From Halocatena salina (GTDB lineage: Archaea > Halobacteriota > Halobacteria > Halobacteriales > Haloarculaceae): 64,000 nucleotides of DNA. The notes under the pieces were generated by a model, which saw nothing but the letters and a program-made list of their open reading frames with translations, ran no database searches and was not told where the DNA came from. Every line of letters begins with the position of its first letter. The stretch's first letter is position 1. Shown in pieces: positions 1-64,000 of this stretch. The translations under genes were made by a program, and so were the position numbers. The stretch spans positions 372,001 through 436,000 of the forward strand of contig NZ_CP096019.1 of the NCBI RefSeq assembly GCF_023115355.1, in the 5' to 3' direction.

Positions 1-430
1 CGGCAGCGATCCCCATCTCGCGGGCAAAAATGGCCCCGAGGATGAGACTGAACCCCCAGTGTACCCACGCCATGGCCATCGAGAACACGCCGACCATCAC
101 GACCGCCTGCCGACCGGTCGATGGGAGCTGTGCCAGCTGCCGAAGTCTGCCGTTCACTCGTGGATGATACGCGATGACGAATCCAGTCATCAGAATGAGA
201 ACCATCTGCATGCCGAACGAGAGAAACGTCCAAAACCCATCGAACCAATGGCCGACCATCGCGGTCGGCCCGACTCCTTCGAGAACGATACCTGCGACGA
301 ACACCACGTAGCTCAGGATGATCGCAAACAGAAACGGACTCGGCATCCACCGCTCTACGACGCCCGCAAGCCGGTGGCCCGCCCGCTCGAACCAATTGCC
401 GCTTCCCGCACTTGTCCATTCTGGCGACAT
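1..430 (-). CDS. Short-chain fatty acid transporter, AtoE family (N-terminal part; runs off the window)
   Basis: The reverse strand is open from an ATG at 430 to the window edge, giving the first 143 residues of a membrane protein. Residues about 23-55 contain a hydrophobic helix, followed by a conserved FGMQM stretch and a later segment around WVHWGFSLILGAIFAREM. This order matches the AtoE/TIGR00366 short-chain fatty acid transporters, whose bacterial members have the same GFGLVVGAMFARE-like region. The role would be uptake or exchange of short acids such as acetoacetate or butyrate across the cytoplasmic membrane. The C-terminal two thirds lie outside the window, so completeness cannot be judged. 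The family call is firm; the substrate is not. Confidence 0.8.
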   Translation of the reverse strand, partial: MSPEWTSAGSGNWFERAGHRLAGVVERWMPSPFLFAIILSYVVFVAGIVLEGVGPTAMVGHWFDGFWTFLSFGMQMVLILMTGFVIAYHPRVNGRLRQLAQLPSTGRQAVVMVGVFSMAMAWVHWGFSLILGAIFAREMGIAA

Positions 431-641
431 ACTGATCGTGTATCTAATTGTATCTGCTTAATGGTTGGTACTGTACGGGATGGAGAACCGCTACCGTGTG
501 GATCGAACGGTTCATAGCGAGATCATTTATTAGTACGTAAACAACGCGAAATCGACGACGTTCTCGCGTTCGATACTGATTTTAACGGGGTCGTTACTCG
601 ATACGATACGCTCGATTACGTGTGACCTCTCTTTGTGATGG

Positions 642-1721
642 TTAGTACCATTCCTTCTCGATGAACTGGTCTGCGAGACTGAACGCACCTCGAGCAGCGG
701 CCGTCTCGGGGTCTTCGGGCGCGATCACGTTGACCTTGTGTTGGAGTTCCTCGCCGAGCCGGCGTTCGAACGTTTCGGGTAACCCCGGAACCGCGGCCAT
801 CCCACCGGTGAGAGCGATCGGTTCGTTGAGAACGTGTTTGTATACTTTCGTGTGATCGGTGGCCAGCTGTGGGAGGAACTCGTTTGCGATCGCGTCGACA
901 GCGTCGTCGACGTACCGGTCGAGTGCGTCCATCACGCTGCGTTCGATGGTGAACTCGTGGGTCCCTCCGCCGGGTTGCTGGATAACGTCGGTAAACGGCC
1001 GAAAGTCGTTGAAATCACCGTGTTCCTCCTTATACTCTCTCGCCGTGGTCCCATCGATGTGGACCCGGCCTTGGGTCTCTTCCTCGACGTTGGTAGCGAT
1101 CCATCGGTCGACTTCGTTTCCAGCGATCGATCCCGTCGTGAACCGCGATAGCTGTTTTCCATGGCGGTATGCACACGCACCGATGTTCGTCGATCCCATA
1201 TTGATCGATATAAAAACGCGCCCGATCGCTGTCAGTTCCGAGCCGAACGCGGGAATCGATCCACACAACGACTCCGGATAGCCCCGGATGAGCCGACCAC
1301 CGATAGCGGTCCGTTCGATCACGTCGGTCAGGTTCCGCAATCCGGTTTCGTTGTTGATCGCCGGAATGGCGTACACTGCAACGCTGTTCGTCGGAAGGTC
1401 GTTCTCATCGACGATCTGCTCGAAAAACGTCGCCGTGGCCGCCGCCCGATCATCGTCCTCGGGGAGTCCCGTCCGCAGCATGAACTCCACCCGCTCGGGA
1501 TATTCGTACGCCGCTTTCTCACCGTAGATGACCTGCGTCGTTCCCGACAGGACATCCTCGTATTGGGCCAAACAGGTGAGTGTTGCGTGGGTCTCGATCC
1601 CCGACTCGTCCGGTCGAGCGATGACGGTTCGCGTACTCCCGATCTTGATCCCGATCGGAACTGGACCGTCTCGATCTCCCCGGACAGGCGGTGTCTCCCC
1701 AAGCATACGTCTCTCTTTCAA
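642..1721 (-). CDS. Actin-like ATPase (haloarchaeal MreB/ParM/salactin-type fold)
   Basis: A 359-residue soluble protein carries the three actin-fold nucleotide motifs in order: phosphate-1 near 23-35 (GIKIGSTRTVIA), phosphate-2 near 168-185 (FISINMGSTNIGACAY) and the adenosine loop near 302-314 (IALTGGMAAVPGL). These mark the ASKHA/actin superfamily. Haloarchaea carry filament-forming actins such as salactin; whether this protein is an orthologue cannot be decided here. A cytoskeletal, DNA-positioning or shape role is inference. A second ATG at residue 6 is an equally good start. It lies 36 bases after the PHP gene on the same strand, so the two may be co-transcribed. Confidence 0.75.
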   Translation of the reverse strand: MKERRMLGETPPVRGDRDGPVPIGIKIGSTRTVIARPDESGIETHATLTCLAQYEDVLSGTTQVIYGEKAAYEYPERVEFMLRTGLPEDDDRAAATATFFEQIVDENDLPTNSVAVYAIPAINNETGLRNLTDVIERTAIGGRLIRGYPESLCGSIPAFGSELTAIGRVFISINMGSTNIGACAYRHGKQLSRFTTGSIAGNEVDRWIATNVEEETQGRVHIDGTTAREYKEEHGDFNDFRPFTDVIQQPGGGTHEFTIERSVMDALDRYVDDAVDAIANEFLPQLATDHTKVYKHVLNEPIALTGGMAAVPGLPETFERRLGEELQHKVNVIAPEDPETAAARGAFSLADQFIEKEWY

Positions 1722-1757
1722 AGGCAGACGGATAAACGATCACAGATCGATCGTGGA

Positions 1758-2417
1758 TCAGGCATCGACGTGGCCTTTGAGTCGATGAACACGTTGGTAT
1801 AGCTGCCGTAGCAACTGGAGCGGGAACGATTCGTTGAGACGGTAGTCGGTACGTCCGTTCCGGATCGCTTCGGCGACTGCTTTGGGAGTGGATTTCTCGG
1901 TGTCAACCCGCGTGTACGCCCGTCCGACTTCGAAGGGGTAATGGGCGTCACTACCACCGATGAGAGGTGTGTCGTCCGCTTCAGACAGCTGTTGGATCTG
2001 ATCGATCGGTACGGAGCGCTTACCGTTGACTTCGTAGGCATCGAACGGCAAATCAAGATCACGAACCACGCTGTTCCGAAACGGATGAGCTACGATCGCT
2101 GCACAGTCTCGGGCGTGTGCGATATCGATGGTTTCCTCCGGCGTGAGTGCTCCCGGCGTCGTTCGCGTGGGAGGGTCCGGTCCGATCACCAGCATGTGAC
2201 CGGCGCTCGTCGACACCTCAACCCCCGGAATGAGGGTTACTCCCCTCGTATCGATGTCGAGACAGCTGTAGTAGTCGTGGTTGGTCACTGCGACGGCGTC
2301 GAGTCCACGCCACTGTGCGAACGCCACTAACAGACGCGCGCCGACCGGGTCGTAGCTGGTCGGACCGCTGAACGCGTGGAAAAACCGGGTGTGGGTGTGA
2401 AGATCTACTGTAATCAT
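1758..2417 (-). CDS. PHP-domain metal-dependent phosphoesterase
   Basis: The 219-residue protein starts with MITVDLHTHTRFF, giving the HxH first metal motif of PHP domains. It continues with NHD, GVEVS (metal-binding Glu), AHPFR and GSDAHY, which are the later PHP metal ligands in the usual order. PHP proteins hydrolyse phosphate esters, for example nucleotide 3',5'-bisphosphates or histidinol phosphate. Haloarchaeal members of this short class are called PHP-associated proteins of unknown substrate. I chose the ATG at 2417 because the catalytic strand begins directly after it; the reading frame stays open upstream for 52 codons without family-like sequence. It may be co-transcribed with the downstream actin-like gene. 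Confidence 0.85.
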   Translation of the reverse strand: MITVDLHTHTRFFHAFSGPTSYDPVGARLLVAFAQWRGLDAVAVTNHDYYSCLDIDTRGVTLIPGVEVSTSAGHMLVIGPDPPTRTTPGALTPEETIDIAHARDCAAIVAHPFRNSVVRDLDLPFDAYEVNGKRSVPIDQIQQLSEADDTPLIGGSDAHYPFEVGRAYTRVDTEKSTPKAVAEAIRNGRTDYRLNESFPLQLLRQLYQRVHRLKGHVDA

Positions 2418-2727
2418 TGTGTAGACGCCATGATCGGCCTGGCAGGCGGTCTGAAATGGTCGAATCCACTGATGTGTGAAATGCACGTGATAGATGGGGG
2501 CCCGTTCACCATGGTTCAATGAAATCGACAGTGCATTCCCGGCGTGTGATAACAGTGTGTCTTTCTCGCCCAAAGGGTTTCTTTCCTGCGGAGACGAACC
2601 ACGTCTATTTGTAGATGGAACACCAACAGTCAGTAATTATCGCGTATGGGCCGTTTTAACGCCGGAATCGAATCGTGCGAACGATCGACCGTGGCAAACA
2701 GCATTTGATATCCACCAATACGACAGT
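2418..2727. other. Intergenic region between divergent genes
   Basis: This 310-base stretch separates the PHP gene (leftward) from the lipid kinase gene (rightward). I see no convincing gene in it. It should hold both promoters. An A/T-rich segment near 2632-2641 and another near 2703-2711 are possible TATA elements for the kinase, but neither is clear enough to assign. Confidence 0.5.
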
Positions 2728-3684
2728 ATGAAGGATGAACACATCGATTCGGGCGATGACTCGTCGACGGCCGTTTCTCCCGACAACGATCGATGGTGGA
2801 TCGTACTCAATCCCTCAAGTGGGACGGGAAATCACGTTGAGGAGGTTCGGTCGTACGCGGCTGATCGAGGACATACGGTTATCGAAACGGAAGCGGCGGG
2901 TGATGCGGTCGAACTGGGGAAAGAAGCCGCCCGCGAAAACATCTCTCGGCTCGCCGCGTGTGGTGGGGATGGGACGATACACCAGGTCGTCGATGGGTAC
3001 GATCGGGCTGGATCCCTCTCCGATGTAACGTTCGGCGTGCTTCCTGCTGGCACTGGGAACAACTTCGCGCAGAATCTCGGCGTGGAAACCATCGAACGGG
3101 CGTTCGAGCTGCTCGAAACAGGTGAGCGTCGACGGATCGACGTTGGAGTCGCCGATGGTGAACTGTTCACGAACTCCTGTATCGCGGGTATCACAGCACA
3201 GACAAGCTCCGAAACAAGTTCAGAACTCAAAGAACGGTTCGGAACGCTCGCGTACGTCCTCACCGGAATACGACAAGCAGCCGAGTTCGACCCGCTTCAC
3301 GTAGAGATCGATACTGGGGCCACCGCTCCGGAGTCCACGTGGCAGGGAGAGGCGCTCTGTATCCTCATCGGGAACGCCCGGCGGTTCGTGGGCAACGGCG
3401 GACAAGCAAACGCAGAGGACGGTCTCTTCGAGGTGCTGATCGTCGAAGAGATGCCGACGAACGACCTCCTCACCGAAGCCGCGATACAGCGGTGGTTCGG
3501 AGAAACGACCGAACATATGCTGCGTTTTACGTCCGATCATCTAGAGATAACGAATCAACAGGACACCGAGGTCGAGTTCAGTCTCGATGGAGAGATACGT
3601 TCTCATCAGAAGCTGTCGCTGAATATCCGCCCGCGGGAGTTGGAGATCGTCGTGGGACCGGAGTACGCCCCAGAGCCGGACTGA
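2728..3684 (+). CDS. Diacylglycerol kinase-family lipid kinase (YegS/DagK type)
   Basis: The 318-residue protein has the DAGK catalytic signature: WWIVLNPSSG near the start of the domain and LAACGGDGTIHQVVDGY with the GGDGT nucleotide/Mg motif, followed by FGVLPAGTGNNFA. Length and order match YegS/BmrU lipid kinases, which phosphorylate a lipid hydroxyl with ATP at the membrane face. In haloarchaea the substrate may be an archaeal diether lipid alcohol; this is inference. The frame is open from 2494, but the residues before the ATG at 2728 are not family-like and the start at 2728 gives the normal length. Confidence 0.88.
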   Translation: MKDEHIDSGDDSSTAVSPDNDRWWIVLNPSSGTGNHVEEVRSYAADRGHTVIETEAAGDAVELGKEAARENISRLAACGGDGTIHQVVDGYDRAGSLSDVTFGVLPAGTGNNFAQNLGVETIERAFELLETGERRRIDVGVADGELFTNSCIAGITAQTSSETSSELKERFGTLAYVLTGIRQAAEFDPLHVEIDTGATAPESTWQGEALCILIGNARRFVGNGGQANAEDGLFEVLIVEEMPTNDLLTEAAIQRWFGETTEHMLRFTSDHLEITNQQDTEVEFSLDGEIRSHQKLSLNIRPRELEIVVGPEYAPEPD

Positions 3685-3722
3685 CATCCTCCCGCCCTAA
3701 AGGGCGAGGCTTTCTTCTCGTA
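3685..3722 (+). mobile_element. Solo terminal hairpin of an IS200/IS605-type element (relic or PATE-like end)
   Basis: Directly after the kinase stop codon lies an imperfect hairpin: CGCCCT at 3693-3698 pairs with AGGGCG at 3701-3706 across a two-base loop, and CCT (3688-3690) pairs with AGG (3707-3709) past a two-base bulge. It is followed by a CTTTCTTCTCGTACTTCTGTAA-like tail, here cut short. Bulged hairpins of this form flank haloarchaeal IS200/IS605 and TnpB-only elements, and their non-autonomous PATE derivatives. No tnpA or tnpB lies nearby, so this is a single end. It could also act as the transcription terminator of the kinase gene. Confidence 0.6.
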
Positions 3723-3804
3723 CTTCTGTAACCACACCGACAGCGAAGGCACACCCCGGTCACAGACGAACTGTTTTGTAGGATGAACAGCAGGGAAGAC
3801 GTAC

Positions 3805-4650
3805 ATGGGAACTGATTCCGACGGTCCAACCGGTGCAACGCTCTCGTATCGCAAGATCCTCGAACGGGAGATGGAAAGCGCGCTCAAAGAGATGGATCGG
3901 CCGGTGCTGGGGACGTTCATCTCTGGGTTCTCTGCGGGGCTCAACCTGAGCTTCGGTGCGTTGTTCATGGCGATGGTGCTGACATTTTCCGGTGGGTTTG
4001 GCTCAGAACTCACGAAACAGGTCGTCCTCGCTGGTGTCTCTTCGATCCCGTTTCTGTTCGTGGTTATCGGACAAACTGAACTGTTTACCGCCCATTCGAC
4101 GATGGCGGTCCTCCCCGTTTTCGATGGGCGCGCGTCGATTTCCGATCTGGGACGCATTTGGAGCGTGACGTACGTCTCGAATCTGGTTGGGTGTGGTGCA
4201 TTCGTCGCCCTGATCGTCGCTATCGGTGATCCGATGGGTATCGCCGAGCCTGCGGCGTTCGGCTCGCTTGCTGGGGCGTTAGTAGGGCTTCCGTGGTGGG
4301 TCATCGTGCTCTCGGGAGTCATTGCCGGGTGGTTGATGGGATTGGCGACGTGGCTCTCAGCCGCCAGCCGCGACACGATCGGCCGCATCATCTTTGTGTT
4401 ACTCACCACTGCAGCCATCGGATTCGGCCCGTTTCACCACGCTATCCTCGGCACGACAGAGGTGCTCTCAGCAGTGGCGCTCGGCACGGGCGTCACGCTC
4501 GAAGCGTTCGGACTCTTCTTGTTGTGTACGACGATCGGAAACATAATCGGCGGGACCGTTTTCGTGGGCCTGATCAATTACGGCCACATCGCTCTGGCAG
4601 GCGAGCAGAAAGACGTCGAATTCGAAGCGAAAGAGATGGACGATTCCTGA
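3805..4650 (+). CDS. Formate/nitrite transporter (FNT) family channel
   Basis: A 281-residue integral membrane protein with about six hydrophobic segments and a short charged N-terminus. The pattern FISGFSAGLNLSFGALFMA early, IGQTELFTAHSTM in the middle, and NIIGGTVFVGLINYGH at the end is typical of FNT proteins (FocA, NirC, and the YfdC-like branch). These pentameric channels move small monovalent anions such as formate, nitrite or hydrosulfide. The YfdC-like branch is the closer match, so the solute is uncertain. It stands 40 bases before the flavoprotein gene on the same strand, perhaps one transcript. Confidence 0.85.
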   Translation: MGTDSDGPTGATLSYRKILEREMESALKEMDRPVLGTFISGFSAGLNLSFGALFMAMVLTFSGGFGSELTKQVVLAGVSSIPFLFVVIGQTELFTAHSTMAVLPVFDGRASISDLGRIWSVTYVSNLVGCGAFVALIVAIGDPMGIAEPAAFGSLAGALVGLPWWVIVLSGVIAGWLMGLATWLSAASRDTIGRIIFVLLTTAAIGFGPFHHAILGTTEVLSAVALGTGVTLEAFGLFLLCTTIGNIIGGTVFVGLINYGHIALAGEQKDVEFEAKEMDDS

Positions 4651-4690
4651 TTCGAGGGGTATATCTTCGCTGGCGTGTTTTCGCCCGGTA

Positions 4691-5782
4691 ATGCACGATT
4701 TCATCGTTGTGGGTGCGGGACCTGCCGGTTCGCGGTTTGCCCGCAGCGCGGCCGAGCGAAACCACGACGTGCTCGTGTTCGAACACGGGGAGATCGGTCG
4801 ACCCCTCGCCTGTTCTGGACACGTTAGCACAGACATCTGGGAGTACGTTCCTGCGGACGCCCGGGATGAACTCTTTCAAAACGAGATCCGGGGTGCACGG
4901 TTTCATATCGGCGGGCCGGAAACGGACGGTGAGCCGTTCTACAAGGACGAACCGGTCTCGAACGCCATCGACCGGGTGGGGCTGGATAAAACGCTCGCGC
5001 GCATGGCCGACCGAGCCGGCGCGGATGTCCGTGATCAGCACACCGTGACAGCCCTCGAAGAGCACCGCGACCACGTCACAGTGACAGTGAACGGTCCAGA
5101 CGGAACCGAGCGCCACGACGCGCGAATGGTTGCAGGCTGTGACGGTCCTCGGTCACGGGTACGCCGGGAGTGTGATCTGCCCCAACCCGAGGAGTTCCTC
5201 CATGGGGTGTTGGCGTTCGATTCGACACCCGACCACGAAGCGTTCGTGGACGTTCATCTCACCGTTCCGGAGTTTTTCGCGTGGCGCATTCCACGCGGCG
5301 AAGCGGGGGTCGAGTACGGGTTGGCGGTCGCTCCGGACAGCGACGTGTCGGGGCGCTTTTCCTCGTTCTGTGATGCCTACGGCGTCGATGTCTCACACCG
5401 TTGTTCGGGGGCGATCCCGATCGGTCCACCGCGCCGAGTGATCGGCCGACGCAGCTTCCTCATTGGCGATGCAGCCGGCCAGACCAAACCGTTCACCGGC
5501 GGCGGTATCTTGTATGGCATGCGCGCCGCCGACCATGCTGCCCGCGAGATCGATCCGACTCGTCCCGGAACGCTCGGTGAGTACGAACGCGCGTGGCGAG
5601 ACGACCTCAGCACCGAGATCCGTCTCGGGCATTGGGTTCGGCGTGCGTATTCGCTCCCGTCTGCCGTCCAGTCAGCCGGGTTAGACGCTCTATCTGGCGA
5701 AATCGGTGTTCATATGGATCGACCGTCGACGTTGTTCTCACGCGAACAGTTACGAGCTGTGCTCTCTGCTTCCGAACGGTAA
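4691..5782 (+). CDS. Geranylgeranyl reductase-family FAD-dependent oxidoreductase
   Basis: The 363-residue protein opens with the Rossmann FAD motif VVGAGPAGSRFARSAAE, has a conserved CSGHVS region near residue 42-47, a second FAD-contact segment GCDGPRSRVRR near 150, and FLIGDAAGQTKPFTGGGI near 257, the GD motif that binds the FAD ribityl chain. This layout is the geranylgeranyl reductase family, which saturates prenyl chains of archaeal lipids, dolichol or quinones. Several paralogues usually exist per haloarchaeal genome, so whether this one acts on membrane diethers, dolichyl phosphate or menaquinone is open. Confidence 0.85.
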   Translation: MHDFIVVGAGPAGSRFARSAAERNHDVLVFEHGEIGRPLACSGHVSTDIWEYVPADARDELFQNEIRGARFHIGGPETDGEPFYKDEPVSNAIDRVGLDKTLARMADRAGADVRDQHTVTALEEHRDHVTVTVNGPDGTERHDARMVAGCDGPRSRVRRECDLPQPEEFLHGVLAFDSTPDHEAFVDVHLTVPEFFAWRIPRGEAGVEYGLAVAPDSDVSGRFSSFCDAYGVDVSHRCSGAIPIGPPRRVIGRRSFLIGDAAGQTKPFTGGGILYGMRAADHAAREIDPTRPGTLGEYERAWRDDLSTEIRLGHWVRRAYSLPSAVQSAGLDALSGEIGVHMDRPSTLFSREQLRAVLSASER

Positions 5783-5854
5783 GCTCGTCACTCCGATTGC
5801 CACTCCGCCGGCCGAAACCGTGGATATTAGCCGTGAAATTCTATACCCTAGAGT

Positions 5855-6031
5855 ATGGTCAAGATAAGCGTAGAGATACCAGAAGAACTGCTCGACGATC
5901 TCGACGAACACGTCGGGGAAGACGGGAAGTTCGTCAACCGGAGCGATGCCATTCGGGCGTCGGTCCGGAAGACGCTCGATCTGCTCGACGAGATCGACGA
6001 GCGACACGGTCGATTGGAGACGGATGAGTGA
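5855..6031 (+). CDS. Small ribbon-helix-helix (CopG-like) DNA-binding protein
   Basis: A 58-residue protein: VKISVEIPEELLDDLDEHV forms the beta strand and helix A, and FVNRSDAIRASVRKTLDLL forms helix B with the N-R-S-D-A-I-R turn typical of RHH_1 regulators. The ATG at 5855 follows an A/T-rich stretch (5836-5850) that could hold the promoter. Its TGA overlaps the next start by eight bases (ATGAGTGA at 6024-6031), so it is translated together with the transporter gene. RHH proteins bind DNA as dimers and often repress their own operon; here that is inference. Confidence 0.8.
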   Translation: MVKISVEIPEELLDDLDEHVGEDGKFVNRSDAIRASVRKTLDLLDEIDERHGRLETDE

Positions 6032-6767
6032 AGATCGCCCCCAAGACAGCACACGGGCACCTGATTCGCTCGTACTGTCCGTTTCCGCGCTCGTGTTGGT
6101 GTCACTGTTCATCACGGCACTCGTCACCGCTCAGCTGACGGCCGCGAAGGTGATCGAGTTCACCCTTCCGGTAGCGATACCGGTCGCTGGTAGCTCGCTC
6201 GCCATGCCCGGTGCAGCGCTGGCCTACGCGCTCACGTTTTTCGCCTCGGACTGCATCACGGAGCTGTACGGCAAGCGATCGGCCCAGATGGTGGTGAACG
6301 TCGGATTTTTCATGAACATCGTGTTGCTAGCACTCGTCTGGAGCACGATCTGGGCCCCCTCAGCCCAAACCAACGCCGTCGATCCCGATGCCTTCCAGAC
6401 GGTACTTGGCGCGAGCACGAACATCGTTCTCGGAAGTCTCACAGCCTATCTCCTCAGTCAAAATTGGGATGTAATCGTGTTTCACCGGCTGCGAGAAGCG
6501 ACCGGCGGCGCGCAGCTCTGGCTTCGCAACATCGGCTCAACCGCAACAAGCCAGCTGATCGATACGGTCGTCTTCGTCGGGATCGGGTTCGTGATCGCCC
6601 CCGTTCTGTTGGACACCGGCGCACCGCTCTCGTGGGGTGCTGTCGCTCCGCTCGTCGTGGGACAGTACCTGCTGAAACTCCTCATCGCGCTGCTGGATAC
6701 GCCGTTCGTGTACGTGGTCGTGGGGTTCGTTCGATCGAACCGATCGAAAACCGCGGTGACGGCCTGA
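6024..6767 (+). CDS. Queuosine/archaeosine precursor transporter (VUT family, YhhQ-like)
   Basis: The 247-residue membrane protein has about six hydrophobic segments and the VUT/TIGR00697 hallmarks: ALVTAQLTAAKVIEF in the first helix, a charged FFASDCITELYGKR loop, and IGSTATSQLIDTVVFVGIGF with the conserved S-Q-x-x-D-T. YhhQ/QPTR proteins import 7-deazaguanine precursors such as preQ0; in haloarchaea this would supply tRNA archaeosine synthesis. I chose the ATG at 6024 because it overlaps the RHH stop and gives the normal family length, although the frame is open earlier. The overlap indicates an operon with the RHH gene. Confidence 0.87.
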   Translation: MSEDRPQDSTRAPDSLVLSVSALVLVSLFITALVTAQLTAAKVIEFTLPVAIPVAGSSLAMPGAALAYALTFFASDCITELYGKRSAQMVVNVGFFMNIVLLALVWSTIWAPSAQTNAVDPDAFQTVLGASTNIVLGSLTAYLLSQNWDVIVFHRLREATGGAQLWLRNIGSTATSQLIDTVVFVGIGFVIAPVLLDTGAPLSWGAVAPLVVGQYLLKLLIALLDTPFVYVVVGFVRSNRSKTAVTA

Positions 6768-6773
6768 GAAGCG

Positions 6774-7550
6774 TCATTCGATTCGCTCGGCGAAGCCGAA
6801 ATTCGGCTTCACGTCTGTGACGACCACCCGGACGGTTTCTCCCGCCTCGGTGTCGGGAACAAACAGGGTGTAGCCGTCGACCTTGGCGATGCCGTCGCCT
6901 TCGTGACCGGTGTCGACGATCTCGACGGTGGTCTCGACACCAGCTTCGAGCGGGACCGTGATGTGACCTTTGCCGACCAGATACAGCTCAGAAGACTCAT
7001 CACGGGAAGCGTCGGGGTGGACGGCACGGACGTATTTGAACTCCGATTCGATCTCCGCTCGGAACGCTGCCAGATCGGAGCCATCGAACACCTTCACGAC
7101 GAAATCTCCACCGGGAGCTAACACTGCCATCGCTGTGTCGAACGCCTGCCGGGCAAGATGGATCGAACGCGCGTGGTCGAGGGAGTACTCTCCGGTCATA
7201 TTCGGTGCCATGTCCGAGAGAACGACATCGGCCACGCCATCTCCCGTGGATTCCTCGATCCGATCTGCAACCCGTTCACGGGTTTCATCGTCGGTCATAT
7301 CGCCCCTGATCGTCTGTACGCCGTCGATCGGGTCGATGCGTTGGCGATCGACGCCCACCACCGTCCCCTCCTCGCCGACGCGCTCAGTGGCAACCTGAAG
7401 CCATCCTCCCGGAGCCGCCCCGAGGTCGACCACCGTCGCACTCTCGTTGAGCAACGTTGTCGCCTCGTCGAGCTGTTTGAGCTTGTACGCCGCGCGCGAA
7501 CGGTAGCCTTCCTGTTTGGCCTTATTGTAGTATTGATCTCGGTGACTCAT
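6774..7550 (-). CDS. rlmE: 23S rRNA 2'-O-ribose methyltransferase RlmE (FtsJ) with C-terminal TRAM domain
   Basis: The 258-residue protein begins MSHRDQYYNKAKQEGYRSRA, the basic N-terminus of FtsJ/RlmE. SAM motif I is VVDLGAAPGGWLQVA; later VVLSDMAPNMTGEYSLDH and FVVKVFDGSD supply the catalytic Asp and Lys of the K-D-K-E tetrad. The last ~60 residues form a TRAM RNA-binding domain (VEIVDTGHEGDGIAKVDGY onward), a fusion typical of haloarchaeal RlmE. It methylates the conserved uridine of helix 92 in 23S rRNA. The start at 7550 fits the family; longer frame upstream is not conserved-looking. It converges with the VUT gene, with six bases between the stops. Confidence 0.92.
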   Translation of the reverse strand: MSHRDQYYNKAKQEGYRSRAAYKLKQLDEATTLLNESATVVDLGAAPGGWLQVATERVGEEGTVVGVDRQRIDPIDGVQTIRGDMTDDETRERVADRIEESTGDGVADVVLSDMAPNMTGEYSLDHARSIHLARQAFDTAMAVLAPGGDFVVKVFDGSDLAAFRAEIESEFKYVRAVHPDASRDESSELYLVGKGHITVPLEAGVETTVEIVDTGHEGDGIAKVDGYTLFVPDTEAGETVRVVVTDVKPNFGFAERIE

Positions 7551-8158
7551 GGTCTCACTACGTGCTGCCTGTTTCTGTTCAGTGCGAACACTGCAGACGA
7601 CGCCTCGGTCATACCGAGAGTGAGGCGGTCGACCCGGAAAGGCACACCGGATGGTCCGCACACGCCCGATAGATATATCGATTGAGAATTCAATCGATGA
7701 ATATCAGGTTAATTACCATGATATCCACTCGAGTGCTCCGCTACTGAACGGTCGTCCCACCGCGTCATACACGGTCTCCATCCACACTATGACAAGTATT
7801 CCAAACGTCTATCATCCATTGTTTAGACAAAGGAGTCGAGAACATCCGGATGAACTGCGAAACGGTCCAGGGTGGTGCTGGCACCCCAAACTGGTGTTCT
7901 CCCAGAGAAGAGAACGAAGTTCGATACAACTTCTTCATCGAAAGCGGCTCCGTCTCGGTCGGCCTGAACAAGCCGTAGGCTTTCCGACGCTCTCGGGCGG
8001 TTTTCGTGTATCTCAAGGAGTGCAAACGATCCGAGTGAGGAGACGCTTTTGTCCACCGACGCCGGGTAACTGCCGTTAGCGAACGCCCTCCAACCACGAG
8101 CTGTTCAACGGATTTCATTTCGAGCCTGTTATAGTCGTCACGGCCTACTGTCTTGGCA
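7551..8158. other. 608-base region without a confident gene
   Basis: Between divergent rlmE and the DUF4013-type gene lies an A/T-richer stretch (7675-7830) followed by sequence with coding-like character. No complete family-like protein is visible. Two short frames deserve mention: a 42-codon forward frame at 7850-7978 and a 77-codon reverse frame at 7823-8056. They overlap, so at most one is likely real. The stretch may be a decayed gene. Confidence 0.5.
7850..7978 (+). other. Possible small protein gene or gene remnant (42 codons)
   Basis: A forward frame from ATG 7850 to TAG 7978 reads MNCETVQGGAGTPNWCSP, then a strand-like segment VRYNFFIESGSVSVGL. Third positions are mostly G/C as in neighbouring genes, and the frame stays open and plausible upstream to 7793 without a start codon. 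The Cys-containing, beta-rich sequence resembles the end of a longer secreted or surface protein, but I recognise no family. It may be the surviving tail of a decayed gene. Confidence 0.25.
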
Positions 8159-8926
8159 GTGATTCGTGCTGCGTTGAACTTTCCACCGTCGGGGAACGAC
8201 GGCTCAAAGGCGGTCGTCATCGGAGGCGTCCTGTTCGGCGTGCTCGGAGCTGTAGGTGCCGGAACGACAGTGTTGCTCGAAACGCGACTTTTCGATTTCG
8301 GGCCGCGTTTTCTTGCTGGAGAGAGCGCGTGGCGTCAGTCTTCCCCTCTCCTCGGTGGGGCTGTCGTCTGCTATGCTGTCATATCTCTGATTCTGCGAGG
8401 CTATGACATCGCCGTCTTGCGTGCCGTCGTCAGAAGCGACGAACCCACTGCGCCGGTATTTCGTCTGAGTGCCGTCTTCGATGGGATCAGAGCGACCGTA
8501 ATCCTCCTGGGGTATTTCGTGCCATCGCTCGCGTTGGGAATCGTCGGTCTCTCTCTTCGACGACCGACTGGACAAGGACTGCACTGGGTACTCAACGCGA
8601 TGGGTGCGGTAACGCTTCTGCTCGGACTGTTCGCACTCATCGTCGCCGCGTATCTCCTGCCCGCAGCCACAGCTTTGTTCGCTACCCGACGGTCGATCCG
8701 GGCAGCGTTCGATCACGTCGCACTCCGGTCCTGTGTCGTTACGGAGGATTACGTCGTTGGCTGGGTGATCGCAGGCTTGCTTCGGATCGTCCTGCTTCCC
8801 ATCACGATCGCGTTACAGACGCTGCTCATCGGCTTTTTCCTCCGGTTTTACCTGCGCGTCTCCGTCCAGTATCTGTATGGACTGTCGGTTTCGAACGCGT
8901 TCGAAACCGAGACAGGACACCACTGA
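8159..8926 (+). CDS. DUF4013-type haloarchaeal membrane protein
   Basis: The 255-residue protein has an N-terminal IRAALNFPPSGNDGSKAVVIGGVL segment, here quoted only in part, which fits the start of DUF4013 proteins (a Y/F-P-x-x-x-x-D motif before the first helix). About six hydrophobic segments follow, with a basic RRSIRAAFDH loop between the fourth and fifth. Function of the family is unknown; it is a membrane protein abundant in Halobacteria. I prefer GTG 8159 over the TTG two codons earlier. No operon partner is evident; the next gene starts 86 bases on. Confidence 0.65.
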   Translation: MIRAALNFPPSGNDGSKAVVIGGVLFGVLGAVGAGTTVLLETRLFDFGPRFLAGESAWRQSSPLLGGAVVCYAVISLILRGYDIAVLRAVVRSDEPTAPVFRLSAVFDGIRATVILLGYFVPSLALGIVGLSLRRPTGQGLHWVLNAMGAVTLLLGLFALIVAAYLLPAATALFATRRSIRAAFDHVALRSCVVTEDYVVGWVIAGLLRIVLLPITIALQTLLIGFFLRFYLRVSVQYLYGLSVSNAFETETGHH

Positions 8927-9012
8927 GTGCCACGAATTGTTCCGGATCACACCTCGTTTGTGACTGTGTCACGTGCCAGTTTATTATATCCTCGCGGTCG
9001 AAACCGTACACC

Positions 9013-9720
9013 ATGCCGATGAAGGGGTCCGACTTGACGGAGCTACGAGAGATCGATAGGCGAGAAGACGGTGTTGGATGGATCGCCTATCCGGACGAGC
9101 GGATGCAGCGCGCGAGCCATGCACTCGTAGACCGGGCGGAAAACGACGGTGACACCGGAACCAGACAGGATGGTGTTTGGTTGGTCGATCCCGTCGATGC
9201 TGACGATCTCGATGAACTGCTCGAGGGATTTGGCGACGTCCTCGGCACGGTTGTGTTGCTTGATAGGCACAAACGCGATGCTGCAGCGATCGCTCGTCGT
9301 CACGATGTTGCGGTGCACCGGCCGACGTGGATGAATTCGATCGATGAAGCGATCGATGCACCGATACGTGCGCTGGGCACAACACTCGGTGGAACGGGCT
9401 ACCGCGTTCGAAAACGACTAGATCTCCCGATCTGGAAAGAAGCGGTGCTGTATCGCCCCGACGATGGGAGTCTCCTCGTACCGGAATCTCTCGGAACGGT
9501 CGATTATTTCTGTGCACCCGATGAGCACCTCGGGGTGCATCCGATGCTTCGACTGACGCCGCCAAGCGGTCTCGGCGGACTCGCGGTCGAACGTCTGTTG
9601 GTCGGGCACGGTTCCGGGATCACCGACGACACCCAACAAGCGCTCCGGAACGCGATCCGTAGCTCGCGCTCGCGCGCTCCATCGCTCTGCGTGAAATTGC
9701 TCCGTGAACGGTTTAGCTGA
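9013..9720 (+). CDS. Conserved haloarchaeal protein, metallo-beta-lactamase-fold-like without metal ligands
   Basis: A 235-residue soluble protein. The central part GVWLVDPVDADDLDELLE, then TVVLLDRHKRDAAAIARRH and VAVHRPTWM follow the strand-helix rhythm of a metallo-beta-lactamase fold, where a THxHxDH motif would be expected at the LLDRHKRDAAA position. Only one His is kept there, so the usual two-metal site is not formed. The protein may be a degenerate, non-hydrolytic family member. Function is not known and I do not assign one. The ATG at 9013 begins the likely N-terminus. Confidence 0.6.
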   Translation: MPMKGSDLTELREIDRREDGVGWIAYPDERMQRASHALVDRAENDGDTGTRQDGVWLVDPVDADDLDELLEGFGDVLGTVVLLDRHKRDAAAIARRHDVAVHRPTWMNSIDEAIDAPIRALGTTLGGTGYRVRKRLDLPIWKEAVLYRPDDGSLLVPESLGTVDYFCAPDEHLGVHPMLRLTPPSGLGGLAVERLLVGHGSGITDDTQQALRNAIRSSRSRAPSLCVKLLRERFS

Positions 9721-9785
9721 CAGCATCGTCAGGATACACTCCATCCCACCCGACAAGTTATCCAGTTACACACCCAACAGTCGGT

Positions 9786-10187
9786 GTGCGCTACATCACT
9801 CGTGGACTCGCGTCGGTACTGCTCGATTTCGCCCGCGAGCAAGATCCCGAGCAAGTGTCGATCGATCTGACGGTGACGCGCGCAGGGATACTTACGGGTG
9901 CCGAATCACTCTCGGCCGAGACGCCGGTATTCACCCACTTCTACCACCCGAGCACCGGTGAATCGGTAACTGCCGTCTTCGGCATGGATCTCGGCATGCC
10001 ACGCTCACAGGGCCGGTTCGTCTCTCATCCGGACGGCGGACGCGAACTTTCCTTGGAGGACGATCTCCACGAAGTGGTGTTTCTGGCGATCCCGCCGTGG
10101 AACGAGATCACTGCGTTCGACCGGAGTGGCAGCTCGCTTCCGGTGACCGTCATCGATGCTGAACCACCGACTGAATCAATCGTGTAG
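9786..10187 (+). CDS. Conserved haloarchaeal protein of unknown function
   Basis: A 133-residue acidic soluble protein starting at GTG 9786, 65 bases after the preceding stop. It contains ETPVFTHFYHPSTGESVTAVFG, quoted in part, and DLHEVVFLAIPPWNEITAFD, which look like conserved strands of a small beta-rich domain. No catalytic motif is recognisable. Its stop overlaps the 3' end of the convergent RHH gene by 12 bases. I judge it real from codon use and length, not from a known family. Confidence 0.6.
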   Translation: MRYITRGLASVLLDFAREQDPEQVSIDLTVTRAGILTGAESLSAETPVFTHFYHPSTGESVTAVFGMDLGMPRSQGRFVSHPDGGRELSLEDDLHEVVFLAIPPWNEITAFDRSGSSLPVTVIDAEPPTESIV

Positions 10188-10388
10188 GTAACCGAGATCC
10201 TGCAACTGACGGGCGATTTCCTCGAACTCAGCTTCCGAAAGGTTTCCCGAACGTTGGTGTTGGATGACGATGCTTCGGAGAAGGAACCGAACGAGATCGC
10301 TCGTACTCGAAAAGCTCGTTCCCTCGATCGTGTCCTCGACGCGGTCGGCGAGATCTTTCGGGATGGAAACCGTTGTGTAGTCCGTCAT
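10176..10388 (-). CDS. Ribbon-helix-helix DNA-binding protein
   Basis: A 70-residue protein: TDYTTVSIPKDLADRVEDTI gives the DNA-contacting beta strand and helix A, and SFSSTSDLVRFLLRSIV gives helix B with the S-x-S-D-L-V-R turn of RHH_1 proteins. A 22-residue acidic tail follows. It is longer than the RHH protein encoded at 5855 and stands alone, with no partner gene in the same direction. Its promoter region (10389-10524) is shared with the divergent small gene at 10525, which might be a regulatory target; this is inference. Confidence 0.8.
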   Translation of the reverse strand: MTDYTTVSIPKDLADRVEDTIEGTSFSSTSDLVRFLLRSIVIQHQRSGNLSEAEFEEIARQLQDLGYLHD

Positions 10389-10524
10389 ACGTATGTTCAA
10401 TCAATCCAATCGGATATACCCTCTCCCTCGCTGGAACGTACCACCAACCATCTGAACGGTATGTGTGGACAGACATCACGGAGCAGGGAGTAGCTTTTCA
10501 ACGCAGGGGAACATACCGTAGCTA

Positions 10525-10857
10525 ATGAAAGCTCCACCACCCCAAGACAACGGCGTCGGTGATGGGCAGGATATGATCGCGTTCGGCATCGCTGCGCTCG
10601 ATTCGTACCTCTCCGACGCCGACGTATCGTTTCCAACGGACAAACGAACCCTCAGAGAGACCCTCGGGCACATCGAGGTACCTTACAACGCCACTGGGAA
10701 TACGATACAGTTAGACACAGCACTGGATCACACGCCAACTCGAGAGTTTGAAACCAAACAGGAACTGTTGAACGAGCTTCATCCAGTGTTCGAGCGGTAC
10801 CGCCAAGAGGAAGGCAATCAACTCCTCGATCGGATCCGGTCGGTCTTTCCGTTGTGA
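10525..10857 (+). CDS. Small conserved haloarchaeal protein (DUF5789-like)
   Basis: A 110-residue acidic protein. The central half (LDSYLSDADVSFPTDKRTLR and the following IEVPYNATGNTIQLDTALD) recalls DUF5789-type haloarchaeal proteins, where a short helical region is followed by an acid-rich strand and a helix. I am not sure of this family. The C-terminal third is helical with KQELLNELHPVFERYRQEEG. No enzyme motif is seen. It converges with aglJ and the stop codons are adjacent (10857/10858). Confidence 0.55.
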   Translation: MKAPPPQDNGVGDGQDMIAFGIAALDSYLSDADVSFPTDKRTLRETLGHIEVPYNATGNTIQLDTALDHTPTREFETKQELLNELHPVFERYRQEEGNQLLDRIRSVFPL

Positions 10858-11862
10858 TCAGTTCTCAGCGTCGATCGTCGTGGTCTCTTCAGGTGTTTCG
10901 TCCGTCGTTTCGCTCGCTTCTTCCGTGGTGTCGGTCGATTCTTGACGGAGCTGTGTTGCCAGCGCTTGGACTTGTCGAGTGTGTTCTCGGTTCACGGCAA
11001 CCACCATATCGGACAGCACACCGAACATGAACAGTTGGACGCCGAGAAGGATTGCGAACGCCGAGACCACAGCGAGCGCTTCGTGAGAAATGTGGCGGAC
11101 GAACCATTCGTATCCCACGAACACGCCGACACCGCTGCCAAACAGGATACTCAATCCACCGACACTCCCGAAGTAAAACAGGGGATTGTTCCTCCGAGCC
11201 AGACTGTACAGCGCGTGAATGATCCGGCCACCGTCCCGGATCGGATCGAGGTTCGTCTCCGAATCGGAAGGTCGAGGAGCGTATTCGATCGGAACGACAG
11301 TGGTCGGAATCCGATGTTTGACTGCTGCGACCGCCAACTCGGTTTCGATGGTGAATCCATCGGCAGACAGCCTGATCTGTTCGAGCGAATCACGGGTGAA
11401 CGCCCGGTATCCACTGAGAATATCGCCGAAATCGCGCCCGTGAATCATCGTGAACGCACTGTTGATGAGCCGGTTTCCAAACTGGTTGAGTCGGCTCATC
11501 GCTTCGTCGTCCAACTGGGCCAATCGATTCCCGATGACGTGCTCGGCGCGTCCGTCGAACAGTGGTTCGAGGAGTCGGTCGGCGTCGGCGGGATCGTAAG
11601 TCGAATCGCCATCGATCAACACGATGTACTTGGTGTCGATGTATTCGAGTCCTTCCCGAACCGCTTGCCCCTTCCCAGAACGGCGTTGCTCGATGACGCG
11701 TGCGCCGTGAGCGGCAGCGACCGTCTGAGTGTCGTCGGTCGATCCGCCGTCGATCACGAGAACGTTCGTGTACCCTCGATCGATGAAGCCGTCGACGACC
11801 GATCCGATCGTCGGGGCCTCATTGAACGTCGGTATGAGCACACACACGTCATCGAAAGCCAT
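10858..11862 (-). CDS. aglJ: Dolichyl-phosphate hexosyltransferase, AglJ-like GT2 (N-glycosylation initiation)
   Basis: A 334-residue protein with an N-terminal GT2 domain: VCVLIPTFNEAPTIGSVVD, VIDGGSTDDT and VLIDGDSTYDP (the DxD region) place it in the DPM1/AglJ group. Two hydrophobic segments follow near residues 235-290 and the tail is Glu/Thr-rich. In Haloferax, AglJ adds the first hexose of the S-layer N-glycan to dolichyl phosphate at the inner membrane face. The other Agl-type genes in this window (aglG-like, aglB) support the call. Orthology to AglJ rather than another DPM1-like enzyme is likely but not proven. Confidence 0.72.
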   Translation of the reverse strand: MAFDDVCVLIPTFNEAPTIGSVVDGFIDRGYTNVLVIDGGSTDDTQTVAAAHGARVIEQRRSGKGQAVREGLEYIDTKYIVLIDGDSTYDPADADRLLEPLFDGRAEHVIGNRLAQLDDEAMSRLNQFGNRLINSAFTMIHGRDFGDILSGYRAFTRDSLEQIRLSADGFTIETELAVAAVKHRIPTTVVPIEYAPRPSDSETNLDPIRDGGRIIHALYSLARRNNPLFYFGSVGGLSILFGSGVGVFVGYEWFVRHISHEALAVVSAFAILLGVQLFMFGVLSDMVVAVNREHTRQVQALATQLRQESTDTTEEASETTDETPEETTTIDAEN

Positions 11863-11912
11863 CGATAGCTTACTACTGGCTTGTCCACAAAAACCCCATC
11901 GTCTCCCGTCGA

Positions 11913-12281
11913 TCAGTCTAGTTGGCCATCCATGGCGCCGAGTAGTTCGATGAAGACGGGGAACGCTTTGCCTCGAGTGATAGTGTCCCGGTCGTGGCGC
12001 TTGAGAACGTTCTCGTCTGCAAGATGAGGAATGTCCCGCTGGCGAACCGCTTGGTAGGCGTGGCGATACGTTTGGTGATTTACCTTATGGAGCGGAAGAT
12101 CTTGCTCAACGGCCGCACACACGCGCGCAAGCTCTGACGTTTCCACGGCGGCGTCGGGAGGAAGCTGCCCCATATACCGAATCATCGTCCGACGACGGAA
12201 GTTGATAATCGATTCGAACACCGCTGTATCGTCGGGCAGCGATCGAAGTGACTCCGTGTGGATCGTCAACTCACCCGTCAT
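11913..12281 (-). CDS. Haloarchaeal winged-helix regulator-like protein (DUF7344 type)
   Basis: A 122-residue protein with the sequence VFESIINFRRRTMIRYMGQL, then SELARVCAAVEQ, and a later QTYRHAYQAVRQRDIPHLADENV. This is the pattern of the haloarchaeal DUF7344 winged-helix domain (degenerate ArsR-like), in which an N-R-R-R-x-x-I/L-R-Y-L motif opens helix 1. Such proteins are presumed DNA-binding regulators with unknown targets. It lies 50 bases upstream of aglJ on the same strand and could regulate, or be transcribed with, that gene. Its promoter would lie in the A/T-rich gap to 12574. Confidence 0.7.
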   Translation of the reverse strand: MTGELTIHTESLRSLPDDTAVFESIINFRRRTMIRYMGQLPPDAAVETSELARVCAAVEQDLPLHKVNHQTYRHAYQAVRQRDIPHLADENVLKRHDRDTITRGKAFPVFIELLGAMDGQLD

Positions 12282-12574
12282 TGGAAATCACCCACCAGAC
12301 GAAGCAACGTATGCAGCCATCCTTGTTTAATAAATACGTTATTAGTATCTCCAATCATGATATAACAATAGTACTCCATGATAAATAATCTTTCACTCTG
12401 ACAATTATATCGATAGTGAAATTAACGTGAGGTACACCGTCAGTTCGAGCAGTATCGGGAGCCGAAACGAGGGACGGACACCGGAACATCAATGTTGCCA
12501 ATGACCACACATTATGATATTGACGGTAGCGCGCTTGATAACGCTGAAGTGTACACTCGTCCGAGTAGCGGTTA

Positions 12575-13276
12575 ATGCAACAAGAAACGGAATCGGCTCA
12601 GCTCACGTTCGAAGATCTGAGCGTCGTGATGGGAACGTACAACGAAGAGGAGTCGATTGGAGTCGTCCTTGAGGACATCGAGCGGGTAACCGACGGCGAT
12701 GCGGAGATCATCTGTGTCGACGGTTCGAGCGATCGCACGCCCGAGATCGCCCGAGAACACGGGGCAACCGTCATCGAGCAAAAGCCGCAAGGATACGGTG
12801 TAGCCGTTCGGGAGGCCGTTTTGAGCGCGAACCGACCGGTGGTCGTCACGACTGATTGCGATGACACGTATCCGATGGAGGCACTTGGCGATTTCCTCTC
12901 GTTGATCAATGAGGGATACGACGTGGTTAGTGGTGACCGACTGTACCACGGGGCTGAGAAGATGCCCGCGTTCAATCGGTTTGGAAACGCAGCGTTCGCA
13001 CTGCTCGCCAGCGGGTTGATGGGTGAACGTGTCCACGACACGACGACGGGAATGCGCGCCTACCGACGAGAAGTCGTCCAACAGATCAAGTGGACCGAAA
13101 ACACCGGGCTTTCCGCAGAGCTGCTCATTCGACCGTTGATGCGGGGTTACAACGTCCGTGAACGACCGATCACGTACCGCGAACGTCGTGGCGAAACCAA
13201 ACTCGACCCGATCGAGGGCGGGCTGGCGATCGCCAAATCCATCGTGAAAGTGTGTTTACAAGAGCGACTGCGATGA
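12575..13276 (+). CDS. Family 2 glycosyltransferase, dolichyl-phosphate hexose synthase-like
   Basis: A 233-residue GT2 enzyme without clear membrane segments. Motifs: LSVVMGTYNEEESIGVVLED, IICVDGSSDRTPEIA, VVTTDCDDTYPME (metal-binding Asp cluster) and THDTTTGMRAYRREVV-like acceptor region (here VHDTTTGMRAYRREVV). This is the DPM1/DPG-synthase type, which moves a sugar from NDP-hexose or GDP-mannose onto dolichyl phosphate in the cytoplasm. A partner for the GT39-like protein encoded next to it on the other strand is plausible: one makes a dolichyl-phosphate sugar, the other uses it. Sugar and exact step are unknown. Confidence 0.75.
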   Translation: MQQETESAQLTFEDLSVVMGTYNEEESIGVVLEDIERVTDGDAEIICVDGSSDRTPEIAREHGATVIEQKPQGYGVAVREAVLSANRPVVVTTDCDDTYPMEALGDFLSLINEGYDVVSGDRLYHGAEKMPAFNRFGNAAFALLASGLMGERVHDTTTGMRAYRREVVQQIKWTENTGLSAELLIRPLMRGYNVRERPITYRERRGETKLDPIEGGLAIAKSIVKVCLQERLR

Positions 13277-13399
13277 GCGACAGAACGGACGACGCTCTTT
13301 GCAGGCAGACGTTCGGGCCGCGCGGTGCGTAGCTCGTTTTCGATCCGTTCACGAACGAGGACGGAACCCTCGCCTCCCGAGCGAGCGAAAGAGGACTGG

Positions 13400-15577
13400 T
13401 TACCCGCTGGTTCCAGTTCGGTTGTCGGAACTCTCAGTGTACGTCGTGTTCATAGCAGCGCCTCCGGGGTATTTCTCTCCCGGAATGTACGTTCCCTTGT
13501 GTCCACAGTAGCGCGCATCATCACATATTTTCCGTTCGTTGGGCCACAGGATGCGGGTGTTGGTAGCGTTCGGATCGACGTCCACCTGATACCAGTAGGT
13601 GAGAATGTCGCCGTTGGGTCGATCGAAGGTGATCGCCAGCGTCACCCTGGTAGACCCGTTGATCCCGATCGATGTGGACGATAACCCCTGTGACGTCGAG
13701 GGGGCAAGGGCTGCACCGTTCAAGGGAGGTTCCCGTTCGTACTCGTCCGATCGCTGCGCAACGGCCATCTCGTTGATGGAATCGAGGGTAGCGTGTGTCC
13801 CGTTGATCGACCATGTGACGTCGAACGAACCGTTGATCGTCCGCTCCGTTTCGTTGACCGGAGGCTCCCAGACAACCCGATCGTTTCCGGTCCTGATCTG
13901 AACGGACGACACCTCTCCGACCGGGGTGACGGTCGTGGTGAGCTGGTGAGAACTATCGTTGTGTACGGTCAGTGGATGGAGATGAGGAGTAACGACGCCG
14001 GGCCACTGCCCGCGGTACGTGAATCGATAGGGGGTTCGATTGGAATAGGCATCGAGCGTAAGGAAGTTCAGACCGGGCCCTCGGTCCTGGGCGTACAACA
14101 CCGGTCCCTTCTCAAGCGATCCACCGTTTCGAAGCTGTTGGAACGGGTGGGACAGCCACGGTCCGTATGTGGTCGGCATCAAAACGAGCGCGTTCTCGAA
14201 CGTCCGATTCTCGAACGGCGCGGCCACGGACCGTTGCTGTTCGGTAGTAGACGCGTGTTTTTCGATGGCTGTGTCCATCCGGCTGTACTCCGCGCTTGCA
14301 CCGACCAACGCAGAGATAGCCATCAGCACAAGGAACAAGACACGTATCTGCTGTGAGGAAAACTGTCGTGAAAGGTGCGATCGAAGGGTTCGACCGAGCC
14401 AAAGCATGCCGGCGCTTCCGAACACCGACAGTGGTAAGACGAGATCAAAGTGATAGAACGGACCGAACCGGCTCATGAAGCCGTCAGTGGGGTTAGCAAC
14501 GGCTCCAAGCGTGTTGAACGTTCCCCAAAAGTAGATGTTACCGAGTAGGATCGACAGGCCGGTTCCGAGCAGTATAATCCCGAGCGTGCGATCGGACAGT
14601 CGGGCTGTCCGACGCTGTCGATAACCGAGCACGAACGCGAACACACCGATCGCCGCGAGGAGCGAACCGAGCGGCGGTGCAGCCGTCCACCGTGTGAACA
14701 GCTCGGCGATGAGATGTTTGTTCGCCCGCCACGCCAGTTCGATCGTGTATTCGATCTCGCGGCCGCGCAGCTTCCGGTCACCAAAGCCCAGCCCATCCAA
14801 CGGGGCGAACGCCTGATATGGAAACACGAGCGCGTCCCCGGTCATCACGTGGTTGTACGCCAGCGCAACCCCGACACCAACGATCCCGAGGACGCCGATG
14901 ATCGCTTCCCGTTGGATCGTCGGCGTCCAAAACGAGCGCTGGTAGAGATCCTGTCCGACAACGGTTGCGGCGTGAACGACGAACGGAAAGGCGAACAGCA
15001 CCGCCGTGTACGATCGAGAGAAAAACGCAAGCCCGATAGCGATTCCCGCGAGCACCGCGTACCGCTTGCTCTCCCGACGGAACATACGGACGTATCCGAG
15101 GGCGAACAGCAGGTTCAACAGCGTCGTGGGTGCGTACGCCATAAACGTCGCGGAGATAAACAGGAAAAACGGCGTTATGAGGGCGAACCCCGCGGCGAGA
15201 ATGCCCGTTTGACGATCGAACACCTCGCTAGCGAGCGTACCGACGAGTGCGATGTTGCCCGCCGCGATCAGGCCGAGTATTATCCGAGGCATCCCAACCA
15301 TGACGCCCGGGGCGTACATGAGCGCGGCAACCGGTGTATACTTGGGGTAGAGGCGCTGTCCATCCTGGACGAAAAACCACGGCCGGACGGCGTCCGGAAC
15401 CACGCTCGTGAGCCAGAGATTACCTTCGAGGAGCATCGCAGCCTGCTGAAGATAGACGCCTTCGTCGTGGTTCGAAGACAAATACGGAAGCAAATCGTGA
15501 GCAATGAGAAACACCACGATCCCGCCAAGCACGGACAGAGCAGCGATACCGACGCGAAACGCCCGCTTAGATTCCAT
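13400..15577 (-). CDS. GT39-like multi-pass membrane glycosyltransferase (dolichyl-phosphate-sugar dependent type)
   Basis: A ~725-residue protein. The first two thirds hold about ten hydrophobic segments; the SSNHDEGVYLQQAAML loop after helix 1 contains the acidic DE pair typical of PMT/ArnT-type GT-C enzymes. The last third is an extracellular beta-rich domain with many N-x-S/T sites (for example NGTHAT, NGSTRV). This fits a membrane enzyme that transfers a sugar from a lipid-linked donor outside the cell, like haloarchaeal AglS-type proteins; the exact role is open. I chose ATG 15577 because GGAGG stands about seven bases upstream; ATGs at 15607 and 15628 are alternatives. Confidence 0.65.
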   Translation of the reverse strand: MESKRAFRVGIAALSVLGGIVVFLIAHDLLPYLSSNHDEGVYLQQAAMLLEGNLWLTSVVPDAVRPWFFVQDGQRLYPKYTPVAALMYAPGVMVGMPRIILGLIAAGNIALVGTLASEVFDRQTGILAAGFALITPFFLFISATFMAYAPTTLLNLLFALGYVRMFRRESKRYAVLAGIAIGLAFFSRSYTAVLFAFPFVVHAATVVGQDLYQRSFWTPTIQREAIIGVLGIVGVGVALAYNHVMTGDALVFPYQAFAPLDGLGFGDRKLRGREIEYTIELAWRANKHLIAELFTRWTAAPPLGSLLAAIGVFAFVLGYRQRRTARLSDRTLGIILLGTGLSILLGNIYFWGTFNTLGAVANPTDGFMSRFGPFYHFDLVLPLSVFGSAGMLWLGRTLRSHLSRQFSSQQIRVLFLVLMAISALVGASAEYSRMDTAIEKHASTTEQQRSVAAPFENRTFENALVLMPTTYGPWLSHPFQQLRNGGSLEKGPVLYAQDRGPGLNFLTLDAYSNRTPYRFTYRGQWPGVVTPHLHPLTVHNDSSHQLTTTVTPVGEVSSVQIRTGNDRVVWEPPVNETERTINGSFDVTWSINGTHATLDSINEMAVAQRSDEYEREPPLNGAALAPSTSQGLSSTSIGINGSTRVTLAITFDRPNGDILTYWYQVDVDPNATNTRILWPNERKICDDARYCGHKGTYIPGEKYPGGAAMNTTYTESSDNRTGTSG

Positions 15578-15757
15578 CCTCGCCTCCCACGTTACCGTAC
15601 TGCTCATTGCTGGCGCTGTCCGTCTCACCGAAGTCGGCAGGTACGAATGAATCGTTCTGTATCAGATACGTATCCATTGGATCGATGACAGTCGTGACTC
15701 CACTCCGAATCGAAATCGATGAACGACCCTATTGGGTCCAACCCACGTTCGAGTCGA

Positions 15758-16927
15758 TCAATCGTCAGTCGCGGTAACGCTTGCGCGCGGATGCTCGGAG
15801 AGCGGCGTCAACTCGTCGAGACAGTCGAGCCACTCGTGCATGTACTCTCCGACGTAGACGAGGAAGTCGTCGTTGTTGTACTCGCCGTCGTGTTGGACGA
15901 GGGCGGACGCCATGGCGTCGAACGCCTCCGCGTAGGTGCTCGCGTCGTCTCCGACCGCATCGACGATCTCCCAGACGTGCTCGTTGAGTTCGAGCGCGGG
16001 AACCTCGTTGTTGAGATCGTCGAACGTCGAGCGCGCCGCCTTGTTGTGTTCACACAGCGGGTAGCCGTTGTACACCTGTTTGCCGAGAATGTCACATGCC
16101 CGCTTCAAGAAGACGCCGCTCCAGATGTCGTCGAATCGACCGACATCCCACGGATTGTCATCCATCGGAAGCTGGTAGAACGCAGGGACGACTTCGCGGC
16201 GAAACGCGAGATTCATCGAGCAGACGGTGAGATACTGTCCCGATTGGGCTACGAAGTCCCCGTCGAAGTCTGCCATCGACGTGCGGGTTTGGGCCTGACC
16301 TTGTAGATCACCATCCATCAGGATGCGAACGGCGTCGAGGTCGGGAACGTTCGTCCAGAGACCCTGCGAGGCGACGACGCTGTCAACGTGTTCGGTGTCC
16401 GTCTCCACCGATTCATCCATCGCGCTGTAGGGGTACCCCCGCGGATACAACCCGTGATCGTCGAAGTTCTGATAGAGAACGTTCACCCACTGTTTCTCGG
16501 AGGCAACACTCTCGATCTCTCCTTCGAACGCGATGTTTTCGAAATGACGCCCGAAGAAGTCGAATTCCTCGTGGGGCAGCGTGTCATCGTCGATGAAAAA
16601 GCCGTACTCGTACTCCGAATTCGCCCACATGTACAGCAGACCGAAACTCGTCTCGGCGTGGCTGGCAGCGGGGACGAGATGGGAGTACTCGCTGATATCG
16701 TGGCTGTCATACCACGACTCGCGGCGTGAGCCGTCAAAGACCGCACCGGCGACGTCCTCTTCTGCAAGCATCGACTCCATCTCATCCGTGTCGCAGAAAT
16801 CTTCTGTGACTAACAAGAAAAACAGCCGGTCGAGATCGAAACCGTGCTCGCGGGCGTTTGCAACGTACGCTCGCACACATTCATACTCCCTAATTGTCGG
16901 GATAATAACACACGTGTCTACAGTCAT
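15758..16927 (-). CDS. RGP/UDP-arabinopyranose mutase-like glycosyltransferase-fold protein
   Basis: A 389-residue soluble protein. The start TVDTCVIIPTIREYECV, the metal-binding FFIDDDTLPHEEF, and the C-terminal FDDIWSGVFLKRACDILG and KQVYNGYPLCEHNKA follow the plant reversibly glycosylated polypeptide (RGP, PF03214) pattern, including the D-x-W-S-G segment. Plant RGPs interconvert UDP-arabinopyranose and UDP-arabinofuranose and self-glycosylate. An archaeal role in supplying a furanose nucleotide sugar, or as a glycosyltransferase, is inference. Neighbours are glycosyltransferases, which supports surface glycan synthesis. The N-terminal ATG at 16927 directly precedes the first strand. Confidence 0.7.
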   Translation of the reverse strand: MTVDTCVIIPTIREYECVRAYVANAREHGFDLDRLFFLLVTEDFCDTDEMESMLAEEDVAGAVFDGSRRESWYDSHDISEYSHLVPAASHAETSFGLLYMWANSEYEYGFFIDDDTLPHEEFDFFGRHFENIAFEGEIESVASEKQWVNVLYQNFDDHGLYPRGYPYSAMDESVETDTEHVDSVVASQGLWTNVPDLDAVRILMDGDLQGQAQTRTSMADFDGDFVAQSGQYLTVCSMNLAFRREVVPAFYQLPMDDNPWDVGRFDDIWSGVFLKRACDILGKQVYNGYPLCEHNKAARSTFDDLNNEVPALELNEHVWEIVDAVGDDASTYAEAFDAMASALVQHDGEYNNDDFLVYVGEYMHEWLDCLDELTPLSEHPRASVTATDD

Positions 16928-17182
16928 TCCGTATCAACCCCTACCTAGGATATCCAAAAGTAGCTGTTGGTTGCGATCGAAGAATCATCTCTATCTTACG
17001 AGTTAGTATTTCCATAATCCTATAGATGATTGTATTACGATATTCGGATGCGCGTAGAACATACGCTTATTATGGGCGATGTTGTAGGGAGAAATGTGAG
17101 ACAACGATGAAGGAGTTTATCCAACTGAATGTGTTTATAGAAAGAACAAAACGGCGGGGATGCGAGCGATCAACGCCACACG

Positions 17183-17192
17183 TATAAAAAAT
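17183..17192 (+). promoter_or_regulatory. TATA box of the pcc/bkt operon
   Basis: TATAAAAAAT stands about 33-42 bases before the ATG at 17225 in an otherwise A/T-rich gap. The spacing predicts transcription starting within a few bases of the start codon, so the message would be nearly leaderless, as is common in haloarchaea. No strong TATA is seen before the later genes of the cluster, in line with one operon. Confidence 0.55.
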
Positions 17193-17224
17193 ATTAAGGT
17201 TATAACGGAGCAAATTCAGATACC

Positions 17225-17968
17225 ATGTCGTTGGAAGAGAAGACGTGTGTGGTAACCGGTGCCTCCAGAGGTATCGGACGAGGAATCGCCGAGGAGTTAG
17301 GCCGTGCTGGAGGAGACGTTGTGGTCAACTACCACACGTCCGAAGCACAGGCACACGATGTCGTCGACGCTATCGAGGAATCTGGTGGTAACGCGATCGC
17401 CGTTCAGGGCAACGTCTCCGAAATCGATGAAATGGAGGCGATGTGCGAGACGACTCGACGGGTGTTCGGACCGGCGGAAGTGGTTGTGAACAACGCTGGG
17501 ATCACGGCCGATCAGACGTTCGATAACATGACGACCGAAGAGTGGCAGTCGGTCGTTTCGGTCAATCTCAACGGCGCGTTCAACTGCATCAAGGCGTATT
17601 TCGATGATGTGTACAACGCCGATACGGGACGAGTGATCAACGTTTCGTCGATGGTCGGTTTGAAAGGCAACTACGGGCAAGCCAACTATGCGGCCGCAAA
17701 AAGCGGACTGTTCGGACTTACCCGCACTCTGGCCCTCGAAATGTCCAAATCAGGGACAACCGTTAATTGCATTGCTCCCGGATTCACCAAAACTGATATG
17801 CTCGAAGATGTCCCTAAAGAGATCCAAGAGTCTATTCTGGATCAGATTCCATTGAATCGGTTCGCAGAACCGAAAGATATCGCTGGACTCGTCCGGTATC
17901 TCGCAGGGTCTCGTTCCGGCTACATGACCGGGCAGATCCTTCCGATCACCGGTGGCATGGAGTGGTAA
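17225..17968 (+). CDS. Short-chain dehydrogenase, beta-ketoacyl-CoA/ACP reductase type (PhaB/FabG-like)
   Basis: A 247-residue classical SDR. The cofactor loop is TGASRGIG (residues 11-18), the structural NNAG is at 89-92, and the catalytic set is N114, S142, Y155 and K159 (YAAAK). The C-terminus GYMTGQILPITGGMEW is typical of FabG/PhaB enzymes that reduce 3-ketoacyl thioesters with NADPH or NADH. With acyl-CoA carboxylase and a thiolase pair in the same operon, a role as acetoacetyl-CoA reductase for polyhydroxyalkanoate, or a related ketoacyl step, is likely. Haloarchaea lack bacterial fatty acid synthase, which argues against classical FabG. Confidence 0.83.
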   Translation: MSLEEKTCVVTGASRGIGRGIAEELGRAGGDVVVNYHTSEAQAHDVVDAIEESGGNAIAVQGNVSEIDEMEAMCETTRRVFGPAEVVVNNAGITADQTFDNMTTEEWQSVVSVNLNGAFNCIKAYFDDVYNADTGRVINVSSMVGLKGNYGQANYAAAKSGLFGLTRTLALEMSKSGTTVNCIAPGFTKTDMLEDVPKEIQESILDQIPLNRFAEPKDIAGLVRYLAGSRSGYMTGQILPITGGMEW

Positions 17969-17972
17969 ACCG

Positions 17973-20002
<2,030 letters not shown>

Positions 20003-20003
20003 G

Positions 20004-21158
20004 ATGCGAGACGTCGCCGTCATCGGCGCGTCGATGTCGAAGTTCGGTCAGCGCGAGGCGTGGCTTCAGGAACTCCTCGCACAGGCCGGAACTGCCTGTT
20101 TACGGGATGGGAACGTCGATCCGGAGGAGATCGAACACCTGTACGTCTCGAACATGGCCAGCGGCGAGTTCGAAGGACAGACGGGCGCATCGAACGCGCT
20201 GGCCCACGATATTGGCGTACTACCAGCATTCACACAGCGCGTCGACCAGACGTCGTCCTCTGGCGGTGCAGGCATCTACACCGCCTGGCAGTCGATCGCC
20301 TCGGGAACGAGCGACATGACGCTGCTGGTCGGCGGGGAGAAAATGACCCACCGCTCGACGTCGGAAACGACCGACATCATCGCCTCGGTAACCCATCCCG
20401 TCGAGTACAAACACGGCGTGACGCTGCCGAGTTTCGCAGGCTTGACCGCCCGGCTGTATCTGGATACGTACGATGCGCCACGGGAAAGCCTCGCCACGGT
20501 GGCAGTGAAAAATCATAGAAACGGTGTTGACAATCCACACGCCCAGTTCCGAAAGGAAGTCGACACCGAAACTGTACTCAACTCGCCGATCGTGGCCGAT
20601 CCGCTTCGGCTGTACGACTTCTGTCCAATAACTGATGGAAGTTCGGCGCTGTTGTTCTGCCCGCTCGAAGACGCAGCCCAGTACACAGAGGACTACGTTT
20701 CTATTGCGGGCATCGGTGGCGCGACGGACACACACGTCGTTCACGAGCGGACGGATCCGACAACGATGGGAGGCGTCGTCGAGAGCGGACAACAGGCCTA
20801 CGAGATGAGCGACTACTACCCCGAAGACATCGACGTGGCCGAGTTACACGATATGTTTACCATTCTAGAGTTCCTTCAATCAGAGGGGTTGGGCTTTTTC
20901 GATCCGGGGCAGGCGTGGAAGGCCACCCAAAACGGAGAGACTGCCAGTGACGGGCAGCTCCCGATCAACACGTCCGGCGGACTCAAATCGAAAGGGCACC
21001 CTCTCGGTGCGACGGGGGTCGCACAGGGGTATGAGATATACAAACAGCTCATCGACGACGCAGGACCGCGGCAGGTCGAGGCGGATGTCGGGCTGGCCTG
21101 TAACGTCGGTGGGTTTGGCAACTGCGTCACGACCGTGATCATGGAGGACGAACGATGA
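20004..21158 (+). CDS. bktB: Beta-ketothiolase catalytic (alpha) subunit, haloarchaeal BktB/PhaA type with Ser nucleophile
   Basis: A 384-residue thiolase starting one base after pccX. The region RVDQTSSSGGAG aligns with the nucleophile loop of thiolases, where the usual Cys is replaced by Ser85. The histidine motifs ELHDMF and KSKGHPLGATG are intact, giving a Ser-His-His set like that described for haloarchaeal BktB. Such enzymes condense acetyl-CoA with acetyl- or propionyl-CoA to form PHB/PHBV precursors. The following gene encodes the expected OB-fold partner. Alternatively it could act as a degradative SCP-x-type thiolase. Confidence 0.8.
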   Translation: MRDVAVIGASMSKFGQREAWLQELLAQAGTACLRDGNVDPEEIEHLYVSNMASGEFEGQTGASNALAHDIGVLPAFTQRVDQTSSSGGAGIYTAWQSIASGTSDMTLLVGGEKMTHRSTSETTDIIASVTHPVEYKHGVTLPSFAGLTARLYLDTYDAPRESLATVAVKNHRNGVDNPHAQFRKEVDTETVLNSPIVADPLRLYDFCPITDGSSALLFCPLEDAAQYTEDYVSIAGIGGATDTHVVHERTDPTTMGGVVESGQQAYEMSDYYPEDIDVAELHDMFTILEFLQSEGLGFFDPGQAWKATQNGETASDGQLPINTSGGLKSKGHPLGATGVAQGYEIYKQLIDDAGPRQVEADVGLACNVGGFGNCVTTVIMEDER

Positions 21159-21529
21159 GCGAACGAAACGCACTAACGGCAACCCGATATGCGGACGGCA
21201 CTATCAGCTATCCCGGCCATCCGGTCGGCCCGAATGGGAGCGAACCAGTCGACACCATCGATCTGAGCGAACACACGGCGACGGTGGTGACGTGGACGAC
21301 CAGCACTGCAACGCCGCCCGGAGTGCGCGAACCGAACCATCTGGCGATCGTCGAGTTCGACATCGACGGGCAGTCGGTTCGCGCGATCGGCCAGCTCACG
21401 GACGATGACGTGGAGATCAACGACACCGTTCGACCTGTGTACACAGAACAACTCCGCGAACCCGGTGTGGGTATCCGTGAACCCGAGAGCCAAGAATGGG
21501 ATGGTTACCGGTTCGAGCCGGTGGAGTAA
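21155..21529 (+). CDS. OB-fold beta subunit of the thiolase
   Basis: A 124-residue protein that overlaps the thiolase stop by four bases (ATGA). It is of the DUF35 OB-fold class: TATVVTWTTSTATPPGVREP, then LAIVEFDIDGQSVRAIGQL, are strands of a small beta barrel. The zinc-ribbon cysteines usual in DUF35 proteins are absent; there is no Cys at all. Haloarchaeal thiolases of the BktB/PhaA type need such a partner for stability or activity. The four-base overlap suggests translational coupling to a fixed ratio. Confidence 0.8.
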   Translation: MSERNALTATRYADGTISYPGHPVGPNGSEPVDTIDLSEHTATVVTWTTSTATPPGVREPNHLAIVEFDIDGQSVRAIGQLTDDDVEINDTVRPVYTEQLREPGVGIREPESQEWDGYRFEPVE

Positions 21530-21538
21530 TTTTTCCGA

Positions 21539-22546
21539 TCAGGTAAAAGACGGCATCACTTCTTCGGCGACGACCTCACAGAACGCCGTCTGGTCGGGAC
21601 TCGAACTCTGAAAGACGATGTGATCGAAGCCACACTCGACGTACTCTTCGGTGACAGCGAGCAGATCCTCGGGATCTGTGGTGATGACGAACGCATCTTT
21701 CAGCACCTCGGTACTGAGGAGATCACCGTGGGCTTGGAGGTAGCGTGGATCGGCAACGTTCTGTTCGAACACCATCGGGAGCAGCGTGAGCCGCCAGGGG
21801 AGACACGGCTCAACGGCTTGCTGTTCGGTTTGGGCGTACGAACAGTGGATATGAACCGTCTTTTCGACGTCGGTGAGCGACTCGTTTCGGTCGGATTTCT
21901 CGACACCGCGTTCGACGGCGGGAAACAGCTCTTCGGTGACTGTTTCCGTGTCTTCATACACGGTGACGAACCCATCACCCAGATCACCGGCCATTCTAGC
22001 GGTGGTCGGGCCCCCTCCTGCGATGTGAATCGGTGGGGCATCGTTCGGCCCGGTGTAGAGGTTCGCTCCGTCAAGCGACCAGAACTGTCCGTCGTAATCG
22101 ACGAACTCCTCTTCGAACAGCGTGCGGATGATCCGGATCGCTTCGGCGGTCCGGCGGGCGCGCTCGCCGTAGGCGGGCCACGGATTCCCAAGCGGGCGCT
22201 CGTTCAGCGCTTCTCCCGTTCCGATGCCGAGAAACACCCGATCGGAAGCCAATTCGAGCAGTGTTGCGAGCCTGTGAGCGACGTTCGCGGGGTGGTACCG
22301 GTTGAGGATCGCCGTCACCCCTGTTCCGATTTCGATTTCGTCGGTTCGCTCGAGGGCTGCTGGCAGCCACGACCAGCAGTTGCCACCGTTTGCAGGCGTT
22401 CCATCCGAGTGATGGTCGAACCACGGATGAAAGTGATCGTTGACCCAAACGCTGTCGAACCCGGTCTGTTCTGCGAGAACTGCCTGTTCAAGACACTCCG
22501 TTGGGGAGAACTCTTCGAGTGACGCGAAATAGCCAAAGCGAGTCAT
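21539..22546 (-). CDS. F420-dependent LLM-class oxidoreductase
   Basis: A 335-residue luciferase-like TIM-barrel protein: FDSVWVNDHFHPWFDHH, then IEIGTGVTAILNRYHPANVAH and RVFLGIGTGEALNE, follow the F420-dependent glucose-6-phosphate/alcohol dehydrogenase branch (TIGR03557-like). These enzymes use cofactor F420, made by haloarchaea, to oxidise alcohols or sugars. The substrate is not visible. It ends ten bases after the OB-fold gene and faces it, so it is not part of that operon. TrmB is divergent from it, 104 bases away, and might control it. Confidence 0.85.
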   Translation of the reverse strand: MTRFGYFASLEEFSPTECLEQAVLAEQTGFDSVWVNDHFHPWFDHHSDGTPANGGNCWSWLPAALERTDEIEIGTGVTAILNRYHPANVAHRLATLLELASDRVFLGIGTGEALNERPLGNPWPAYGERARRTAEAIRIIRTLFEEEFVDYDGQFWSLDGANLYTGPNDAPPIHIAGGGPTTARMAGDLGDGFVTVYEDTETVTEELFPAVERGVEKSDRNESLTDVEKTVHIHCSYAQTEQQAVEPCLPWRLTLLPMVFEQNVADPRYLQAHGDLLSTEVLKDAFVITTDPEDLLAVTEEYVECGFDHIVFQSSSPDQTAFCEVVAEEVMPSFT

Positions 22547-22650
22547 CGTACGCTCAGTCTCGTCGGGCAGTGAGAAAAACGTACGGTGACCCCAGAGCCG
22601 ATCCGCAGACGGGCGACTGACTTATCCGTCTCTCACCGATTGTAACGGCT

Positions 22651-23508
22651 ATGACTGCCAGAGACGTGTTCGATCGGCTCGAACTGACTGATTACGAACG
22701 GGATGCGCTGATCGATCTGTTCGATCTCGGCCGCACGACGGCTCCGAACCTCGCTGAGGCGACCGGGATTCCGAAGGCACGCATCTACGACGTACTGGGT
22801 TCACTCGCCGATGACGGATACGTAGAGGTGATTCCAGGTCGACCGAAGGAGTACATCGCAAAACCGCCCGACGCAGTGCTCGATCGAGCCACAGAGAACG
22901 AACGACAGTCGTTCGAACGATTCAAACAGGAGGTCGAACGGAATCGAGAGGCGTTTCTCACGGAGTTCCAGCCGCGCTATGAACACGCGACAGAAGGCGA
23001 CCGACCGGCCGAAGAGCTGTTTCGGGTCGTTGATGTGGGAGAACCGAGCGAGTCCGGGACGCGGCGAATCTACCACACCGCGACCGAGAGCGTCCGTGTG
23101 TTGAGCAAAGCCTTCGAATATCTCGACCGCATCGAGCCGGCGTTCGCCGATGCGGTCGAACGGGGGCTTGACGTACGGATCCTGCTGTTGTCACCGAACC
23201 GACTCGCACCACCGGCGCGAGACCAGCAAGCGGACACCGTCGCTCACATCACCGACACGTATCCGAGCGTCGGAATTCGGTACAGCGATCGCCCGCTGCC
23301 GTGGCGTGGAACGATCGCGGATCCGAGCATGGAATATGACAGCGGGACCGCAATCTTGCTCGTTCAAGAAGACGAAGTGCCAAACCACATGCGACAAGCC
23401 GCGATCACCGAAAACGGCTCGTTCGTCGCTGGCGTGGGCCGGTACTTCGATTTAGTGTGGACTCACGAGAGCGACGAAGTCGGAGAGCGCCACGCCAACA
23501 CGCCGTAA
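22651..23508 (+). CDS. TrmB-family transcriptional regulator
   Basis: A 285-residue protein with the N-terminal TrmB winged helix: LELTDYERDALIDLFDLGRT, then IPKARIYDVLGSLADDGYV as recognition helix and PGRPKEYIAKPP as wing. The rest (from about residue 120) fits the TrmB effector/PLD-like domain, with FEYLDRIEPAFADAVERGLD. TrmB regulators respond to sugars or metabolites and control carbohydrate or central metabolism. Its position divergent to the LLM oxidoreductase suggests a local target; that is inference. Its 3' end overlaps the convergent glycosyltransferase gene by 46 bases. Confidence 0.85.
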   Translation: MTARDVFDRLELTDYERDALIDLFDLGRTTAPNLAEATGIPKARIYDVLGSLADDGYVEVIPGRPKEYIAKPPDAVLDRATENERQSFERFKQEVERNREAFLTEFQPRYEHATEGDRPAEELFRVVDVGEPSESGTRRIYHTATESVRVLSKAFEYLDRIEPAFADAVERGLDVRILLLSPNRLAPPARDQQADTVAHITDTYPSVGIRYSDRPLPWRGTIADPSMEYDSGTAILLVQEDEVPNHMRQAAITENGSFVAGVGRYFDLVWTHESDEVGERHANTP

Positions 23509-24527
23509 CCGTATCCGACGCCGACCACGGCGGTGAGGACGAACACCATGAGTAACTGTGCGAACCCGGCGATCGAGGGCCGTCGAATCATCTCGAAAAG
23601 TCGTCGTGGGATGAATTTCCGGACCAATTGACCCAAAAACGCAGACTCTTCGGCTGTCACCGGCTTCTGTCCGGTTGCTTGTCGAAGATTATTCGACTCT
23701 GTCACCGGCTTCTTGTCGATTGCTTGAGGAACTTCGTTTCTCTCTGTCGCCGTCGTGTCGGAAAGCAACACCGCCATCCCGCGTTTCGAGTAGCCTTGCC
23801 AGAACGCACGGGTTACGAGCCACCGCATATCAGTTCGGTATTCAAACACTTTGTGGGCGACCCGCGCGTCGGGGGTGTAGAACACACCGACGCCGTACCG
23901 GTTTCGGAGTCGTGCACAGAGTTCCGTCTCGCCACCTTGGAGCTGTTTGTTCCCCTGTCGTCCGCCGATCTCCGTATCGAACCCACCGAGTTCCTGAAAC
24001 ACCGCCCGCCGCATCGAGAAGTTAGAGCCGGGAGTGTTTCGGACCTCGCCCGGTCCGTCGGCAAAGCCACGATGAGTGACACCGATCAGCCAGTAAAACT
24101 CGGCAGGGAGAAACGAAGGCTTGTCCGCAATCCACTCCGGCGTCATCTTTCCGCCGACTGCGAGTGGATACTCGTGGTCGAGATCAGTATTGACGTCCCG
24201 TTCTCGATACGCCCGTGCGAGTTCGGCGAGCCACTCGGGGTGTGCGACGGCGTCGTCGTCGAGAAATGCTACGACGTCTCCCTGCGCGAGCGATGCACCG
24301 GTGTTTCGGGTGGCAAGCAGCCCCCGATTGGTTGCTTGGAGGCGAACCCGCACGTCCGGATGATCGCCGAACTCTGCTTGAACCTGCTGAGCGACCGTCG
24401 GGTTGCCGTCGCTGACGACGATGAGTTCGCGGTCGGAATACGTTTGGTCGAGCACGCTCTCGATGGCATCCCGAAGGGCGGGCAATCGGTCTTCAGTGTG
24501 GGTACAGACGACGACCGAGATTCGCAT
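23463..24527 (-). CDS. aglG: AglG-like family 2 glycosyltransferase with C-terminal membrane helix
   Basis: A 354-residue GT2 enzyme: RISVVVCTHTEDRLPALRDA, VVSDGNPTVAQQ, VVAFLDDDAVAHPEW (metal-binding DDD) and GGETELCARLRNRYG (catalytic base ED-like region). This is the AglG/AglE/AglI group that adds hexuronic acids to the dolichyl-phosphate glycan in Haloferax. AglG-level identity is a good guess. A C-terminal helix near residues 325-345 would anchor it. An internal 45-base tandem duplication encodes the repeated KPVTE/KPVTA motif. It is divergent to aglB with 98 bases between starts. Confidence 0.7.
   Translation of the reverse strand: MRISVVVCTHTEDRLPALRDAIESVLDQTYSDRELIVVSDGNPTVAQQVQAEFGDHPDVRVRLQATNRGLLATRNTGASLAQGDVVAFLDDDAVAHPEWLAELARAYRERDVNTDLDHEYPLAVGGKMTPEWIADKPSFLPAEFYWLIGVTHRGFADGPGEVRNTPGSNFSMRRAVFQELGGFDTEIGGRQGNKQLQGGETELCARLRNRYGVGVFYTPDARVAHKVFEYRTDMRWLVTRAFWQGYSKRGMAVLLSDTTATERNEVPQAIDKKPVTESNNLRQATGQKPVTAEESAFLGQLVRKFIPRRLFEMIRRPSIAGFAQLLMVFVLTAVVGVGYGYGVLAWRSPTSSLS
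23654..23726 (-). repeat. Internal tandem duplication (45-base period) in the aglG-like gene
   Basis: Two copies of a 28-base unit (23654-23681 and 23699-23726) differ at four positions and are spaced 45 bases start to start, which is 15 codons. In the protein they give IDKKPVTE and TGQKPVTA, with Q-A in front of each. The region sits between the enzyme domain and the membrane helix, in a linker that can tolerate change. Confidence 0.65.
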
Positions 24528-24625
24528 ATCCCTCCTCAGAGATCGATGGATAGGGGTGTTTCGTCTCAGCGGACGTGTAGATGGTTTCCAAAGTTTTATC
24601 CGCGTTTTTGCGTTCCACTCACCCA

Positions 24626-27520
24626 ATGAATCAGCGAACCGGGCAACAGACAACGGTGAGCCAGGAGCAGCTGTTGGAGTGGATGATGAAGTGGTATCAC
24701 GTGCCGATACTCCTCGGGTTGCTCGCGTTCATGTTCTGGAATCGGGTGCGGACGTGGCAACGGTTCGTAACCGACAACGGCGTGTTTTTCTCGGGCAACG
24801 ACGCGTGGTATCACCTTCGACAGACAACCTACACCGTCCACAACTGGCCCTGGACGATGCCGTTCGATCCATGGACGCATTTCCCGATCGGGACTGCGTC
24901 AGGGCAGTTCGGAACGTTTTACGATCAGATCGTTGCGACCGTCGCGCTCATCGTCGGGCTGGGTAGCCCGGATCAGGGAACGATCGAGCTCACGCTTCTG
25001 TTTGCGCCCGCTGTATTCGGAACGCTCACGGCGATCCCGGTGTACTTCATCGCGCGCCGGATCAGCGGACGGCTCGGTGGACTGACGGCGGTGCTCGTGC
25101 TTTCGTTCACGACCGGGGCGTTCCTCCAGCGGACACTGGTCGGGTTTTCGGACCATCACGCTGCGGAGGCGTTCTTTCAAGCCGTCGCCGTTCTCGGACT
25201 GATGGTTGCTCTCAAGGTGGCCAAAGAAGAGAAACCCGTGTACGAGCTGCTCATAGCGCGTGAAACCGATGCGCTCTATCGGCCGCTCAAAGCCGCGTTG
25301 ATCGCGGGTGTTGCGATCGCGCTGTACATCTGGGTGTGGCCACCGGGAATCATGATCGCCGCGGTCTTCAGCGTCTTTTTCATCGTACAGCTGTCGCTTG
25401 ATTATCTCCGAGGGCAGAGCCCGGAACACACGGCGTTCGTCTCTATCAGTGCGTTCGTCGTTGCTGGACTGCTCGTTGCCAGCCGGATCTCGACGCTTTC
25501 GTTCACGGCGACCGACTTCTCCTTGCTTCAGCCTGCGCTGTTGGTGATCGTGGCTCTCGGTCTCGCTGTGATGGCCGCGATCGCACGGGGATTCGACGCG
25601 AAGGGAATCGATCGACGGCTGTATCCGATCGTGATTCTCGGCGGAGTCGTTCTTACGGTAGGGACTGTCGCGCTCGTGTTCCCCGACCTGTATTCGTACA
25701 TGGTGTCACAGTCGCTACGTTTCATCGGACTGTCGACGACCGCCGCTCAGCGCACCGTCACCGAGGCCCAGCCACTCAGCATGGATTCGAACGCACGCAA
25801 CTACTGGGCCAGCATCATGAACGCCGCTTATGGACTCGCGTTCTATCTCGCTATCGTCGGGGTGTTCGTCGCACTCGTTCGGATCGTAACCGACGACGAC
25901 ACCCATCCCGAAAAGCTGCTGTTGATCGTCTGGGGGGTGTTCATGACGCTGGCGGTGTTCACACAGGTCCGATTCAACTACTACTTCGTGCTGCCAGTCG
26001 CCGTTTTCACGGGATATCTCGTCGGTACCATCGCCCGGTTTCTCGGTCTCGATGCTGTCTCGACGGTCAGCGACATCGAGATTCATCAACTGTTGACCGT
26101 TCTTACCATCGTCTTCCTTATTACCAGCCCATTTATCGCTGTTGGAAACTCAAACGCGCCCGGACAGGCCAGTTCACAGGGGATCGGCGTTTCGACGATC
26201 CAAGCGGGTCAGAACAACGCTCCCGATGGGATCGCCTGGCAGTCAAGCCTCTCGTGGCTGTCGAACGACACACCAGAGGAGGGACGCTACGGAAACCCCA
26301 ACGGCACAGCGATGGAGTATTACGGAACGTACGATCAGACAGACAACTACCAGTATCCGAACGGAGCGTACGGCGTCATGGCGTGGTGGGACTACGGTCA
26401 CTGGATCACGGCACGGGGCGAGCGTATTCCGAATGCGAACCCGTTCCAACAGGGCGCAAAGACCGCTGCCAACTTCCTGCTGGCCACTAACGAGAGCAAC
26501 GCGACCGACCTCATTGACGGTGCGGAGTCGACGCGATACGTGATGGTTGATTGGCAAATAGTGAGTGTACGCTCGAAATACGCTGCACCGACGCAGTTCG
26601 AGACGAATCACAGCATCACAGCGAACGATCTTGCAGTTCCGCTGTACCAAGAGAACTCACAGACAGGAATGTACCGAGCGATCACTAGGATCCCGACCCA
26701 GCGCCACTTCGAGAGCCTGCGCACGCGGATGTACCTGTTCAACGGCAGTGCGGTCGAACCGAAACCGGTCGTGTTCGATTGGGACGAGCAGCCAGTACAA
26801 ACTGAAAGTGGACCCGTGACGATCCGTACGCTGCCATCGGATGGTTCGAATCCGTTCAAGCAGTTCGACAACATGAGCGCTGCTCGAGAGTACGTCGAGC
26901 AGGATAACTCATCTCGACTCGGGGGGATGAATACACCGTCGGAGCCGATTCCGGCGTTGAAACATTACCGGATGGTCCATGTGAGCACAGAGACTGGTCC
27001 CCAGTCCGTCAACGGTCAGCCGTGGGTGAAGACGTTCGAGCGCGTTCCGGGGGCAACCGTAAACGGGACCGGACCGGCGAACACAACCGTGACGGCCAAC
27101 GTCACGATGCGAATGTCAAGTACAGGTGAGACGTTCACCTACGAACAGCACGCTGAAACCAACGAGCAAGGACAGTTCACGATGACGCTTCCGTATTCGA
27201 CGACGGGCTACGAAAAGTGGGGCCCCGAGTCGGGTCACACGAACGTGAGCGTCCGAGCGACTGGTCCGTACACGTTCAGCACGAACGCGACGAACGAGAG
27301 CACCACGGCCAACGTGACCGAAGCCCAAGTCATCAAAAACGATTCAGATCCAGTTACGGTGACGATAGAAGGGGGAAACCAGTCCACAAACGAAACAGCC
27401 AACACGAGCCAAGCAGTTGATAGTACCGAGATGCGCACTGTAGACGACGTTGGAGCTACTGGAGCGAAATCAAACACACAACGCAAAACCGAACACGAAC
27501 CAAAAGCGAAGGTGGCCTAA
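24626..27520 (+). CDS. aglB: Oligosaccharyltransferase AglB (STT3 family)
   Basis: A 964-residue GT-C membrane enzyme. The first extracellular loop holds FSGNDAWYHLR, the acidic acceptor/metal site; about twelve hydrophobic segments follow; then the catalytic WWDYGHW at residues 587-593 opens the extracellular domain, followed by NPFQQGAKTAANFLL. AglB transfers the finished glycan from dolichyl phosphate to Asn of surface proteins. The C-terminus is Thr/Asn-rich with many N-x-S/T sites and may be glycosylated itself. ATG 24626 is preferred over the earlier frame start at 24581. Its stop overlaps the DUF368 start in TAATG. Confidence 0.93.
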   Translation: MNQRTGQQTTVSQEQLLEWMMKWYHVPILLGLLAFMFWNRVRTWQRFVTDNGVFFSGNDAWYHLRQTTYTVHNWPWTMPFDPWTHFPIGTASGQFGTFYDQIVATVALIVGLGSPDQGTIELTLLFAPAVFGTLTAIPVYFIARRISGRLGGLTAVLVLSFTTGAFLQRTLVGFSDHHAAEAFFQAVAVLGLMVALKVAKEEKPVYELLIARETDALYRPLKAALIAGVAIALYIWVWPPGIMIAAVFSVFFIVQLSLDYLRGQSPEHTAFVSISAFVVAGLLVASRISTLSFTATDFSLLQPALLVIVALGLAVMAAIARGFDAKGIDRRLYPIVILGGVVLTVGTVALVFPDLYSYMVSQSLRFIGLSTTAAQRTVTEAQPLSMDSNARNYWASIMNAAYGLAFYLAIVGVFVALVRIVTDDDTHPEKLLLIVWGVFMTLAVFTQVRFNYYFVLPVAVFTGYLVGTIARFLGLDAVSTVSDIEIHQLLTVLTIVFLITSPFIAVGNSNAPGQASSQGIGVSTIQAGQNNAPDGIAWQSSLSWLSNDTPEEGRYGNPNGTAMEYYGTYDQTDNYQYPNGAYGVMAWWDYGHWITARGERIPNANPFQQGAKTAANFLLATNESNATDLIDGAESTRYVMVDWQIVSVRSKYAAPTQFETNHSITANDLAVPLYQENSQTGMYRAITRIPTQRHFESLRTRMYLFNGSAVEPKPVVFDWDEQPVQTESGPVTIRTLPSDGSNPFKQFDNMSAAREYVEQDNSSRLGGMNTPSEPIPALKHYRMVHVSTETGPQSVNGQPWVKTFERVPGATVNGTGPANTTVTANVTMRMSSTGETFTYEQHAETNEQGQFTMTLPYSTTGYEKWGPESGHTNVSVRATGPYTFSTNATNESTTANVTEAQVIKNDSDPVTVTIEGGNQSTNETANTSQAVDSTEMRTVDDVGATGAKSNTQRKTEHEPKAKVA

Positions 27521-28512
27521 TGGCGGAGAGCAGCTTACGCGAATGGCTGATCGTGTATCTCAAAGGGCTGTGTATGGGGGCCGCCGACTCGGTACCCGGC
27601 GTGTCCGGCGGCACGATCGCACTCATCACAGGGATCTACGAGCGGCTGATCGATGCCATCGCGGGATTGGATCCACGCGTCTTAGAACATCTCCCGCGAC
27701 TGCACACCGAAGACGGACGCGCCGCGTTCGTTCATGACCTCATCGAGATGGACGTTCCGTTCCTGGTCGCGCTCGGAGGCGGAATGGTGACGGCGCTCGC
27801 CGTCATGTCCGGGATCATGCACGCGGCGATGGATCAGTTCCCGACACCGACCGCCGCGTTCTTCTTCGGGTTGATCGCGGCCGCCGCCGTCGTACTCTTT
27901 CGGTACGTATCGGTCGATTCCCCGGGACGGATCGCCGCGGGGCTGATAGGATTCGGGCTTGCAGTGTACGTTGCGGGCTTCACTGAGGGCAGTGGTGGCT
28001 CCGGCTCGCTGGTGATCCTCTTTGGGAGCGGCGCGCTTGCGATCAGCGCCATGGTGTTACCGGGGGTCTCGGGGGCGTTCATCCTCTACATGCTGGGACT
28101 GTACGAATACATGAGTGGGCTGCCAGGAGAATTCATTTCCGAACTCTCTTCGTTCGTGGGAAGCGGTGACCCGAGCGCGCTGATCGCGGTCGGCACCCCG
28201 ATCGCGGTGTTCATCGGCGGTGCACTCGTCGGACTGTTCACGATCGCACACGCCGTCAACTACGCACTCGAACATTATCACGAGGCGACGTTGACGTTTC
28301 TGGTGAGCCTGATGGTTGGGTCGTTGCGAGCTCCGATCAGTGATATAGCGGCGAACGCTGGTGATCTCTCCCCAGCGCTCATCGGAGCGAGCGTCGTCAC
28401 CGGCATCGGAGGCGCGTTCCTGGTGATCGCTCTCGATCAGTTCACTGAAGACATCGAATTCGGTACTGACGAACAGCGACCGCCACGAACCGAAACGCCA
28501 GTGAACGACTGA
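27520..28512 (+). CDS. DUF368 family polyprenyl-phosphate translocase (PopT-like)
   Basis: A 330-residue membrane protein with about eight hydrophobic segments and two copies of the DUF368 signature: GLCMGAADSVPGVSGGTIAL at 16-35 and the related VLPGVSGAFILYMLGLY near 180. In bacteria DUF368 proteins (PopT) move undecaprenyl phosphate across the membrane. Its ATG overlaps the aglB stop codon, so the two are translationally coupled. I infer it returns dolichyl phosphate released by AglB from the outer to the inner leaflet. No experimental proof in archaea is known to me. Confidence 0.85.
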   Translation: MAESSLREWLIVYLKGLCMGAADSVPGVSGGTIALITGIYERLIDAIAGLDPRVLEHLPRLHTEDGRAAFVHDLIEMDVPFLVALGGGMVTALAVMSGIMHAAMDQFPTPTAAFFFGLIAAAAVVLFRYVSVDSPGRIAAGLIGFGLAVYVAGFTEGSGGSGSLVILFGSGALAISAMVLPGVSGAFILYMLGLYEYMSGLPGEFISELSSFVGSGDPSALIAVGTPIAVFIGGALVGLFTIAHAVNYALEHYHEATLTFLVSLMVGSLRAPISDIAANAGDLSPALIGASVVTGIGGAFLVIALDQFTEDIEFGTDEQRPPRTETPVND

Positions 28513-28586
28513 CTTATCGTTCACACGATGATTTTGCCAGAGCGTCGCTGGATTAGTCTCACTATGTAAGGGTGCAGATAGAACGG

Positions 28587-28593
28587 TTTTTAT
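28587..28593 (+). promoter_or_regulatory. TATA-like element of the DtxR-type gene
   Basis: TTTTTAT lies about 23-29 bases before the two close ATGs at 28610 and 28616. This spacing would start transcription at or just before the start codon, giving a leaderless message. The call rests on position and composition only. Confidence 0.45.
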
Positions 28594-28615
28594 TCAGGCA
28601 TCTCCTCGTATGACT

Positions 28616-29287
28616 ATGCTCAGTGACGTGATGGAGGACTATCTGAAAACCATCTACGTGCTCCACCAGGAGACTGGCACACAGGTTGCCACGTCCGCTA
28701 TCGCCGATCGGATGAACGTCACGTCACCAACCGTTACGAGCATGATCGACAAGCTCGAAGAGCGCGGGCTGGTCGAACGGGAGAAGTACAAGGGCGTCGA
28801 GCTCACCCCAGAGGGGGAGACGGTTGCGATCGAGGTCCTCAGACACCACCGGCTCATCGAGGCGTATCTCGCAAGCGAACTCGATTACGACTGGACGGAC
28901 GTTCACGAGGAGGCCGACCGCCTCGAGCATTACATCAGCGAACGTTTCGAGAAGCGTATCGCCGAGTTGCTTGGGGATCCGCGCGTGGATCCACACGGCG
29001 ATCCGATTCCGACGGCAGATCTCTCTCCGCCACAGGAGGAATCGGGCCAGCGGCTTATCGACTGTGACGTGGGCGAGCACGTCGTCATCAAACGGGTCCG
29101 CCACCGTACCGACGAGGAACTCCGGTATCTCTCCGAGGCTGGCGTCACTCCGGGCACCGAAGTCGAGATCATCGAAATCGCCCCTTTCGGGATGATAACG
29201 GTCGATGGCGAGCACGGACGCCAGAGCCTTCCTGATGAGATCGCGCAGCTGATCCGCGTTACGCCGGTCGCTGAACTCGTACAATAA
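28616..29287 (+). CDS. DtxR/SirR-type metal-dependent transcriptional regulator
   Basis: A 223-residue protein: MLSDVMEDYLKTIYVLHQET and MNVTSPTVTSMIDKLEERGL form the DtxR winged helix, HHRLIEAYLASELDY and HEEADRLEHYISERFEKR the metal-binding dimerisation domain, and IKRVRHRTDEELRYLSEAGV onward an FeoA/SH3-like domain. Such proteins (Idr/SirR in haloarchaea) repress iron or manganese uptake genes when metal is bound. A second ATG two codons upstream (28610) is possible. A strong inverted repeat follows the gene and probably ends its transcript. Confidence 0.88.
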   Translation: MLSDVMEDYLKTIYVLHQETGTQVATSAIADRMNVTSPTVTSMIDKLEERGLVEREKYKGVELTPEGETVAIEVLRHHRLIEAYLASELDYDWTDVHEEADRLEHYISERFEKRIAELLGDPRVDPHGDPIPTADLSPPQEESGQRLIDCDVGEHVVIKRVRHRTDEELRYLSEAGVTPGTEVEIIEIAPFGMITVDGEHGRQSLPDEIAQLIRVTPVAELVQ

Positions 29288-29301
29288 CAACCCACCTATT
29301 T

Positions 29302-29352
29302 CCACTTTTTTTACGCTCGGGTGGCTGCGCCACCCGAACGCAAAAAAGGTGG
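29302..29352 (+). terminator. Long inverted repeat with T7/A6 arms, probable terminator
   Basis: Arms at 29302-29325 and 29329-29352 pair over 24 positions with two mismatches and one G-T pair around a three-base TGC loop. The stem contains GGGTGGC/GCCACCC at the top and a run of seven T facing six A below. It starts 15 bases after the DtxR-type stop. The T-run would end transcription in archaea. Since it is symmetrical it could work in both directions, though both flanking genes run forward. Confidence 0.6.
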
Positions 29353-29384
29353 GATTTAGGTAGATGCATCGTCCCAGTTGAGTC

Positions 29385-30152
29385 GTGCGCATCGAGAACA
29401 GTTTCATTCCGGTGAGTGGGGTGGGAGAGACGACGGAGCGAAAGCTCTGGCAGCAGGGTATCACTCACTGGGAGGAGTTCGAACGTGACGCGGTGGGTGA
29501 GACGACGGGCGAGCGGATCGAGTCGTTCATCGAGACGGCCAGAGCGCGACTCGACGCGAACGATGCCCACTTTTTCGACGACGCGTTTCCGAGCAAACAC
29601 CAGTGGCGGCTGTACGAGAACTTCCGGAACAAAGCCTGCTTTTTCGACATTGAGACCACGGGGTTGAACCACTCGACCGACGAGGTGACGACCGTCAGCG
29701 TCCATCGGGACGACACAACCCGAACGTTTGTCAACGACACCGATCCTGTCGTCGGTGAACCGCTCGCGCCCGAGAAGATCCGCGCGACGATCGGGGACGC
29801 ACCACTGCTCGTGACGTTCAACGGCAAACGCTTCGACGTTCCCTTCCTCGAAACGGCGCTCGATATCGATATCAACGTACCCCACATCGATCTCATGTAT
29901 CCCTGTAGACAGCTCGATCTCACCGGCGGCTTGAAACGGATCGAGAAGACGGTCGGCATCGATCGAGACCGGCCAGACATCACGGGCCGTGATGCCGTCC
30001 GTCTGTGGCGGGAGTACGAACGCGGTGACACCGATGCACTGACGACGCTGGTCTCGTACAACCGCGACGATACGGTGAATCTGCGGCGATTGATGGACCA
30101 CGTCGCGGAAACGCTGCACGACGACGTGTTTGCGTCGGTCTGTCAGTACTGA
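29385..30152 (+). CDS. DEDD-family 3'-5' exonuclease-like protein (RNase H-fold, YprB type)
   Basis: A 255-residue protein from GTG 29385. A helix-hairpin-helix-like start (FIPVSGVGETTERKLWQQGI) precedes an RNase H-fold nuclease: CFFDIETTGL gives the D-x-E of Exo I, LVTFNGKRFDVPFLE Exo II, and SYNRDDTVNLRRL Exo III. These are the metal ligands of DEDD exonucleases. YprB-type proteins are single-strand nucleases with an unclear role in repair or RNA turnover. The HhH-like head hints at DNA binding. It converges with the next gene by a ten-base overlap. Confidence 0.8.
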   Translation: MRIENSFIPVSGVGETTERKLWQQGITHWEEFERDAVGETTGERIESFIETARARLDANDAHFFDDAFPSKHQWRLYENFRNKACFFDIETTGLNHSTDEVTTVSVHRDDTTRTFVNDTDPVVGEPLAPEKIRATIGDAPLLVTFNGKRFDVPFLETALDIDINVPHIDLMYPCRQLDLTGGLKRIEKTVGIDRDRPDITGRDAVRLWREYERGDTDALTTLVSYNRDDTVNLRRLMDHVAETLHDDVFASVCQY

Positions 30153-30520
30153 TCGGTCGGTCGCCGGCCCTCCGTAGCGGGTGAGTGATCCACGACGGTG
30201 ATATCCGTGATCGTGAGTGCCTCCGGCACGTACTCGTTCGTCCGTGGAAGGTGTGCACCGGTCGGTGAGAGGGTGGTTTCCATGAGTGCCTGATCGACGC
30301 CGTAGACGCTGTGTTCTTCGGGAAACAACGGGACGGCATGGGCCGTACAGCGATGAAACAGGGGTATCCATCCTTCATCGACGTACTCGACTTCGATCTG
30401 TAGTGTGTCACCTGCTTTGAGCGTACACGTATCCTCGTGAAAACTACAGGTGGCGTGACAAGGGTCGCAATCACTGCCGACGAACTGACCGATCAGATCC
30501 CGTTGTGGCGGATCGACCAT
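30143..30520 (-). CDS. Conserved haloarchaeal protein with Cys/His-rich N-terminus
   Basis: A 125-residue protein. CDPCHATCSFHEDTC near residues 18-32 has five Cys/His pairs that could bind zinc, followed by LKAGDTLQIEVEYVDEGWIP, a strand-rich core, and a polar tail. No known enzyme motif. The composition and codon use look genuine. I recognise it only as a haloarchaeal protein of unknown function. It stands alone between the exonuclease gene, which it overlaps at the 3' end, and cutA. Confidence 0.6.
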   Translation of the reverse strand: MVDPPQRDLIGQFVGSDCDPCHATCSFHEDTCTLKAGDTLQIEVEYVDEGWIPLFHRCTAHAVPLFPEEHSVYGVDQALMETTLSPTGAHLPRTNEYVPEALTITDITVVDHSPATEGRRPTDQY

Positions 30521-30633
30521 TTAAACACCCACTCCTGAAGTTGATTTTCACAGCACCCATCAACCATAGAATTGTGTCTCTCGCCAACGGTAATAACTCT
30601 CGTGGTCGAACGCAGTCCACGAACTGAAGAGGA

Positions 30634-30936
30634 CTACTCTCCGACGTTTCGATCGCGCCACGCACGGAAGGAGTCGATCGGCGTTTCCTCGAAGCGCTCG
30701 ATACACGGAACGTCGTGGGGGTGCTCGGCTTGCACTGCCGTCACGAGATCGTCGTACCGCTCGTCGGTCGTTTTTGCGAGGAGGATCGCTTCCTCGTCTG
30801 CAACGGTCTCACCTTCCCACCGATAGACGGATCGACAGTCGACGACGTTGACACAGGCGGCGAGCCGATCTTCAAGCAGTCCCGTGGCGAGTTCGTCAGC
30901 GTCCGATCGCGGACACGTGATGAACGCAGTCGGCAT
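30634..30936 (-). CDS. cutA: Divalent-cation tolerance protein CutA
   Basis: A 100-residue protein of normal CutA1 length. FITCPRSDADELATGLLEDR, LAACVNVVDCRSVYRWEGE and LLAKTTDERYDDL are the family motifs, including the A-C-V-N strand and S-x-Y-x-W-x-G hairpin. CutA forms a trimer related to PII proteins and is tied to copper tolerance, though its biochemical role is unclear. It starts three bases after the HEWD gene ends, so the two form an operon. Confidence 0.93.
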   Translation of the reverse strand: MPTAFITCPRSDADELATGLLEDRLAACVNVVDCRSVYRWEGETVADEEAILLAKTTDERYDDLVTAVQAEHPHDVPCIERFEETPIDSFRAWRDRNVGE

Positions 30937-30939
30937 ACG

Positions 30940-31104
30940 TTACTTCTCGATCGGATTGTAGCTGCCAGTGATATCCCAATCGTGGAGGCAGTACGGATCG
31001 CCGACATCGCCGTCGACGACCCAGTTGTTACGTTCTGGCTGCCACACGTCCGTGCGGCCACAGCGTTCACACGTCCGTTCACGCGGCGGGTTGATCGTAA
31101 CCAT
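30940..31104 (-). CDS. HEWD-family small zinc-binding protein
   Basis: A 54-residue protein: RTCERCGRTDVW supplies a CxxC pair and GDPYCLHDWDITGSYNPIE the second Cys/His set and the H-D/E-W-D motif that names the haloarchaeal HEWD family. Likely one zinc ion. The ATG at 31104 gives the conserved start MVTINPPRERTCERCG; a longer frame upstream is possible but unlikely. Function unknown. It lies directly upstream of cutA on the same strand with a three-base gap, suggesting joint expression. Confidence 0.8.
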   Translation of the reverse strand: MVTINPPRERTCERCGRTDVWQPERNNWVVDGDVGDPYCLHDWDITGSYNPIEK

Positions 31105-31258
31105 GCAACACATTGTGGTCCCGGCCTGTATCAATCGTTCGACGGCGACTGTTACCCACCACTTTGACTACGACGGCGAGCGTAGCTTCAGTCGCTGGAT
31201 CACTTTCGTTCCAGCATGGATATCGACGAACGATCACCACTGACGAATCACGATACTC

Positions 31259-31459
31259 ATGGTGTACAAAAAAATCACCCTCATTGGGACCAGTGAGGAC
31301 GGATTCGATTCGGCGACGGCGAACGCTATCGATCGAGCGGAGCAGACGCTCGACAATGTGCTCTGGGTCGAAGTCGAAGATCTGGGCGTCGAGATTGCAA
31401 CCGCGGACACCCGCGAGTACCAAGCCGAGGTCGAAGTGGCGTTCGAATTAGCGGACTAA
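31259..31459 (+). CDS. Dodecin (flavin-binding protein)
   Basis: A 66-residue protein beginning [20 protein letters not shown], with [15 protein letters not shown] in the middle, the conserved W that stacks against flavin, and [11 protein letters not shown] at the end. Length and pattern match haloarchaeal dodecins, which form hollow 12-mers that store riboflavin or FAD precursors and quench their light reactivity. It stands alone; the HEWD gene is divergent to it and the IscA-like gene converges on it. Confidence 0.9.
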
Positions 31460-31479
31460 CCGGACGATCGTCATCCGCG

Positions 31480-31836
31480 TCACGTCCGGAACGATTCACC
31501 ACAGCCACACTCACTCACCACGTTCGGATTCTCGACGTGGAATCCGGCCCCCTGCAGTCCTCCTTCGAAATCTAGTACGCTTCCCTCGATGTACTCCATG
31601 CTAGCTGGATCGACGAACACGCGTAGACCGTGGTGTTCATACACCGTGTCGTCGGCCTCTGGCTGGAGATCGAACCGCATCCCGTACGAAAGACCGGCAC
31701 ATCCCCCTTGCTGAACGAACAGCCGGAGACCCGCCTCCGTGATATCCATATCCTCGCCCTCTAACAGATCGATTGCCTCCTCCGCAGCCGTCTCTGTTAC
31801 AGTGATCGGCGTGTCCGACTTGACCGTAGAACTCAT
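31480..31836 (-). CDS. HesB/IscA-type iron-sulfur cluster assembly protein
   Basis: A 118-residue A-type carrier: VTETAAEEAIDLLEGEDM opens the domain, LRLFVQQGGCAGLSYGMRF carries the first Cys (QGGCAG), and NVVSECGCGESF the C-x-C pair near the C-terminus. These three Cys hold a [2Fe-2S] or [4Fe-4S] cluster for delivery to client enzymes. The N-terminal 15 residues are extra and polar. ATG 31836 is chosen as it gives the typical start; the frame is open for 14 more codons. It is closest to ErpA/IscA. Confidence 0.9.
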   Translation of the reverse strand: MSSTVKSDTPITVTETAAEEAIDLLEGEDMDITEAGLRLFVQQGGCAGLSYGMRFDLQPEADDTVYEHHGLRVFVDPASMEYIEGSVLDFEGGLQGAGFHVENPNVVSECGCGESFRT

Positions 31837-32242
31837 AGTTCTCACTACCGGACGGAAGCTGTTAATCCTAACGCACACCTACACGAACCAGGGACGACCC
31901 CGTCTCGTGAACGACAACATAATATTTCTGAATAGACATATATGTAATATTACATTAACATTATATCCAATTCGAAAATATATGTTGATTGGGTGTGCGT
32001 ATCAGATGCTGACGCAACTCGGCAGTGGTTAACCCCTCGCTGGCGCGACCTTCATCCGACGGGTCCGATCGTGATTAGGAGGGACGGGTGCTCTGGCGCT
32101 CGTTTCTCTCGATGCCAACACAACGATGTGCCAGCGTGATGGGACGCTGCCTCTCTGGACCCGACCGATGGTAATTCGTATTGCGTGTCACGAGCGCCGG
32201 TGTGATTGACCGACACACTGACGCTCGATTCGTTTGTTCGGG
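31837..32242. other. 406-base gap with an A/T-rich core
   Basis: No gene is visible between the IscA-type gene and trmJ. The part 31916-31990 is very A/T-rich for this genome, with a GACATATATGT-like palindromic core and several TAATATTA-type steps; it may hold promoter elements for the IscA-type gene or another transcript. The rest (31990-32240) is ordinary in composition and shows no open frame with family-like sequence. A small RNA cannot be ruled out. Confidence 0.5.
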
Positions 32243-32974
32243 TTAGTCGTCTCGTTCTTTGAGCCGTGCTTGCGCGCGTCGAAACACGCCTCGAAGCGAG
32301 CTTACTTCCCGTCGTGTGGGATGAGCCCGGCCGAGGAGGCGTCGCCAGAGACGTTGCAGCCGTGTTCGTTGTTCAGGTTCGGCTTCGATTGGTTCGAGAA
32401 AGGTGGCAAACTGATCGTGTAGTCCTTCGAGATCCCGTTCGGGCGCGCGGACGATCTCGTCGGGGTGTTGAGTTTCTTCGAGCGTCACGGTTCGGAGTTC
32501 ATAGAGGACGACGGTCGCTGCTTGCCCAAGGTTGAGTACCGGATACGACGCGCTTGCAGGGATGGAACAGATCTCATCGAGTCGGTCGAGTTCCTCGTTG
32601 TGAAGTCCGACGCGTTCGCGGCCGAACACGACCAGAGTGTCGGTCTCGATCCCAGAGAGCGAATCAGCTAGTTCTCGGGGTGTTTTGAACGGATAACGGA
32701 TGTGACGCCGGTCGTCGGTGTTGGTGACCGCCGTACATCCAACGGTGTGGAAGTTTTCCACGAGATATTCGAACTGGACTGTTTGGGCGTTCGGAAGCAC
32801 GTCCTCTCGCGCCTGTCCCGCAAACCCGTAGGCCTCACCGTCGGGATCGAGAGACGGTGGATCGACGAGATACAGATCTGAAAGCCCGAAATTTTTCATC
32901 GTACGGGCGATGGTTCCGACGTTGCCGGGCGTTTGTGCGTCGACGATCGCCACCGAGATCGACGTTTCACTCAT
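32243..32974 (-). CDS. trmJ: tRNA (cytidine/uridine-2'-O-)-methyltransferase, TrmJ family
   Basis: A 243-residue SPOUT-class enzyme: VAIVDAQTPGNVGTIARTMK (N-Gly-Asn-V-G motif 1), LVVFGRERVGLHNEELDRL (motif 2), and ICSIPASASYPVLNLGQAA (motif 3, the SAM-binding knot). Archaeal TrmJ methylates position 32 of tRNAs. The C-terminal part is basic and helical (RLQRLWRRLLGRAHPTRRE), probably for RNA contact. The start overlaps the stop of the upstream Cys-rich gene by four bases (ATGA), so both are one operon. Confidence 0.9.
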   Translation of the reverse strand: MSETSISVAIVDAQTPGNVGTIARTMKNFGLSDLYLVDPPSLDPDGEAYGFAGQAREDVLPNAQTVQFEYLVENFHTVGCTAVTNTDDRRHIRYPFKTPRELADSLSGIETDTLVVFGRERVGLHNEELDRLDEICSIPASASYPVLNLGQAATVVLYELRTVTLEETQHPDEIVRAPERDLEGLHDQFATFLEPIEAEPEQRTRLQRLWRRLLGRAHPTRREVSSLRGVFRRAQARLKERDD

Positions 32975-33492
32975 ACATCCAGATCGTCGAGGTCGATGTC
33001 GAGTGATTCCCGGTCTTCCTCACTCAACGAGGCTATCTCATCATCAACGGAAGTAGCTTCTTCACGGGATGGCTCAGGCACCAGATCAGGCTCCGTTTCG
33101 ACGTGTTCGATCCCAGCGTACCCATCTGGAGCGCGTCCACCGTCGGCGAACCACTGATGAAAGCCGTTCTGGAACGTCCGCTTGCCAGCGAGATCGCGCC
33201 CACCCGCTTCTCGGAACCAGTAGAGGAAATCCACCTCGTGGGTGTCACACAGAACGACCTCCCGGAGTGGTTCGCCGTAGACGACAGTGGCGGGTCGACA
33301 GCGCTGTTGCTTCTCTTCTCCATGAATGAGCCAGCAGGCATCACAAGGGTTGTCGATGATGGCCATCAGCCGTCCGATTCGATCGCGCGTATCGGGTGCC
33401 ATCTCTGTGAACGGTCGAAACGCTCCCGACTCGTCGAACACCTCCTCCTCCTCGAAGCGCCACCCTCGGAGACCGATGCTTACCTTCGTCAT
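32971..33492 (-). CDS. Conserved haloarchaeal protein with zinc-type Cys cluster
   Basis: A 173-residue acidic protein. NPCDACWLIHGEEKQQRC and EVVLCDTHEVDFLYW together offer four Cys and two His, a probable zinc site. The last 40 residues are almost all acidic. The first half, TKVSIGLRGWRFEEEEVFDE, is unusual but typical of a haloarchaeal-only family of unknown function. ATG 33492 is used as the conserved start. It overlaps trmJ by four bases, so it might aid TrmJ in tRNA modification; that is inference. Confidence 0.65.
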   Translation of the reverse strand: MTKVSIGLRGWRFEEEEVFDESGAFRPFTEMAPDTRDRIGRLMAIIDNPCDACWLIHGEEKQQRCRPATVVYGEPLREVVLCDTHEVDFLYWFREAGGRDLAGKRTFQNGFHQWFADGGRAPDGYAGIEHVETEPDLVPEPSREEATSVDDEIASLSEEDRESLDIDLDDLDV

Positions 33493-33631
33493 GTGCCGAC
33501 GTAGCCGGTGAGCGGTGAAAAACACGGTGTTTTACCCGCTGTACCCACCACCACGCCGTCAGAGTGGGACTGTTCTGTGAGAACTTCATACTCGGATGAT
33601 CGATCAAGAGACGAACGCTGGCCGCAGAGGC

Positions 33632-34066
33632 TTACGGGTCGGTTGCGAGACGCCGTATCTCCTCCCACGAGCCGCGTCGTTCGAGATATTGTTGGAGCTG
33701 TCGAGCGTATTCGTCTGCCAACTGCTCGGCCGTTTCCCGCTTTTGCTCGTCGATACCGGTGCTATCGAGTCCGAGCGCATCTTTAACCGACGCCAGTATG
33801 CCACCCGATCGGTCACGCTCCGGCGGACCCATCGAGGACATGTTTCCAACGGTCTCAAGCTCGGGCATGATCGCGGAAAGATCATCAGTGTTCGCAACGA
33901 TACGAGCGCGGCCGGGATCATCAGGGTGCTCGATGTCGAACTCGACAGCCGTCATCACTAACCCCCACTGTTGTCTCGAAAGATCGGAGCTTTGAATCCG
34001 GTCTTCGAACTCGTTGTCGACCGCCATCCGCGCACCGACGATCCGATCGGTCCACTGTTCGGTCAT
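33632..34066 (-). CDS. DUF5799-type haloarchaeal protein
   Basis: A 144-residue acidic protein starting MTEQWTDRIVGARMAVDNEF and continuing SDLSRQQWGLVMTAVEFDIE. This opening is characteristic of the haloarchaeal DUF5799 family (W-T-D-R-I-V-G-x-R-M). The C-terminal half is helical with DEQKRETAEQLADEYARQLQ, probably an amphipathic helix. No catalytic motif. Function unknown; it stands alone between the Cys-rich gene and osmC, all on the same strand with gaps over 40 bases. Confidence 0.7.
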   Translation of the reverse strand: MTEQWTDRIVGARMAVDNEFEDRIQSSDLSRQQWGLVMTAVEFDIEHPDDPGRARIVANTDDLSAIMPELETVGNMSSMGPPERDRSGGILASVKDALGLDSTGIDEQKRETAEQLADEYARQLQQYLERRGSWEEIRRLATDP

Positions 34067-34107
34067 ACACGAGTTCGAATCGGGACGAATATGAGCGTTC
34101 GTGTCGG

Positions 34108-34506
34108 TCAGAATGCGTTTCCGTTAACTTCGACGTCGGCGTGCAGACCCTCTCGAAGCGCATCGTGAACGTGACAGATGTTTTCGGCGCGCTCGACGAT
34201 GTCGTCGAACTCCTCATCGGAAAGGTCCGCCTCGACGTTCATCGAAAACCGAACCGCGTCGAGATCGTCACTGTCGTCGATATCGGCCTCCGCGTCGACG
34301 TCGATCCGACCGAGGTCGTCGTGGCCCTCCTTGTTTGCACCGACGCGAAACGCCGGAACGAAACAGGAGACGTAATCGACCACGAGCACTTCGTTCGGGG
34401 TCGGACCCTCCTCGTTGGCCGCGTCGATCGTCAGTTCGTACTCCCCAACACGGCTTACCGACGTGTAACCGGACTCGGACGTGGTCGTTGCTTCGATCGT
34501 TTCCAT
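34108..34506 (-). CDS. OsmC-family protein
   Basis: A 132-residue protein with the OsmC/Ohr fold: GPTPNEVLVVDYVSCFVPAF carries the first conserved Cys, and DDIVERAENICHVHDALREG the second. These form the reactive pair that reduces organic hydroperoxides in Ohr/OsmC enzymes. The many acidic residues in the middle (DVDAEADIDDSDDLDAVRF) are a halophilic trait. ATG 34506 is chosen from the family length. It may protect against peroxide stress; a direct reductant is not visible nearby. Confidence 0.88.
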   Translation of the reverse strand: METIEATTTSESGYTSVSRVGEYELTIDAANEEGPTPNEVLVVDYVSCFVPAFRVGANKEGHDDLGRIDVDAEADIDDSDDLDAVRFSMNVEADLSDEEFDDIVERAENICHVHDALREGLHADVEVNGNAF

Positions 34507-34561
34507 ACACCGGTGAATCACTCCGAGTCGGGAAAAAGGTATGGCTATTTCTGAGAGTAAT

Positions 34562-35275
34562 TCAGAGCGAGAACATTTCGTCGCCGTCGAGAACGACGGT
34601 TCGAGCGTCACTCTCGGACGATTCGACGGCAGTTTCGAACTTGCTCACATCGATCTCGATCGGTGGGAACGTATCGTAGTGCATGGGAAAGACGTGATCA
34701 ACCCCGAGCCACTCGGTGGCGATCGCCGCCTGCCACGGTCCCATCGTGAAATGATCGCCGATGGGAAGCGCCGCAGCGTCGGGACTGAGATACGGACCGA
34801 TTACATCGCGCATTTCCGTCATCAGCGCCGTATCCCCCGCGTGATAGAACGTCGTGGCGCTGTCAGTGCTGTTTGGTGTCGGCTCCGCATCGCTGATGAG
34901 AAAGCCGGTCGGCTCACCCATGGAGTGTTCGTAGTCGGTCATTGCCCCGTTGGTGTGATCGGCACGATGCATCGTCACGAACGCGTCGTCACACTCGACG
35001 GTACCACCGATGTTCATACCGATCGTCTCGGTCACGCCGTGTTCGTCTTCGACGTACCCCGCCAACTCGGGCGTCGTAACGACTGTGGCATCGGTGAACG
35101 ACCCGACGTCTGCGATGTGATCTGCGTGAGCGTGGGTCAACAGGAGATACTCCGGGGATTCGATGTCGAGAGGATCGAACTCCGTGTGAGGATTGTCAAA
35201 AAACGGATCGACGAGCAGTGTGGTGTCCCCAACAGTAACGTTCCATGTCGAATGGCCATGCCAAGTCAGTTCCAT
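34562..35275 (-). CDS. Metal-dependent hydrolase, UPF0173 metallo-beta-lactamase fold
   Basis: A 237-residue protein that begins [20 protein letters not shown], the opening strand of UPF0173 proteins, and holds [16 protein letters not shown] with the full HxHxDH metal motif. Later [20 protein letters not shown] and [13 protein letters not shown] supply further His/Asp ligands, and [14 protein letters not shown] the last His. Two metals are expected. The substrate of this family is unknown. I chose ATG 35275, directly before the first strand; another ATG four codons earlier is possible. Confidence 0.88.
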
Positions 35276-35442
35276 ATCAAGCCACATCTCGTCTCGAACA
35301 CTTAAAGGTGATCGGAACGCACACCGGAAGATTCCCCGGCGATCGAGAACAGTTGTATGACCAACAAACATATAATAAAAATGATTGTTTCGAGTGAGGA
35401 CGTTCGACCAGATTTATTCGGATCGGGCGTGAGCCGTCCGGT

Positions 35443-36213
35443 ATGCGAACTGTTCGATTCCGCGATCCAGCGGGGAACGTCCGGCGTGGCGAGTGGAGTG
35501 GTCAACCAGGTGATGAGATAACGCTTCGTACGAACTACGGTGGTCGCGTTGCGCTCGGAAACGAGACGTTTCTGCCCGAAGAGATCGACGTGCTTCCGCC
35601 CTGTGACCCGAGCAAGATCGTGTGTGTCGGATTGAACTACGAGGACCACGCGATCGAACAGAACGAGTCGATCCCTGAACGTCCGTCTTATTTCCTCAAA
35701 CCGCCCTCCACGGTCGCAGGACACGGCGACACGATCACGCTTCCAGCAGGGAAAGAACGGATCGATTACGAGGCGGAGTTGGCCGTCGTCATCGCTGACA
35801 CGTGCAAGAACGTCCGGGCGAAAAACGCGATGGATGTCGTCGCAGGGTTTACGTGTCTTAACGACATCTCGAACCGCGACGACCAATCGATCGAACAGAA
35901 CTGGGTTCGCGGAAAAGCGTTCGACGGCTCTGCGCCGATCGGTCCCGTCATCTCCCGACCCGAAAACGTCGCGAACGACGCGTCGATCCAGCTGTGGGTC
36001 AACGGCGACTGCAAACAGGATTCGACCATCGACGAGCTCATCGTACCCATCGAGGCCCTCATCGAGGAGCTTACGAGTTTCATGACACTCCGATCGGGAG
36101 ATATCATCTCGACCGGCACGCCTGCGGGTGTGGGACCGTTGCGTGACGGCGATGAGGTCGATATCGAAATCGACGGAATCGGAACGCTATCGCACACCGT
36201 TCGGATTCCGTAA
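35443..36213 (+). CDS. Fumarylacetoacetate hydrolase-family protein
   Basis: A 256-residue FAH-fold enzyme: KIVCVGLNYEDHAIEQNESI, FLKPPSTVAGHGDTITLP, YEAELAVVIADTC (the metal Glu-x-Glu) and NDISNRDDQ (metal Asp) match the family. FAH enzymes cleave or decarboxylate beta-diketo acids such as acylpyruvates in aromatic breakdown, or oxaloacetate. The substrate is not known here. It is divergent from the UPF0173 gene and converges on cspA. Confidence 0.9.
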   Translation: MRTVRFRDPAGNVRRGEWSGQPGDEITLRTNYGGRVALGNETFLPEEIDVLPPCDPSKIVCVGLNYEDHAIEQNESIPERPSYFLKPPSTVAGHGDTITLPAGKERIDYEAELAVVIADTCKNVRAKNAMDVVAGFTCLNDISNRDDQSIEQNWVRGKAFDGSAPIGPVISRPENVANDASIQLWVNGDCKQDSTIDELIVPIEALIEELTSFMTLRSGDIISTGTPAGVGPLRDGDEVDIEIDGIGTLSHTVRIP

Positions 36214-36272
36214 CTGCTGCTGGGGAAGCGACTCTGAAAAAGATAACAGTGTCGCTGTGAAACGACTGTGTT

Positions 36273-36467
36273 TCAGACTCGAACGACGTTCGTCGCGCGC
36301 GGCCCCTTCGGAGCCTGTTCGATGTCGAATTCGATCTCAGTTCCTTCTTCGAGGTCAGGGCCGCCGATATCCTCCATATGGAAGAACACGTCGTCGTCTG
36401 CATCCTCGGTAGAAATGAACCCGTAACCGCCAGTGTCGTTGAAGAAATCAACCGTTCCGGTTGCCAT
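36273..36467 (-). CDS. cspA: Cold shock domain protein CspA
   Basis: A 64-residue protein with one cold shock domain: GTVDFFNDTGGYGFISTED is RNP-1-like (G-Y-G-F-I) and DVFFHMEDI RNP-2 (V-F-F-H), followed by EGTEIEFDIEQAPKGPRATN. It binds single-stranded RNA or DNA as a chaperone and is usually abundant. The acidic surface fits a halophile. Its upstream region (36468-36636) is A/T-rich around 36585 and could hold a promoter with a leader. Confidence 0.93.
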   Translation of the reverse strand: MATGTVDFFNDTGGYGFISTEDADDDVFFHMEDIGGPDLEEGTEIEFDIEQAPKGPRATNVVRV

Positions 36468-36636
36468 TACAGGCCATCATACTGTCCGGTCACGGATAAC
36501 AGTTCCGGGGGTCGCGGTATCACGACGCTCGATTGCCGGATTTGGACCCGTTGCTCCCGTCGTCGGTGGTGCGTCCGACGCCAACTATATGACAATTATA
36601 TGAATGAAGCGCCAACGATTGAGACACTTACGAGTG

Positions 36637-38349
36637 CTACTTCTCGATAACGATGTCTTCGAGCACAAGGAAATCCAGTCCCATACCGTAGAAATCCTTG
36701 ATCGCCTGATTTGGCGTCGTCACGATCGGCTCACCGTGGTCGTTGAAGGAGGTGTTCAACAACACGGGGATGTCGGTGAGCGTTTCGAACTCCGACAACA
36801 GTCGGGCATACCGGGGGTTTTGCTCCTCTCGAACGGTTTGTGGCCGGGTCGTCTCGTCGGCTGGATGGATCACAGCCGCCATGTCGTCGACCCGCTCGTC
36901 TCGCACGTCCGCGGTGGTGATCATGAAGGGTGTGCTGCCGTCGCTCGTGAGATACTCTTTGGCTGCACGCTCGAGCATCGAAGGCGCGAACGGTCGCCAC
37001 TCCTCGCGGTGTTTGACGTGCTTGTTGACCCGATCGCGGGAGGCGATCGTTCGAGGATCGGCGAGAATGCTCCGGTTGCCGAGCGCTCTGGGACCCAGTT
37101 CGAGCCGTCCCTGAAACCAGCCGACGAGTGCACCGTCCGCGAGCCGTTGGGCGACATCTCGTTCCAGATCGTCCGGCTCGGTGTACTCGATCTTGTTGGC
37201 GTCGAGGCGGCGTTTGATCGCCGCTGTCGAAAACGATGGGCCGAGATACACGTCGGACATCGGCGCGACGGTTCTGGGTGCCTGATCGAACCAGCCGGCA
37301 CCGAGGGCTAACCCGGCGTCGTTGGCTACCGGTTGGATGAATACGTCGTCGACGACATCGAGCGCGCCGACCTGCTGGTTCAGTTTACAGTTGAGCGCGA
37401 CGCCGCCAGCGAGTGCGACGTTGCTCACACCGAGCTGTCGGCAGTACGTCTCAGTGAGGTCGAGCACGATCTCTTCGAGGAGTGATTGGGCCTCGAACGC
37501 CAGATCCTTCTCCCATTGGGTGAACTCCCCCGAGTCGGTCCGACGGGGACGGTCGAACACTGCTTCGAGTTCTGCGACGCCGGCGTCAGCCCCCCAGTGT
37601 TTCGTGAGATCGGTCACGTCGTAGTCGACACCGGTGTCGACCAACTCCCGAAGCCCGGTTTCGATCGCGCGGTTGGGTCGTCCATAGGGAGCAAGCCCCA
37701 TCACCTTCCCTTCGCCGTTGAACATCCGAAAGCCGAGATACTCGGTGATCGCAGCGAAAAACAACCCGAGACTGTTCGGATGCTTGTACGTCCGGACTCG
37801 TTCCAGTCCGTCGAGCGTCCCTTTCCAGACGACGGTCGCGTCGTATTCGCCTTTGGCGTCGAGGGTGAGAACGAGCGCATCCTCGAACCCAGAAGGATGA
37901 AACGCGCTCGCAGCGTGACATGCGTGGTGAGGATGGGTTTCGATCGGGGGCACCGGAGTTCCGATCGATGCCAGCTCGTTTTCGATCTGGCGAGTCGGAT
38001 ACAGCTGACCACGAATCTGTGAGACCACGGTGCTCCCGAGCGAAACGAACTGTTTGAGCCGCTCGTCGAGCGATAGAGAGGCTCGAACGTAATGGGGCAG
38101 TATCTTCCATCGAAGAGATGGCTCGTACGGAAGAACGATCTCGTCAATATCGCTGAGAGAAAGATCCCGATACTCCAAACACTCCCTGATCGCGTTCCCC
38201 GGGAAAGAGTTGACGGCATGTTTGTCACGGCTGAGTCGTTCCTCTTCGACAGCAAACACGAGTTGATCGTCTTCGAAAAGCGCCACGCTCGGATCGTGTT
38301 GTCCGTACAGTCCGATCGCGGGTTTAAACGTGAGACGATAGAACGTCAT
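36637..38349 (-). CDS. Carbamoyltransferase (NodU/CmcH/TobZ family)
   Basis: A 570-residue protein. The first domain has FEDDQLVFAVEEERLSRDKH and HPHHACHAASAF (metal-binding His), DALVLTLDAKGEYDATVVW and NVALAGGVALNCKLN, the Kae1/TsaD-like ATPase part. The C-terminal domain has GRLELGPRALGNRSILADPR and FRPFAPSMLE-like RPFAPSMLER. NodU-family enzymes make carbamoyl adenylate and move the carbamoyl group to a sugar or alcohol. A target on a surface glycan or a small molecule is possible. It stands alone. Confidence 0.9.
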   Translation of the reverse strand: MTFYRLTFKPAIGLYGQHDPSVALFEDDQLVFAVEEERLSRDKHAVNSFPGNAIRECLEYRDLSLSDIDEIVLPYEPSLRWKILPHYVRASLSLDERLKQFVSLGSTVVSQIRGQLYPTRQIENELASIGTPVPPIETHPHHACHAASAFHPSGFEDALVLTLDAKGEYDATVVWKGTLDGLERVRTYKHPNSLGLFFAAITEYLGFRMFNGEGKVMGLAPYGRPNRAIETGLRELVDTGVDYDVTDLTKHWGADAGVAELEAVFDRPRRTDSGEFTQWEKDLAFEAQSLLEEIVLDLTETYCRQLGVSNVALAGGVALNCKLNQQVGALDVVDDVFIQPVANDAGLALGAGWFDQAPRTVAPMSDVYLGPSFSTAAIKRRLDANKIEYTEPDDLERDVAQRLADGALVGWFQGRLELGPRALGNRSILADPRTIASRDRVNKHVKHREEWRPFAPSMLERAAKEYLTSDGSTPFMITTADVRDERVDDMAAVIHPADETTRPQTVREEQNPRYARLLSEFETLTDIPVLLNTSFNDHGEPIVTTPNQAIKDFYGMGLDFLVLEDIVIEK

Positions 38350-38539
38350 CGTAATACCGGCCGGTATTCAAGTTGCCGTTAAATACTTTCTCTTTTATAG
38401 TACGTAGATGGAGATTGCTTGCCTGGGAGATGAACGTGTCGTATGACACATCAAGATGGCAAATGCCGTCGGGCAGAGACAGGGCGATGGACGCGAACAA
38501 AGAGGGAAGATTGACAACAACCGATGAATAAGACGATTT

Positions 38540-40795
38540 ATGGCCGGGGCGATCGACGAGAGCACTCTCCGAACGATCGATGATGGACGCGCAGCAGCCG
38601 GGGAGATACTGTCGGATGCTCAAACTGAGCTCCAGAAGATCTTTATCGTGTTCGCCCTTGGATTCGCGGGCTCGTTTTATCTTCTCCGACAGTGGCTGTT
38701 CCCGTATCTCAAAACACGCACTATAACGAACACAGAGGCATCAGTCAACGCGCTCACCGCGTTCGACGTCGTGCTCCTCCAGACGAAGATATCGATGATC
38801 GGTGGGATCCTGATAGCGACCCCTGTAATACTGTACGTCTCCAGAAAAACACTACGAGATCGGGGATGGCTTCCGGACAACCCACTGTCTCTGTGGCAGC
38901 TCATTCTTCTGTGTGTCGGCGTTAGTTTTCTCTTCCTCCTCGGTCTCCTGTACGCTCACTCGTTCTTTATGCCGCTACTGTTCGATTTCCTCATCTCCAA
39001 CGCACAGCAGTCGGGACTGGCTCCTCACTACTCGTTCGTGAAGTGGTTCCGGTTTCTGATGTTGATCACCCTCGGGATGGGGCTGGCCGCGGAGTTACCG
39101 CTGTTCATGGTGTTACTGTCGTACAGCAACATCGTCCCGTATCAGACGTTCCGTGATAAATGGCGACATGCAGTCGTAATCATTTACACCTTCGGGGCAG
39201 TGTTCACCCCCCCGGACCCGTTCACACAGGTCATGTGGGCAACACCGTTGTTGTTGCTGTACATGTTTAGTCTTCTGCTGACGCGGATCATCCTCACGAT
39301 CAAATATTCGAGCGACGAGTTCGGACTCCTCAAGATCGCGGCGAAACACTGGAACATCATCCTCGGAAGCATGCTGTTGGCCGGCACGCTCGTCTACTGG
39401 AGTCTCGCGAGAGGATACGGCGCAATGGCGAGTGCGTATCTCACGACGTACGGGATACCCCAACTGCCGCCGATCGAGTCGTTCGTTCCGCTGTCACGCC
39501 AGCCAGCGATGCTCGCGCTCGGCGCAGTGATCGCGCTCATCGCTGGGATCAGTGCGTATTTCATACAACTGTTCAAGACGGTCGATCCCACGGAAGCGCG
39601 ATACTCGCCAGCGCCCGCCAGCGCTGGTGATCCCAGCGAAGTGGATCTCTCCCGACTCGACGCTGACAGTATCGCTGTCGCTCCGCCGGAAGTGTTCACC
39701 TCGATGAGCGAAGATGAGGCGCTCGAATACGCCAATCAGGCGATGGAGCGGGAGAATCCGGAGAAAGCAGAAGCAATCCTCGATCGATTCGACGCCGCAC
39801 AAGCGACGGCTGGCGGGGGCGGGAGCGGGGGTAGTGGCTCTCCACCACCACAGAATCAATCTCCATCAGCCGCCGGTGGGACTGGCGACGCCGCACAAGC
39901 GACCGCCGAGGAGTCTGGATCTGACAACGATGTCGGCGACGTTATCACCGGAACCACGACAGGCGTGGTCAACTCCTTCACCGATGAGGAGCGTTCGGAG
40001 GACGACATCGGTGGGTATTTCTACGACATCCAGTTCATTCTGAGCAGTCTCACCTCCAAGACGTTCCGAATCATCGGTCTGTTCATCGTCGTGATGGGTG
40101 GGGTGTTCACGGCGATGTACAGGGGCGGATTGGGGGCACTCCAGCGAGACTTCCTACGACGGCTTCCCGAAGGCGTCACGGCCAGTGAGGTCGATGTCGT
40201 TCCGTTACACCCTGTCGAAGGGCTGATCTTCAACGTGAAGATCGCCGCCGTCGCTGGAATCGTCGCCGTGTTGCCGGTCCTGCTCTATTACATCTGGCCT
40301 GCGCTGAAAGAGCGAGGCTTCGTCTCGCGTGACAGCGGCAATCGTGGGATCATCTTCATGTGGACGATGACCTCCTTCATTATGCTCCTCGTCGGGACGA
40401 TCATCGGGTACGCTCTCGTGGCACCGACGATCATTTCGTGGCTGGCCTACGACGCCATCGACTCGGGAATGTTGATCAAATACCGCATCAGCGCCGCCGG
40501 CTGGCTGGTGTTTTTCACGACCATCGGTGTGGGCCTGCTTGCGACGGTCCCGACGACGCTCGTGTTCCTCCACCGTAGCGGGTTCGTTCCGTTCTCGATG
40601 ATCAAAGGACGCTGGCGGGAGGCCGTGGTCCTCATCATCGGCATCATCTCGGTCGCAGCGCCCGGTGGCGTCTTCGGGATGCTCCTGTTTTCGATACCGG
40701 TCGTCGGTGCGTATCTCTTGGGGGTTGGCTGTCTCTGGGTGTACACCTTCGGTGGACGGCGCGTCAGTCCGCTGAGAAAATCACGAAGGGCGTGA
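38540..40795 (+). CDS. tatC2: Twin-arginine translocase fused double TatC (TatCt/TatC2)
   Basis: A 751-residue protein made of two TatC domains (about residues 25-355 and 490-740) joined by a polar Gly/Ser/Asp linker. The first has ELPLFMVLLSYSNIVPYQTF and GAVFTPPDPFTQV, the second TVPTTLVFLHRSGFVPFSM and ISVAAPGGVFGMLLFS, the typical TatC helix-4/5 loops. This 14-helix fusion is known only in haloarchaea, where most secreted proteins use the Tat route. In Haloferax the single tatC gene lies beside it; none is seen here. Neighbours are unrelated. Confidence 0.92.
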   Translation: MAGAIDESTLRTIDDGRAAAGEILSDAQTELQKIFIVFALGFAGSFYLLRQWLFPYLKTRTITNTEASVNALTAFDVVLLQTKISMIGGILIATPVILYVSRKTLRDRGWLPDNPLSLWQLILLCVGVSFLFLLGLLYAHSFFMPLLFDFLISNAQQSGLAPHYSFVKWFRFLMLITLGMGLAAELPLFMVLLSYSNIVPYQTFRDKWRHAVVIIYTFGAVFTPPDPFTQVMWATPLLLLYMFSLLLTRIILTIKYSSDEFGLLKIAAKHWNIILGSMLLAGTLVYWSLARGYGAMASAYLTTYGIPQLPPIESFVPLSRQPAMLALGAVIALIAGISAYFIQLFKTVDPTEARYSPAPASAGDPSEVDLSRLDADSIAVAPPEVFTSMSEDEALEYANQAMERENPEKAEAILDRFDAAQATAGGGGSGGSGSPPPQNQSPSAAGGTGDAAQATAEESGSDNDVGDVITGTTTGVVNSFTDEERSEDDIGGYFYDIQFILSSLTSKTFRIIGLFIVVMGGVFTAMYRGGLGALQRDFLRRLPEGVTASEVDVVPLHPVEGLIFNVKIAAVAGIVAVLPVLLYYIWPALKERGFVSRDSGNRGIIFMWTMTSFIMLLVGTIIGYALVAPTIISWLAYDAIDSGMLIKYRISAAGWLVFFTTIGVGLLATVPTTLVFLHRSGFVPFSMIKGRWREAVVLIIGIISVAAPGGVFGMLLFSIPVVGAYLLGVGCLWVYTFGGRRVSPLRKSRRA

Positions 40796-40801
40796 GGCCG
40801 A

Positions 40802-41320
40802 TCACCGTCCTCGCTCGACGATTCGGTTCCGATCCGTATCGACCGATGCGGTGTCGACCGACGTGAGTCGTTCGACGCGTCGTTCGAACTCGCGCTCGTC
40901 GATCGTTCCCTCGACGTACTGTTGTTTCAAGCGCTCGACTTTCTCCTCGTCCGACGGCTCTGGCGGAGCAACGTACTCCGACAGCGACAGTGACGCGAGG
41001 GTACCGTTCTTCCGTTCGAGCGTTTGGACGAGGGGATGGATTCGTTCGGAGACCGCTCGAGTGTCAAGCGATGGCAGCGAAATCCGGCTGAGTGCCGACC
41101 ATCCCATGCCGAGACTAGAGAGGGCGGCGACGGTGAACGCCACTGCGAGCACTGGTATCGACGGCCACAGTCCCAACAGCACATCGACGGTCAACGATCC
41201 GGAGAACAACGCTGAGAGGACAACGACTCCCCCAAAACCCACCATGAGAACCGACACGAGGACGGAAAGGAGAAACGCGCTCAACGAAATCACGAAGAGG
41301 TGATCACGGAACCATCCCAT
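40802..41320 (-). CDS. Membrane protein with C-terminal SHOCT-like domain
   Basis: A 172-residue protein with two hydrophobic segments (about residues 10-37 and 48-72) and a cytoplasmic tail ending in DEEKVERLKQQYVEGTIDER and FERRVERL. This short helix pair is the SHOCT (bacterial PH-like tail) motif that often follows membrane or regulatory domains. ATG 41320 (MGWFRDHLFVISLSAF) is preferred over the frame start at 41341. Function unknown. It ends six bases after the tatC2 stop and converges with it. Confidence 0.7.
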   Translation of the reverse strand: MGWFRDHLFVISLSAFLLSVLVSVLMVGFGGVVVLSALFSGSLTVDVLLGLWPSIPVLAVAFTVAALSSLGMGWSALSRISLPSLDTRAVSERIHPLVQTLERKNGTLASLSLSEYVAPPEPSDEEKVERLKQQYVEGTIDEREFERRVERLTSVDTASVDTDRNRIVERGR

Positions 41321-41390
41321 GTTGGTCCCATTAACAGTCAAGCACCCTATATCTTACTTCGCGGCGGTGATCGTGGGTCTCGACCGCTGT

Positions 41391-41621
41391 TCACTCCGAA
41401 TCCGAGCTACGGCGAATGCCGCCGCGCTCTTTGACGTTTAGGATGTTTCGCATGTTCAGGTAGATGTCCTGTGTCGTGGTGGACTCTTCGGGATCGTACA
41501 GATCCGAAACGCGATACAGCATGGCGGCGATCTGTTCAGTGTTGGTACCGTCTGTCTGGCGGATTTCCTCGGCGATCGATCGTAGCGTCGCTGCGGTTTC
41601 TGGATCGTCGTCGATGCTCAT
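41391..41621 (-). CDS. Small acidic haloarchaeal protein overlapping mrp
   Basis: A 76-residue protein: PETAATLRSIAEEIRQTDGT and TEQIAAMLYRVSDLYDPEES are two probable helices, followed by TTQDIYLNMRNILNVKERGG. Its ATG overlaps the mrp stop codon (ATGA at 41618-41621), so it is the second gene of the mrp operon. No Cys and no known motif. A role in iron-sulfur protein maturation is suggested only by the coupling. I do not recognise the family with confidence. Confidence 0.65.
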   Translation of the reverse strand: MSIDDDPETAATLRSIAEEIRQTDGTNTEQIAAMLYRVSDLYDPEESTTTQDIYLNMRNILNVKERGGIRRSSDSE

Positions 41622-42661
41622 GACTGAGAGCGGTGTTTCCGTCTCCGAACGATGCCGACGTTGTTCGCCACGTTCTCGGTGAACGAACGAAAGCTTTCGG
41701 CGGTTGTGGAGTCCGATTCGAGAACGACCGGATCGCCGGTATCGCCCCGCTCGCGGACGGCTGGATCGAGCGGTAGCTCTCCCAAAAACGGCATGTCAAC
41801 CTCATCGGCGAACGCACGCCCACCGCCTTCACCGAAGATCTGATGTGTCGAGCCACAATCGGGACATTGGAACGCGCTCATGTTTTCGACGATCCCCAAT
41901 ACGGGCGTGTCGTGCTCGCCGAACATTTGTAATCCTTTGCGCGCGTCGTCGATCGCGACCGCTTGGGGTGTCGTGACGATCACTGCACCGGCCAGCGGGA
42001 CGCTCTGTAACAGCGTGAGCTGTGTATCACCCGTCCCCGGCGGCAAATCGACGACCATGTAATCGAGCGTCCCCCATTCGACATCTTCCCAGAGCTGGGT
42101 GATGATCTTGTGAACCATCGGCCCGCGCCAGATGACGGGATCGTCATCCCCGAGAAGAAACGCCATGCTCATCAGCCGCACGCCGAAGCGTTCCGGAGGA
42201 ATAATCGTTTCCTCGGCGGTCGCACGCGGCCGTTCGTCGGCGCTGACCATCCGAGGAACGTTCGGTCCGTAAATATCGGCATCGAACAGTCCGACACGGG
42301 CACCGCGATCGGCTAATCCGGCAGCCAAGTTCACCGCGACCGTGCTCTTTCCGACACCGCCTTTCCCTGAAGCGACCGCGATGATGTTTTGTACGTTCGG
42401 TAACACCTGTTCGTCAGGCGCGATACCCGTCTCGACCGACGCCGAGAGCGTCACGTCCAACGCGGTATCGGAAAGCGCTTGGCGCACTTCGTTTGCGATC
42501 GCCGTTTCCGTCGGTGAGTAGGGTGCACCGAGCGCGAGCGAGATGTGTGCCGTCTCGTCTTCGATATCGACGGTGTTGACTAACCCAAGAGAAACGATGT
42601 CATCCTCAAAATCGGGGTCCTCGACGGCTTCAAGCCGGTCGAGAACGTCCTGTTTGTTCAT
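41618..42661 (-). CDS. mrp: Mrp/ApbC/NBP35-type iron-sulfur carrier ATPase
   Basis: A 347-residue protein. The N-terminal 90 residues form a MIP18/DUF59-like domain (VEDPDFEDDIVSLGLVNTVD), then the deviant Walker A IIAVASGKGGVGKSTVAVNL at about 94-112, GLFDADIYGPNVPRM, VDLPPGTGDTQLTLLQ and the cluster-binding FQCPDCGS. It transfers [4Fe-4S] clusters to target enzymes in an ATP-dependent way. ATG 42661 is chosen because the DUF59 part follows at once; the open frame runs 226 codons further upstream but is out-of-family and overlaps moaA. Confidence 0.92.
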   Translation of the reverse strand: MNKQDVLDRLEAVEDPDFEDDIVSLGLVNTVDIEDETAHISLALGAPYSPTETAIANEVRQALSDTALDVTLSASVETGIAPDEQVLPNVQNIIAVASGKGGVGKSTVAVNLAAGLADRGARVGLFDADIYGPNVPRMVSADERPRATAEETIIPPERFGVRLMSMAFLLGDDDPVIWRGPMVHKIITQLWEDVEWGTLDYMVVDLPPGTGDTQLTLLQSVPLAGAVIVTTPQAVAIDDARKGLQMFGEHDTPVLGIVENMSAFQCPDCGSTHQIFGEGGGRAFADEVDMPFLGELPLDPAVRERGDTGDPVVLESDSTTAESFRSFTENVANNVGIVRRRKHRSQS

Positions 42662-42811
42662 GCCCCTGCTACCGCTGGCCCGTGAATAAGGATTGTGAAC
42701 CACCAAATCAAGGCTGTGAGCGAGTACACGATGTGATCGTCTCGTCAAGGGATAGATCAATGTAACTGGGAATAGCACGAGGCTTAACCGTACGTAGCGG
42801 TAGTGTTTCAC

Positions 42812-43768
42812 ATGCTCGTGGACGGATTCGGCCGTGAAGTGACCGGGGTTCGGATCTCTCTTACTGACCGCTGCAACTTCGATTGTGTGTACTGTCACAA
42901 CGAAGGACTCGGCGATACGCGCGGGCCGATGGAACCCCAAGACGAGGAGATGAGCACCGACGATGTGGTGCGATTTCTCGAAGTGGCTGAGGAGTTCGAT
43001 GTGGAAGCGGTCAAGTTCACCGGTGGGGAACCGATGCTTCGGGAGGATCTCGAATCGATCGTTCGCCGGACGCCCGACTCGATGGCGGCGTCCCTGACGA
43101 CCAACGGCGTCTTTCTTCCCGGTCGTTCTGAGAAATTGGTCGAGGCAGGACTCGACCGCGTGAACGTCTCTCAAGACGCATTGGATCCGGCAGCGTTCCG
43201 AGAGGTTACCAAAAGCGGTGCGTACGACGACGTCATCGAGGGAGTGATGGCGGCGGTCGACGCCGGACTGACGCCTGTCAAACTGAACATGGTCGTTTTC
43301 GAGGCGACGGCGGGTTACGTTCCGGAGATGGTCGAACACGTTGCCGAACGCGAGGGATTACAGCTCCAACTCATCGAGTACATGCCCGAGCTCGCCGGAC
43401 GACCCGACTGGGCGATCGACATCGAACGGGTTCACGGATGGCTCGCCGATCAAGCCGATCGGATCGAACACCGCGAAATGCACGACCGACGGCGCTACTG
43501 GATCGACGGCGGGTTGGTCGAAGTCGTCGATCCCGTCGGCAACGAGGAGTTTTGTGCCAACTGCCACCGAGTCCGCGTGACTCATACGGGGCATCTCAAG
43601 GGCTGTCTCAACCGAAACGACGATCTCAAACCCATGGGTGAGATGACGAAACCCGAAATCCGAACGGCGTTCCGGGAGGTCGTCAACGACCGTGTACCTT
43701 ACTACGGCGAGTACATGATCAAAGACGGCGACGAATGGGTGCTCAATGAGAAGTACATCGATGCGTGA
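42812..43768 (+). CDS. moaA: GTP 3',8-cyclase MoaA (molybdenum cofactor synthesis)
   Basis: A 318-residue radical-SAM enzyme. The N-terminal cluster motif is C21-x3-C25-x2-C28 ([10 protein letters not shown]), followed by [14 protein letters not shown]; the C-terminal GTP-binding cluster uses C248, C251 and C265 ([18 protein letters not shown]). It converts GTP to the cyclic pyranopterin precursor of molybdopterin. The start at ATG 42812 is used; a GTG three codons earlier is possible. The C-terminus ends in NEKYIDA and lacks the double-glycine tail of bacterial MoaA. Confidence 0.92.
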
Positions 43769-43903
43769 TTGACCGGGAGAGTCACTTGATTGTACGGTAT
43801 CTGGTGTGTACCCGAACAAACGACGCTCACCACTACACAGTAATCAAATCATAGCATTTTTCATCTATTATAGAATTTTTCTAGATACTATCGAACCAAA
43901 CAT

Positions 43904-44632
43904 ATGTTTGCATCACTTCGTGGGATCATCGACCGTCGTATTCTTGTGAACTTCCGCATCGCTCCGGAGGTGTTATCCGATTGGCTGCCGGAACCGTTCG
44001 AACCCCAAACGGTAGCAGGGAACGCCATTGGCGGTATCTGTCTCATTAGACTTCGTGATCTCCGTCCGACGGGGATTCCCCGTCGGATCGGATTCACCTC
44101 GGAGAACCAAGCCCACCAGTTCGCCGTCAAATGGCGGGAAAACGGAGACGAACGAACCGGGGTGTACATTCCTCATCGCCACACAGACTCCCTGATAAAT
44201 CGTTTGTGTGGTGGACGCCTCTTCCCGGGGAGCCACTATCACGGCACGTTCGATATCGACGAATCGCGGACACAGTACAAACTCACGATGCAAAGCACTG
44301 AAATCCGTGTGCAGGTGGCTGGCGAGCCAGCCGATTCACTGCCCGTCGATTCGATGTTCGAGTCAGTGGCGGACGCATCGGCGTTTGTCGAGAAGGATGT
44401 CGTTGGCTACTCTCCGAACGAACGGCGGGGTGAGTTCGAGGCACTCGAACTACGCACCGATGAGTGGAACGTGACGCCGTTTTCCGTCACCGAGGTGTCT
44501 TCGAACTACCTCGACCGGATTCCCGACGACATCACCTTCGACCACGCGCTACTGATGTCCGATATTGATCACGAATGGCACGACGGAGAAGCGTCGTGTA
44601 GCGGCTGTAGTGAACTATCCGTGGCAATGTGA
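43904..44632 (+). CDS. DUF2071 (YqjF-like) family protein
   Basis: A 242-residue protein: ILVNFRIAPEVLSDWLPEPF at the start, LIRLRDLRPTGIPRRIGF and TGVYIPHRHTDSLINRLCGG in the middle, and STEIRVQVAGEPADSL follow the DUF2071/acetoacetate-decarboxylase-like fold. Family members are beta-rich and of unknown activity. A C-terminal CSGC pair in the last 15 residues is unusual for the family. An A/T-rich stretch (43860-43893) just upstream likely holds the promoter. Confidence 0.75.
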   Translation: MFASLRGIIDRRILVNFRIAPEVLSDWLPEPFEPQTVAGNAIGGICLIRLRDLRPTGIPRRIGFTSENQAHQFAVKWRENGDERTGVYIPHRHTDSLINRLCGGRLFPGSHYHGTFDIDESRTQYKLTMQSTEIRVQVAGEPADSLPVDSMFESVADASAFVEKDVVGYSPNERRGEFEALELRTDEWNVTPFSVTEVSSNYLDRIPDDITFDHALLMSDIDHEWHDGEASCSGCSELSVAM

Positions 44633-44665
44633 TCGAGCCACAACCGTCCCGATATCATCGGTGTG

Positions 44666-44673
44666 TTTAAGTA
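44666..44673 (+). promoter_or_regulatory. TATA-like box for the tRNA-Ser/ribosomal operon
   Basis: TTTAAGTA lies about 78-85 bases before the tRNA-Ser 5' end. Initiation about 25 bases downstream (near 44698) would yield a ~50-base leader before the tRNA. That leader contains a GGGGG-CTA-CCCCC hairpin (44714-44726), so the strength of the operon may be set there. No other good promoter precedes rps13. Confidence 0.45.
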
Positions 44674-44750
44674 CGACGACGGGGTTGGTACGAATGCAAT
44701 CGAATGAATGTAGGGGGGCTACCCCCGAGTCCTCACGGGCGAGAGTGCGG

Positions 44751-44835
44751 GTCGTGGTAGCCAAGCTTGGCCCAAGGCGCTGGGTTGCTAACTCAGTGGC
44801 GTTAAGCCTCCGGGGTTCGAATCCCCGCCACGACG
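44751..44835 (+). tRNA. tRNA-Ser (anticodon GCT)
   Basis: The acceptor stem GTCGTGG pairs with CCACGAC (44828-44834), leaving G as discriminator. The anticodon arm reads CTGGG-TTGCTAA-CTCAG with anticodon GCT, and a long class II variable arm (TGGCGTTAAGCCTC) follows. The T arm CGGGG-TTCGAAT-CCCCG is perfect. No intron is seen. The 3' CCA is not encoded. It lies 15 bases before rps13 and is probably cut out of the operon transcript. Confidence 0.95.
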
Positions 44836-44850
44836 TTTGATCATCCATCC

Positions 44851-45339
44851 ATGAGTTCCGAAGACACACAAGCGGACGAGGAGGATATTCGCTACTTCGT
44901 CCGCATCGGACAAACTGATCTCGACGGAACGAAATCCGCCGAGCGGGCGTTGAGCGAAATGAACGGTGTCGGGCGACGAACGGCGCGGATCATCTGTCAG
45001 AAGGTCGGTATCGACCGTACCGCGACGTTCGGACAGCTTGACGACTCGGAGATCGACGCCGTCATCGATCAGGTCGATGCGTACGCAGATACCGTCCCGG
45101 AGTGGCTCACGAACCATCGACGGAGCTACTTCACGGGAGAAACCACCCACGAGACCGGCAACGATCTCGAAATGACCGTTCGACAGGACGTTAACCGTAT
45201 GAAAATGATCGACTCCTACAAGGGCACCAGACACAAGCGTGGCCAGAAGGTTCGCGGACAGCGCACCAAGTCTACGGGCCGTACGGAGGGGACGATCGGT
45301 GTCAACGTCGAAGCGATCAAAGAGGAGGAGGCTGAGTAA
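44851..45339 (+). CDS. rps13: 30S ribosomal protein S13
   Basis: A 162-residue S13 with a short acidic haloarchaeal head. [39 protein letters not shown] and the basic C-terminal [20 protein letters not shown] are family landmarks; the last segment enters the 30S head to contact tRNA. It is the first protein gene of the rps13-rps4-rps11-rpoD operon. Its stop overlaps the rps4 start in TAATG. Confidence 0.97.
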
Positions 45340-45866
45340 TGACACTCGGGAAAAACACGAAGTTCTACGAAACGCCGAACCATCCCTACCAAGGCGAGCG
45401 GATCGCCGAGGAAAGCGGGCTGATCGGCCAGTATGGGTTGAAGAACAAAGAAGAGCTGTGGCGCACCCAGTCGGAGCTTCGGTCGTTCCGTCGGGAAGCC
45501 CGATCACTGCTCGGACGCGAGCAAGGCGCTTCCGAGGCGATCGCCGAAGAGGCGACGGAATTTCTAGACCGGCTCCGACGGGTCGGTGTTCTCGGACGTG
45601 AAGACGGCGCCGACGACGTGTTGGGTCTCGAAGTGACCGACCTGCTCGAACGACGGCTCCAGACGATCGTCTACCGGAAGGGTCTCGGGAACACACCGAA
45701 GCAGGCGCGCCAGTTCATCACCCATGGACACATCACGATCGATGGCCACCGGGTGACGACCCCCTCATACACTGTAAACACCGATGAGGAAGGGAGCATC
45801 GCGTACGATGAAACCAGCCCGATTGCTGATGAGCTACACCCAGCACGGGCGGAGGGACAGGAATAA
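45339..45866 (+). CDS. rps4: 30S ribosomal protein S4
   Basis: A 175-residue archaeal S4: [20 protein letters not shown] at the start, then [20 protein letters not shown] and an S4 RNA-binding domain ([37 protein letters not shown]). S4 starts 30S assembly by binding the 5' domain of 16S rRNA. The ATG overlaps the rps13 stop by one base, and rps11 follows after one base. Confidence 0.97.
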
Positions 45867-45867
45867 C

Positions 45868-46257
45868 ATGAGTTCAGGATCAGACGAACGTTGGGGCATC
45901 GCTCACATTCACGCATCGTTCAACAACACGATCATCACCATCACGGATGAGACGGGCGCGGAGACGCTTGCGAAATCCAGCGGTGGGTCAGTCGTGAAAC
46001 AGAACCGAGACGAGGCATCACCCTACGCCGCAATGCAGATGGCGGAAGTCGTCGCCGAGGATATCATGGCTCAGGGGCTCGAAGGCGTACACGTTCGGGT
46101 CCGTGGGCCGGGGGGCAATCTCCAAAAGAACGCTGGACCGGGCGCACAAGCTGCGATCCGTGCGCTCGCCCGCGCTGGCTTGGAAATCGGGCGCATCGAG
46201 GACGTTACACCGATCCCACACGATGGGACGCGACCACCGAAAAACAGCGGGTTCTGA
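45868..46257 (+). CDS. rps11: 30S ribosomal protein S11
   Basis: A 129-residue S11: [40 protein letters not shown] and [20 protein letters not shown] are typical, ending [16 protein letters not shown]. It binds the 30S platform around the 3' major/central domains. ATG 45868 is chosen because it follows the rps4 stop by one base; the frame is open upstream within rps4 but that part is not S11-like. Confidence 0.97.
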
Positions 46258-46258
46258 A

Positions 46259-47071
46259 ATGACAGGAGATTTCGAGGTGCAGTTTATCGACCGCGGCGAG
46301 CGCACAGCGCGCTTTGTCGTCCGAGGGGTGACGCCCGCGTTCGCAAACGGTCTTCGACGGGCGATCATCGCGGACGTGCCGACACTCTCGATCGACTCGG
46401 TCCGGATCATCGAGAACTCCTCGGTGATGTTCGACGAGCAGATCGCTCTTCGGTTGGGGCTAGTCCCGCTCACCACGCCACCGGACGAGTTCGAGGAGGG
46501 CGACAGCGTTACGCTCGCGCTCGACGTCGAGGGGCCGGAGACGGCCTACTCCGGTGATCTCGTCTCGAATCACGAACTCGTCGAACCCGCCGACAAGAAC
46601 ATTCCGATCATCGAATTGAAATATCCGGAAACGGCGGACTCCCCACAGCGTTTGGAACTCGAAGCCGACGCCGTGATGGGACGTGGACGTGACCACGCTA
46701 AAAATCAGGGCGGGATTGCCGTCGGTTACCGGCATCTCCAGACCGTCGACATCGTCGGTGACCGTGACGCATTCGACGACGGCACCGAGGATTCCATTCT
46801 TCGTGGCGTCATCGAGGAACAAGCGGCCGAAGAGGCCGTTGGTTCTGACGGTGAGACCCCCGAAAACGGTGAGCTCGTCCCAACCGAAACGTTCGACAAC
46901 GACCTCTCACAGCGGTACCCTGATAAGGAGGTCGAGGTACACGACGTACCGGAAGCGTTCGTGTTCCACGTCGAGAGCGACGGCTCGATGAGCATCGACG
47001 AGCTGGTGCTCACGGCCACTGACACGCTTTTCGACCGAGCAGACGAACTCGAACAAGCAGTTTCACTGTAA
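46259..47071 (+). CDS. rpoD: DNA-directed RNA polymerase subunit D
   Basis: A 270-residue archaeal RpoD (Rpb3/alpha-like): [40 protein letters not shown] (the dimerisation helix region) and [18 protein letters not shown]. It pairs with subunit L to seed assembly of the polymerase. The cluster-binding Cys seen in some archaeal D subunits is absent here. An acidic insert near residues 185-205 is a halophilic addition. The start follows rps11 by one base. Confidence 0.96.
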
Positions 47072-47216
47072 CACATGCATCCCACATCCACATCGGCCGC
47101 GCTTTCACTCTCGGCGCACACGACCGCTCGGACAGTGAGTACGTGGTGTCTGCGATCGGGAGAGGGCAGGCGTACCGAAAGTGGTATGTGGGGGGCAGAA
47201 ACTACACACACATTGA

Positions 47217-47301
47217 GCAGGGATAGCCAAGTCAGGCCAACGGCGCAGCGTTCAGGGCGCTGTCCTGTAGAGGTCCGCAGGTTCAAATCCTGCTCCCTGC
47301 A
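47217..47301 (+). tRNA. tRNA-Leu (anticodon CAG)
   Basis: Acceptor GCAGGGA pairs with TCCCTGC (47294-47300), with A as discriminator. The D arm GCC/GGC, the anticodon arm CAGCG-TTCAGGG-CGCTG with anticodon CAG, a class II variable arm and the T arm GCAGG-TTCAAAT-CCTGC are all complete. No intron and no encoded CCA. It sits between rpoD and rpl18e, 12 bases before the latter. Confidence 0.95.
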
Positions 47302-47313
47302 TTTCTCAGAATC

Positions 47314-47661
47314 ATGAATAAGACGAATCCGAGACTCACGAGTCTCATCGCCGACTGTAAACGGGCAGCCAGAGGCGGTGGCTCCGTGTGGGGTGATGTC
47401 GCCGAACGGTTGGAAAAACCCCGCCGGACCCACGCCGAAGTCAATCTCGGACGTATCGAGCGATACGCCAAAGAGGACGAGACGGTACTCATTCCCGGAA
47501 AAGTGCTCGGTAGTGGCGTGCTCCAGAAGGAAGTTACCGTCGCTGCCGTTGATTTCTCCGGGACTGCGAAAACGAAAATTAGCCAAGTCGGTGAAGCGAT
47601 CGATCTCGAACAGGCACTCGAACGCAATCCAGACGGCACCGGTGTCCGGGTGATTCGATGA
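47314..47661 (+). CDS. rpl18e: 50S ribosomal protein L18e
   Basis: A 115-residue L18e with [20 protein letters not shown] near the start and [20 protein letters not shown] in the middle, the L15/L18e RNA-binding core. It is an archaeal/eukaryal large-subunit protein. It follows tRNA-Leu by 12 bases and overlaps the rpl13 start by four bases (ATGA), so it belongs to the same operon. Confidence 0.96.
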
Positions 47662-48098
47662 GTGTCACCGAATTCGACGCTGACGTGGTCATCGACGCCC
47701 GCGATTGCATCCTCGGACGGGTTGCAAGCACCGTCGCGGATCGCGCGCTTGAAGGAGAGCGCATCGCCGTCGTCAACACCGAGCGGGCAGTGATCACTGG
47801 CAACGACGAGGACATCATGTCGGTGTACGAAAAGCGACTGAACATCGGTTCCGATCGCGGACCGTACTACCCCAAACGGCCCGATCGGATCTTCAAACGC
47901 TCGGTTCGCGGGATGTTGCCGTACAAACGCCAACGCGGACGTCAGGCGTTCGAAAACGTCCGGTGTTACGTCGGCGATCCCTACGAGGATGTGGATTCGG
48001 AGGTGCTCGAAGACACCTCTCTCGATCGATTATCGAACATCAAATTCATTCAGCTGAGTGATATCAGCGAGCAGTTGGGGGCTAACGTCACATGGTAA
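47658..48098 (+). CDS. rpl13: 50S ribosomal protein L13
   Basis: A 146-residue archaeal L13: [40 protein letters not shown] and [20 protein letters not shown] are family landmarks. L13 is an early assembly protein of the 50S subunit. It overlaps rpl18e by four bases and rps9 by seven, which implies tight translational coupling. Confidence 0.96.
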
Positions 48099-48490
48099 CT
48101 AACACGAGTGGGAAGAAAAAGACGGCAATCGCCCGCGCCACGGTTGACGATGGCGAGGGGCGTGTTCGTATCAATGCACAACCGATCGAACTGGTCGAGC
48201 CAGAACAGTCCCGTCTGAAGATGCTCGAACCGTTCCGCATCGCTGGTTCGGAACTGCGCGAGAACGTCGACATCAACGTGGAGGTGTCCGGTGGTGGGGT
48301 CAGTGGACAGGCCGACGCCGTTCGGACGGCCATCGCACGCGGGCTGGTCGACCACACGAACGACGCAGAGCTGCGCGACGCCTTCATGAACTTCGACCGC
48401 TCGCTGCTGGTGAACGACGTCCGACAGTCGGAAGCCAAAAAGTGGGGCGGTCCCGGAGCGCGTGCTCGCTATCAAAAATCCTACCGCTGA
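48092..48490 (+). CDS. rps9: 30S ribosomal protein S9
   Basis: A 132-residue S9: [20 protein letters not shown] at the start, [20 protein letters not shown]-like core (here [20 protein letters not shown]) and the basic C-terminus [14 protein letters not shown], whose final Arg reaches the P-site tRNA. It overlaps rpl13 by seven bases (ATGGTAA) and is followed by rpoN after 11 bases. Confidence 0.96.
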
Positions 48491-48501
48491 GGTGATCACG
48501 T

Positions 48502-48696
48502 ATGATGGTACCCGTTCGATGTTTCACGTGTGGTAAGGTCGTCGGCGAACACTGGGAGGAGTTCAAACAGCGGACCAACGAAAACGGCGAATCCGCCGAA
48601 TCCGTACTCGACGACCTCGGTATCGAACGACCGTGCTGTCGACGGATGCTCGTCTCGCATAAGGATCTCGTCGATATCGTCTCCCCCTACCAGTAA
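48502..48696 (+). CDS. rpoN: DNA-directed RNA polymerase subunit N
   Basis: A 64-residue Rpb10 homologue: [16 protein letters not shown] gives the CxxC pair and [16 protein letters not shown] the CC pair that bind zinc. It stabilises the D/L assembly platform of archaeal RNA polymerase. Two ATGs stand in tandem (48502 and 48505); the first gives 64 residues. rpoK starts two bases after its stop. Confidence 0.96.
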
Positions 48697-48698
48697 CT

Positions 48699-48902
48699 AT
48701 GTCGACACAACAACGACACAATCGGTATGAGAAGGCTCGCATCATCGGCGCGCGAGCGCTTCAAGTAACGTATGGTGCGCCCGTTCTCATCGAGTCCGAC
48801 CGGAAGGAACCGATCCTCGTCGCAGCCGAAGAGTACGACGCGGGGGTGCTCCCGTTCACCGTGAAACGAGAGACGGGCAGCCATACGGAGGAAGCACGAT
48901 GA
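48699..48902 (+). CDS. rpoK: DNA-directed RNA polymerase subunit K
   Basis: A 67-residue Rpb6 homologue: [20 protein letters not shown], then [20 protein letters not shown] and [11 protein letters not shown]. These are the conserved assembly and clamp contacts (R-Y-E[11 protein letters not shown]). The stop overlaps the enolase start by four bases. Confidence 0.96.
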
Positions 48903-50095
48903 CGCTTATCACCGAAGTTCGACTCAGGAAAGTGTTGGATTCTAGGGGGAATCCGACGGTCGAAGCGGACGTATCGACCGAGAGTGGCGGGTTCGGTCGT
49001 GCGAGTGCCCCAAGCGGGGCGAGCACGGGCGAGTACGAAGCGATCGAGCTCCCTGTCGACGAGGCGATCGCCAACACGCGGGAGTTGGCCGTTCCACGGC
49101 TCGAAGGGCAGGTGTACGCTGGCGATCAGCGCTCAGTCGATCAACTGCTCCACGAAGCCGATGGTACCGACGACTTCGGTGAGATCGGCGCGAACAGCGC
49201 AGTCGCCATCAGCATGGCGGCAGCGAAAGCGGGCGCTGACATGCTCGGAGCACCGCTGTACCAGCATCTCGGTGGAGCGTTCCGTGGAGCCACGTCTCCG
49301 ACGCCACTCGGCAACGTGATCGGTGGCGGCGAGCACGCATCCGGTGGAACCGACATTCAGGAGTTCCTTTCGGTCCCGGTCGGCGCACCGAGTGTTTCCG
49401 ACGCCGTTTTTGCCAACGCAGCTGTTCACGGCAAGGTACGAGAACTCCTTTCCGAACAGGGTGTTGCAGTCGAGAAAGGGGACGAAGGTGCGTGGGCACC
49501 TCCGATTGCTGACAGTGAGGCGTTCGAGATCATGGCCGAGGCGACGGCAGTCGTCGGCGACGAGATGGGCTTTACGATCGAAATCGGACTCGACGTTGCG
49601 GCATCCGAACTGTTCGATGGGGAGGAATACGAATACGAGGACCAAACCCGAACGGCCGACGAACAGATCGCATACGTCGCCGACCTCGTCGAGGAGTACG
49701 ATCTCGTCTACGTGGAAGATCCCCTCGATGAAAACGATTATGCGGGATTCGCCGAACTCACTTCACGGGTCGGCGATCGAACGCTCATCTGTGGCGACGA
49801 CCTGTTCGTAACGAACACCGATCGGCTCGAAGACGGCATCGAGCACGGAGCCGCAAACAGTATTTTGGTGAAGCCAAACCAGATCGGAACGCTGAGCGAC
49901 GCGTTCGACGCCGTCGAGTTGGCCGTCGAAAACGGCTACGCGCCGGTCATCTCACACCGAAGCGGCGAGACCGAAGACACCACCATCGCACACCTCGCAG
50001 TGGCGACCGCAGCACCGTACATCAAAACGGGCGCGGTCGGCGGCGAGCGAACGGCGAAATTGAACGAACTCATCCGAATCGAGACGAACGTATGA
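48899..50095 (+). CDS. eno: Enolase
   Basis: A 398-residue enolase: [31 protein letters not shown]-like loop, [16 protein letters not shown] and [15 protein letters not shown] (metal ligands), [17 protein letters not shown] with the catalytic Lys, and [18 protein letters not shown]. It interconverts 2-phosphoglycerate and phosphoenolpyruvate in glycolysis and gluconeogenesis. Placement between rpoK and rps2 is the conserved archaeal arrangement. It overlaps both neighbours by four bases. Confidence 0.97.
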
Positions 50096-50859
50096 GCAAC
50101 AACGAAGAAGGACTAGAGGAGCCAGACGACGATGTCGAGGCTTCCCAAACCGACACGGACGACATGACAACGAAAGTAGAGAGCGAAACCGAATCAGCAC
50201 CCGAGGAAACGCCCGAACAGGACGACCCGGCCGAGGAGAACGAACCGGTGCTCGACGAAAACGTGATGCCGGACGAGGAGGCGGATCTCCTCATCCCAGT
50301 CGAGGAATACTTGGCTGCCGGTGTTCACATCGGAACCCAACAAAAGACGGAGTCGATGGAGCGGTTCATTCACCGCGTTCGAACTGATGGGCTGTACGTG
50401 CTCGATGTGAGTCAAACCGACTCACGTATCCGGACGGCAGCACAGTTCATCGCGAACTACCAACCCGACCAGATCCTCGTCGCGTCATCGCGTCAATACG
50501 GTCGGTTCCCGGCCGAGAAGTTCGCGACGGCAGTCGGTGCGCGCGCTCGGACGGGTCGGTTCATCCCGGGAACGCTCACGAATCCCGAATACGAAGGCTA
50601 CATCGAACCGGACGTGATCGTCGTCACGGACCCAATCGGCGACGCACAGGCCGTCAAAGAGGCTATCACGGTCGGAATACCCGTTGTGGCGATGTGTGAC
50701 TCGAATAACACGACCGGAAACGTCGATCTCGTCGTTCCGACGAACAACAAAGGTCGGCGCGCGTTGTCGGTCGTTTACTGGCTGCTCGCTAACGAAGTGA
50801 TCGACAACCGTGGCGGCGAACCCACGTACGCGCTCGAGGATTTCGAAGAGGGAATGTGA
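50092..50859 (+). CDS. rps2: 30S ribosomal protein S2 with acidic N-terminal extension
   Basis: A 255-residue S2. The first ~60 residues are an acidic, disordered extension; the S2 domain follows: [60 protein letters not shown] and [21 protein letters not shown]2 joins the 30S late and bridges head and body. The extension is a haloarchaeal trait and could be missing in the mature protein. The gene ends the overlapping part of the operon. Confidence 0.96.
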
Positions 50860-50884
50860 GCGAGCCGGTAGAGGAAGTTCTATT

Positions 50885-51568
50885 CTACGCGATCTCGAGT
50901 TCTTCTAGGAGTGTTTGAGCGGCTGCTGTCGAGGATTCCGGCCCGCGTGCGGTGATGAGATCTCCATCGACAGTGACGCTCGTGTCGGCGTCGAGTTCAG
51001 CGTCCCAGTTGGCTCCGACAGCAGTGACTTCGTCTTCGACCCAATAAGGGATCTTCCGGCCATCGGGTAGCCGGTCGTGGTCGTCGACGATGCCCTCCTC
51101 CCACGCGTCTGGAAAGCCGGTCACGTCCCGTCCCTCAGCGAGCGGTTCACCGGTTTCCGTTCGGGCAAACGCGAAGATCCCGACTGCGTGACAGATAACG
51201 AGTGCGACGCCTGTCTCACCCGCCACAGCGGTGGCAAGTGCTCGGCGGGCGTGGCGGTCGTGGTTGATATCCCACACCGTTCCGTGGCCGCCAGGAAACA
51301 CCACGGCGTCGTAGGCATCGGCGTCGACTTCGGCAAGCGGGATCGGATCGTTCAACCGTTCGTCGGTCTCGTGAACGGAACGGATGTGATCTGCGGTCTC
51401 GGCTCCGACTTCCTCAGGATCGACCGACCGTTCGTCGATGACTGGCGGAGATCCTGATGGTGTCGACACTGTGACGTCGACACCCGCCTCCGAGAGCGCC
51501 GTCAACGGCTCGATACACTCTTCGCCCCAGTAGCCCTCTTCGCTGACGATGAACAGTGCTGATGGCAT
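50885..51568 (-). CDS. DJ-1/PfpI-family protein (type 1 glutamine amidotransferase-like)
   Basis: A 227-residue protein: SALFIVSEEGYWGEECIEPL at the start, DAVVFPGGHGTVWDINHDRH, and VALVICHAVGIFAFARTETG, in which the nucleophile elbow is C-H. This matches the Hsp31/PfpI class of chaperones, glyoxalases and deglycases. ATG 51568 is chosen from the family start; the frame extends 15 codons further. It runs opposite to, and separates, rps2 and mvk. Confidence 0.85.
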   Translation of the reverse strand: MPSALFIVSEEGYWGEECIEPLTALSEAGVDVTVSTPSGSPPVIDERSVDPEEVGAETADHIRSVHETDERLNDPIPLAEVDADAYDAVVFPGGHGTVWDINHDRHARRALATAVAGETGVALVICHAVGIFAFARTETGEPLAEGRDVTGFPDAWEEGIVDDHDRLPDGRKIPYWVEDEVTAVGANWDAELDADTSVTVDGDLITARGPESSTAAAQTLLEELEIA

Positions 51569-51703
51569 AATACGGATCGTCGTACGCCGAGTTCGAAGAA
51601 AAGTCGTGTGCAACCCCGGAGGATCTCTGCAATCAATGGACTATTGATCGTGTATCCGAGGAGCTTTCAGATGGTTTTAACTGTTCGCTCCGGAAGATGA
51701 GGT

Positions 51704-52693
51704 ATGACCGTTTCGAGCGCGCCGGGCAAGGTGTATCTTCTCGGCGAACACGCCGTCGTGTACGGTGAGCCAGCGGTGCTGTGTGCCATCGACCGACGAG
51801 CGACAGTTACCGCGACAGCACGGGACGACGATCGGATCCGAGTACAGGCCCGCGATTTGACGATCGATGGATTTTCCGTCGAGTATGGTGACGGCGTGGT
51901 GGATGAGTCCGCAAACATCGACGTTCCCCATCCGCTCATCGAGGCTGCCGTGGGCTACGTCGACGGAGCGATCGAGCAGGTCAGGGAGGTGGTCGACACC
52001 ACCGGATTCACGATCACTATCGAGAGCGACATTCCGCTGGGTGCCGGGCTGGGATCGTCGGCTGCGGTCGTGGTTGCGGCCATCGACGCCGCCACGCGGG
52101 AGATGGGCGTCGAACTCACTCCCGAAGAGATCGCACAGCGAGCCTACCGCGTGGAATACGACGTTCAGGACGGACAGGCCTCCCGCGCCGACACGTTCTG
52201 TTCTGCGATGGGGAAAGCGGTTCGCGTCGAAGGCGACGACTGTCGGCCGATCGAGGAGCCACCGGAACTTCCCTTTGTCGTCGGTTTCGACGGGAGTGCT
52301 GGAGACACTGGCACGCTTGTCGCTGGTGTACGAAATCTCAAAGAGGAGTACGAATTCGCCGCGGACACGGTGAGAACGATCGGTGACATCGTACGTACGG
52401 GCGAGCGAGCGATCACCACGGAAGACCAACGGGAGCTAGGTCGACTGATGAACTTCAACCACGGACTGTTGTCGGCGCTCGGGGTATCCTCCCGATCGCT
52501 GGATGCGATGGTGTGGGCGGCTCGCGACGCGGGTGCGTTCGGTGCGAAGCTGACGGGGGCAGGCGGAGGTGGCTGTATCGTTGCGCTCGATCCCACGCCG
52601 GATACGGCGACTGCACTCCAGTACACGCCCGGCTGTGAGGAAACCTTCCGTGCCGAACTAGACCACGACGGAGTCCGGGTGGAATCAGAGTGA
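51704..52693 (+). CDS. mvk: Mevalonate kinase
   Basis: A 329-residue GHMP kinase: SSAPGKVYLLGEHAVVYGEP is the mevalonate-kinase N-terminal motif, DIPLGAGLGSSAAVVVAAID the ATP loop, and KLTGAGGGGCIVAL motif 3. It phosphorylates mevalonate for isoprenoid lipid synthesis, the basis of archaeal membranes. The stop overlaps the isopentenyl phosphate kinase start by four bases, so both are one operon. Confidence 0.95.
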   Translation: MTVSSAPGKVYLLGEHAVVYGEPAVLCAIDRRATVTATARDDDRIRVQARDLTIDGFSVEYGDGVVDESANIDVPHPLIEAAVGYVDGAIEQVREVVDTTGFTITIESDIPLGAGLGSSAAVVVAAIDAATREMGVELTPEEIAQRAYRVEYDVQDGQASRADTFCSAMGKAVRVEGDDCRPIEEPPELPFVVGFDGSAGDTGTLVAGVRNLKEEYEFAADTVRTIGDIVRTGERAITTEDQRELGRLMNFNHGLLSALGVSSRSLDAMVWAARDAGAFGAKLTGAGGGGCIVALDPTPDTATALQYTPGCEETFRAELDHDGVRVESE

Positions 52694-53421
52694 CTGTCGT
52701 GTTGAAACTCGGTGGCAGCGTCATCACGGACAAGGATACACCCGAGACCGTCGATCGAGCGGCACTCGACGCAGCCAGTTCCACGATCGCCGCATACGGC
52801 GACACCGATCTCGTGATCGTTCACGGCGGCGGGAGTTTCGGCCACCACCACGCCGCCGCTCACGGCGTCAGTCGAACGGCTGGCACCCACGACGATACTG
52901 CCGTTCGAGACGTTCACCGAGCGATGAAGCGGCTCAACGAACAGGTTGTCGACGCGCTGGCCGCTGTGGATGTGCCTGCGATTCCAGTACATCCGCTCTC
53001 GGTCGCCCATCGATCGATGGAGGATGAGCTACGGCTCCCATCCCAACAGGTGCGAACGTTGCTTACTGAAGGGTTCGTTCCCGTGTTACATGGCGACGTG
53101 ATCGGCCACGAGGCGATGGGGGCAACCATCCTCAGTGGGGACGAGTTGGTCTGTGCGCTCGCTGAGGCGTTGTCAGCCGACCGAGTCGGGCTGTGTTCGG
53201 CGGTGCCCGGCGTGCTCGACGGTGAGGACGTGATCCCCGAGATCAACGACTTCGAGGACGTGGCCCACGTGCTCGGAGCGAGTGAATCGACCGACGTCAC
53301 CGGCGGGATGGCCGGAAAAGTGCGGGCGCTACTCGATCTCGAAACGCCCGCGTTCGTCTTCGACCGCGGTGGTCTCGAACCGTTCTTGATGGGAAGGCAG
53401 CCGGGAACACGGATCGGATAG
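52690..53421 (+). CDS. ipk: Isopentenyl phosphate kinase
   Basis: A 243-residue amino-acid-kinase-fold enzyme from GTG 52690: VVLKLGGSVITDKDTPETVD, VIVHGGGSFGHHHAAAHGVS (with the catalytic His) and GDVIGHEAMGATILSGDELV. It phosphorylates isopentenyl phosphate to the diphosphate in the archaeal/haloarchaeal modified mevalonate route. It is coupled to mvk by the GTGA overlap. The RNase J and prenyl synthase genes that follow in many haloarchaea are not next here. Confidence 0.93.
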   Translation: MTVVLKLGGSVITDKDTPETVDRAALDAASSTIAAYGDTDLVIVHGGGSFGHHHAAAHGVSRTAGTHDDTAVRDVHRAMKRLNEQVVDALAAVDVPAIPVHPLSVAHRSMEDELRLPSQQVRTLLTEGFVPVLHGDVIGHEAMGATILSGDELVCALAEALSADRVGLCSAVPGVLDGEDVIPEINDFEDVAHVLGASESTDVTGGMAGKVRALLDLETPAFVFDRGGLEPFLMGRQPGTRIG

Positions 53422-53581
53422 GCTGTTGAAAAAGCCCGTTCGTACCCACACATATTTACATTCCAATCACTAACAGAAAGGTAACACAGGCGAACGATGA
53501 CCTGCTGATCTCCTTGTTCGTTCGGTTAGCACACCGGTAGCTGTGCGTTCGTATCGCGTTCGATCATCAACACAGACATAC

Positions 53582-55339
53582 ATGTCACCACCAGATAGAA
53601 ACGGTATCGACGACCAGTATCAGTGGGATCTCACTCAAATCTTTACCACACCCACCGAATGGAACGACTGTCTCACCACGCTCCGGTCGGAGCTGTCGGC
53701 ACTCGACGCTGACCGCCCGACGACACCCCACGAGTGGATCGACCTGCTCGACCGGATCGCCGAGTGTCACCGCCGAAAGCAGCGCTTAGAACTGTACGCA
53801 ACGTTGTTCCGAAACGTGCACACCGACGATGGAGCGGCCGAGGATCGACTGCGACGGTTTCGGGACGTTGAATCGACGTTCGACTCGACGATGTCTCGTG
53901 TATACCCGACGCTCCGATCGGCCGATCCGGATCTCGATCTCGGTGAGTGTGCGTACTACTTCGAGAACCTCCGCGAACAAGCCGACCACGCCCGAGATCC
54001 CGTGGTCGAGGAGACGATCACAGCGTACGAGGAGACCCGAACGGCATCGACCCGGATTCTCCGCGCGGTAACGACCGAGGATTTCGATCCGCCCGAAGTA
54101 GAACGGCCCGACGGCACCGGGGTCGAGATCACGCCCGGCCGGTTTCGGACGGAACTCGCCCATTCCGACCGAGCGTATCGAAAGCGGGTGTACGACGCCT
54201 ATCATTCGGTGTTCGACAGCCACGTGGAAGCGATCACAACGGCGTACGCCGAAAAGCTGGCGGCTGCGAGCACGCTCGCGGACGCTCGTGGCTACGACTC
54301 GGTGCGCCAGCTACAATTTCGCCGCGCGTACTACCCGGAGACGGGGCTAGCACTCGCATTGCCGACCGATGTGCACGACACGATGCTTGCTGCGATCGAA
54401 GCGAACCTCGATCCGTGGCACCGCGCCCGACGGCTCCGGGCCGACCGGCTCGGTGTCGAGCAGCTTCGGCCGTGGGATCTCCGTGCACCGATCACCGACA
54501 CACCGGAGCCGACCGTCTCGTTCGAGACCGCAGCCGATCACATCGTTGCAGCACTCACACCGCTGGGCACCGACTATCAGCAGGCGACCAAGGCGTTTCT
54601 CGACGCCGACCGGATCGACGCGTATCCACACGAGAACAGACGAAACGACATCGGATACTGTCCGTCCTCTGCCGATGACGGCGCGTTCATCCTGATGAAC
54701 TATCAAGATGATGTTGAATCGATGTTCATCCTGTGCCACGAACTCGGACACGCCATTCACATCGAGCAGCTCCGGGAGGGCCCGCCGCGGTACGTCGGGA
54801 GTCCACGACCGGTATCGGAAATCCCGAGTACGCTCCACGAACTCCTGTTGATCGAGTACTGTCTCGACGCGGGTGGGGCGCTCGCCGATCACGCTCGAAA
54901 CAGGCTGCTCCGTTCGATCGGGTACCTGCTGTACGGCACCGCCATGTGGTCCGCATTCGTCCACCGTTTAGCGAGCGCCGTTGAGGAGAGCACGGCACTC
55001 ACCACCGACCGGATCTCCGAGACGTACGCCGACTGCCTCGAGACGTTCGAGCCGGAGGTCGACTGGCCCGAACGGGCGTCCCGGGCGTGGCTCGCCGGGA
55101 GCCTCACCAGACAGCCATACCACTCCTACCAGTATGTACTCGGCGTGGTCGGGGCACTCGCCGTTCGTGATCAACTCGACACCGGTACTCTCGATCCGGA
55201 GGCGTATCGGATGTTCCTCGAATCGACGGGCCGACATCCGTCCGTGGAACTGTTCGAACGGATCGGACTCGATATCCGACGGACGGTGCCGTACGAACGC
55301 GCTACCACCACGTTCGAAGAGTATCTCGATCGGTTGTAG
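53582..55339 (+). CDS. pepF: Oligoendopeptidase F-like M3 metallopeptidase
   Basis: A 585-residue M3 peptidase. The zinc site is LCHELGHAIHIEQL (HExxH), followed by TLHELLLIEYC, whose Glu is the third ligand. The first half is the helical M3 lid (YQWDLTQIFTTPTEWNDCLT). It cleaves short oligopeptides in the cytosol. ATG 53582 is chosen because the conserved part starts there; a GTG/ATG-led longer frame from 53543 adds 13 basic residues. It stands alone. Confidence 0.9.
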   Translation: MSPPDRNGIDDQYQWDLTQIFTTPTEWNDCLTTLRSELSALDADRPTTPHEWIDLLDRIAECHRRKQRLELYATLFRNVHTDDGAAEDRLRRFRDVESTFDSTMSRVYPTLRSADPDLDLGECAYYFENLREQADHARDPVVEETITAYEETRTASTRILRAVTTEDFDPPEVERPDGTGVEITPGRFRTELAHSDRAYRKRVYDAYHSVFDSHVEAITTAYAEKLAAASTLADARGYDSVRQLQFRRAYYPETGLALALPTDVHDTMLAAIEANLDPWHRARRLRADRLGVEQLRPWDLRAPITDTPEPTVSFETAADHIVAALTPLGTDYQQATKAFLDADRIDAYPHENRRNDIGYCPSSADDGAFILMNYQDDVESMFILCHELGHAIHIEQLREGPPRYVGSPRPVSEIPSTLHELLLIEYCLDAGGALADHARNRLLRSIGYLLYGTAMWSAFVHRLASAVEESTALTTDRISETYADCLETFEPEVDWPERASRAWLAGSLTRQPYHSYQYVLGVVGALAVRDQLDTGTLDPEAYRMFLESTGRHPSVELFERIGLDIRRTVPYERATTTFEEYLDRL

Positions 55340-55407
55340 CCGCCGTCACTCGGGCATCGGCGAGAGACCGCCCACGACTATTTATTCCATCACGCCATAC
55401 TGTTCGT

Positions 55408-55641
55408 ATGACCGTCACACTCTACCGGCTCGAAGGGTGTCCCTACTGTGAACGAGTGGTCGACCGCCTGAACGAACTCGACGTCGATTTTGACAGCGTA
55501 TGGGTGGACGGCCTCCATTCGAAACGCGACGAGGTCAAACGTGTCTCCGGACAGCGAGCCGTTCCTGTCCTCGTCGACGACGAACGGGGTATTACGATGG
55601 CCGAATCGGAACGCATACTCGAATATCTCGACACGTCATAA
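55408..55641 (+). CDS. Glutaredoxin-like protein
   Basis: A 77-residue thioredoxin-fold protein with CPYC at residues 11-14 in the opening TVTLYRLEGCPYCERVVDRL. AVPVLVDDERGITMAESERI holds the cis-Pro and the C-terminal helix. Haloarchaea use gamma-glutamylcysteine, so this may reduce such mixed disulfides; that is inference. It follows pepF by 68 bases on the same strand. Confidence 0.9.
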   Translation: MTVTLYRLEGCPYCERVVDRLNELDVDFDSVWVDGLHSKRDEVKRVSGQRAVPVLVDDERGITMAESERILEYLDTS

Positions 55642-55736
55642 AAATATCAAAGCTGATCAGTCTTTCGGATACGAACATTATTTCTTCTCGTTCAAATACG
55701 TAAGATGTATGTACACGAATGGAATTGCTTCAGAGG

Positions 55737-55895
55737 ATGCCAGAGTGCCAGAACTGTGGATCGTTCGTGACGGAAGCTTATGTACGAGTGTTCGCTCCGA
55801 ACGGAATGGAGTCCGTTCGCGTGTGTCCAAACTGCGAAGATAAGCTCCGTGACGGTGCATCGATTCGGCAGGCTCGGTCCTCTCGCGGCAACTGA
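55737..55895 (+). CDS. Very small zinc-finger protein (DUF7563-like)
   Basis: A 52-residue protein: MPECQNCGSFVTEAYVRVF has the first CxxC, and SVRVCPNCEDKLRDG the second. Such short two-CxxC proteins are common in haloarchaea (DUF7563-type) and are thought to bind one zinc and regulate gene expression. The frame is open from ATG 55719 (six more residues) but the internal ATG at 55737 gives the typical MPECQNCGSF start. It is easily missed due to its size. Confidence 0.75.
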   Translation: MPECQNCGSFVTEAYVRVFAPNGMESVRVCPNCEDKLRDGASIRQARSSRGN

Positions 55896-55967
55896 TTCGG
55901 ACTTCTACAGGCACTGTCGGCAGCGACATCTGAGCCTGTCGTCTCATTTTCTCGATCGAGAAGCGAC

Positions 55968-56741
55968 TCAGATTCGGTCGTATCGTCCGAGTCGGGTTCC
56001 GTTCAGTAGATACGCCTGAGTGGTCCTGACGCCCGCTGGAAGATACGGAGCGAGAAACCCTTGCCCGGTGTTGGTCCACGTTCCGCCGGTCAGATCGTTG
56101 AACGCAGGGAAGACGACGAGATCACCATCGATGTCGATCGAGGTTCCGTGGTGTGTTTCGAACGGCTCCGGACAGAGCGATCCCCGGAGCCACACCCGTT
56201 CCGTTCGGCTCCCACCGACCGCATCAGTCAGCCGGACCATCGGATGCTCGTGTCCCATCCCGATCACATCGGCATTGAGCACATCTGGAGTCGGCCACGT
56301 GTGTCCATGGACGAATCCAATGGCACCTATGCGATATCCGTCGGTCGGTGTGACGTGGATCTCATGTGGAGGATCGTGCTCGCTCACGACTGTCTCGACG
56401 ATCGTCTCGATCGATCCGTCGTGGTTGCCCTTCACGATCGTCATCGGAACCCGTTCTGTGACCTGCTCTAACAGCGTTCGAAGCTCGTTGCGTTCCGGTG
56501 GACTCGGCTCTCCGATCTCGGTCGTGAGATCACCGACCACGATCAACCGATTCGCGTTCGTCTCATCGAGCAACGAAAGAATGGCCTCTCTGCGGTCGGT
56601 CGCACGACTCGAAAGCTCGACGCCTTCCTGACGGAGTTCGATTTCGATTCCGGCGTGATAGTCCGCCACGACGAGCGCACGCTCGGAACCGATGGAGGCA
56701 ACTGCCGCCGGTTCGTCCGGTACCGGCTCTAAAGATACCAT
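55968..56741 (-). CDS. rpe: RPA-associated metallophosphoesterase (Rpe)
   Basis: A 257-residue calcineurin-like phosphoesterase: LVVADYHAGIEIEL (first metal Asp/His), IVVGDLTTEIGE, IVKGNHDGSIE and VIGMGHEHPMV complete the metal ligand set. It matches the archaeal SbcD/Mre11-related group. In haloarchaea it is the third gene of the rpa operon, here four bases after rpap1 on the same strand. The substrate (DNA ends or a nucleotide) is unknown. A link to single-strand DNA repair is supported by the operon. Confidence 0.85.
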   Translation of the reverse strand: MVSLEPVPDEPAAVASIGSERALVVADYHAGIEIELRQEGVELSSRATDRREAILSLLDETNANRLIVVGDLTTEIGEPSPPERNELRTLLEQVTERVPMTIVKGNHDGSIETIVETVVSEHDPPHEIHVTPTDGYRIGAIGFVHGHTWPTPDVLNADVIGMGHEHPMVRLTDAVGGSRTERVWLRGSLCPEPFETHHGTSIDIDGDLVVFPAFNDLTGGTWTNTGQGFLAPYLPAGVRTTQAYLLNGTRLGRYDRI

Positions 56742-56745
56742 CGGA

Positions 56746-58098
56746 TCAGATCGGTTTCAGCGTCTCGTCGTCGGGTTCGTAGCACTGTCCACTCATCAGC
56801 GCGTCCTGAATCGCATCTGAAACCGCCGTCTCGGACGCACCGGTCGTCTCGCTCACCCGTTCGATGAGTCGGTCCCGATCCGCACCGTCACCGTCGTCGA
56901 GATCACGCATCGTCTCGAGCAACACTGTCGTCACGTCACGCTCGGTGGCGTCGTCGGTCGCAGCCTCGTCACTCGCCTCGTCGGTCACCGACGCCACCGG
57001 AGCATCGGCGTCACTGTCGGACGGTTCTGCACTCTCACCACCGATACCGTCGTCAGCCGACGACTCTTCGGATGTAGGCTCTTCGGATGTATCGACCTCA
57101 GCAGCCGTCGAAAACTCCGTTCCGAACTCCGATTCAACCTCGTTTCGGATCTCGGCGTCTAGCTCGAACTCCTCGGGATCGAACTCCTCATCGATGTCTG
57201 CTTCGATATCAAACGCCGCGTCGGTCTCCTCGGATACGGCTTCGGGGGGCGTCTCCGTCGAGTCCTCAAGCGCCGGTTCGTCGACGGTCTCGCGGTCCAC
57301 TGGGGATGGTTCTGGCTTCGCTTTGCTGTCCGGCGCCGCAGGCTGTAGAGCAGGATCGATCACCGGTGTGAACGACACGTCAGTTGCCTTCTCATCGGGT
57401 GAACGGGAGAGTTCGTCGACGGCGTCGATCTCTCCGGCAACGAGCTGTACCGCATCGAGTGAGAGACGCTGTAAATCCGCAAGGTACGCCTCGGTGGTAC
57501 CGTACTGTTCGATCGCGATCGGAACGCCAGCTGCAAGGCTCGGATCGACACCCGCGTCCCTAAGAGCAGTCGTGAGGTCTCCACTACGTTCGGAGCGGTC
57601 ACTCCGAAGCGCACCGGTGACGGTAGCGATCCGTTCGAGGGTTCGCTTTGCCGTCGAGACCGTCCATCGATCGCGAGTATCGCTGTCGATCTCCGCGATC
57701 ATCTCCGGTCGGATCGAGGTGTACACGACGTCCGTATCGTCGGGCGAGAACGTCCGGGCTTTGCCGGTAACACACACGAACACAGGGGGGGTGGCGCTGT
57801 CGAGAAACGTCATTGCGTCGGGCTGATACTGGCCTGCGTACACGACGAACGCGCCCGTTGGATCAACGATACGGGCGCGGAGCATGCTCTCACCGGCCGG
57901 TGAGACTTCAGTCAGTACCCCTGCGACGAACAGGCGGTTTATACGCACGCCGGTCGGCGTGACGACGTAGTTGGGTGCTCGTTCCTCATCACTCTCCGAA
58001 TACGAATAGGTCGCATCCGTGTACTCAGCCGCGAACAGTCGGCGTGCAACCTCCCGACCACTAGGGGTACCAACCGTGGACGACGAATTGCGGCTCAT
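56746..58098 (-). CDS. rpap1: RPA-associated protein (RPAP1)
   Basis: A 450-residue protein with an N-terminal OB-fold-like domain (REVARRLFAAEYTDATYSYS, then VVTPTGVRINRLFVAGVLTE), a middle helical part, a long acidic Glu/Asp/Ser linker at about 250-395, and a small C-terminal winged-helix-like end (VTTVLLETMRDLDDGDGADR, ASETAVSDAIQDALMSGQ). It is the haloarchaeal RPA partner encoded next to rpa1 and likely forms a complex with it. The start overlaps the rpa1 stop by four bases. Confidence 0.88.
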   Translation of the reverse strand: MSRNSSSTVGTPSGREVARRLFAAEYTDATYSYSESDEERAPNYVVTPTGVRINRLFVAGVLTEVSPAGESMLRARIVDPTGAFVVYAGQYQPDAMTFLDSATPPVFVCVTGKARTFSPDDTDVVYTSIRPEMIAEIDSDTRDRWTVSTAKRTLERIATVTGALRSDRSERSGDLTTALRDAGVDPSLAAGVPIAIEQYGTTEAYLADLQRLSLDAVQLVAGEIDAVDELSRSPDEKATDVSFTPVIDPALQPAAPDSKAKPEPSPVDRETVDEPALEDSTETPPEAVSEETDAAFDIEADIDEEFDPEEFELDAEIRNEVESEFGTEFSTAAEVDTSEEPTSEESSADDGIGGESAEPSDSDADAPVASVTDEASDEAATDDATERDVTTVLLETMRDLDDGDGADRDRLIERVSETTGASETAVSDAIQDALMSGQCYEPDDETLKPI

Positions 58099-59363
58099 CC
58101 ATCCACCTCCGCGAGCAGCGTTCGGGCGCGATCCGTCGGATCGTCCGTGATCGGTTCGAATTCGGTGGCATCGAGTGTCGCACCGTACTCATCGACGCTA
58201 AGCGATCCCCGTACGCGGTGTTCAAATCCGACGATCTCCTCGGCGATCGTGGTGGTAACGACGTCCTTATCCATCGCGTCACGGGCCTGATCGCGTGCGT
58301 CCTCGATCGTCCCGCCATAGACACGCTCGGTTAGCTCCCGACCAAGGACGACGGTGGCCGTCCCTGTTCCGTCGTCGAAAATGGCCTTCACCCGGAGATC
58401 ATCGACACCCGAGACCGCGCCGTGGCTTCGACATTGTCCGTTCTGGATAACCCGATTACACTCCGGACACCGCTGAATCAGTCCAGAACCGTCACGAACG
58501 TCGATCACGGTTCCGTGTAACTCGACGTCGAACGTGCTTCCCTCGGTGATCGCCGTTCCGATCGCCATGGTCGGCGCTGTTTCGGTTACTGCGACCGAAC
58601 GATCCAACAGTTCGACCGTCGTGAATTCAGAGACGTTTACCGACGGCACACCACGGTGTTCCCGAACGTAACAGTCATCGAGACGAACCGACGCGCCGGG
58701 TTCGATCTCGGGGTGAACGTCCCAATCGGTGAACGGGAGTCGTGTGGTGTCGTCACCGAGCACGCCACTCAGAATGTCAGTCGGACCGGACCGCCCGTCG
58801 ATCGTTCTCTGTTCACATTCGATCACGGTCACCTCAACCACCACGCCACGGTCGCCGGGTTCGAGATCGACGAGGGAGCGCTCTCCACCGATCTCATAGG
58901 GGACCGAAAGCGACTCCGACTCCGTCGTGACCGAGGTGTTCTCGTTGAGATTGAGTTGTGGCTCGCCATCCCACTCGCGGACACCTGCATTTCCGATAGT
59001 GATCGTATCACCGACCTCGAATCCGAACGTATCCCACGCGGTGTAGGAGATCACACCCGTTTCGTCGGCGATCTCACCCTCTGAGATGGTTCGTTCCTCT
59101 CCGTTGTACATGATCGTTCGCGTCCCGAGTGTGAGAACGCGACCGGTGATCGTCACGCTCGAATCCGTGGTCGTAATGTCACCGATCGAAGTTGCGGTGG
59201 GCGATGTCCCCCCGCTGGTCCCACCGTACTTCCGACGAAGGCTCTGTTTGGCCTCGTTCAAGGGAACGTCGTACTCCAGAAGCGTCTTGAGATCCGCTAC
59301 GACCTCCTGTTTCTCGACGCCGAGATCGGAGGCGAGTTCCCCGGCGTGGCTGTCGATATCCAT
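58095..59363 (-). CDS. rpa1: Replication protein A (RPA1), single-stranded DNA-binding
   Basis: A 422-residue RPA with three OB folds (near 55-150, 160-265 and the region after the finger) and a zinc finger near 297-315, RCPECNRVIQNGQCRSHG. VTITGRVLTLGTRTIMYNG is the first OB-fold strand set. The protein binds ssDNA in replication and repair. The N-terminal 45 residues are helical (VEKQEVVADLKTLLEYDVPL). Its operon with rpap1 and the phosphoesterase is conserved in haloarchaea. Confidence 0.92.
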   Translation of the reverse strand: MDIDSHAGELASDLGVEKQEVVADLKTLLEYDVPLNEAKQSLRRKYGGTSGGTSPTATSIGDITTTDSSVTITGRVLTLGTRTIMYNGEERTISEGEIADETGVISYTAWDTFGFEVGDTITIGNAGVREWDGEPQLNLNENTSVTTESESLSVPYEIGGERSLVDLEPGDRGVVVEVTVIECEQRTIDGRSGPTDILSGVLGDDTTRLPFTDWDVHPEIEPGASVRLDDCYVREHRGVPSVNVSEFTTVELLDRSVAVTETAPTMAIGTAITEGSTFDVELHGTVIDVRDGSGLIQRCPECNRVIQNGQCRSHGAVSGVDDLRVKAIFDDGTGTATVVLGRELTERVYGGTIEDARDQARDAMDKDVVTTTIAEEIVGFEHRVRGSLSVDEYGATLDATEFEPITDDPTDRARTLLAEVDG

Positions 59364-59529
59364 CGCATCTTATCCGTAGGTGTACACTCACAAAAAGCGT
59401 TCGTGCCAATACACCGGTTCTCTCGGCAATCATCCCCAGTAGCCAATAATTTGACCATAAGCTGAGAGGTAACTCACGATACACACCAGCAACTCCCAAG
59501 GTATATTTGTATTAGTTTCCACATAGCAG

Positions 59530-59850
59530 ATGATGGTCGAGGACCAGTCCGATTCGAGTGAATTCGTTTGGGTCAACGACGCCCAAGAAAGCGGACAAAG
59601 CCACGTGGAAGTCCGTGGAACGGTGGGGTTGCCTTCCGACTCGAATGACGAGGAAGAGGGAACCACGGTACAGATGCGGTTGCCTGACGAGCTTGCGGAC
59701 GAGATTATTTCGCTGTATGACGAGCTGGATGGAGATTTCTATCAACGGTACGGAGAGAGGCTCGAACCGAACCAGCTCTTCTGGGCAAACGGTGTCCAAG
59801 TGATGCTCAATCACGCAGACGAAATCCGAGAACAAATCGGAGTCAAGTGA
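59530..59850 (+). CDS. Small acidic haloarchaeal protein of unknown function
   Basis: A 106-residue acidic protein: VQMRLPDELADEIISLYDEL and FYQRYGERLEPNQLFWANGV are the most structured segments, with a polar head (EDQSDSSEFVWVNDAQESGQ). The strand-then-helix pattern VQMRLPDELADEI looks like the start of a ribbon-helix-helix domain, but the second helix is poor. A TATA-like TATATTTGTATTAG lies 30-40 bases upstream. I give no function. Confidence 0.6.
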   Translation: MMVEDQSDSSEFVWVNDAQESGQSHVEVRGTVGLPSDSNDEEEGTTVQMRLPDELADEIISLYDELDGDFYQRYGERLEPNQLFWANGVQVMLNHADEIREQIGVK

Positions 59851-60317
59851 AACGGACGGCACACCCCAAAATAACGGCGTATACGATCGATTCCTGAGCG
59901 ACTGCTGGCCACAGAAGGGTATCGGACAGGTGATTCAAACACCACCCGTCCGCTGGGAAAACGTGCTAGGGAGCGTGCGAACGATGGGACCACTGGCGCA
60001 CGGAGCTAAGGCACGGCCGTTATCTCGCCCCATCGTCCAGTTCATTATTCATTGTAGGTTGTTATGAATCTTATGGAAATATAGGCCAAAAATACCTGAA
60101 GCAACGCGAACCGGGAACAGAATTCCCCCAAGAAACCGACCGGTGCCATCCGGAAAAGGTAGGAGGGATCGACACCGGGGCTTTGTGCCGTCCGTGTCCG
60201 CCGAGTGGGTCAGGTCTGATGGACGACATCGGTACAGACCGATCCGATCAACAAAACGATTGTGAAACTCCTCTAGGAATGTAATCTGTTGATTAACCAC
60301 ATATCATTGAGTACTAG
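59851..60317. other. 467-base gap with no visible gene
   Basis: Between the small acidic gene and the convergent M24-type gene the sequence shows no family-like frame on either strand; an 83-codon reverse frame (60049-60300) has no coding character. The right end (60240-60317) is A/T-rich. Nothing resembling a tRNA or a clear hairpin element was seen. Confidence 0.5.
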
Positions 60318-61586
60318 TTAATAACTAATTGTCGTTATCTCTTCGATCGGCCACTGGCTAAGGATTTCGACGCCGTTTTCGCGGACGACTACCATCTCCT
60401 CGATTCGGACGCCTTGCCGGTTCGCCGGCTCCATCGTTTCGACGGCCATCGTCATTCCTTCCTCGATTTCGATGGGGTGCTCCGGAGAGAGTCCGCGCCA
60501 GATCAACGGCACCTCGTACAGTTGGAGACCCAGCCCGTGCGCCCAGTGGTTGGTGGTCATCTGCCAATGATCGCTCGCACCGTACCACTCGGCGTGTTCG
60601 CCCTCCATATCTGGAAACCCTTCACAGATCTCGTCCGTCGTGGCACCCGGCTCGATCCGTTCGAGTACGTCGTATAGGTTGTCACGGGCGATCTCGTAGG
60701 CATCGCATTGGGCTTGGGTGGGCTGTCCGACGCTGAACGTCCGGTAGTAACACGACCGGTATCCGAGGTAGCCGACGTTGTAAAAGTCGGCGTACACGAG
60801 ATCTCCCGGCCGGATCAGCCGATCAGTCGTGTTGGCTTGGTGTTTGGGCCACGTGTTCGGTCCCGACGTGAGATAGCCACCCTGCACCATCGCGCCGTGT
60901 CGCCACAGTTCCTTGACCGCTGTACCCCATACCTCCGATTCCCGCTTTCCGGGACGGATTTCCTCAGTGATACGACCGAACCCAGCCTCACAGATCGCCG
61001 CGGCCTGCCTGAGACATTCGATCTCATCTCTGGTTTTGATCTTCCGGGCATCCTCCATCGCCTGTGTGCACTCCTCGGATCGCACGTCGACGCCCCGTGT
61101 TTCGAACACGTTGAGGAGTCGTTGATGACCGACATCAAGCCCCATCGGCTCCGTTTTCACGCCGTATTCGTCCATCGCCATGACGATCTCATCGACCATC
61201 GTGTCCAGTAGGAACTGTCGAGCAGAGGCCCGTCCGGACGCTCTTGGGACGTTTCCAAGTCCAGGACAGGCGTATCGGACGTCGGTGAGCCACGGACAGT
61301 TAAACCGCTGGTTGCTCGCGTGATCGGCGGTGTCCCAGTGGACGACATCACCGTCTTCGGTGAGCAGCGTGTAGTGATCAGCCCCACTCCCACCGGTCAT
61401 CGCCAGTCCAGTGACGTACCGGATATTGGGGTCTGACACCAACAGCATGCTTCCCATCTCGCTGTCCTGTAGGCGCTCGAGTGCGCGTTCTTTTCGCTCT
61501 CTCCGAAGCCGCCCCACGTCGATGCGTTCCTCCCAGTCGACCGCCATCGTTCCGCGCGTTCCTTCCATGAAGTCGCGCTCGTACAT
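60318..61586 (-). CDS. M24-fold (aminopeptidase P/creatinase-like) protein with an altered metal site
   Basis: A ~420-residue protein with the two-domain M24 layout: a creatinase-type N-domain (MGSMLLVSDPNIRYVTGLAM) and a pita-bread domain. Metal ligands seen: D in LVYADFYNVGYLGYRSCYY, H in HWAHGLGLQLYEVP, E in EEGMTMAVETM and E in RIEEMVVV. The second Asp, expected 11 residues after the first, is Ser. So a normal two-metal peptidase site is doubtful. It could be a one-metal or non-peptidase enzyme; DddP-type lyases share the fold but not the local sequence. Start uncertain among ATGs at 61586, 61568 and 61547. Confidence 0.75.
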   Translation of the reverse strand: MYERDFMEGTRGTMAVDWEERIDVGRLRRERKERALERLQDSEMGSMLLVSDPNIRYVTGLAMTGGSGADHYTLLTEDGDVVHWDTADHASNQRFNCPWLTDVRYACPGLGNVPRASGRASARQFLLDTMVDEIVMAMDEYGVKTEPMGLDVGHQRLLNVFETRGVDVRSEECTQAMEDARKIKTRDEIECLRQAAAICEAGFGRITEEIRPGKRESEVWGTAVKELWRHGAMVQGGYLTSGPNTWPKHQANTTDRLIRPGDLVYADFYNVGYLGYRSCYYRTFSVGQPTQAQCDAYEIARDNLYDVLERIEPGATTDEICEGFPDMEGEHAEWYGASDHWQMTTNHWAHGLGLQLYEVPLIWRGLSPEHPIEIEEGMTMAVETMEPANRQGVRIEEMVVVRENGVEILSQWPIEEITTISY

Positions 61587-61849
61587 AGCTGTCAGTACTG
61601 CGACGGGCACCTTGAAACCCCACACAAATGTTGCCACTAACTGGTATCATCGTTCGACGAACCACGACGGTGATACGGGCATATAAGCGCTAGTCGTAGG
61701 TCTCGAAATCCGACAGCAGACGGACGGAAACAGCGCTCGAAAAAGCCTATCCCGTATGGTTTATGTGTCGATAGCCCCGATTTTATAGTGTCTCATGCGC
61801 AGGGCATGGACACCATCACAATCACGCCCATACGGGCACTCACACAATC

Positions 61850-63133
61850 ATGTACGATACAGCGAAATACCTTATACACGCCAATATCACTGCGGAGGGG
61901 GTGGTCGAACGGAGTGATGTTGTCGGGGCCGTCTTCGGACAGACCGAGGGGTTGCTCGGGGACGAACTCGACCTCCGTGATCTCCAGGATTCCTCGAAGA
62001 TCGGTCGCATCGACGTCGAGATTGATTCCGAACAGGGTCAGTCGTTCGGGACCGTTACGATAGCGAGTGGGTTGGATCAGGTCGAAACCGCGATCCTCGC
62101 AGCCGCGCTCGAAACGATCGAACGGGTCGGTCCCTGTCGGTCCCGCGTCGAGATCGACCGCATCGAGGACGTTCGGGCTGCAAAGCGCCGACAGATCGTT
62201 GACCGGGCGAAAACGCTGCTCGGTGAGGCGTTCGACGGGGGAATCCTCACCAGTGAGGAACTCGTCGAGGAAGTTCGTCGATCGATCCGAGTCGAGGACA
62301 TCACCGAATACGACGGGCTTCCAGCCGGTCCACGCGTCGAAGATTCCGATGCCATCATCGTCGTCGAAGGCCGGTCGGACGTGCTCACGCTGCTCCAGTA
62401 CGGTGTGAAAAACGCGATCGGCGTCGAAGGGACGAACGTCCCAGCACCGATCACCGAACTCGCGACCGAGCGCACTGTTACGGTGTTTTTCGACGGCGAC
62501 CGCGGTGGGGATCTCATCCTCAAAGAACTCAGTCAAGTCGCAAACATCGATTACGTCGCCATCACGCCACCAGGACGAAACGTCGAAGATCTCTCTCGGA
62601 GCGCTGTGATGAAAGCGCTCAGGGAGAAAGTCCCCTACGAGACGGTCGCCGACGCGGGCACCCCACGCGATGCGATGGCCGCAACCGACGGGAGTGCTCG
62701 TCCTGCTCCGCCGGCTGCCACACCGCCGTCTTCGGACGTGGCGGACAGCGAGCCCGCCGATACCGATGCCAGGACGGAGATCACAGACGAACGAGCACCG
62801 TCCGACGAGCACACGCCACAAACCGAGCCAGAAACGCTCCGTGGACACACCCGATCGGTCATCGTCGAGGACACCGGTTCTGTCCGGTTGCTCGATGAGC
62901 AGTTCGACACGCTCGACGAAGGCAATGCTGAGGAGGCGTTCGATCGGATCAAAGCGTGCGAGCCGGTTCCGGCGGCGGTGGTCCTCGACGACGAGCTGAG
63001 CCAGCGGATACTCGACATCGCTGCCCAGCGCGGGGTGGCCCAGATCGTCGCGCGCGAAACAGCGGCGTTCGTCAAACAACCGACCAGCGTGCGGGTCCGA
63101 ACGGGAGACCAGCTCGTCCAAACGGAGTCTTAG
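61850..63133 (+). CDS. dnaG: DnaG-type primase
   Basis: A 427-residue archaeal DnaG. The N-terminal part MYDTAKYLIHANITAEGVVE is family-specific, the TOPRIM domain has AIIVVEGRSDVLTLLQYG and TVTVFFDGDRGGDLILKEL (Glu and DxD metal residues), followed by a Pro/Asp-rich linker near 290-330 and a C-terminal helical part. In archaea DnaG works as a primase and also associates with the RNA exosome. It is shorter than many haloarchaeal versions; the linker accounts for the difference. A long frame on the opposite strand is a shadow. Confidence 0.94.
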   Translation: MYDTAKYLIHANITAEGVVERSDVVGAVFGQTEGLLGDELDLRDLQDSSKIGRIDVEIDSEQGQSFGTVTIASGLDQVETAILAAALETIERVGPCRSRVEIDRIEDVRAAKRRQIVDRAKTLLGEAFDGGILTSEELVEEVRRSIRVEDITEYDGLPAGPRVEDSDAIIVVEGRSDVLTLLQYGVKNAIGVEGTNVPAPITELATERTVTVFFDGDRGGDLILKELSQVANIDYVAITPPGRNVEDLSRSAVMKALREKVPYETVADAGTPRDAMAATDGSARPAPPAATPPSSDVADSEPADTDARTEITDERAPSDEHTPQTEPETLRGHTRSVIVEDTGSVRLLDEQFDTLDEGNAEEAFDRIKACEPVPAAVVLDDELSQRILDIAAQRGVAQIVARETAAFVKQPTSVRVRTGDQLVQTES

Positions 63134-63152
63134 CCCGAACCGATTTCCGTCC

Positions 63153-63638
63153 TCACGTTCGCTTTGAAAACAATAGTCCGTCCTCTGGTCCCTCTTCACC
63201 GTCGTAGTAGGCGGTAAGCCGATCGATCACGCGGAAACTGTTAGCGGTGTAAAACGCTCGGGTAGCGTCCGCTTTGGCCCGGGCAGTCAGAACGATTTCC
63301 TCCGCGTCAGTTCGATCGACGATAGCTTTGAGGAGCGCAGAGCCATAGCCCTCACGGCGGTGATCGGCTGCGACGGCGATCTCCGCCACGTAACACTGTC
63401 CCTCAGTCCCTTCGTAACCGACCGCATCCTGTTCGTCGGGGCGACCCTCGACCGCTAATACGTAGCCGACGGGCGTGTTCGACGTTGGAGACGTTGCTAC
63501 GAGACAGAGTGGACCGTCCAGGTCGAGATCAGATGCCTGAACGGCGGTGTCGAGTAGTTCCGGCCAGGGTGCCAAAAGCGACTCGCGTTGAATCGCCTTG
63601 AGAACGGAACGATCGGCAGGAGTGACGTCTCGAATCAC
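63153..63638 (-). CDS. GNAT-family N-acetyltransferase (RimI-like)
   Basis: A 161-residue acetyltransferase: MIRDVTPADRSVLKAIQRES opens the fold, YVAEIAVAADHRREGYGSAL carries the acetyl-CoA loop (R-R-E-G-Y-G), and ARAKADATRAFYTANSFRVI the C-terminal strand. It resembles RimI-type enzymes that acetylate N-termini of ribosomal or other proteins. Its start overlaps the stop of the DUF92 gene by four bases (ATGA), so they are one operon. Confidence 0.88.
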   Translation of the reverse strand: MIRDVTPADRSVLKAIQRESLLAPWPELLDTAVQASDLDLDGPLCLVATSPTSNTPVGYVLAVEGRPDEQDAVGYEGTEGQCYVAEIAVAADHRREGYGSALLKAIVDRTDAEEIVLTARAKADATRAFYTANSFRVIDRLTAYYDGEEGPEDGLLFSKRT

Positions 63639-64000
63639 AGTACCACGACGCCAGTTACGAGCGACATCCCCACGGCGGCGATCGCCGCAGAGAGGGTAGC
63701 GAGGAAGTTGACAGCCATGTTGTCGAGCAGTGGTCCCTCCACGGTTGCCCCTAGGAGACTATCGACCGTCATACCGACGACCCCGGCAAGAACGACAATA
63801 CCCGCACCGAGCGCAGTGAGATCGAAGAAGATCACAGCGATCATTGCAACAACGGCAGCGCCACCGATGCCGGCGACGACACCTTGCCACGTCACTCCAC
63901 CGTTGGTTCCGGGCTGTACGGGCCGCATCGTCGTGATGAGCCGGGGAGGTCCGAACAACCCGCCGATCTCGCTCGATAGTGTATCGCTCATCGCTGCGGC
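63635..64000 (-). CDS. DUF92 family membrane protein (C-terminal part; runs off the window)
   Basis: The visible 121 C-terminal residues carry SDTLSSEIGGLFGPPRLIT, TMRPVQPGTNGGVTWQGVVA and MTVDSLLGATVEGPLLDNMA, the typical end of DUF92/TMEM19-like proteins. This family includes plant phytyl-phosphate kinase-type enzymes (VTE6) and lipid-linked CTP-dependent kinases. The reading frame continues beyond 64000 with no start seen; the Met at 63991 lies inside the conserved SDT motif and is not the true start. A role in prenyl-phosphate metabolism is possible but unproven. Confidence 0.85.
   Translation of the reverse strand, partial: AAAMSDTLSSEIGGLFGPPRLITTMRPVQPGTNGGVTWQGVVAGIGGAAVVAMIAVIFFDLTALGAGIVVLAGVVGMTVDSLLGATVEGPLLDNMAVNFLATLSAAIAAVGMSLVTGVVVL

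Follow-up and report, generated by a model that had tools for sequence, protein, structure and literature searches.

Nearly all Archaea glycosylate proteins by means of AglB; dolichyl phosphate is the carrier in eukaryotes too. The donors of euryarchaeal oligosaccharyltransferases are monophosphate-linked (PMC8342417), and thus AglB would leave dolichyl phosphate outside, with no phosphatase needed. In the literature searched, no description was found of the archaeal return of spent dolichyl phosphate after N-glycosylation. In bacteria, DUF368 proteins are considered to bring undecaprenyl phosphate back to the inner leaflet (PMC12826051). The DUF368 homologue of H. volcanii partially complemented a V. 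cholerae PopT mutant, and the same study had pointed out the presence of DUF368 in Halobacteria and mentioned, in general terms, a translocation of dolichol phosphate (PMC9876793). A connection between DUF368 and AglB was not found in the literature searched, and a companion PopT paper (ref. 41 of PMC9876793) may mention one. The same job is proposed in bacteria for UptA of the DedA family (PF09335), which is a Pfam family unrelated to DUF368.

An aglB-popT Locus in Halocatena salina

In the window, that is, the whole stretch of 64,000 nucleotides of Halocatena salina DNA analyzed in this study, an aglB gene for an archaeal oligosaccharyltransferase of 964 amino acids (24626..27520, + strand) is followed by a gene for a putative polyprenyl-phosphate translocase of the DUF368 (PopT) family with 330 amino acids (27520..28512, + strand). 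AglB scores 865.7 bits against TIGR04154 (cut-off, 450) and exceeds the cut-offs of all three Pfam profiles PF02516, PF22627, and PF18079; the STT3/AglB profile match and the WWDYG motif in its translation place it among the archaeal oligosaccharyltransferases. The DUF368 protein, which was found by profile search to be single-copy in the 4.0 Mb genome, matches PF04018 with 199.9 bits (cut-off, 26) and has both glycine-rich motifs of the family, PGxSGxT and LPGxSG, which are invariant across 49 aligned sequences. Thus, the gene identities in the original prediction were confirmed. Against the NCBIfam models of experimentally named PopT proteins, the DUF368 protein reached 171.7 bits (V. cholerae-type polyprenyl-phosphate transporter) and 90.8 bits, both below the equivalog cut-off of 400. 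As judged from its sequence, it is a member of the PopT family and is not assignable to the same equivalog as the named PopT. The AlphaFold2 model of the protein (mean pLDDT, 90.8) contains two pairs of short helices where the conserved motifs PGVSGGT and LPGVSG lie. The motifs would coincide with breaks between short helices, in agreement with a two-repeat membrane transporter. No usable match to the protein, by sequence or by fold, was found among solved structures.

The stop codon of aglB (TAA, 27518-27520) overlaps with the start codon of the DUF368 gene (ATG from 27520) in a TAATG sequence (27518..27522, + strand). The shared A at 27520 is as originally predicted. Since other gene pairs in the window overlap likewise (17952-19565 and 19565-20002 by one base; 20004-21158 and 21155-21529 by four), the overlap alone is ordinary. 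The feature beyond chance is the conserved adjacency of aglB and the DUF368 gene, not their overlap.

A longer form of aglB starting from the ATG at 24581 was present in the ORF listing. A TATA-like TTTTAT (24594..24599, + strand) lies about 29 nucleotides 5′ of the ATG at 24626, which is the usual geometry in leaderless haloarchaeal transcripts. Thus, this element probably serves as the promoter of a leaderless transcript spanning aglB and popT, and the ATG at 24626 is more likely than that at 24581 to be the true start of aglB. Downstream of popT lies a gene for a DtxR/FeoA-type metal-dependent regulator (28610-29287). Since a separate TATA-like site, TTTTTATT (28587-28594), precedes this gene, the aglB-popT transcript is probably bicistronic. 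On the other side, a GT2 glycosyltransferase gene (23466..24527, − strand), recognized by PF00535, is divergent from aglB; by neighborhood comparison, 8 of 15 linked loci have a relative beside aglB. A second aglB is found on another contig of the same genome (G000:C4:143949-145184, L071), with no popT alongside.

Conservation and Phylogeny of the Gene Pair in Halobacteria

PF04018 is present in 289 of 292 Halobacteria genomes. I compared the places of PF04018 with PF02516 matches in an even phylum sample of 43 Halobacteria and 204 other genomes, among which DUF368 was found in 42 and 34, respectively. In 32 of the 42 haloarchaeal genomes, belonging to six families, the gene directly upstream of the DUF368 gene, on the same strand, is aglB; one further genome has aglB within 5 kb of the DUF368 gene, and all of the remaining nine, where the pair is neither adjacent nor nearby, have popT elsewhere. 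Among the top-scoring loci (30 loci and the window's own), aglB is upstream in 28 of 31, and these loci add a seventh family (f8). The pair is found, for example, in Halorhabdus amylolytica, Haladaptatus salinisoli, Halostagnicola sp. A56, Haloglomus irregulare, Halorubrum coriense, Halolamina salifodinae, and Halonotius roseus. Thus, the survey of aglB neighborhoods that the original prediction called for revealed a linkage not confined to close relatives. I also compared 15 linked loci of 20 kb each, drawn from six families. While aglB-popT is in 15/15 by selection, its surroundings are mostly reshuffled; GT2-aglB ranks second in conservation (8/15), and every other pair is kept in five loci at most.

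With start codons chosen mechanically, the popT start codon overlaps the aglB stop codon in 11 genomes; the two genes are separated by 0-6 nucleotides in 6, 38-58 nucleotides in 4, and 80-234 nucleotides in 14 genomes, all of the last belonging to one family (f3). It had been claimed that the overlapping genes are made together. Because of the f3 spacing, this claim applies to only a part of the clade.

The haloarchaeal PopTs make up a single clade (100/100) in a maximum-likelihood tree, and within it the aglB-linked copies mostly cluster by family. The unlinked copies consist of one clade of ten (100/98) and a few broken linkages. The linkage label requires 5 changes on the tree, compared with a mean of 17.3 when shuffled, and the aglB-popT linkage is mostly inherited vertically. 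As the PopT tree mostly follows the families, it fits an aglB-popT operon that would be ancestral in Halobacteria, with occasional later replacement, separation, or loss. A divergent unlinked PopT clade in f3 (L036, L037, L039, L040, and L044) has a conserved context beside a MutS-domain gene, and two genomes (G005 and G025) carry both this MutS-adjacent copy and an aglB-linked copy.

Two of the three Halobacteria genomes without DUF368 also have no detectable AglB. Both are fragmented drafts, in which a gap in the assembly may account for the double absence. AglB is present in the third (G021), whose aglB surroundings (L170, G021:C31) resemble those of Halonotius roseus (L172), minus popT. 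The profile result had left Halonotius roseus without AglB. This was rejected after a protein search found AglB there, with another popT directly after aglB, and AglB may therefore be undercounted in the profile survey. The second popT of this species lies in a tightly packed array (L079:5564-10969) after genes for a GT2/PMT_2 fusion, a GT2, and a GtrA/DPMS-like protein. By its gene content, this array points to a further pathway of dolichyl-phosphate sugars, served by a PopT of its own.

Proposed Function of the Haloarchaeal PopT

The best reading of the locus, and a reasonably probable one, is that aglB and popT form an operon and that the product of popT brings dolichyl phosphate back to the inner leaflet. 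On the outer face, AglB would take the glycan from a dolichyl-monophosphate carrier and attach it to protein, leaving dolichyl phosphate there, and the PopT-family protein encoded by the second gene of this ancestral two-gene operon would bring it to the cytoplasmic leaflet, ready for a new round. I infer that the substrate is dolichyl phosphate, that it is moved inward, and that N-glycosylation is the principal user; gene linkage indicates a common function only indirectly. The haloarchaeal proteins belong to the same family as the bacterial PopT/VCA0040 (DUF368, PF04018), with 30-41% identity and the same invariant motifs, while they lie in a clade of their own and below the NCBIfam equivalog cut-offs. 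In addition, the haloarchaeal carrier would be dolichyl phosphate instead of undecaprenyl phosphate, and the partner would be an oligosaccharyltransferase instead of cell-wall synthesis. The pairing would carry the bacterial model of carrier recycling over to dolichyl phosphate, and the conserved operon offers a testable candidate gene for carrier return in tractable haloarchaea.

An unlikely but not negligible alternative is that DUF368 is a general translocase of polyprenyl phosphates or anionic lipids for salt and pH homeostasis, which serves several pathways (exopolysaccharide, O-glycosylation, and other dolichyl-phosphate sugars) and whose place behind aglB would ensure joint expression with an envelope gene of housekeeping function rather than reflect a dedicated role. 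The near-universal presence of DUF368 in Halobacteria, unlinked cases included, and the second Halonotius copy in its glycosyltransferase array are in line with such a general role, as are the known enrichment of DUF368 in halophiles and the dependence of V. cholerae mutants on pH and sodium conditions (PMC9876793). In contrast, the linkage is specifically to aglB in seven families while the other neighbors change, which speaks against such a general role.

It is quite improbable that DUF368 is an outward flippase of glycan-charged dolichyl phosphate, feeding AglB rather than clearing its product. The genomic linkage would fit this equally. For the main H. volcanii glycan, AglR and Agl15 have the status of proposed outward flippases (PMC3871713). 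Like the DUF368 protein, they are assigned to the same pathway, at a membrane step that involves the dolichyl-phosphate carrier; unlike an inward DUF368 protein, they are proposed to handle the sugar-charged lipid in the outward direction. However, for the bacterial relatives of DUF368, the substrate is the uncharged carrier and the direction is that of recycling (PMC12826051). Moreover, haloarchaeal glycans vary widely, yet DUF368 is near-universal with its motifs kept, which suits an uncharged common substrate.

DUF368, AglB, and DedA Proteins across Archaea

DedA-family proteins are present in all of the 43 surveyed haloarchaea, with no consistent linkage to aglB in the loci examined, unlike DUF368. 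The DedA protein of the genome containing the window is closest to UptA, far below the NCBIfam equivalog cut-off. Outside Halobacteria, neither DUF368 nor DedA was found in 91 of 204 genomes, and therefore DUF368 cannot be a general archaeal solution. A complementary distribution of DUF368 and DedA in these lineages was also considered; it is weak (9/34 vs. 79/170, Fisher p = 0.037) and confounded by relatedness, and was therefore set aside. The control genomes of M. jannaschii, S. acidocaldarius, and M. acetivorans have an STT3 match and no DUF368 match. DUF368 thus does not accompany AglB everywhere, and DedA is a possible alternative in every haloarchaeon surveyed. The DUF368 protein had been called "the" dolichyl-phosphate recycler. 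The linkage expected of a dedicated recycler was found (32/42 haloarchaeal genomes, seven families, and a looser, separate linkage in Thermoplasmata), and the monophosphate carrier of AglB and the activity of an archaeal DUF368 protein in a PopT assay agree with the predicted function. The exclusivity goes too far because DedA occurs in every haloarchaeon surveyed, G021 has AglB without DUF368, and so do many other AglB-bearing archaea. The DUF368 protein is a strong candidate recycler for haloarchaea, not a universal answer.

None of the 34 non-haloarchaeal DUF368 carriers in the even phylum sample has an adjacent aglB. In four Methanomicrobia-like genomes (f30), aglB is 14-16 kb from popT. 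This proximity was rejected as specific; genes for a chaperonin, TiaS, a histidine kinase, and others intervene, as in housekeeping synteny, and popT is grouped with uracil salvage genes, which counts against a specific link to aglB. No such link was found for the methanogen DUF368 genes. In a class sample of Thermoplasmata, DUF368 is present in 13 of 80 genomes, and 8 of the 13 have aglB upstream on the same strand. Seven of them share the order aglB-AMMECR1-amidohydrolase-popT-inositol monophosphatase, and the eighth is without the AMMECR1 gene. In the maximum-likelihood tree, the Thermoplasmata PopTs cluster as a single clade (100/96) at a great distance from those of haloarchaea. Since the conserved block is larger than the aglB-popT pair, this linkage is only suggestive.

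The least probable account is that the aglB-DUF368 adjacency is inherited synteny without functional meaning and that recycling is done by DedA proteins: the ubiquity of DedA in haloarchaea, with a UptA-like one in the same genome as the window, and the larger housekeeping blocks of Thermoplasmata and Methanomicrobia would agree with this, but the genes around aglB-popT are reshuffled, and overlaps of one or four nucleotides are kept in several families. Returning to dolichyl-phosphate recycling by PopT, the fuller proposition, in which the operon is ancestral in haloarchaea, PopT is the main inward dolichyl-phosphate translocase, and the Thermoplasmata linkage arose separately, seems evenly balanced between right and wrong. 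If true, PopT would be the carrier-recycling step of N-glycosylation in these archaea. The Thermoplasmata block (L094 and L173-L179) also includes a PRPP synthetase gene, and its AglB is about 1300 amino acids long in most cases, with carboxypeptidase-regulatory-like domains in L094.
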